Positions 1 through 28,469 of a stretch of 28,469 bases of DNA are shown here, piece by piece. The notes under the pieces are model-generated. The model searched no databases. It had not been told where the DNA came from and saw only the letters and a list, made by a program, of their open reading frames with translations. The translations under genes were made by a program, and so were the position numbers. The first letter of the stretch is position 1, and each line of letters opens with the position of its first letter. Where the stretch lies: positions 1 to 28,469 of the IMG/VR virus record IMGVR_UViG_3300036841_000289. One strand, given 5' to 3'. The DNA comes from a virus.

Positions 1-1
1 G

Positions 2-166
2 GACTACGGGTTCCAGGCCTACGTGCAGGGCGTGCAGCACCAGGGCGTGTACGGGCAGGGCGGCGGCTTCACCACCCAGATCTCGATCTGCGCCCCGTCC
101 ACCATCGGCACCAAGAACAACAACACCATGCTGGCGTGGTTGCCGAATGCGGCGGCGAGTTTGTAA
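2..166 (+). CDS. C-terminal end of a baseplate hub / tail protein (partial)
   Basis: The frame is open from the window edge and ends with TAA at 164-166, leaving 54 residues. The visible part holds the pattern VQGVQHQGVYGQGGGFTTQI, which resembles the last beta strands of phage late-control (gpD/gp27-like) baseplate hub proteins, where a 'V.gV.H...gg.fTT.l' segment is typical. The next gene encodes an OB-fold spike-like protein, which usually follows the hub gene, and this supports the reading. The stop overlaps the next ATG (TAATG), indicating translational coupling. Only the tail end is seen, so the assignment rests on a short pattern and on position. Confidence 0.55.
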   Translation, partial: DYGFQAYVQGVQHQGVYGQGGGFTTQISICAPSTIGTKNNNTMLAWLPNAAASL

Positions 167-867
167 TGGCCACCAAGACGGCCGTCGTCAAGCTGCCTTC
201 GACGACATCGACCTCTGGGTCCGGAGCGGCCATCTCCACCGGGAAGATCATCTCGGTGGTCGGCAATGTGGCCCAGGTCCGGCTGTCTATCGGAAACCAG
301 GTCGTCCAGGTACGTACCGACCTACTGCGGGCTAAAGGGGTCGCCCCGAAGACCGGGGAGAACTGGATCCTCGACCAGCAGTTCGGGGTCGGCTGGTGCC
401 TGGCGGCCATTGCCAGCTATCCCGGCCTGGACGCGGCGGCGTGGGCCGCCCCGGTGTTGCTCGGGAGCTGGGTCAACGCCTCCACCGCGCCGTGGACCAA
501 CAGCAACGGCACGTACGCCCCGGCAGGGTGGCTCCGGGACGATCTGGGCTGGGTGAGCCTGCGCGGCACGGTCACCGGCGGTACGGCGTCAGCATCCAAT
601 GCGGCCGGGCCGCTTCCCGCCGACATCATGCAGCTCCCGGACGGCTACCGACCACCGCTGGACGGGCAGCTCCGCTTCCCGGTGGGTGCCGGGGCCAGTT
701 CGACCGGTGTGGTGATGGTGCGCCCGGACGGCTTCGTGCGGGCCATGGCCGGAGCGACGCCGATCTCATTGGACGGGATCCGGTTCCGCTACGTCCAGCA
801 GGCCGTCTACAACGTGAGCTTCACTCCGACAGTTACCCTCAGCGCGTCGGGGCAGCGCAAGGTCTGA
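166..867 (+). CDS. Baseplate spike-like protein with N-terminal OB fold
   Basis: The protein is 233 residues. I chose the ATG at 166, inside the TAATG overlap with the upstream stop and after a GGCGGCGAG stretch, rather than an in-frame ATG at 136 that has no ribosome site. Residues about 25-85 (GKIISVVGNVAQVRLSIG, then VRTDLLRAKGVAPKTGE) look like the five-stranded OB barrel found in gpV/gp5/gp45-type spike proteins. The second half (GSWVNASTAPWTN, then LPDGYRPPLDGQLRFPVG and VMVRPDGFVRA) resembles a beta-rich tail module found in actinophage minor tail proteins. It lies between the hub and the gp25-like gene, the position of the central spike in contractile-tail baseplates. The spike role is inferred from fold pattern and synteny; no metal-binding spike tip is visible. 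Confidence 0.62.
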   Translation: MATKTAVVKLPSTTSTSGSGAAISTGKIISVVGNVAQVRLSIGNQVVQVRTDLLRAKGVAPKTGENWILDQQFGVGWCLAAIASYPGLDAAAWAAPVLLGSWVNASTAPWTNSNGTYAPAGWLRDDLGWVSLRGTVTGGTASASNAAGPLPADIMQLPDGYRPPLDGQLRFPVGAGASSTGVVMVRPDGFVRAMAGATPISLDGIRFRYVQQAVYNVSFTPTVTLSASGQRKV

Positions 868-931
868 GTCCTGGCGTCTCTCCGGATCGGCCCGCGAAGT
901 ATGGAAGGGCTCGGGACAGGAGGCGCGTGCC

Positions 932-1360
932 GTGCAGACGCTGGCGGTCGTCGATGGCGATTTGGTGCTCAACGCCGGAAGCATCCTGACCATCTCCGGG
1001 CCTAACAAGATCAAGCAGGACCTGTACTTCGCACTGCACGAGGCCTACGGTGCCGATCCGTACCACCCGACCTGGGGGACCGTATTGGACCAGTTCATCG
1101 GGCTGCCGCAGACGCCTGCGGTGCGTCAGAGCGCCATCAACGAGGTGAGCCGGGTCCTCGACAACTACGTGGCGGTGCAGTCGGACCAGATCAACTCCTA
1201 CACCGCCACTGACAACCGGTCCGGCTTCTACGCCTCCGACGTGGTCCGTTCCGTCGACTCGATCGACGTCCAGGGGATGGGGCCCAATATCATGATCACG
1301 GCGAACCTCACCACGATGGCGGGCCAGCAGCTCAGTGCGCAGCGTGAGGTGGGCAGCTGA
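932..1360 (+). CDS. gp25-like baseplate wedge protein (GPW/gp25 family)
   Basis: The 142-residue product matches the usual length of the GPW/gp25 family, which forms the conserved wedge next to the tail tube in contractile-tail phages, R-pyocins and related systems. The N-terminal half has the family pattern: DLVLNAGSILTISGPNKIKQ, then DLYFALHEAYGADPYHPTWG and VLDQFIG. The C-terminal half ends in a strand-rich segment (NIMITANLTTMAGQQ). The start is GTG at 932, preceded by AGGAGG at 918-923 with an 8-base spacer. The stop overlaps the ATG of the baseplate J gene (TGATG). The gp25 then J order is the same as W then J in P2, so the baseplate assignment is firm. Confidence 0.88.
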   Translation: MQTLAVVDGDLVLNAGSILTISGPNKIKQDLYFALHEAYGADPYHPTWGTVLDQFIGLPQTPAVRQSAINEVSRVLDNYVAVQSDQINSYTATDNRSGFYASDVVRSVDSIDVQGMGPNIMITANLTTMAGQQLSAQREVGS

Positions 1361-3252
1361 TGCCGACCACTGCCGAGATCGCCTCGAACATCGTCGCCTC
1401 GCTGGCGTTGACCGAACCCACTCTGGACACCTCGGTCGGCTCGGTCACCCGCAAGATCATCGATGCGGTGTCCGGAGTGCTCTCCGAGCAGTCCTCGGAC
1501 AACCACCTGATCACTTACACCTACGACATCGACTCCAAGACCGGTGCGGACCTGGACGACTTCTGCGCACTGTTCGGGATCAAGCGGTTCACCGGTAACC
1601 GGGCCACCGGGATCTGCACGTTCTCACGCCCGGCCGACACCGCCTCCACCACCGTCGCCTCGGTGCCGATGGGCACCCAGGTTTCCTCCGCAACGGCAAC
1701 GCCGGTCAGTTTCCAGACCGTCATGTCGGCCACCCTCGGGCTCGGCCAGCTGGCCGTCGACATCCCGGTGCAGGCGTTCTCCTCCGGCCCCAGTGGCAAC
1801 GTCGCAGCAGGCACCCTGGTGAACCTCGCATCGTCCTTGGACGGCATCGGCACCGTGAACAATGCCCAGCCGTGCGTCGGCGGCACCAACGACGAGACCG
1901 ATGACCAGCTGCGCACCCGGTTCAAGGCGACCGTGTTCCAGAGCCTGGCCGGAACCCAGCAGATGTACCGGGGCATGGCCCTCAAGACCCAGGCCGACCC
2001 GACCGATCCGACCTCGCTGGCCGTCACCGCCGCCAACGTCATCGGCCCCCGGATGACCTACAACGAGCAGGTGGCCATCCAAGCCGACGGGACGGCCATG
2101 TCCTCGATCCCGGACGCCGCGTTCATCTACTCGGCCTCGGTGTACCTGGGTGCGGACATCGCCGGAGGCTTGGTCGAACCGCAAGGGGCCAACCAGTCCT
2201 ACACGGTGACCATCAACAACGCCGTCTTCCCGGCCACACTGAAGGTCACCGCCGTCTCCGGCGGGCCGCTGGTTGTCGGCACGGTCTGGGATCTGCAGTT
2301 CGACTACGTCTCGAAGTTCTCCCGCAACGACCCGTTCGGCACCCGGTGGGCGGGCGGGTCCTACATCTCCACCCGGGTCGACCTGTGGGTCAACGGGCTG
2401 ATCACCAGGCAGTTCACCCAGTCCTGCGTGTACTCCACCGACGCGTCACTGACCTTCGTCACCGACACCCCGCACCAGGGCCCGATGGACCCCACCCGGT
2501 TCTCGCTGCTCAACGGCAGCCAACCGGTCGCCGGAGATTTCTTCACCCCGCTGCTGGCCGGGCCGATCCTGTGGGTACCCACCACGCTGCAGGATGCCGC
2601 CGCGAAGACCTACACGCTGGGCACGCACTACGACATCGTGCATCAGTCCGACGCGTTCGGGTATTCACCGACCTCGAAGTTCGGTCTGGTCTGGCACCAT
2701 GCCGCCTCGGCACTACCGGCCAACGGCACCAAGTTCACCCTGACCTACAACTACAACCGGGTACCCACCCAGATCCAGAACGACATCGAGTCGCAGTGGC
2801 GGCTGCTGGGCACCGACATGCAGGTGCACGGCGGCATCGCCAAGTACTACCGGTACCATCTGGCGGTCGTGTACAACCCGGGCACGTCCACCCCCACGGT
2901 GAACCTGGACATCAACACCGCGCTGTTCAACCTGGTCAACTCGCTCGGGTTCCGGTCTGCCCTGCAGGTCTCGGACATCTTGCAGGCAGTGCACAACGTG
3001 GCCGGAGTGGACAACGTGCGGTTCCTGACCAGCACCGACGACCCGACGAACTACGGCATCCAGCAGCTGTACCGCGATCCGCTCTATCCGAGCACCGGGC
3101 ACACCACCCCGGCCATCACCGGCCCGATCAGCGCGGTCGGCGGGCGCGCCGCCGACGTCTACTTCGACGACGCCAGCTACCCGCAGTTCGATCCGACACT
3201 GAGCCCGGTCCGGATCGTGGTTAAGGCGAGAAACACGTTTGGTGTCAGCTGA
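1360..3252 (+). CDS. Baseplate J-like protein
   Basis: The protein is 630 residues, long for P2 gpJ but typical of J-like proteins in larger myophages. J-like proteins form the wedge arms that connect the inner baseplate to the fibres. The diagnostic Baseplate_J segment is at about residues 142-190: GPSGNVAAGTL, then IGTVNNAQPCVGGTNDETDD and LRTRF. This is the classic 'G..GN...G.......i..V.N......GG...ETD..LR.R' signature. The N-terminus (TAEIASNIVASLALTEPTLD) also matches J-family starts. A beta-rich insertion of roughly 200 residues (about 250-450) separates the core from a C-terminal wedge-like region. It starts at the ATG overlapping the gp25 stop and ends by overlapping the next ATG (TGATG at 3250-3254). 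Confidence 0.88.
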   Translation: MPTTAEIASNIVASLALTEPTLDTSVGSVTRKIIDAVSGVLSEQSSDNHLITYTYDIDSKTGADLDDFCALFGIKRFTGNRATGICTFSRPADTASTTVASVPMGTQVSSATATPVSFQTVMSATLGLGQLAVDIPVQAFSSGPSGNVAAGTLVNLASSLDGIGTVNNAQPCVGGTNDETDDQLRTRFKATVFQSLAGTQQMYRGMALKTQADPTDPTSLAVTAANVIGPRMTYNEQVAIQADGTAMSSIPDAAFIYSASVYLGADIAGGLVEPQGANQSYTVTINNAVFPATLKVTAVSGGPLVVGTVWDLQFDYVSKFSRNDPFGTRWAGGSYISTRVDLWVNGLITRQFTQSCVYSTDASLTFVTDTPHQGPMDPTRFSLLNGSQPVAGDFFTPLLAGPILWVPTTLQDAAAKTYTLGTHYDIVHQSDAFGYSPTSKFGLVWHHAASALPANGTKFTLTYNYNRVPTQIQNDIESQWRLLGTDMQVHGGIAKYYRYHLAVVYNPGTSTPTVNLDINTALFNLVNSLGFRSALQVSDILQAVHNVAGVDNVRFLTSTDDPTNYGIQQLYRDPLYPSTGHTTPAITGPISAVGGRAADVYFDDASYPQFDPTLSPVRIVVKARNTFGVS

Positions 3253-4529
3253 TGGCCGTCATCCAGAACGTCAACGAGGCACCGTCGTTCTTCGCCACCC
3301 AGTCCCAGAGCGACGTTTCCGACGATCTGATCACCTCGCAGGTCGACCCGACCCAGCCGCAGGTCAACGGGCTGTCCAGCTACACCGACCCGCTGGTGGT
3401 CGACCACACGGTCAAGTCCCGGTTGCCGAACTTCGACCCCACCCTGTACAACCTCGATCCATCCAGTCACCTGATGCACTTCCTCGGTGCACTGCTCGGA
3501 GTGGCCGGGGTCGGCGGGCTGCGCCGCCAGCAGACCATCAACCGGATGTCGGGCACCATGGCGGGGGCGCACTTCCTGGACCTCGACGGGTTCTGGGGCG
3601 CGTTGTTCGGGGCGTACCGGATGTCCGACGAGCAGATCCCCGAAGTGGACGGGGCGATCCTCGACCCGGCCGTCTCGGTCGCCGACCCGGAGACCTGGGA
3701 CGCTGCTCGCAGCCGGGACGGCAAGATGCGCTCCCGGATCGTCCAACTGGCCGCCGGGTTCGCCCAGGGAGCCACTTACTCGGGAGTCCGGATGGCCGCC
3801 GAGGCGGTGCTGGGCAGCGAGGTGGACGTCTCGGAATCGTGGATGATCGTGGACACGCTGCCACCGGGGCATGCATCCACCGTGCAGCCCAACACCTATT
3901 TCGCGGTGCAGTCGCAGTACCACACCTACGACGAGATGAAGGGCAACCGGTGGTCCGCCCTGCAGGGCGGGTACGTCGTGCCGGGCAACACCCCGCTGGG
4001 CAACCGGGGCGAGGTGGTGATCACCCCGAAGCGGGCGATCAGCGACGAGGAACGCATCCAGGTCGCGCACGTGCTGCAGGATCTCGCCCCGGCCGGGGTA
4101 GTGATCACCGTGCTGGCCACTCCGGCGGTGGCGCACCGCGAGGTGCTGCCCCGTTTCGTCTACGCCGACTCCTCGGACTGGTCGGTCACCTCCGTCATCG
4201 CCTCCTACCAGAACGTCGAAGACTTCGGCGATGTCATCTACCCGAGTGTGGACGGTGCGAACGCGGCCAGCCGCCCGGCGTTGAGCCAGTACAGCGGCGA
4301 GCGCTGGAACTACAACTCGCGGGTGGCTGCGGTCACCGCCTACCAGATGGTCAACAACGCGCAGTCCAGCACGGCGGTGGATGCCCAGACCATCCTCTAC
4401 GCCGACGGCACGGCCCATGAGTACGCCCCGACGCTGGCCATGTTGGACCCGAAGCAGGGGGCGTTGATCCGCACCGGGACCGAGGGTGTGCTCACCAGCT
4501 ACCCGTACGCGGCCGGGCGGTTCGGATGA
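3252..4529 (+). CDS. Baseplate/tail protein in the gpI position
   Basis: The 425-residue protein starts at an ATG overlapping the J stop and ends by overlapping the next gene (ATGA at 4526-4529), so it is part of the same translationally coupled chain. I do not recognise a named domain with certainty. The region at residues 50-170 contains NFDPTLYNLDPSSHLMHFLG, and a later segment SQYHTYDEMKGNRW. In P2-like order the gene after J encodes tail protein I, which links wedge to fibre, so the position suggests an equivalent role. A C-terminal region (about 250-300, VVITPKRAISDEERIQVAHV, then LAPAGVVITVLATP) has the look of a Lys/Arg-containing alpha/beta pack near the end of gpI-like proteins. Function is inferred from synteny only. 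Confidence 0.55.
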   Translation: MAVIQNVNEAPSFFATQSQSDVSDDLITSQVDPTQPQVNGLSSYTDPLVVDHTVKSRLPNFDPTLYNLDPSSHLMHFLGALLGVAGVGGLRRQQTINRMSGTMAGAHFLDLDGFWGALFGAYRMSDEQIPEVDGAILDPAVSVADPETWDAARSRDGKMRSRIVQLAAGFAQGATYSGVRMAAEAVLGSEVDVSESWMIVDTLPPGHASTVQPNTYFAVQSQYHTYDEMKGNRWSALQGGYVVPGNTPLGNRGEVVITPKRAISDEERIQVAHVLQDLAPAGVVITVLATPAVAHREVLPRFVYADSSDWSVTSVIASYQNVEDFGDVIYPSVDGANAASRPALSQYSGERWNYNSRVAAVTAYQMVNNAQSSTAVDAQTILYADGTAHEYAPTLAMLDPKQGALIRTGTEGVLTSYPYAAGRFG

Positions 4530-7500
4530 CGTCGCCTCCGGCGGTCAACCCGGTCGGCACCGTCACGGCCCTCGCGCCGCTGTTCGTCGACCACTCCGAT
4601 CTGGGCATCTTCAGCCAAGCGGTCAACGCCACGATGCAGACCAGCCCCGGCGCGCGACAGCTGGCCGGACAGATGTTCTGGTCCACCGACGCACGCCCGG
4701 CCGACTCGCCGGTTCAGGAGACGCTGGAGATCTCGCTGTCCTCCACCCGGTTGGTGAACTGGATCAAGTTCGACATCTCGATCTTCCCGACCCTGATGGC
4801 GATCCAGTACTACGACGCGGCCAGCAACAACTGGCTGCCGCTACTGGACCAGTTCGGCCAGCCCTATCAGCAAATGATCATGCGGTCGATCCCGGTGCAG
4901 CTGCCCAACCCGGTCAACGTGCCCGGTCACCTGCACCCCCAGCACTCCTTCGTGGGGCACTGGCGGTCGGTGTCGCAGCGGCTCAAGCCGACCTATCTGC
5001 AGCGGCTGCGATTCGTGCTGCAGCGACTCAACAATGGTCTGGGACCGGTGAGCCCCCTGGGTGACCAGGTGCCCTACTCGCTGGCGCTGCGCAGCATCAC
5101 CTTCGGTTACGAGGTCGCCACTCGCGCCGATGTGCCGCGCACCCTGCCGGTCGACGACACCTACAACCAGTCCTTCGCCTCCACCGATGACCTGCTCGGT
5201 TCTGCGATCGCGTTCTCGCTGCGTGATCCGGTGGTCAACCGGATCGTCGACAACACCGACACTGACGCGGATGCGATCTGGGTATGTGAACCGCAGCCCT
5301 ATCCCGGAGCGGTGGTGTGCTTCTACGCCGACCTGCGCGACGCCACCGGGAATCCGCAACTGATCGACCAGATCTACATCAACCCGGTTTCCTCCGGGGC
5401 ACACGTCACCGTCTACGTGTCCAACGACCTCACGGTCGGCGGTTTCGATTCGCCCACCACCCCGTTGGACATCACCCAGGTGCAGACCGTCGGCACCACC
5501 CCGGTGACGATCCAGTACGGTCGCCTGCTCCATTTCGGTCAGTACGGCGAGCAGGCCGCGCTGGCCATCACCAATGTGCCGTTGGATGTGAACGACCCGG
5601 CCATGCGGCACAAGGCGGTGCTCGGTTACGACCCCACATTGCCGTGGTGGTTCGGGGTGACCGTGAGCCCCGGTTTCGACCAGGGGGTGGACACCGCCGA
5701 GCACCCGATCTTCGACTGTGGGGTATGGCGGCTCTCGCTCACCGCCGACGGGGTGACGCTGATTTTCGCCGACGGGGATGCGCACATCTGCCCGATTACC
5801 TACCAGGGGTTGCAGGACACCTCGGTCGTGGTGAGTTACGACGGCGAGGGCACCTTCCACATGCACGCCCGCAACTCTTCCGACGACCAGACCGATGACT
5901 TCTGGGTGGTGCCGCTGCAGCCCACCCCGTCGCCGGTAGTGACTCTCGGGACCGATGTCGGGATGGAGTACTTCCTGAACTCCGACCTGACCTACATGGT
6001 GCTCAAGGAGGAGCTGGCCGACGGCAGCGACGGGTACTTGGACAACCCCGGCAGTTACTGCACGGTCGCCCAGTTCTCCGGCAACGACACGCCGCAGTCG
6101 CACAACGCACTGCTGCGCCTGGACCTGTCCGCGACCACCTTGATCGACGCCACCCACCCGTGGGGACTGTTCGGTGGCCCGAGCGCGCAGTACGAGAACC
6201 TGGTCTGGTCCCCGGTGCCGCGCGACTTCGTGATGACACGCGGGTGGATGTACCTGCCGCCGACCGAGGCGCGCTTCGTCAAGCTGGAGATCACCAACCT
6301 GCAGGCGGTGCCTTATGACGTGGCGGTGGTGGGACCGCAGCAGGTGAAGACCTTCCCGCCCCAGGTGCTCGACGCCTACCGGGACCAGTTGATCAACACC
6401 GCGTCGGTGGTGCCGCCACTAGGGGCGGCCACCCAGATCTCGCTGTCTGGGACGGTGCCGTACGAGCTGCCGGTCTTCGTCTCCACCGGCGGCAACGGGG
6501 ACCGGGGCTACACGAACACCGAGGTCTACATCTCCGACGACTACAGCGCCCAGGAGCGGCTGCGTGCGCTCAACGCGTCGGTGTGGAACTACCAGACTTG
6601 GCACGTGGGGATCCGGGCTCCCCGCTTCACGAGCGCCCAGGTGCATCGCTACACCCAGGAGACGATCACCCGCACCGGGAAGGTCGCCTACCAGTGCGGC
6701 CTGCGCCAGATCTCGTTCGCCTACTCCTCGTTCACCTCCCAGCAGGACACCGGGATGTACGAGGAGACGTTCTACTCCGATCGCAACATCAACAACGACC
6801 CCAACCAGACCAACATCGTCTATGACCCTGATCTGGACGCGCTGTACTCCGGCGATACCACGACCAAGGCGAGCGCCACGTCGCTGGTCTACACGTCGTT
6901 GCGGGACGTGCGCGCGGTGCAGTTCGCGGTGCAACAGTCGCAGCCGGTGCAGCTGCTGCCCGACGACGAGTTCGAGGACCCGAGCTACTCGAACTGGACG
7001 CTGCTCGGCGATGTCGCACCGCCGCAGGAAGGGATCGTCACCTCGCCGGTGTTCGGTTCGCTGCTGCCGATCGACCGCCAGCTGGTGGGAGGGTTCTGGG
7101 CCGATATCGAGCCGGTGTACCACACCTGGGGCGGCATCACCGACCAGGGCAAGCTCTACAGCGATCTGGGGTCCAACGTCCCGAAGTCGGACGAGACCTA
7201 CGGCGGGGTGGCCTCGGCCCCTGTCACCCAACCGGCCGGTGGGCGGCTGTACGCGGCGGCACGGGTGGTCTCCGACCAGGACTTGTCCAGTCCGCTGTCG
7301 CTGCAAATCATGGACTCGGTCACCGGCCAGCCGTTGGCCGAAAAGTCGATCAACGTGAAGGCCAACCAGGTGACCGAGTGGTACGTCGGGTACACCGTCG
7401 GCGAGGGCGGTGAGACCACCGCCAATACGTGGGGCGATTTGACTGGTGCCTACCTGAACAACTTCCCGTCGTTCTCGGACAGCTTCCAGCGCGCCGACTC

Positions 7501-9310
7501 CACATCGCTGGGGCTGATGGACTCCGGCCAGCAGTGGCAGTCCCCGGCCTCCTCGGCGGGCTCGCTGGCCATCGTCAACAAGATCGCGGTGTGCAATGTC
7601 GCCGGGCAGGTCAGCTGGGTGGACACCCAGACACCGTGGGGCACGCTGTCTGTGGTGCTGGGGAACTCGTTCACCACCGGCACCGCGTCGGCCTCGGTGC
7701 CGTTGCTCTACCTGGGCCATTACCGGCTGATGAACGACGGCCGGGTGGTGGACAGCAACACCGGCCGGGTGGTCGCCACCACCGCCGGGATCGCCACCGG
7801 AGATTCGCTGCAGGCCACATTCCTGCCCACCGCGCTGCTCTCCTCACCGCCGGGCGGCGTTGACCCGACCGTGCAGTCCTGGTCGTTCACGCTCTCCCGC
7901 AACGGCACCCAGGTCGCCACTCTGTCCAGTGCGCACGGCATCGGCACGATGCGCGGGCTGGCCGGTGCGGTCGGCCAGCAGTTCACCTCGTTCAGCTGGG
8001 TGCCCCGTGCGGCGGCCGTCCCGGCCGGGACGGTCATCCCGGCCCAGCCGATGCCCACCGACGGCGCGGAGGACCCGTCCGGGCTGCAGTGGGTGCAGGC
8101 CAACGGCCAGGTATGGAGCACTCCGCAGTCCCCCATGCAAAGTCCGCCGGTGCCACCCACGTGGGGAAGTCTCCCGGCGTGGCAGGGCGGCGCGAACACC
8201 ATCACCGCCCCGGCCTTCCCGAGCGGTGATACCCCGGCCATCGTGATGGTCTCGACCGACACCGGAAACCAGTACGGCACGTTCATCTTCCGGATCACCC
8301 AGCTCGCCGCCACGATCGCGGCCAACACCTATTCGATCGCGGTGCTCGACCAGCCCAACGCGAACACCCAGCTGCAGCTGCAGGCCAACGGCGACCTGGT
8401 CCAGGTGGTGTCCGGGACGGTGACCACCGTCAAGGCGGGGGTGATCCCGGCGGCGTCGATGACGACCGGCGACATCGCGATCAAGTACGCCAAGACCTCG
8501 CAGCTGTCCACGGCGTTCAAGACCGCTCAGGGCATCTCGAACAGCAGCGCCCAGAGCATGATCTTCATGGTCGACGACACGGTGGTCGGCACCTACTCCG
8601 GCAACAACATCTTCAGCCAGTCGATCCGGGGGTTGTTCGGTTACAACGACAACGCGGGGCACTACACCATCACCACCGGGTTCGGCTGGTTCACCGACGC
8701 CAACGGGGTGACCACCTCCTCGGGCGACGAGACCTGGGACGACGTGAGCGCGCACGAGTCGCGTACCTGGGGCGACCTGTCGATGAACATCAGCGAGGAC
8801 AACCCCAACCCGGTCTTCGTCCAGGTGATCCAGGAGAACGCCTCGGTCGACTCGTGGTACATGGATACCTTGTCGCTGTTCTCCGACCCGATCGTGTGGG
8901 AGTTCTCCAACAACGGCGGGAAGAGCTGGGTACCCGGTTACGACGTGGCCAACAACCCGGAGGGGGCGGTCGCGTTCAACCCCAAGAACCCGAACGACCT
9001 GGCCGCCGTGTCCAACCAGCTCTGCTACCGGGTGACCATCTGGGCACCGGGGAAGTGGGTCAGCCACTTGGCGATCCGGCCCTGGTACCAGGGCTTCATG
9101 CGGTGCATGCCGTTCCGGCCGCAAGGCGTCCCGCAGGGCCCGAACATCAACCCGTGGGACCATTACCCGCCGATCGAGCTGGACCCGCGCTGGCAGGTGT
9201 GGCACCTGCCGATCCCGCGTGAATGGTGGTTCGCGTTCCGGGTGCCGGACACCAGGCCGCGCTACATCACTCCGTACGTCACCGACAACGTCGTGGTCAG
9301 TGGGGTCTGA
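4526..9310 (+). CDS. Very large baseplate / minor tail protein with LamG-like segments
   Basis: The product is 1594 residues, starting at the ATG of an ATGA overlap with the preceding gene. It is strand-rich throughout, without a signal peptide or membrane segments. From about residue 980 it has FSDSFQRADSTSLGLMDSG, the pattern of the LamG/concanavalin-like jelly-roll domains that recur in actinophage minor tail proteins ('dsFnRadstsLG..dsG..W'). A second jelly-roll-like segment lies at about residues 1230-1390. Short WGDL/TWGGI/TWDDV motifs recur around residues 870, 967 and 1400-1415, suggesting repeated linkers between domains. The C-terminus is aromatic-rich (WHLPIPREWWFAFRV). Its place between baseplate and fibre genes suggests a peripheral baseplate or fibre-anchoring role, possibly binding cell-surface glycans. 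The exact function is not known. Confidence 0.68.
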   Translation: MTSPPAVNPVGTVTALAPLFVDHSDLGIFSQAVNATMQTSPGARQLAGQMFWSTDARPADSPVQETLEISLSSTRLVNWIKFDISIFPTLMAIQYYDAASNNWLPLLDQFGQPYQQMIMRSIPVQLPNPVNVPGHLHPQHSFVGHWRSVSQRLKPTYLQRLRFVLQRLNNGLGPVSPLGDQVPYSLALRSITFGYEVATRADVPRTLPVDDTYNQSFASTDDLLGSAIAFSLRDPVVNRIVDNTDTDADAIWVCEPQPYPGAVVCFYADLRDATGNPQLIDQIYINPVSSGAHVTVYVSNDLTVGGFDSPTTPLDITQVQTVGTTPVTIQYGRLLHFGQYGEQAALAITNVPLDVNDPAMRHKAVLGYDPTLPWWFGVTVSPGFDQGVDTAEHPIFDCGVWRLSLTADGVTLIFADGDAHICPITYQGLQDTSVVVSYDGEGTFHMHARNSSDDQTDDFWVVPLQPTPSPVVTLGTDVGMEYFLNSDLTYMVLKEELADGSDGYLDNPGSYCTVAQFSGNDTPQSHNALLRLDLSATTLIDATHPWGLFGGPSAQYENLVWSPVPRDFVMTRGWMYLPPTEARFVKLEITNLQAVPYDVAVVGPQQVKTFPPQVLDAYRDQLINTASVVPPLGAATQISLSGTVPYELPVFVSTGGNGDRGYTNTEVYISDDYSAQERLRALNASVWNYQTWHVGIRAPRFTSAQVHRYTQETITRTGKVAYQCGLRQISFAYSSFTSQQDTGMYEETFYSDRNINNDPNQTNIVYDPDLDALYSGDTTTKASATSLVYTSLRDVRAVQFAVQQSQPVQLLPDDEFEDPSYSNWTLLGDVAPPQEGIVTSPVFGSLLPIDRQLVGGFWADIEPVYHTWGGITDQGKLYSDLGSNVPKSDETYGGVASAPVTQPAGGRLYAAARVVSDQDLSSPLSLQIMDSVTGQPLAEKSINVKANQVTEWYVGYTVGEGGETTANTWGDLTGAYLNNFPSFSDSFQRADSTSLGLMDSGQQWQSPASSAGSLAIVNKIAVCNVAGQVSWVDTQTPWGTLSVVLGNSFTTGTASASVPLLYLGHYRLMNDGRVVDSNTGRVVATTAGIATGDSLQATFLPTALLSSPPGGVDPTVQSWSFTLSRNGTQVATLSSAHGIGTMRGLAGAVGQQFTSFSWVPRAAAVPAGTVIPAQPMPTDGAEDPSGLQWVQANGQVWSTPQSPMQSPPVPPTWGSLPAWQGGANTITAPAFPSGDTPAIVMVSTDTGNQYGTFIFRITQLAATIAANTYSIAVLDQPNANTQLQLQANGDLVQVVSGTVTTVKAGVIPAASMTTGDIAIKYAKTSQLSTAFKTAQGISNSSAQSMIFMVDDTVVGTYSGNNIFSQSIRGLFGYNDNAGHYTITTGFGWFTDANGVTTSSGDETWDDVSAHESRTWGDLSMNISEDNPNPVFVQVIQENASVDSWYMDTLSLFSDPIVWEFSNNGGKSWVPGYDVANNPEGAVAFNPKNPNDLAAVSNQLCYRVTIWAPGKWVSHLAIRPWYQGFMRCMPFRPQGVPQGPNINPWDHYPPIELDPRWQVWHLPIPREWWFAFRVPDTRPRYITPYVTDNVVVSGV

Positions 9311-9311
9311 C

Positions 9312-11087
9312 ATGCCTGTCGCGCACCTCTACCGGGTGGTGCAGGACGCCGCCGGGAACGCCATCGCCGGGGTGCAGGTCACCCTGTGCGACCCGGGCAC
9401 CGACAACCCGATCGTCGACGGCATCTACGCCGACGTGAACCTGACGTCCCCGATGTCCAACCCGTTCACCTGCATGACCGGGGTCATCGACGTCTACCTC
9501 TCCCGGGCCCGCACGGTCCGGGTGAACGCCAGCTACGGGTCCCAGACCCAGATGGCGGATTACATCGACATCCTGCCCAGCGCCGAGATGATTCTGGCCG
9601 CCACCAGCCCGATCGAGGTGGACAACGACGCGTTCCCAGGCGCGATCCTGCAGATGATCGACAACGACACTGCCGAGTGGGTCGCCACGCCTGCCGCCGC
9701 CGGTGCCGTGGTGGAGATCGTCCCGGGCAACGACGTCACCGTGGACAACACCGACCCGTCCCGTCCGGTGGTCGGGGTGACCTCCGGCGCGGCCGGTGGC
9801 GGCAACGTCACGTTCAAGGGCGCTTGGCAGTCGATCGCCTATTACCTCAACGATGTGGTCACCTATCTCAACCGGCTCTACATCTGCGTGCTGGACGTCT
9901 CGGCCACGTTCATCTCCCCGGATTCGGACCAGGCGCACTGGGCCGAGATCGCGGCGATCCACGACGGCAACGGCCGGTTGCAGGCGACCGATCCTGCCGC
10001 GACCGGCGATCTGGTCACACTCAACTACTTCAACACGAACGCGGTCCGTAACCCGCCCCCGTCGGATCTGATCACCGATCTCGGTTCTGGGTCGAACCGG
10101 TGGCGGCGCGTCTACACCGGCGCGGTCGTCACGCCGCCGACCCAGTCCACCCCGAACGGTGCCTCGGTCACCGTCGATGCAACCAAGGGTGATGCGCTGA
10201 TCCCGCTCGGGTCGACCCCGATCACCTTCTCGCAGATCATCAACCCCGCCGTCGGGCAACTACTGCGGATCACCTGGGTACAGGGCAACTCACCGGTCAC
10301 CTTCGTCTGGCCGTCGAACTGCCTGTTCGCCGACGGGACCGGCCCGCAGGTGCTGCAACCCAACTACCAGCTCACCGTCGAGTTCCGCTGGAACGGGAGC
10401 TTCTGGATCGAGATCTCGCGGTCCTCGGTGGCGCACGGCATCCCGATCGGCGGAGCTGCGGGTCAGATGCTGGGCAAGGTGTCCGGCACCGACTACGACG
10501 CGGCATGGGTGCCGCCGCCGATCGCGGTGCCGACCGGTGGAATCGTTCTGTTCGGTGCGGTCAACGCTCCGTCGGGATGGCTGTTGTGCAACGGGCAGGC
10601 GGTGTCGCGGACCAGTTATTCCGCGCTGTTCGCGGTGATCGGCACGACCTACGGCGCGGGAGACGGCTCGACCACGTTCAACGTGCCCAACCTGTCCAGC
10701 CGGTTCCCGTACGGCACCACCCCGGGCTCGACCGGCGGGGCCGCCTCGCACACGCACTCGTTCAGCGACGGCGGGCACACCCACTCGTCCGCCACGCACT
10801 ACCACGGACTGTCCGGGAACGGTCAGGCCCGTATCCACTTCGGCACCAGCCATATCTGGATGGACTCGTCCTCGGCGGGCGCGTCATGGACCAGTGACAC
10901 CAACTCCGGATGGGGTGGCGGCAACGATCTCCCGAACGTCGGCGGGAACTCGAACGGTGCGGCGCTGGGCGGCACCACGGATAACGCGACACCGGGCGCG
11001 ACCGGTTCCGGCACCGCAAATGGAACCACCGGATCGGCGTCGAGCCTGCCGCCCTATCTGGGCGTGCAGTACATCATCAAGATCTGA
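9312..11087 (+). CDS. Tail fibre with C-terminal tail-collar domain
   Basis: The protein is 591 residues. The start is ATG 9312, one base after the upstream stop; an in-frame upstream start would run far into the previous gene. The N-terminus ([16 protein letters not shown]) is a small beta module that recurs in the next gene and may anchor the fibre. Around residue 168 there is a CBM5/12-like pattern (FKGAWQSIAYYLNDVVTY, then RLYICV and HWAEI). A GGAAGQMLGKVSGTDYDAAW linker follows near residue 378. Residues about 409-475 are a phage tail-collar domain (GGIVLFGAVNAPSGWLLCNG, then YSALFAVIGTTYGAGDGSTT and FNVPNLSSRFPYG). A His-rich stretch follows (HTHSF, GGHTH, HYHG), typical of metal-binding fibre tips. 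It ends in a Gly/Thr/Ser-rich tail with SSLPPYLGVQYIIKI, the standard ending of collar proteins. Receptor binding is inferred. Confidence 0.85.
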   Translation: MPVAHLYRVVQDAAGNAIAGVQVTLCDPGTDNPIVDGIYADVNLTSPMSNPFTCMTGVIDVYLSRARTVRVNASYGSQTQMADYIDILPSAEMILAATSPIEVDNDAFPGAILQMIDNDTAEWVATPAAAGAVVEIVPGNDVTVDNTDPSRPVVGVTSGAAGGGNVTFKGAWQSIAYYLNDVVTYLNRLYICVLDVSATFISPDSDQAHWAEIAAIHDGNGRLQATDPAATGDLVTLNYFNTNAVRNPPPSDLITDLGSGSNRWRRVYTGAVVTPPTQSTPNGASVTVDATKGDALIPLGSTPITFSQIINPAVGQLLRITWVQGNSPVTFVWPSNCLFADGTGPQVLQPNYQLTVEFRWNGSFWIEISRSSVAHGIPIGGAAGQMLGKVSGTDYDAAWVPPPIAVPTGGIVLFGAVNAPSGWLLCNGQAVSRTSYSALFAVIGTTYGAGDGSTTFNVPNLSSRFPYGTTPGSTGGAASHTHSFSDGGHTHSSATHYHGLSGNGQARIHFGTSHIWMDSSSAGASWTSDTNSGWGGGNDLPNVGGNSNGAALGGTTDNATPGATGSGTANGTTGSASSLPPYLGVQYIIKI

Positions 11088-11102
11088 CCGGGGATTCGGA
11101 AT

Positions 11103-14100
11103 ATGAGCGCGCTTCGCGACACCATGCCGTACGACTTCACCAGCGGGCCGTATGACGAGGACACCACCAAGACCTACACATTGCCTTTCGACGTCACCAT
11201 CGGCGGGATCACCACCGACCAGGTGACGGCGTGCTGCTGCGGGTGGATCGCGTTTGGCACCTTGAACTGGTCGGAGGACACCGATCAGGGTGGTACGACC
11301 GGGCGGTTCCCGACCGGGGATCCTGCCGCAAGCGGGCTCACTTCCGGTGGGTTGGTCTGTGCTTTCTTCGCACCGATCCCGACCGGCCAGGAAGGATCGC
11401 CCGCCTCGGTCAGCACCACCACCATCGGCGGGGTACAGGCCTGGACCATTACCTGGCCGTTCCAGTATCTCGGTGGCGACTACATCACCAATGCGTTCCA
11501 GGTGGTGGTCTACAACAGCCCCGGCGGGTACCAGATCGAGATCAACATCGGCTCGATCCTGGTGGATCAGTGGCCGACCGACACCGCACCGGCGGGGATG
11601 CCGATGTTCGGTATCTACGTCCCGACTGCATCGGGTGAGACGACGATCCTGAGTGAGCCGGTGGCCGGTGCGTGGCTGGACTCCGACTCCGTGCACGGCC
11701 TGGCGAACAACACGGCCGGTACTGACACGACCCCGGGCCGCTACACCTACGTCTCGGCAGCCCCTCCTCCGCCGGTCACCCTGCATGCCGTCGCGCACCT
11801 CTACCGGGTGGTGCAGGACGCCGCCGGAAACATCCTGCCGGGTGCCCAGGTGTCGCTGTGCGATCCGGGTTCGACCAGCATCATCCCGAACAAGCTCTAC
11901 TCCGACGTCAACCTCACCGTGCCGATCTCCAACCCGTTCACCGTCCCGAACGGGATCATCGACGTCTACCTGGAACGACCCCGCAGTGTCACCGTGATCA
12001 CCGTGTACGGCGGCAGCACGATCACCGCCGACTACCTGGAGCTGATGCCGCTGGCCGAGAACATCCTCGCGGCCACCGGCCCGGTCGTGATCGACAACGA
12101 CGCGTTCGCCGGTGGCGTGCTGCAGATGGTCAACTCGGCGACCGCCGAGTGGGTGGAACCGTCGTTCCTGTCCGGCGGGGTGGCCGAGATCCAGGCCGGT
12201 GAGAACGTCACTGTCGATGCGACCGATCCCGCCTCGCCGGTGGTCTCGGCCAACCCCGGTGTCACCACGATTCAGCCTGGTACCAACATCACCGTCGATG
12301 CCACCGACCCGGCCCAGCCGATCGTCGCTGCCGCAGGTGCCGCCGACGGCGATGTGGCGGCGCTGATCGCGAGCCCGACCAGCAACACCCACCAGCAGCT
12401 GAACACGCTCTACGGCGGCGCGCCGTCGAAGTGGTTCGTGCAGAACACCCCGTACGCCACGCACACCGCCGTCCCGACCCCGTACGAGGGGGACGAGTTC
12501 CTCTACACCACGACCGGTGCCGCGCCGCGTGTCGCCGGGGACGTGTGGACATACCACGCGAACGCCTGGGCCAAGACCGGCAACATCCTCGGCCCGCAGG
12601 GCCCGACTGGTGCTACCGGTGCGACTGGTCCGCAGGGGACGACAGGCGCGACAGGCCCACAAGGAACCACCGGTGCAACTGGCCCGCAGGGTTCGAAGGG
12701 TGATATCGGGGCGACCGGTGTTACCGGTCCGCAAGGACCTGCCGGTCCTACCGGCCCCACCGGTACGACCGGATCACAAGGCCCGAAGGGCGACAAGGGC
12801 GATACAGGCGCGACAGGCCCGGCCGGGCCGACAGGTCCCACCGGGTTGCAGGGGAATGCCGGTCCCATCGGCGCAACAGGCCCGCAGGGCGACACCGGCC
12901 CACAGGGACCGATCGGGCCGGAAGGGCCGGTAGGGCCGCAGGGTGCGGCCGTCTCGGTGAAGGGCACCGTGGCGACCTCGGCCGACCTGCCCGCGACCGG
13001 CAACACCGCCGGGGACGGGTTCGTCGTCGATGACACCGGGCACCTGTGGTCCTGGACGGGTTCGGAATGGGTGGACTGTGGGGCGTTGCAGGGACCGCCC
13101 GGTGATCAAGGACCCTCCGGGGAGGGCGTGCCGACCGGAGGCACCGCCGGTCAGGTACTGTCCAAGATCGACGGGACTGATTTCAACACGCAATGGGTCG
13201 ACCAGACTGGTTCCACCGAGGTCATCGACACCCGTGCCGCCGGAACCTCAGCCGATGATCTGACCACTCCCGGCCTCTACCTCATCACCGCGAGCCATCT
13301 GGGCATCGTCAACGCCCCAGTGGTGGACTCCGACTGCGTTGGCATCCTGACCGTCGACAGGTTCGATGATGCGTCGGAAGGCACTAACTACATCACCCAG
13401 GTTTGGCGAGCCACTGATGTCGACAGGGGAGGTGATTACTGGTTCCGGTCCACCAATTACCTACCTGACTGGTTTGACTGGACACCCATCAAGATGGCGC
13501 TGTACCAGACCGTCAACGACTTCAACCTAGTGATGTTACCTGGTGTGTACCAGACATTTGGCAACTACCCAAACGGTCCTGGTTACGGCAGTAACGGGTT
13601 GCTTGTGGTGCAAACTCTTGGCAATGGAGCGGTCAACCCGGATGCGATGACCCCACCGACGCAAGTCCAGTATTGGACCGCTACTCTCAGTAATTATTCC
13701 TATCGACGCATCTACACCAACCTGGATGGTTGGAGCGCATGGAGTTTCGTCGGTTCTCTCCCGGCAGGCGGGAGTACCGGGCAGGTTCTCGCCAAGATCG
13801 ACAACAATGATTACCGCGTCCAGTGGGTTGACCAGGCGGCAGGCGGTGGCGGTACCCCGTCGAGCACCGTCACCACCCAGGCAATCGGAGACACCGGGAT
13901 AGTCGGCACCAGTACCAACTTCGCCCGCGAGGACCACGAGCACGGGATGCCCAACTTCGGCGGCGTCACGGCGCAGACCACTCCCGGAGCAGCATCATCG
14001 AACGGGTCGGCAACGTCGGTTTCCCGCAGCGATCACACGCACGGCACGCCGCTCAATTCGTTACCGACCGGAGGATCCGCAGGACAGGTTCTTTCCAAGA

Positions 14101-15887
14101 TCGATTCAGCTAGTTACAACGTGCAGTGGGTGACAGTCGGCGTCTGGCGCGGTGAATGGGTGAGTGGCACAAGCTATGCCGCCAATGATGTCGTTACGAG
14201 TACCAGCATCTCCGGGGCCAATATCACGGCGACCTACGTGTGCACATCAGCGAACACCGGCACATCCGCACCGTCGCTGGACACCGCACACTGGGCCGAA
14301 CTGGGTGCTCGGCACAACATCAACGGCAACCTCACCCAGACGGAATCGGGAAACCCGCCGACCAACGCAAGGGAGTTGACACCGAAAAGCTACGTCGATT
14401 CACACGACATGCAGGCTGGCGGTACCGCTGGACAAGTGCTGACCAAACAGTCCGGCACCGACTACGACACTGCGTGGGCAGCACCTGCCGGTGTCATCAC
14501 ACCGGTGCAAACCATCAATCCAGCCAATGGCGCGATCACCATCGATGTCAGCAAGGGTGATGCCTATCTGCAGGTTTCTTCGCCGGGGATCACGAGCATT
14601 GCGCTCACGAATCCGGTCGACAATCAGATCTTCAGGTTGACGATCAACCAAGGCATTTCAGGCAGTTTCCCGTACGACGTGATATGGCCGACGAACATTC
14701 AATGGGCCGGTCAGCCAGGAACAACTGGGCCCAACCCGAATATGGCGGCCAATATGACGATCACCCTTCGGTACCGGGCATCGGGTTCGGCGTGGATCGA
14801 ACTTGAGCGCAGCCAGATGCCCATGGTCTACAAGGGTTCCTGGTCTGCGGCCAGCAACGCTCGTTTTCGGCGCGGTGACGTCGTGCTCTACAACGGCATG
14901 CCCTACGTCGCCACAGCGGACAAGGCGACGGCCGGGACCTGGGTGCCCGCCGAATGGCAAGCGCTCAGTGACCTGCCTACCGGCGGCACGGCTAATCAGG
15001 TGCTCACCAAGGTCGACGCAACGAACTACAACACCGCTTGGCAGTCAGCAGCCCGGTGCAAGGTCGACACCTATGCGATAGCCGGTAGCTACACCTGGAA
15101 CAAGCCCGCCGGGGCGATCATGGTCCAGGTCATAGGTATCGGCGGTGGTGCAGGTGGCGGATCTGGCAATACCACCGCATCGGCCGTTCTCGGCGTCGGA
15201 GGAGCGGGCGGTGCAGGCGGCGGATTGTTCAACCGCACCATCAACGCTGTGGACATTCCGGCGACTGTCTCGGTCATAGTCGGCGCAGGTGGGGCGGGGG
15301 GTGCCAGTGTCTCGGCCAACTCCACTGCAGGGAGCAACGGTGGCGGCGGGACGGGCTCGTCTTTCGGAGGTGCGACCTTCTATTGCAGCACCGCTACATC
15401 GGTTGCTGGATCCGGATCATCTACCTCGATTCCCTCAGGTATCTACGGCGGGGGTAACGGTGCCGGGGGCGGGAGTGGTGTGGCGGGAGGAAGCGCTATC
15501 CCCGCTGTCTCTACAGTCGCTCCTCTGGGGCTGTTTGCCGGTGCGGGCGGTGGCGGTGGAGGTGGAGGGATTTCCGCTGCCAATGCCGCCGCCGCCGGTG
15601 GTTCCGGTGGGGCGACTTCGGCCGGTTCGGGGACTTTTTCGTCCGGTGGTGCCATCGCGACCAACGGCAGTGCAGGCAACCTCAATGCGTCGACCCCCAA
15701 CTCGGTGTATGCCGGAAGTGGCGGCGGTGGTGGAGGTTCGGGGTTGACCGCAGCTGGTGGGTCTGGCGGTGCTGGGGGTTGGCCAGGGGGAGGCGGTGGC
15801 GGCGGAGGTGCCGCCCGCAACGGGTACACCTCGGGGGCCGGAGGCAATGGTGCGGACGGCTTCGTGCAGGTCATCACCTGGTTCTAG
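11103..15887 (+). CDS. Mosaic receptor-binding tail fibre (collagen-like, knob-like, Gly-rich tip)
   Basis: The 1594-residue protein starts at ATG 11103 with GGGGA upstream. Residues 1-228 are a beta-rich domain of unknown type ([20 protein letters not shown]). From residue 229 ([14 protein letters not shown]) it repeats the N-terminal module of the preceding fibre. Residues 497-616 are 40 uninterrupted Gly-X-Y triplets, a collagen-like trimer rod. About 704-800 and 804-883 are two pyocin-knob-like domains ([13 protein letters not shown] and [16 protein letters not shown]). Two metal-site-like motifs follow ([19 protein letters not shown]), then two CBM5/12-like segments near 1018 and 1240. 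Five copies of a [20 protein letters not shown]-type linker punctuate the protein. From residue 1327 it is a Gly-rich domain starting [20 protein letters not shown], as in adhesin-like fibre tips. It is most likely the main host-range determinant; the receptor is not predictable. Confidence 0.85.
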
Positions 15888-15921
15888 AAGGTCTGCTGAG
15901 GATGGATTTCGGTTATGTGGG

Positions 15922-15985
15922 TTACGAAAGACATCATCTAAGAGATACTGGGGGTTGACAAAGCCCGGTATTTGTTGCCTAACCC
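15922..15985 (+). promoter_or_regulatory. Possible promoter and leader hairpin between tail operon and helicase genes
   Basis: The 137-base gap after the fibre gene holds a GATACT box (15944-15949) with a weak TTACGA 16 bases upstream. A perfect TTGACA at 15955-15960 has no good -10 partner (TAACCC at 19 bases). An imperfect inverted repeat runs GGGTT/AACCC (15952-15956 with 15981-15985) and ACAAA/TTTGT (15958-15962 with 15971-15975). The gap could restart transcription or weaken read-through from the late operon. It is called from sequence pattern only. Confidence 0.3.
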
Positions 15986-16024
15986 AGGACTCCCCGGCAC
16001 ACTCTTGCACATAGAGGAGGAGTG

Positions 16025-16348
16025 ATGTCGACGCTTGACTATGCCGCCGCGCGTGCCGTGGCGCGGGCGCGACTCCTCGAACGCGCGGTGCACGACTCGG
16101 GCCCCTGGCAGATCGAGATCGCCGGGATCCGCGAGGACGCGGTCAAGGTCCGTACCCCGCACCGGGTGCTGTTCCTGGCCAATTTCTACTCCGTTCCCGA
16201 CCCGGACGCCACGGTGGCGTGGCTGCTCTGCGATGGGCAGTTCCTGTCCTCCAAGGACATCCGGCTCGGCGACTCCGGGCCGTTCTCCATCGAGTGGTCC
16301 ATCATCGGCCCGGATTCGCTGGAGCCCTCGTCACCGGCAGTCGCATGA
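16025..16348 (+). CDS. Hypothetical 107-aa protein upstream of helicase
   Basis: The start is ATG 16025, with AGGAGG at 16015-16020. A GTG at 16022 is also in frame but sits almost on the ribosome site. The product begins MSTLDYAAARAVARARLLER, an amphipathic helix, followed by a strand-rich part (WQIEIAGIREDAVKVRTP, then VLFLANFYSVPDP and FSIEWSII). No domain is recognised. It overlaps the helicase gene by ATGA, so the two are co-translated. The close coupling suggests a partner or accessory of the helicase rather than a tail component, but this is only positional inference. Confidence 0.7.
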   Translation: MSTLDYAAARAVARARLLERAVHDSGPWQIEIAGIREDAVKVRTPHRVLFLANFYSVPDPDATVAWLLCDGQFLSSKDIRLGDSGPFSIEWSIIGPDSLEPSSPAVA

Positions 16349-17919
16349 CCGCATCACCGGCCGCCGCCGCCCGGCCGGTGATGGACAACGGGCGGCTCTT
16401 CCACTCCCCACTCGGCCTATTCGGCTTCCAGGCCGAGTGCGTGGCACGCGCCTACTACCAGGACGGGCTGCTCGCGGTCTGCGATACCGGGCTCGGCAAG
16501 ACGATCATCTCGATGGCGCTGGCCGCGCAGCTGTTCCAGGACGACCAGGTCGACCTCGTCATCCACGTGGCGCAGAAGAACAAGATCGACAAGAGCGAGT
16601 TCCCGGCCGACTGGGCCCGGTTCAGCTCGCTGCGCACGCACGTCTACCACGGCACCAACCGGGGCAGGCGACTGGCCAAGGCGGGCACCCCGGACGTGCT
16701 GATCAGCACCTACGAGACGCTGCGCGAGGACCTGGTCATCTTCTCCGGCCGGTCCGGGCGGGCCCGCACCGACGGCATGCTGGTCGAGGTGCTCAAGCTG
16801 CGCACCGCACGGGTGCTGTGGATCTTCGACGAGATCAGCAAGCTGGGCAACCGGTCCTCCAAGCTGTACCGCGCCTTCGAGTACGTGCTCACCCAGCAGC
16901 GCAACCACGGCCTGCCGCCCCGGGTGCTGGGTCTCTCGGCTACCCCGATGTCCACCGACTACGAGCAGCCGTTCAACATCGGCCGGATCGTCTGGCCCGC
17001 CCGGATGCCGAGCGTCACCTACTTCGAGGACACCTACACCTACGGCCGCGACGACCACGGGCGGCTGCTGTACAAGCGCGGTGCCCGGGAGTGGTTCGCC
17101 GCCCAGTTCGAGCCGCTGATCTACCGCAAGCGGCGCACCGACCCGGACGTGGTCGACCAGATGCCCCGGCTGATGGAGAAGGTGCTCCCGGTCGACCTGC
17201 ACCCGGAGCACCGTGCGCTCTACGAGGCCGTGGGACGCCTGTACGGCCCCGATCCCACCCCGAGGCAGCAGGACCTGCTGCTGATGGCCCAGCGGCTCAC
17301 TGCGGGCCATCCCCGGGCACTGCTGCGCAGCGGCTCGGAACTGGCCAAGGCGGTGGTGGAGACGCTCGGCGCAGACCGGCTGCGAGCCGTCCCGTCGGCC
17401 AAGACGCTACGGCTGATCGAGCTGCTGTCCACACTGAAGGCGCAGGGCGACCCGGCGTTGGTGTTCTGCGCCTTCGCCGAGACCGTGCTGCCCGAGGTGG
17501 CCGCCGATCTGGTGTCCGCCGACCTGCGGGTGGGTATCTACACCGGAGGGCAGTCGTCCAGCTCGAACGAGGCCGCCAAGGCCGCGTTCAAGGCCGGAGA
17601 GCTGGACGTACTGCTGTCCTCGGACGCTGCGGCTACTGGGCTGAACTTGCCTCAGGCGGCCTACGTGATCGAATACGATGCCGCGTCCACGTTCGCCCTG
17701 CGAACACAGCGGTTCGGACGCGGGTTGCGTATCGACTCGGCCAAGTCCCATGTCTATGGCTTGACTATTGTGGCCCGCCGGACCGTCGAGGTCGGCCTGC
17801 TGCAGAGCATGCTCAAACGCAACGACCTACAAGACGAGTTGCACGGCGATCGTGGTGCAGAAGGACATCTCGACGCCAAAGTGCGCCGAGATGTCTCCTT
17901 CGAGGCGTTGCGGAATTAG
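16345..17919 (+). CDS. SNF2/DEAD-like superfamily 2 helicase
   Basis: The 524-residue protein starts at the ATG of an ATGA overlap at 16345-16348; in-frame upstream starts lie deep inside the preceding gene. It carries the two RecA-like lobes of SF2 translocases. Walker A is CDTGLGKT (46-53) and Walker B is the variant DEIS (162-165, FDEISKLGN). Motif III is LSATPMS (about 197-203), and motifs V/VI are AAATGLNLPQA and QRFGRGLR (455-462). The GLGKT Walker A and the C-terminal arrangement are SNF2-like, and the length fits the minimal ATPase core with no extra domain. Phage enzymes of this type act on double-stranded DNA during replication, recombination or transcription. The exact role is not determined. 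DEIS in place of DEAH/DEAD is a conservative variant, so activity is expected. Confidence 0.87.
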   Translation: MTASPAAAARPVMDNGRLFHSPLGLFGFQAECVARAYYQDGLLAVCDTGLGKTIISMALAAQLFQDDQVDLVIHVAQKNKIDKSEFPADWARFSSLRTHVYHGTNRGRRLAKAGTPDVLISTYETLREDLVIFSGRSGRARTDGMLVEVLKLRTARVLWIFDEISKLGNRSSKLYRAFEYVLTQQRNHGLPPRVLGLSATPMSTDYEQPFNIGRIVWPARMPSVTYFEDTYTYGRDDHGRLLYKRGAREWFAAQFEPLIYRKRRTDPDVVDQMPRLMEKVLPVDLHPEHRALYEAVGRLYGPDPTPRQQDLLLMAQRLTAGHPRALLRSGSELAKAVVETLGADRLRAVPSAKTLRLIELLSTLKAQGDPALVFCAFAETVLPEVAADLVSADLRVGIYTGGQSSSSNEAAKAAFKAGELDVLLSSDAAATGLNLPQAAYVIEYDAASTFALRTQRFGRGLRIDSAKSHVYGLTIVARRTVEVGLLQSMLKRNDLQDELHGDRGAEGHLDAKVRRDVSFEALRN

Positions 17920-17986
17920 CCTCGCCCTGCCAAGCCATGCCCCGCTGAGCCGCGCCGGGCCTAGCCATGCCGTGCAGGAGCGAGTC

Positions 17987-17999
17987 TAGGCTCCGGACC
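17987..17999 (+). promoter_or_regulatory. Possible -10 box and TCCGGA-type repeat before 18001 gene
   Basis: TAGGCT at 17987-17992 fits the actinobacterial -10 pattern TANNNT and ends 8 bases before the ATG at 18001. This would give a leaderless mRNA, which matches the absence of a Shine-Dalgarno sequence. No good -35 is visible. The string TAGGCTCCGGACC closely resembles TAGGTTCCCGGAAC at 18346. Confidence 0.3.
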
Positions 18000-18000
18000 C

Positions 18001-18324
18001 ATGGCGCACACCCACCTGCTGACGCAGGTCGAGTTCTGGATCCCGCCGTTGCTGGAGGAGCTGGCACCGGGTGAGAAGGTGACCTGGCAGGCGAGCTTCC
18101 TGACGCTGCCCGACCCGTCCGTGGAGGGCGGCGGCTGGGTGCCGGTGGTCTGCCTGTACCTGGAGGTGCCGGTGACGGCGGAGAACTCGTTCTACGGCAC
18201 CACCATGCTGCCGCCGTTCGCGCTCACCCTGCCGCAGGTGCGCCAGGCGGTGGTGGAGACGCTGGAGCAGCTGGTCAAGCGCCGGGACGAATACCACGCC
18301 GCTAGCGGGGCCGACAAGACCTAG
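18001..18324 (+). CDS. Hypothetical 107-aa protein
   Basis: The frame 18001-18324 has normal phage codon bias and encodes MAHTHLLTQVEFWIPPLLEE, then KVTWQASFLTLPDPS and WVPVVCLYLEVPV, ending in a helix (LTLPQVRQAVVETLEQLVKR). The alternation of strands and a final helix suggests a small alpha/beta domain, but I recognise no family. It follows the helicase gene after an 81-base gap, so it may have its own promoter. No AGGAGG-like site precedes the ATG; a -10-like TAGGCT immediately upstream would make the transcript leaderless. It is the last gene before the long gene-free, structured region. Confidence 0.68.
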   Translation: MAHTHLLTQVEFWIPPLLEELAPGEKVTWQASFLTLPDPSVEGGGWVPVVCLYLEVPVTAENSFYGTTMLPPFALTLPQVRQAVVETLEQLVKRRDEYHAASGADKT

Positions 18325-18345
18325 ATTCCGGGGCCGCGAGGGGGT

Positions 18346-18359
18346 TAGGTTCCCGGAAC
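18346..18359 (+). promoter_or_regulatory. Candidate promoter/operator of the structured region
   Basis: TAGGTT (18346-18351) fits the actinobacterial -10 pattern. It overlaps an 11-base palindrome, GTTCC-C-GGAAC (18349-18359). Transcription from it would begin near 18358, at the left edge of the structured region. No clear -35 is present. The motif is a near match to TAGGCTCCGGACC at 17987. Confidence 0.35.
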
Positions 18360-18925
18360 AGACAGAAGCCCCGAGTCGTAGCCTCGAAGCTGCGTGCCGT
18401 CGTCGCTACGGGCCCAGGGCCTCTATCTGCCTTTACCAGCGATGGGAGCGTAGCTGATGTTGTGCACAGCGCACCAGTGATCGCCGAATAACGGCATTAC
18501 GTCGTTATTGGCGAGCCCGACGCTAACCAGCCGCCCGCATGGTCCGGGCTGGCATGACCGAAAACTGTCGGGGCCGGGATGAACTCCGGTTCGAACCCAG
18601 GTCGCACTGGACGGTTGCGTGCGCCCGGAAATGGGTGTCCGGGAGTTCTTGCACACCGAAGACCGACGATCCGACCCGGGCAAGCGTGCCGTCCGGGGCG
18701 AGTCGGGGTGAGACCCGGAGCGTGGCGGGACAGGGGAAGCCCGAACCCGGCCCGAGACGTCGGATGTGCAGGGACACCGCGACCAGGTAGCCGTGACGGC
18801 TGGAACACCCGGAGTCCGGTGCTGCCGAGACCGCACGGCCCCAGTTAGCGGCTGGGGCTGCCTGAACAAGGCCGAAGGCATCTGTCGTTAGCTGCCGCCG
18901 TAACCCCCTGCTGGAGGGGGTGGTG
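18358..18925 (+). ncRNA. Candidate structured noncoding RNA of about 570 nt
   Basis: No open frame here has phage-like codon use, yet inverted repeats are dense. Main helices: CGTAGC/GCTACG (18377-18382 with 18405-18410); TCGCCGAATAACG with CGTTATTGGCGA (18481-18493 with 18503-18514, 12 pairs and one bulge); CCAGCC/GGCTGG (18527-18532 with 18547-18552); CCCGGA/TCCGGG (18624-18629 with 18638-18643); a long-range pair TGCACA plus CCGACG with CGTCGG plus TGTGCA (18650-18655 and 18663-18668 with 18758-18763 and 18765-18770) enclosing CCGAC/GTCGG (18671-18675 with 18702-18706); AGCCG-TGA-CGGCT (18789-18801); CGGCCCCAG/CTGGGGCTG (18836-18844 with 18852-18860). A -10-like box precedes and a 7-bp GC hairpin ends it. 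No match to tmRNA, RNase P, SRP or group I/II introns was found by eye. Large phage RNAs such as GOLLD and ROOL are the natural comparison, but no membership is claimed. Ends and strand are inferred. Confidence 0.5.
18903..18921 (+). terminator. GC-rich hairpin, likely end of the structured RNA
   Basis: ACCCCCT (18903-18909) and AGGGGGT (18915-18921) form a perfect 7-bp stem with a 5-base loop. There is no T-run after it, which is common for actinobacterial terminators. A second small inverted repeat GGCATC-CT-GATGCC follows at 18933-18946. Confidence 0.4.
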
Positions 18926-19031
18926 GTGTCTCGGCATCCTGATGCCACCGGTACGGGGTGTGGGATGCGTCGACAGCCTGATCCTGGGTGCGGGAGCAGG
19001 CAGCGGATGCCCTAGGGTCGGGAGGCAACGG

Positions 19032-19340
19032 TTGGACATCCAGCCACATGTCACCACCTACCGGGACGGGAACGGACCTTACGTGCCACTTGCCACCAAC
19101 TTCCCGCGCCGCCAGGCACCCACCGGATCCTTGCGTTGCCTGGCCTGCCTGTCCCGGCACCGGCTCACCCGGATCTGTCTCGGGCAGGGTGTCACCTGGA
19201 TGTGTCCGACCTGCCTGCGGCTGGTGGACCACCTGGCCAGTGTCGAGGGGGTGGACCGGGACCGCGCGGTACGCCGCACGGTGCGGACCATGCGGGCGGC
19301 CTCGGCAGCGGAGACGATGCACCGCGCGGGCCGCCGTTGA
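19032..19340 (+). CDS. Small CxxC...CxxC zinc-binding-type protein
   Basis: The 102-residue frame contains LRCLACLSRHRLTRICLG, then VTWMCPTCLRLVDHLA. CxxC pairs sit at residues 36/39 and 58/61, with an extra Cys49, a classic small zinc-ribbon layout. A basic C-terminal helix follows (DRDRAVRRTVRTMRAA). I placed the start at TTG 19032, because GGGAGG at 19020-19025 lies 6 bases upstream. An ATG at 18942 is in frame but lies within the structured region and would add residues without codon bias. Zinc binding is inferred from the motif; DNA, RNA or protein binding are all possible. The gene ends in front of a series of hairpins and converges on the minus-strand secreted-protein gene. Confidence 0.65.
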   Translation: MDIQPHVTTYRDGNGPYVPLATNFPRRQAPTGSLRCLACLSRHRLTRICLGQGVTWMCPTCLRLVDHLASVEGVDRDRAVRRTVRTMRAASAAETMHRAGRR

Positions 19341-19346
19341 TAGGTG

Positions 19347-19373
19347 CGGCACCGGGGAGGGTAGGCCGTGCCG
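19347..19373 (+). repeat. Small hairpin with GGGGAGGGT loop
   Basis: CGGCAC (19347-19352) pairs with GTGCCG (19368-19373). The loop contains GGGGAGGGT (19354-19362), which occurs again in the loop of the larger hairpin 6 bases downstream (19405-19413). Confidence 0.5.
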
Positions 19374-19378
19374 GTAGT

Positions 19379-19439
19379 GGAAAGCCGCCGGTCCAGACGA
19401 CTCAGGGGAGGGTCGTTGGGGGTGGACCGGCGGCTTTCT
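19379..19439 (+). terminator. 15-bp stem hairpin with nested inner hairpin
   Basis: A perfect inverted repeat (19380-19394 with 19424-19438, left arm GAAAGCCGCCGGTCC) forms a 15-bp stem, extended by one G-U pair. The 29-base loop holds an inner ACGAC/GTCGT stem (19397-19401 with 19412-19416). The 5' AAA and 3' TTT at the stem base fit a terminator after the zinc-binding-type gene, but the long structured loop is more than a terminator needs. Confidence 0.6.
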
Positions 19440-19461
19440 GCCTGCCCATCATGACGGACCG

Positions 19462-19496
19462 CCCGTAAGACGGGGGTAGTGCGTCATCTAGATGAC
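19462..19496. repeat. Two short palindromes, including GTCATCTAGATGAC
   Basis: CCCGT-AAG-ACGGG at 19462-19474 is a 5-bp hairpin with a triloop. GTCATCTAGATGAC at 19483-19496 is a perfect 14-base palindrome, placed 2 bases before the convergent terminator. Such a loopless palindrome is better suited to binding a dimeric protein than to folding in RNA. No promoter is next to it. Confidence 0.45.
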
Positions 19497-19497
19497 A

Positions 19498-19533
19498 ACG
19501 AAGGCCCCGCCGGAAAAGTGACGGGGCCTTCGT
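19498..19533. terminator. Bidirectional terminator between convergent genes
   Basis: ACGAAGGCCCCG (19498-19509) and CGGGGCCTTCGT (19522-19533) form a perfect 12-bp stem with a 12-base loop. It stands between the plus-strand zinc-binding-type gene and the stop of the minus-strand secreted-protein gene at 19551, so it can end transcription from both sides. Confidence 0.8.
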
Positions 19534-19550
19534 CGATCAGGTGGTGAATG

Positions 19551-20600
19551 TCAGCGCCGTCCGGTGGACGTGTAACAGGACGCGGTAGCTCGCGCTATCG
19601 CACCAGCCCCACCTGTGCTCGCGGCATTGAGCACCAAGGGTCCGCCGTCCAGCGAGACGGTAACAGTACCCACCGTCCCCGCCGGGGTCGAGGCATATAC
19701 CGGATCACGTGAGGTCTGCACGAACTGCACATTGATCCCGATGTCTCGTTGTTGCCCGAAGTCATCGGTCGCGAACTGCATCGTCAATGACCGACAGCTG
19801 CCTGGATTGTCGTGGTCAAAGATCACGTTGTCGGTATATTTCGGCGCGGTCGAGGTATCCACGATATCTGTTGTGTTGAACAGCGAGTTGCCGACTTGGG
19901 TCGTCTGGGGATAACTGCCACGTTCCGAGAACATCGGTGTGAAGTTGATGGTGGCGTAGCTGTACACCGGCGTGCCCTTACCGACGGCGAGTGCCGAGGA
20001 CCCCCGGTAGGCCACTAGCCGGTAGTACATCCTGCCCATCGGGATCTTGGGAGCGGTGACCGTGCCGGACGAGTGATAAAGCCGCATCACCGAGTGGTAG
20101 GTCGAGCCGTAGGTGCGTTGCAGGGTCAGCGACCAGCCGGAGGGCAGGTTGTGCGCCGCGTAGCTGAAGGTGGCCCCGGTGGAGTTCGCGGTGACGTGGG
20201 TGTGTATCCCCTTGAGGCTGACGCTGACCGCCGGGAGCACCCCGACGTAGGACGACCTGGTGCCGGTCACCCAGCGGTGGTGGTAGACCGCGAGCCGGTA
20301 CCGGTAGGTGCCGGTGTAGTTCAGCTTCGGCGCGGTCACCGTTCCGGAGCGGCGGGTGCCCAGCGCGACCACGGTGACCCACTTCTTGCCGGAGAGCCGT
20401 TGCAGGTAGCCGTGCGACCCGGCCGGGACGTGGTGTTCGGCGAAGCTGAAGACCTCCGAGTGCCTGACGTTGATGTAGCGCTGGCTGGCGTGCAGGCTGG
20501 CGTGGGCGGCGGCGGCTTGGGCCGCCGGTGCGACTGCCAGACCCCCGGCCAGCAGCCCCGCGCCGGTGAGCGCGGCGACCAGTTTCCGATTGACGTGCAT
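19551..20600 (-). CDS. Secreted Ig-like host-type protein (candidate moron)
   Basis: The start is ATG at 20600 (reading leftwards), with GGGGGGA upstream; an in-frame start at 20666 would put a terminator hairpin inside the gene. The 349-residue product begins with a Sec signal peptide: MHVNRKLVAALTG, a hydrophobic core and cleavage near AQA-AAA at residue 29. Two tandem Ig-like repeats follow, sharing the pattern 'LQR...GTVTAP......YRL': YLQRLSGKKWVTVV and GTVTAPKLNYTGTYRYRLAV (about 46-115), then TLQRTYGSTYHSVM and GTVTAPKIPMGRMYYRLVAY (about 120-200). The last 145 residues look like an NPCBM-type beta sandwich (SCRSLTMQFATDD, AGTVGTVTVSLDGGPLVLNA) holding the only two cysteines, a possible disulfide. 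Such proteins are known from actinobacterial hosts. In a phage, on the opposite strand, it suggests lysogenic conversion or surface modification. No catalytic motif is visible. Confidence 0.8.
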   Translation of the reverse strand: MHVNRKLVAALTGAGLLAGGLAVAPAAQAAAAHASLHASQRYINVRHSEVFSFAEHHVPAGSHGYLQRLSGKKWVTVVALGTRRSGTVTAPKLNYTGTYRYRLAVYHHRWVTGTRSSYVGVLPAVSVSLKGIHTHVTANSTGATFSYAAHNLPSGWSLTLQRTYGSTYHSVMRLYHSSGTVTAPKIPMGRMYYRLVAYRGSSALAVGKGTPVYSYATINFTPMFSERGSYPQTTQVGNSLFNTTDIVDTSTAPKYTDNVIFDHDNPGSCRSLTMQFATDDFGQQRDIGINVQFVQTSRDPVYASTPAGTVGTVTVSLDGGPLVLNAASTGGAGAIARATASCYTSTGRR

Positions 20601-20628
20601 GCGGTGTATCCCCCCGAAGACGTAAGAA

Positions 20629-20651
20629 GAAGCCCGGCTGATCCGGGCTTC
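20629..20651 (-). terminator. Intrinsic terminator/attenuator between HTH and secreted-protein genes
   Basis: GAAGCCCGG and CCGGGCTTC form a 9-bp stem with a 5-base loop. Read on the minus strand the stem is followed by TTCTTCTTA, so it is a terminator for the HTH gene. It lies only 28 bases before the secreted-protein ATG, leaving little room for a separate promoter, so it may act as an attenuator. Confidence 0.75.
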
Positions 20652-20681
20652 CGTCTCGGGCAACATAGCTGGCGGTGAGGA

Positions 20682-21023
20682 TCATCGCCACTTCAACGGT
20701 TGCCCGCCCGCCTGGCGAACCCCGCCCGCCTTCTGGAACCGTTCGTGCACGGCGGACCGGGACATGCCCATCGCGTCGGCGATCTCCGCCCAGGAGTAGG
20801 CCCACCGGTCGGTACGCAGCTCGGTGATCGCGGCCAACAGCTCGTCGTCGAGCTGGGCACGCAGTTCGGCCAGACCCTGCAGCGCGACCAGGTCGCCCTC
20901 CTCGGCAGTGCGCCTGCGCAGGCCCCTGACGACGCGCTGGACGAACCCGATGTACTCGGTGTTCTCCCGGCGGCGTTTCGTCGATCTGGTGTCCGGAGAT
21001 CCGGACGTCATCGTGGCAGTCAT
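20682..21023 (-). CDS. Small HTH DNA-binding regulator
   Basis: I chose the ATG at 21023 (GGAG 9 bases upstream), giving 113 residues. A basic N-terminus (TKRRREN) and a charged helical middle (about 25-70) are followed by a helix-turn-helix at about 78-98: SWAEIADAMGMSRSAVHERF. This has the AxxxGxS spacing of sigma-region-4/TetR-like recognition helices. The C-terminus is short and basic (PLKWR). The gene is divergent from the early operon starting at 21242, across a 218-base region with several inverted repeats, the usual layout of a phage repressor or switch regulator. The repressor role is inferred from position. It is followed by a strong terminator. Confidence 0.78.
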   Translation of the reverse strand: MTATMTSGSPDTRSTKRRRENTEYIGFVQRVVRGLRRRTAEEGDLVALQGLAELRAQLDDELLAAITELRTDRWAYSWAEIADAMGMSRSAVHERFQKAGGVRQAGGQPLKWR

Positions 21024-21241
21024 CTGGTAACGCTCCAAACGTAAGAGATGCCGGATGAGATAACCGGCGTTAGGACTACGGTACAACAACTCACGAATTG
21101 CCAGCAACCGTTACAACCGACTAATCTCCACCGGTTGCGGTCTCTCGATCGGTGTGCGTACGATCACACTTCATCCTGACCTGGTCAGTTGATTTTCCTG
21201 CCCTGGGTCGGAAACTACGTGAGATTACGGGGACGTGACGT
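21024..21241. promoter_or_regulatory. Divergent control region between regulator and early operon
   Basis: This gene-free stretch is richer in A+T than its flanks and should hold promoters for both directions. Inverted repeats seen: GCCGG/CCGGC (21050-21054 with 21064-21068); GCAACCG/CGGTTGC (21104-21110 with 21132-21138); GTGTG/CACAC near 21152-21169; and CTGACCTGGTCAG (21176-21188). No convincing paired -35/-10 was identified by eye; TTGATT at 21189-21194 is the best -35 on the plus strand. Confidence 0.55.
21176..21188. promoter_or_regulatory. 13-base palindromic operator candidate
   Basis: CTGACC-T-GGTCAG is a perfect 6-1-6 palindrome directly before TTGATT (21189-21194), so a bound dimer would cover the -35 side of the early promoter. 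The neighbouring HTH protein is the obvious candidate ligand. Confidence 0.45.
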
Positions 21242-22093
21242 ATGACTAGAACATGGCAGGACAACGCGCACGAGTTCGGCGCGTTGACCAAGCAGGGCAA
21301 GGACTTCCGGCTCGCGTTGCTGGTCGCCTGCTCGGTCGAACGAGGACGGCCTGGACCGAAGGCGATAGACCCAAACGGGTCTATCTCCACCAAGGTCGAC
21401 GCCAAGTCGTTCGCAGAGGTGGCGCTGGGCATCCGCAAGTCCGACCGTGTACTGCGTCACTTGGATGCCTGGAACAAGATGGCCGAGGCGTTGCCCGATC
21501 AGGTGCCTGTCGCCGACACCCTCACTCCCGTCGACGCCGAGACCTTCGGCGAAGTCAGTGAGGAGGTCCAAGACAAGTTCGCCGAAGTCTTCACGTCGAT
21601 CACCGACGAGAAGCCGACTGGCGGACGCCCACGCGACTCCAAGCCCGAGGATGCGGCGGCGATCATCGGCAAGCGCGGTGCCAAGGCCGTCCTGGACGAG
21701 ATGTCCACCGACGAGTTCAACAAGCTGGCCGAGGCGGTTAGCAAGAAGCGTGCTGAGAACTTTGAGTCCGATTTCGCCAAGCAGCGCAAGCGCAAGCCCA
21801 AGCCGAAGGACAACGGCAACGACGGTGGTGCGGACAAAGACGAACTGGCCAAGCAGGCCACCCGACTCGCCTTGTTCGCCCAGACCGAACCCGGTCCGGG
21901 TTCGTTGTTGGAGATCAACTCAATTCTCGTCGGCCCTAAGCGGACCCATCTGGATGCCGAGATCTTCCAGTATTTAGGGGAATGGATCGACCGGATGCGG
22001 ATGGGTCTCGACATGGTCGAACGCGCTCTCAAAAGCGCCACGACCGGCGAGGATCTGGCGGGCCAGATCGAAGACTTCCTCAGCGAGCAGTAG
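21242..22093 (+). CDS. Hypothetical 283-aa early protein
   Basis: This is the first gene of the early plus-strand operon, starting at ATG 21242 with CGGGGA upstream. The product is mostly helical and charged. The N-terminal part (HEFGALTKQGKDFRLALLVA, then KSFAEVALGIRKSDRVLRHL) could form a DNA-binding helical domain. A Lys-rich segment around 175-195 (KQRKRKPKPKDNGND) looks like a disordered, nucleic-acid-binding linker. The C-terminal helices (WIDRMRMGLDMVERALKSAT) may dimerise. I do not recognise the family. Its place beside the switch region suggests an early regulatory or DNA-maintenance role, which is inference. Confidence 0.78.
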   Translation: MTRTWQDNAHEFGALTKQGKDFRLALLVACSVERGRPGPKAIDPNGSISTKVDAKSFAEVALGIRKSDRVLRHLDAWNKMAEALPDQVPVADTLTPVDAETFGEVSEEVQDKFAEVFTSITDEKPTGGRPRDSKPEDAAAIIGKRGAKAVLDEMSTDEFNKLAEAVSKKRAENFESDFAKQRKRKPKPKDNGNDGGADKDELAKQATRLALFAQTEPGPGSLLEINSILVGPKRTHLDAEIFQYLGEWIDRMRMGLDMVERALKSATTGEDLAGQIEDFLSEQ

Positions 22094-22138
22094 AGGGCGA
22101 GCTGGGGCAGAAATCTACCAAGAGGGAGGTGAACACAT

Positions 22139-22603
22139 ATGGGACGACGATTACAAGCAGCGTCAACCGTGGCCTTCCTCAAGCAACGCGGGGGAGCTAA
22201 CTGGATAGATCTTGCCGCCGAGTTCGGTGTCACCCGGGCAGGGGTGAAGAACCGGATCAAGGCGGCCCGGATCTACCTGGTAGAACAAGGTGCGCGAGAG
22301 ACGATCGCGAGACCGACCCGGGAGAACGATTTCCTGTACATGGTGACCGGGCAGTTGTACGGCACCAGTTGGACAGAGCCCGGCATTACCCCGGGAGCCA
22401 GGGATGATCTCCAGGCGATTCGCGGGATCTTGATCAGGATGCGCGATCAGATCGAGATCGGGTTGGACAACGAGGTCAACCGCAAGAGCGGCCAGTACCG
22501 CGAAGGCCAGAAGGTTGCCGCGTCGCTGACCTTGGTCATCGACGAGACTGACAAGAAGGAGAAGGTCATCAGGAAGTATCTCGCCCGCAGTATGGGCACC
22601 TGA
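22139..22603 (+). CDS. Early HTH protein, 154 aa
   Basis: A strong ribosome site (GAGGGAGGTGA) precedes ATG 22139. An N-terminal helix-turn-helix lies at about residues 22-44 (WIDLAAEFGVTRAGVKNRIK), followed by a helical part with DDLQAIRGILIRMRDQIEIG, and a C-terminus KKEKVIRKYLARSMGT. The Arg-rich, helical C-terminal half could mediate oligomerisation. It follows the 283-aa gene by 45 bases and precedes the replication ATPase, so it may be a transcription or replication-origin factor; which of these cannot be told from the sequence. Its stop codon lies inside the stem of the hairpin at 22600-22664, so translation to the end would compete with folding. Confidence 0.75.
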   Translation: MGRRLQAASTVAFLKQRGGANWIDLAAEFGVTRAGVKNRIKAARIYLVEQGARETIARPTRENDFLYMVTGQLYGTSWTEPGITPGARDDLQAIRGILIRMRDQIEIGLDNEVNRKSGQYREGQKVAASLTLVIDETDKKEKVIRKYLARSMGT

Positions 22604-22664
22604 CCGAAGGCCGGGCAGGCGGCGTCCCGTCGCAAGTTCTGCCGCCTGCCTGGTCCTCGGTCAG
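22600..22664 (+). terminator. Very long hairpin covering the stop of the HTH gene
   Basis: CTGACCGA (22600-22607) pairs with TCGGTCAG (22657-22664). GGCAGGCGGC (22614-22623) pairs with GCCGCCTGCC (22641-22650). The segments between them also pair, apart from one A-C mismatch and two G-U pairs, giving a nearly continuous 24-bp helix with a 17-base loop. It lacks a T-run. It most likely ends or attenuates the first early transcript. Confidence 0.7.
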
Positions 22665-22698
22665 GACCTAAAGAGTATCAGGTTGAGATGACTCAGGA

Positions 22699-22737
22699 TA
22701 TGATTAGTCCTGTAATTGACAACCGCTTATTACAGGA
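22699..22737 (+). promoter_or_regulatory. -10-like box and inverted repeat overlapping the ribosome site
   Basis: TATGAT (22699-22704) is a good -10 but has a poor -35. Just downstream CCTGTAAT (22709-22716) and ATTACAGG (22729-22736) form a perfect 8-bp inverted repeat with a 12-base spacer, extended by a T-A and a G-U pair. Its right arm contains the AGG of the likely Shine-Dalgarno (AGGA, 22734-22737). It could be an operator or an RNA hairpin hiding the ribosome site. TCAGG recurs at 22661, 22678 and 22693. Confidence 0.45.
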
Positions 22738-22748
22738 TCTTACGTAGC

Positions 22749-23840
22749 ATGGAACACTTCACAGAACTGGCACGGATGCCGCGCAGCAAGGTCGATTGGC
22801 TCTGGCGACCTTACATCCCAGCTCGGCGATTGACGATCATCGAAGGTCATCCGGGCGAGATGAAATCGACACTGACTCTTGATCTTGCGGCTCGGGTCAC
22901 CCGAGGGATACGGATGCCCGACGACACGTCGGGACCCGAGGCGACCAATGTTGTGGTCATCTCGGCCGAGGACGATCCGGGCGACACCATCCGGCCTCGA
23001 TTCGAGGCTGCCGGTGGTGACGTTGCCCGGGTGTCGGTGCTCGACCCGAATGCCGAACAACTGTTGTCCTTCCCCGAGGACTCGGCCGTGTTGGAACAGT
23101 TCGTGGTGGACCACGAGGTCGGGCTGGTGATCCTGGACCCTCTCAATGCCTTTCTCGGGGATGGAGTCGGCACCAACTCCGACCACTCAGTGCGTCGCGC
23201 CCTACTGCCGCTCGCCCGGATGGCGACCCGTACCGGCGTGACGATCGTCGTGATCAGACATTTGACCAAGGCAAAAACGGAAGATCCACGCCTTCGTGGC
23301 CAGGGATCGATCGCGTTCACCGGCGCGGTGCGTTCGGGCTTGCTGGTGGCGACAAGGCCGGAAGAACCGGAGGTGCACTATCTGGCGGCGGTCAAGCACT
23401 CACTGACCGCACGGCCACCGACATTGATGTTCCGGGCCGCCGAGGTGCCGAAGCTGGATACCGTCAAGATCACCTGGGTGGGCCCGGCGATCGACGTCAC
23501 CGCCGCCGACCTGTTGACTCCGGCAGGCAAAGGATCTGACTCGCCCACCATGCAGTGCGCAGTGGCGTTGCGTGGCTACCTGACGCAACGGCACGGACAC
23601 GCACCTGCCAAGGAAGTGGGCGACGAAATGGCCCGCCTCGGGTTCAGTGCCGGAGTGGTGCGGCGTGCCAAGGAAGGGCTGGGGATCGAGTCCAAGCGGC
23701 AGCGGTGGGGCCAAGGCGGGACCTGGGAGTGGCACTTGAACACGGAGCGGACGCTAGCCGTGGTCGCCCCCATAGATGCCATAGATGTACCACCGACACC
23801 TATGGCACCTATGAACGGCGAGGACGGAGAGCCCAAGTAG
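22749..23840 (+). CDS. RepA-like AAA ATPase (replication)
   Basis: The 363-residue protein belongs to the AAA_25/RepA-like RecA-fold group of hexameric replicative or plasmid helicases. Walker A is GHPGEMKST (33-41) and Walker B is LVILDP (Asp130). A sensor-like VVIRHLTK follows, with a Q-loop-like LRGQGSIAFTGAVRSGLLVA, both typical of the family. The C-terminal third has a winged-helix-like part (CAVALRGYLTQRHGHAPAKE, then ARLGFSAGVVRRAKEGLGIE) as in RepA/phage primase-helicase tails. I chose ATG 22749 (AGGA at 22734-22737); a TTG at 22716 is in frame but would start inside the inverted repeat. The product probably unwinds or loads at the phage origin. 'EM' inside the P-loop is unusual but the Gly, Lys and Ser/Thr are kept. 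Confidence 0.82.
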   Translation: MEHFTELARMPRSKVDWLWRPYIPARRLTIIEGHPGEMKSTLTLDLAARVTRGIRMPDDTSGPEATNVVVISAEDDPGDTIRPRFEAAGGDVARVSVLDPNAEQLLSFPEDSAVLEQFVVDHEVGLVILDPLNAFLGDGVGTNSDHSVRRALLPLARMATRTGVTIVVIRHLTKAKTEDPRLRGQGSIAFTGAVRSGLLVATRPEEPEVHYLAAVKHSLTARPPTLMFRAAEVPKLDTVKITWVGPAIDVTAADLLTPAGKGSDSPTMQCAVALRGYLTQRHGHAPAKEVGDEMARLGFSAGVVRRAKEGLGIESKRQRWGQGGTWEWHLNTERTLAVVAPIDAIDVPPTPMAPMNGEDGEPK

Positions 23841-23866
23841 ACAACTCACAAAATGGCACGTACACT
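23838..23866 (+). promoter_or_regulatory. Promoter for the 54-aa and DinG-like genes
   Basis: TAGACA (23838-23843) and TACACT (23861-23866) are separated by exactly 17 bases, a near-consensus sigma-70-type pair. The -35 box uses the TAG stop codon of the upstream ATPase gene. Transcription would start near 23873, giving a leader of about 44 bases before ATG 23917. Confidence 0.65.
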
Positions 23867-23916
23867 TAGACCTACACACTCAACTACGTACCACGTACTA
23901 CGAAGGAGCCATCACC

Positions 23917-24081
23917 ATGTACGCATCTTCCGCCCAGCGCCCGGCCAACGGTCACGGCTGGGGCCAGTCCTCGCCGTATTCGCCACCCCCGGCGAACGGC
24001 AACGGGTGGCACAGTAACTCCCGTCCCACCACGATGCCTCCGGCCGACGGTCGCGGATGGGGCCGCCCGAACGGCCGCTGA
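23917..24081 (+). CDS. 54-aa repeat protein (AxGxGW motif x3)
   Basis: A strong AGGAG (23904-23908) stands 8 bases before ATG 23917; the frame ends with TGA at 24079-24081. The product is unstructured-looking and contains three copies of a short motif: PANGHGWGQ, PANGNGWHS and PADGRGWGR, spaced about 15-20 residues apart and separated by Ser/Pro-rich linkers. There are no cysteines, helices or membrane segments. It lies between the promoter at 23838 and the DinG-like gene, with both genes preceded by a similar GGAGCCA-n-ACC leader. It may be a linear-motif protein that binds a partner through the repeated Trp, but no family is recognised. Confidence 0.7.
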   Translation: MYASSAQRPANGHGWGQSSPYSPPPANGNGWHSNSRPTTMPPADGRGWGRPNGR

Positions 24082-24119
24082 ACCACACGACTGACCACGA
24101 ACCGAGGAGCCACCGCACC

Positions 24120-26141
24120 ATGACCTGGATCGATGCCGAAGAAGCGTTCGCCGCGCACTTCGACCGTTACGAACCGCGTGTGCCGCAACGCCAGTTGGCG
24201 CAGCGCATCGAGGCCGCGTTGGCCGAGGGCGTCAACCTGATGGCCGAAGCGCCGACCGGTACCGGTAAGTCGTACGCCGGGCTGGTGCCTGCGATCGATT
24301 TCGCTGTCGCGGCCCGCCGTCCGATCTGCGCCGCCACCGGTACGAAGGCGCTGCAGGATCAGTACATCCTCGATCTCGAAGCACTCAAGGCGATGTACTA
24401 CCCGGACCTCAAGTTCGTGATCATCAAGGGGCGCGGCAACTATCTGTGCCGGGCAAAGTTGGCCGAGATCGAGAAGGGCAAGTCCCCCGCCCCTCTGGGG
24501 ATCGAGATGGACACCCTGCTGTCCGCCGCAGAGGTTGACGGCGTCAACGGCGACCTGGACCGGATGGGCCTGACCCTGCAGCCCCGCGAGCGCATGGCGC
24601 TGACCGCGACGGCTGACGAGTGCCCCGGCAAGAACTCCTGCCCGTTCGGCAACGTCTGCTTCGCCGAGCGGGTCAAGGCCAAGGCCGCCGAGGCCAATGT
24701 AGTGGTCGCCAACCACGCGCTGGTCGCGGTCGACGCTGTCTTGAAGGCGCAAGGCATCGAGATGCTGCCGCCGTTCTCGGCGATGATCATCGACGAGGCG
24801 CACGAGTTCGAGGGGTACGTGTCCAACGCGCTCGGCACCTCGATCACCGAGCGGGCGCTGACCGACCTGGCCGCCCGGGTCGTCGACTTCACCGGGGACC
24901 GCGAGTCGCTCGGCAAGGCCAACGTCAGCGCCAAGCTGCTCTTCGACAAGCTGCGCTTCATCTTGCGCCAGTCCGAGCGGCCCAACGAGACCACCGTGGC
25001 GATCACCCCGGCGCTGCTACTGCAGCTGGAGTCCGAGTTGGGTTCGGTGCTGCGCATGCTGGCGCACTTCGAGGGCAAGCTGGCCATGACCGAGGCGTTC
25101 ACCGACGAGGACGTGATCAAGCGCCGCCGCCTGCGCAAGCGGGTCACCTCGATGACCGACAAGGTCAAGGCGATCGTGCTGGCCGACTTCGCCGACATGG
25201 TCCGCTGGATCGAGGTCGAGTCCAAGGAGCGTTACGACGGCTCTACCGTCGAGCGGCTCTCCCTGGAGCAGGCCCCGCTGGACGTCGCGCCGTTCCTGGC
25301 CCAGGCGCTCTGGCCGTGGCAGCCCAACGTGCTGATGTCCGCGACGCTGTCCATCGGCGGCGACTTCTCCTACCTCGCCGGGCGGCTCGGGCTGACCGGG
25401 CTCAACCCGGACCTGCCGACACTGCAGACCTTCCGCTGCCCGACCCCGTTCGACTACCAGAAGCAGTCGGTGACATACGTGCCGCACGACATGCCGCACC
25501 CGGTCAAGGAGCAGGCCGCGTTCCGCTCAGCGGTCAACCTGCACATGGCCGAGCTGGTGCGCGCCTCCGACGGGCGGGCGCTGCTGCTGTTCACCTCCAA
25601 GGCCGGTCTGGAGTCGGCCCACCGCGCCCTCAAGCCGGTCATCGAGCAGATGGGGCACCGGGTGCTCAAGCAGTACGACGCGCCGACCCGGATGCTGGCC
25701 GAGCAGTTCAAGGCCGACGAGCACAGCGTGCTGTTCGCGACCAAGTCGTTCTTCACCGGGATGGACATTCAGGGTGACGCGCTGCGGCTGCTGGTGGTCG
25801 ACAAGCTGCCCTTCCCGGTGCCTTCGGTGCTGTTCAAAGCACAGTGCGACGCCATCGACGCCAGGGCGGGCGGCAGCTTCAACCAGGGCTCGTTTATGAC
25901 CCGGCAGGTGCCGGAGATGCAGATCACCCTGACCCAGGCGATCGGCCGCCTGATCCGGTCCACTTCCGACCGGGGCTTGGCCGTGGTGCTGGATCCGCGC
26001 CTGCACATCATGACGTCCTACGGAAAGCGCACTCTCAAGGCGTTGCAGACCACGTTTCCGTCGCCGTTGGTCACCGAGCTGGGCGAGGCGATCGCCTACC
26101 TGCGCTCGCTGGAGCCGCAGATCGAGGAGGTGCCGGTATGA
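24120..26141 (+). CDS. dinG-like: DinG/XPD-type helicase with Fe-S cluster
   Basis: The start is ATG 24120 with GAGGAG at 24104-24109, giving 673 residues, close to bacterial DinG. Walker A is APTGTGKS (44-51) and the DEAH box is IIDEAHEF (225-228). Four cysteines (110, 168, 174, 180; GNYLCRAK, DECPGKNSCPFGNVCF) lie between them, where DinG and XPD enzymes hold a 4Fe-4S cluster. Motif V/VI are TKSFFTGMDIQGD and QAIGRLIR (606-613). All key residues are present, so an active 5'-3' ATP-dependent DNA helicase is expected. DinG enzymes resolve R-loops and replication-blocking structures; here it sits beside the RepA-like ATPase, suggesting a replication role. It is transcribed with the 54-aa gene and overlaps the next gene by ATGA. 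Confidence 0.88.
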   Translation: MTWIDAEEAFAAHFDRYEPRVPQRQLAQRIEAALAEGVNLMAEAPTGTGKSYAGLVPAIDFAVAARRPICAATGTKALQDQYILDLEALKAMYYPDLKFVIIKGRGNYLCRAKLAEIEKGKSPAPLGIEMDTLLSAAEVDGVNGDLDRMGLTLQPRERMALTATADECPGKNSCPFGNVCFAERVKAKAAEANVVVANHALVAVDAVLKAQGIEMLPPFSAMIIDEAHEFEGYVSNALGTSITERALTDLAARVVDFTGDRESLGKANVSAKLLFDKLRFILRQSERPNETTVAITPALLLQLESELGSVLRMLAHFEGKLAMTEAFTDEDVIKRRRLRKRVTSMTDKVKAIVLADFADMVRWIEVESKERYDGSTVERLSLEQAPLDVAPFLAQALWPWQPNVLMSATLSIGGDFSYLAGRLGLTGLNPDLPTLQTFRCPTPFDYQKQSVTYVPHDMPHPVKEQAAFRSAVNLHMAELVRASDGRALLLFTSKAGLESAHRALKPVIEQMGHRVLKQYDAPTRMLAEQFKADEHSVLFATKSFFTGMDIQGDALRLLVVDKLPFPVPSVLFKAQCDAIDARAGGSFNQGSFMTRQVPEMQITLTQAIGRLIRSTSDRGLAVVLDPRLHIMTSYGKRTLKALQTTFPSPLVTELGEAIAYLRSLEPQIEEVPV

Positions 26142-26437
26142 CCGATGATCCGGTGGCGACGCTGACCGCGCTCGCGGCGAAACTACGAGCCGAGGCGATC
26201 GTCTACATTCGTGGCGAGCAGCGCGTCCTGCGTGAAACTCTCGCCGAGCACATCGACGGCGTGATCGAACGATGGACCTATTGGCATGATGGTGGCTTCC
26301 ACCAGTCTCAAGTAATAGTGCTTGCTGAGGCTGACGTGCGTGAGTTGCTAGCCATCGCCGAAGCGCTCAAAGCCGCGCCGGATCGCCCGGAAAACGACGC
26401 CCGAATCATCAATGAGATGGACGCGGACCATGTCTGA
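26138..26437 (+). CDS. Small helical protein, first of a tandem paralog pair
   Basis: The start is ATG 26138 in an ATGA overlap with the helicase stop, with GAGGAGG 7 bases upstream. The 99-residue product begins MTDDPVATLTALAAKLRAEA and contains LAEHIDGVIERWTYWHDGGF and LLAIAEALKAAP. It is nearly all helical. The next gene encodes a shorter relative with the same start and the same LAEHIDGVI and LLA.AEALK motifs. No family is recognised. Co-translation with the DinG-like helicase suggests an early role. Confidence 0.75.
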   Translation: MTDDPVATLTALAAKLRAEAIVYIRGEQRVLRETLAEHIDGVIERWTYWHDGGFHQSQVIVLAEADVRELLAIAEALKAAPDRPENDARIINEMDADHV

Positions 26438-26696
26438 CCCGGTGGCGACGCTGACCGCGCTCGCGGAGCGCTACCGCAAGCTCGCTGCGATGCACAATGC
26501 ACCGCGCAATTCGGCAAGAGAATGGATCGCCCTGGCCGAGCACATCGACGGCGTGATCGGGTGGTGCCAGGACCGCGACGATCTGGACCGGAGCGCGCAG
26601 TTCGTGGTTGACGACATGATCCAGGGACTGCTGGCCGTTGCGGAAGCACTGAAACTCTCTAACGAACCACACTCACTGAATCAGGGGGAACCGTAA
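26430..26696 (+). CDS. Small helical protein, second of a tandem paralog pair
   Basis: The 88-residue product (MSDPVATLTALAERYRKLAA, LAEHIDGVIGWCQDR, LLAVAEALKLS) is a paralog of the preceding protein. I chose ATG 26430, which overlaps the upstream gene by 8 bases and aligns with its paralog's start; a longer in-frame start at 26412 lacks a better ribosome site. The first three dozen bases of the two coding regions are nearly identical, while the rest has diverged, so the pair looks like a duplication followed by local sequence homogenisation or by selection on the start. Function unknown. Confidence 0.75.
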   Translation: MSDPVATLTALAERYRKLAAMHNAPRNSAREWIALAEHIDGVIGWCQDRDDLDRSAQFVVDDMIQGLLAVAEALKLSNEPHSLNQGEP

Positions 26697-27184
26697 TGCT
26701 CGCCAAACCCGACACGCCGTTGGTCAGGATGTTCCAGGGACTGTCTTGTCTAGTGGACAAGTGCAAGTACCCGCCCACCGCGTTGATCACCACCATGTGC
26801 CAGGAGGGACATCTGCGCCATGGCCCGATCTGTAACAAGCACCGTTGCGAAGAAAGGCTGAACTGCGCTGCCTGCCAGAAGAAGGATAAGAAGTCCACGC
26901 TGTTCGGCGAGCCACTGCCGCCCAAGCCGGACTTCGTGATCACCGGTCCTCCGATGGGCAAGCGCAGGCCGAACATGGCTCGGCCCACCACGCTGCACAA
27001 GTTGCACTGCAGCGAGGAACCGCGTGCCGGAGCACTCACGGAATGGAGTCGCTGGAAGGTGCCCGAGACAGAAATTGAGTTCACCGACAACAAGGCAATC
27101 TGGGACAAGACATTCACATTGCGGTTGTGCCGCAAGTGCAACCCGCGTCCGATGCACGGCCCACTGCTGGCTTACGCATCGTGA
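26696..27184 (+). CDS. Cysteine-rich putative zinc-binding protein
   Basis: The 162-residue gene starts at ATG 26696 (TAATG with the previous stop) after AGGGGGA. The N-terminal half is packed with Cys and His: C18, C23, C35, H39, C46, H49, C51, C57 and C60 (CKYPPTALITTMCQEGHLRH, GPICNKHRCEER, NCAACQKK). This suggests one or two zinc sites. A later pair LCRKC lies near the C-terminus, after a LHKLHC motif. The middle is basic and Pro-rich (PPMGKRRPNMARP), possibly nucleic-acid-binding. The family is not recognised. The next stretch holds the twin hairpins. Confidence 0.75.
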   Translation: MLAKPDTPLVRMFQGLSCLVDKCKYPPTALITTMCQEGHLRHGPICNKHRCEERLNCAACQKKDKKSTLFGEPLPPKPDFVITGPPMGKRRPNMARPTTLHKLHCSEEPRAGALTEWSRWKVPETEIEFTDNKAIWDKTFTLRLCRKCNPRPMHGPLLAYAS

Positions 27185-27191
27185 CAAGACC

Positions 27192-27233
27192 TGCCGGACG
27201 GTCGAGGTAGGGTGGCTCCCCTCCTGTTCGGCA
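27192..27233 (+). repeat. Hairpin 1 of a tandem pair with a conserved loop
   Basis: TGCCGGACGG (27192-27201) pairs with CTGTTCGGCA (27224-27233) over 10 bp including two G-U pairs. The 22-base loop (27202-27223) begins TCGAGGTAGGGTGGCTCC and ends CCTC; GAGG and CCTC can extend the stem. The same loop occurs in the next hairpin. Confidence 0.6.
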
Positions 27234-27238
27234 CTGCG

Positions 27239-27291
27239 ACAGGCCCCGGTGGTTCGAGGTAGGTGGCTCCTCCCTCACCACCGGGGCCTGT
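27239..27291 (+). repeat. Hairpin 2 of a tandem pair with a conserved loop
   Basis: ACAGGCCCCGGTGGT (27239-27253) pairs perfectly with ACCACCGGGGCCTGT (27277-27291), 15 bp. The 23-base loop (27254-27276) begins TCGAGGTAGGTGGCTCC and ends CCCTC, nearly identical to the loop of hairpin 1. The stems of the two hairpins are unrelated in sequence. It may also act as a terminator after the Cys-rich gene. Confidence 0.65.
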
Positions 27292-27333
27292 ACGCTGCTG
27301 CGCGCCGGAACGTCAGAGACGAAGGGGGCCGGG

Positions 27334-27636
27334 ATGTCCCGAGCCGCGATCGTGCTGTGGATCCGCGACGCCGACGAGGAGGAGGACGACCAGAACCGGT
27401 TCGCCGAGATCATCGCCGCGATCAAGGAGAGGTTCCCCGAGGTGCACCGGGGATACATCACCCTCCGCCCCGAGACACTGGGAGTCCTGGACCGGATGTA
27501 CGACGGGGAGATCGAACCGGAGGTCCCGTACTGCGGCTACCCCCGTTTCGATATGGCCCAGTGCGGGCTGCTGCCCGGCCATTCCGGTGGGCACGGGCGG
27601 TGGCAGGTCCCGCCGACGCCGAACCATTCATCCTGA
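27334..27636 (+). CDS. Hypothetical 100-aa protein with CxH-type tail
   Basis: AAGGGGG precedes ATG 27334. The first part is an alpha/beta segment with an acidic stretch (SRAAIVLWIRDADEEEDDQN, then FAEIIAAIKERFPEV). The last 35 residues carry a Cys/His motif, CGYPRFDMAQCGLLPGHSGG followed by H (C67, C77, H83, H87), which fits the small 'C..C.L..GH.G.H' zinc-binding modules seen in many actinophage proteins. No full-length family is recognised. It lies just after the twin hairpins, so expression may depend on them. Confidence 0.7.
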   Translation: MSRAAIVLWIRDADEEEDDQNRFAEIIAAIKERFPEVHRGYITLRPETLGVLDRMYDGEIEPEVPYCGYPRFDMAQCGLLPGHSGGHGRWQVPPTPNHSS

Positions 27637-27661
27637 CTTTGTCGGTGCCCTCCGCTACCAT
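27633..27661 (+). promoter_or_regulatory. Possible promoter before the 233-aa gene
   Basis: CTGACT (27633-27638) and TACCAT (27656-27661) are 17 bases apart, a fair match to TTGACA and TANNNT. The -35 overlaps the TGA stop of the preceding gene (27634-27636), the same design as the promoter at 23838. Confidence 0.45.
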
Positions 27662-27696
27662 CGGCGCAACGTCCCGACTTACGAAGGAGCACTCAC

Positions 27697-28398
27697 ATGA
27701 CCCTGATCCCGCAGCCCTCGCTGGAGGATCTCGCCGCCACCGGCAAGATCACTCTCGGCGAGCTGATGGACGCCCTGGCCGCCCAGAACGCCGAGGGCAA
27801 GCCGACCGACACACTTCCGCCGCCGACCCCGGCGCGGATCTCCATCTCCGACGACCAGCGGATCCTGATGCGCCGTCTGGCCGTGCAGTTGGCTGAGCTG
27901 GCATTGCCGGACTCGCCGCGCGAGCTGACCGAGACCGAGCGGCAGGAGTTCATCCCGATCTGGGCCGACGTCAAGTCGGCCAAGGATGCAGTGGTCAACG
28001 CCGAGACCGCGCTGCGCGAGTCGTTCGCGAACCACATGGACGCCGAGGCCCGGCGCACCGCGCCCGAGGATGCGGCGCTCCCCATCGACGGGCACGGCCA
28101 CGTGTTGCGCGAGGGCGAGGTGACCGCCGACGGCGTCTCCCAGCGAGTCACCCGCGAACTGCGCGGCGGCAAGGCCAACCCGCTGTCGCTCCTGGACCTG
28201 CAACACCTGGAATCCAATGGCGAGATCGACCACCGCACCTTTCTGGCGATGACCGAGGCGGTGCCCGCCACCCGCCGGGTGGACGAGGCCAAGATCATGG
28301 ACCTGTTGGCCAAGCGGCCCGAGCTGGTGCAGACCCTGGCCAGCGTGGCGACCCTGAGCGACAAGAGCGCCTCCTACTACCTCCGCAAGGTCAAGTAG
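27697..28398 (+). CDS. Hypothetical 233-aa early protein
   Basis: GAAGGAGC precedes ATG 27697. The product begins MTLIPQPSLEDLAATGKITL, then has a Pro-rich linker (TLPPPTPARISISDD), a helical part (RRLAVQLAELALPDSPRELT; WADVKSAKDAVVNAETALRE), and a beta segment around 130-160 (PIDGHGHVLREGEVTADG, SQRVTRELRGGK). It ends in helices (VDEAKIMDLLAKRPELVQTL). The central 'HVLREGEVTADG...VTRELRGGK' stretch looks like a small globular domain but no family is recognised. Its neighbours are replication and small early genes. Confidence 0.75.
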   Translation: MTLIPQPSLEDLAATGKITLGELMDALAAQNAEGKPTDTLPPPTPARISISDDQRILMRRLAVQLAELALPDSPRELTETERQEFIPIWADVKSAKDAVVNAETALRESFANHMDAEARRTAPEDAALPIDGHGHVLREGEVTADGVSQRVTRELRGGKANPLSLLDLQHLESNGEIDHRTFLAMTEAVPATRRVDEAKIMDLLAKRPELVQTLASVATLSDKSASYYLRKVK

Positions 28399-28402
28399 GC
28401 CG

Positions 28403-28469
28403 ATGCGGCAGACGGCGCAGGTCGACGTCAGTGTCGTCGGCCTGCGCCACGAGGGTGCGCTCACCGACG
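28403..28469 (+). CDS. Start of another early gene (partial)
   Basis: ATG 28403 follows the previous stop by 4 bases, and the frame stays open to the window edge with mostly G/C third positions: MRQTAQVDVSVVGLRHEGAL followed by TD. The AAGG at 28387-28390 is a weak, distant ribosome site. Only 22 residues are visible, so the product cannot be named. The same bases fold into a strong hairpin, so a terminator is the alternative. Confidence 0.5.
   Translation, partial: MRQTAQVDVSVVGLRHEGALTD
28414..28448 (+). repeat. 13-bp hairpin at the right edge
   Basis: GGCGCAGGTCGAC (28414-28426) pairs with GTCGGCCTGCGCC (28436-28448) over 13 bp with one G-U pair and a 9-base loop. It starts 16 bases after the stop of the 233-aa gene, so it could terminate that transcript, but it may lie inside the next coding region. 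Confidence 0.5.

Follow-up and report, generated by a model that had tools for sequence, protein, structure and literature searches.

Phages and prophages carry large ornate RNAs such as GOLLD and ROOL, and these are often found near tRNA islands (PMC12286853). YrlA, a Y RNA (Rfam RF02553), is a circularly permuted mimic of tRNA that tethers Rsr (PMC8394870, PMC11472068). In MoMoMixon, a Bxz1-like phage, the tail genes and a helicase are separated by a tRNA/tmRNA island. Here, we consider a noncoding interval in the IMG/VR virus record IMGVR_UViG_3300036841_000289, all 28,469 bases of which we call the window (the record may itself be a fragment). The interval resembles GOLLD and ROOL in that it is noncoding, hundreds of bases long, and phage-borne, and it lies in the slot that holds tRNA islands in relatives. 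Unlike those families, our candidate is known from sequence alone, and comparing it to the covariance models of Rfam gave no match, either at the gathering cut-off or at any E value up to 10. Neither GOLLD nor ROOL appeared in these searches, so kinship with these families, to which an earlier note on this DNA had likened the candidate, is unsupported, and what they have in common is only analogous in size and place. Like the islands of Bxz1-like phages, the interval is between tail genes and replication genes, but the window does not contain any tRNA or tmRNA that we could find: tRNA, tmRNA, and permuted tmRNA were all rejected, as neither ARAGORN nor Rfam gave a match in the window.

We think that the likeliest explanation, with a probability of about 0.5, is that the interval is an orphan phage gene for a noncoding RNA. 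We favor this reading because of the interval's position, in a slot where relatives have RNA genes, and it is plausible because a conserved RNA is found at the same place in two of those relatives (L002 and L069). The features that we discuss are listed in Table 1.

Table 1. Features in and around the noncoding interval, in window coordinates
Feature	Position	Strand	Basis or remark
SNF2/DEAD-type helicase hel1	16345..17919	+	Pfam Helicase_C, SNF2-rel_dom; upstream anchor gene common to relatives
Small protein p107	18001..18324	+	Coding signal; directly 5' of noncoding interval
Noncoding interval, candidate RNA gene	18325..19031	+	No coding frame on either strand; syntenic gap with conserved RNA in L002, L069
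End-to-end pairing, 5' arm (putative): AGGGGGTTA with 18901-18909, GACAGAAGCC with 18877-18886	18339..18370	+	p 0.037
TAGGTT, -10-like (TANNNT)	18346..18351	+	One of few TAGGNT sites
Mixed-sequence stem-loop, 6+8 pairs, one bulge	18481..18514	+	Pair probabilities about 0.9
Long hairpin arm with interruptions, about 50 pairs (predicted)	18552..18769	+	Ensemble pair probabilities >0.8; z -3.2
3' domain, TGCCGAGAC/GTCTCGGCA around hairpins 18837-18859 and 18903-18921	18823..18936	+	z -4.1, chosen post hoc
End-to-end pairing, 3' arm (putative)	18877..18909	+	Pairs with 18339..18370
GC hairpin ACCCCCT/AGGGGGT, pairs 18903-18909/18915-18921	18903..18921	+	Drawn in sequence and fold
TAGGGT, -10-like, before zinc-ribbon gene	19013..19018	+	TAGGNT scan
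Four-cysteine small protein, zinc-ribbon-like	19032..19340	+	Probable TTG start behind GGGAGG
15-bp stem then TCT, probable terminator of zinc-ribbon gene	19381..19437	+	Sequence

The window is from an actinobacterial virus. It encodes a myovirus baseplate protein, collagen-bearing tail proteins, two helicases (hel1 and hel2), and an AAA_25 protein. Its nearest named kin (Bxz1-like mycobacteriophages, Gordonia phage Skog, and Rhodococcus phage E3) are distant, with protein identity below 30%. In the closest record that we found, L002 (IMGVR_UViG_3300036832_001028), hel1 is 59% identical, as compared to 48% in L068 and L059 and 47% in L069. A homologue of p107 lies right after hel1 in L002, L059, L068, and L069, and weakly so in L060; L003 has a homologue as well. 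(When p107 was the sole query, searches of INPHARED and IMG/VR turned up no relatives.) On the other side of the interval, the zinc-ribbon-like protein is encoded within a weakly scoring ORF (18942-19340), and no phage homologue of its gene was found.

The earlier note had proposed that about 570 bases (18358-18925) are noncoding, and this was borne out for a larger region. We trained a codon-usage score on the clear genes of the window and applied it to all six frames. The score was positive for hel1, for p107, and for a minus-strand gene at 19551-20666, while from 18325 to about 19031-19040 it was negative in every frame on both strands, which rules out a protein-coding gene in the interval. 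We placed the end of the interval at 19031 because the next gene probably begins with the TTG at 19032. That gives 707 nt without coding signal, versus 203-313 nt for the other gaps in the window, and in such a compact genome this argues for an RNA gene.

In this group of viruses, the slot after hel1 and the small protein often, but not always, contains RNA genes, and these are of different kinds. In L062, hel1 is followed by a tRNA array; in L002, the p107 homologue is followed by a noncoding gap of 657 nt; and in L069 there is a gap of about 450 nt at the same place, with an HNH-like gene after it. On the other hand, there is no large noncoding gap after hel1 in L003 or L060, which argues against an RNA gene in the window, and in L059 the gap contains reading frames. 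It is possible, and we say this more tentatively than that the interval is an RNA gene, that the window contains a large structured phage RNA of an undescribed family and that this lineage swaps unrelated RNAs in and out of the slot (tRNA arrays, tRNA/tmRNA islands, the RNA of L002 and L069, and the one in the window). The set of large RNAs that accompany tRNA islands in phages would grow by an unclassified one, provided that the interval is transcribed. Also, a fixed genomic address (hel1-p107, 5' of the replication genes) would be a place to collect further phage RNAs, such as the family in L002 and L069. We also note that L069 has about 1.1 kb without clear genes (7900-9010), between the HNH-like gene and hel2, which consist of degenerate repeats that are rich in GGCAGG and TCYGGT.

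The structured RNA that is kept at the hel1-p107 locus lies at 8176-8415 in L002, where it precedes the gene for an 88-amino-acid protein, and at 7144-7362 in L069, where it precedes the HNH-like gene. The two gaps have six colinear blocks in common (67 matches, versus 46.8 ± 1.7 in shuffled sequences). The differences in spacing are not multiples of three, and the blocks keep no constant frame. When the two sequences were folded together with RNAalifold, all 52 of 52 pairs were kept, 9 of them with changes on both sides, and this was equalled by 4 of 500 shuffles, with the structure derived from the same two sequences in which the pairs were counted. Rfam has no match to this RNA, and it is apparently a structured RNA that was not previously described. 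We found no members of the family beyond these two: a search of 84,980 genomes for the pattern TAGGTGGCGC..GACGGTGCCG gave 55 hits, none of which had the other blocks in place, and these seem to be coding coincidences, as nearly all of the spacings are multiples of three. The interval in the window is like this RNA in its position after hel1 and p107, in its strand, and in being noncoding, but the six blocks were not detected in it.

More broadly, we found no homologue of the interval's own sequence in INPHARED, PLSDB, or the related IMG/VR contigs, except for an exact match of 20 nt between positions 18664-18683 and an RNA array in L014, and the lack of homologues counts against an RNA gene. 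Aligning the whole interval to that of L002 gave p values of 0.16 and 0.79 under two scoring schemes. A mobile element with 9-bp inverted ends was rejected, as the sequence has no target duplication.

The -10 element of actinobacterial promoters is TANNNT. TAGGNT occurs only 5 times in the 28.5 kb, counting both strands, and the plus-strand sites (17987, 18346, and 19013) adjoin p107, the noncoding interval, and the zinc-ribbon gene, respectively. The second of these is the -10-like TAGGTT that had been claimed to precede the candidate RNA, and it is indeed present. That two plus-strand sites flank the interval argues for an RNA gene. The layout in L002 is similar, with 4 of 6 TAGGNT sites inside its RNA gap. 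These sites would fit -10 elements, but since neither a -35 element nor a sigma70 consensus was found near the noncoding interval, we regard the promoters as suggestive only, and the missing -35 is a point against an RNA gene. The site before p107 (TAGGCT, 17987-17992) is eight bases 5' of the ATG, as expected for a leaderless actinobacterial mRNA.

The structure of the interval is hardly more than would be expected by chance. In general, folding a single sequence gives no evidence for functional structure (PMC8250186). Every helix that the earlier note had named can be drawn, but its count of at least seven clean helices is matched by shuffled sequence: the region has 8 helices of at least 9 pairs, versus 6.25 ± 2.4 in shuffles (p 0.25). 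The folding z of the whole region is -2.76 on the plus strand and -2.23 on the minus strand, which is within the ordinary spread of the mostly coding window (400-nt tiles across all of it have a mean z of -0.96 ± 1.6, and some coding tiles are far lower). Unselected 220-nt tiles across the interval have z of -1.0 to -3.2, versus -0.63 ± 1.24 for the window. The helix count and the fold of the region argue against an RNA gene; the domains that stand out, with z of -3 to -4.7, argue for it but were chosen post hoc. The lowest z values in the window are at 22001-22400 (-7.0) and 19201-19600 (-5.5); the latter tile contains the 15-bp stem after the zinc-ribbon gene and a further stem near 19503-19537.

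As for the individual helices, the mixed-sequence stem-loop that was described as having 12 pairs is present, but it is interrupted by a bulged G (18481-18486/18509-18514 plus 18488-18495/18501-18508); the hairpin at 18478-18517, a piece chosen post hoc, has a folding z of -4.7. A 9-bp stem-loop reported at 18836-18860 is there with all of its pairs (18837-18845/18851-18859), and so is the GC hairpin that was said to come after the candidate, which is not followed by a U tract and was not reported by a terminator scan. The two-part long-range pairing of 18650-18668 with 18758-18770 can be drawn as 6+6 pairs (18650-18655/18765-18770 and 18663-18668/18758-18763), but it is not favored in the ensemble, where the long interrupted arm prevails. 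The 3' domain extends beyond 18925, where the candidate had been thought to end. Finally, the ends of the interval are complementary (AGGGGGTTA/TAACCCCCT and GACAGAAGCC/GGCATCTGTC; p 0.037 versus shuffles).

If the interval is an RNA gene, in the slot that relatives use for such genes, with the tail/hel1 block on one side and the replication block on the other, then it would probably be transcribed on the plus strand from near 18358, behind the TAGGTT, to give an RNA of about 550-650 nt. The transcript may end near the GC hairpin, or it may read through to the terminator of the zinc-ribbon gene. Its ends might pair, with the long arm and the 3' domain projecting from them. Conceivably, the folded RNA would act during infection as a scaffold or as the partner of a protein, like other RNAs of tRNA islands, and not as a messenger.

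There are other ways to explain a long noncoding interval at this place. It could act at the level of DNA, as a replication or packaging site, or it could be a decayed RNA island, with helices that are chance products of GC-rich sequence. The helix count and fold energy, which are not above background, the lack of conservation, and the replication-type genes downstream (AAA_25 and helicase) would all be consistent with this. Tandem or direct repeat arrays are usual for origins, and the interval has no such array; it also has the stable domains, albeit chosen post hoc. Overall, we find this explanation doubtful, if worth taking seriously. We consider it unlikely that the interval is a long folded 5' leader that is co-transcribed with the zinc-ribbon gene and perhaps controls it. 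That gene is on the same strand and directly 3' of the interval, and the strong terminator-like stem is after the gene, with none after the interval. However, there is a second TAGGGT just 5' of the zinc-ribbon gene, and because other genes follow the RNA in L002 and L069, the RNA does not seem to travel with the zinc-ribbon gene.

The interval could also be a divergent relative within the L002/L069 family, but this is quite improbable, even though the genomic place is the same. A covariance model from the two sequences scores 7.5 bits at 18832-18983 (nominal E 0.0024), but a 404-kb set of mostly coding sequence contains about 18 matches with at least that score, so about 0.03 would be expected by chance in 761 bases. 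The window and L002 also have AACCCCCTG..CTGGA..GGGG in common (at 18902 in the window; nine elements were tested, and this one has p 0.006). Against this, blocks a-f have a colinear score of 52 in the window, versus 50.3 ± 1.5 by chance and 67 for L069 as a positive control, and the colinear blocks of the window and the family have p values of 0.2 and 0.5. It is scarcely credible that 18579-18650 is a permuted, tRNA-like domain as in YrlA. This segment does have a UUCGAAC loop, a CGCAC/GTGCG stem, a GG-bearing hairpin, and a GAACT/AGTTC closing stem in the correct order, which gives it a superficial likeness to the permuted four-way junction, and the 20 nt that recur exactly in the L014 array could be taken to point the same way. 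But a covariance model (R1) built from 10 Y RNAs of phages gives it about 7 bits, with at most 9 bits anywhere in the region; its score for the 5' signature of Y RNAs is 1.5, versus a null median of 2.4; a strict scan for permuted tRNAs is negative; the predicted fold does not form the domain; and the 28.5 kb of the record, possibly a fragment, gave no match to TROVE. We therefore rejected a YrlA Y RNA in the window and return to the relatives, where such RNAs are found.

Arrays of YrlA-type Y RNAs lie directly upstream of a TROVE/Ro60-vWA gene in L010 (6245-6521), L014 (6679-7028), L015 (5233-5528), L016 (5419-5721), and L052 (6668-7109, minus strand). Model R1 matches 8 of 8 records with TROVE and 0 of 7 without it. 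ARAGORN did not call the arrays as such, and one unit in L014 matches YrlA in Rfam, below the cut-off. In these Y RNAs, the basal stem and its internal loop are conserved, with UGAAYGRNN on the 5' side, and are followed by the parts of a tRNA in permuted order (T-arm, 3' strand of the acceptor, short loop, 5' strand of the acceptor, D-arm). Of 31 consensus pairs, 21 have double changes, and 0 of 500 shuffles were as good. Between the leader and the T-arm of several Y RNAs there is also a hairpin that resembles an anticodon loop (CTCTTAA, CTTTTAA, CTGTTAA, CTGCTAA, and others). Such Y RNAs are found at L010:6245-6375, L015:5398-5528, L052:6811-6940 (minus strand), L068:10417-10550, and L069:11307-11436, and the hairpin makes each of them a complete permuted tRNA-like sequence that is opened between the D and anticodon arms. 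The remaining units have no clear hairpin of this kind. Finally, the unit at L014:6759-6806 has an extra small stem and internal loop between its acceptor strands, and this stem holds the 20 nt that match the window exactly.
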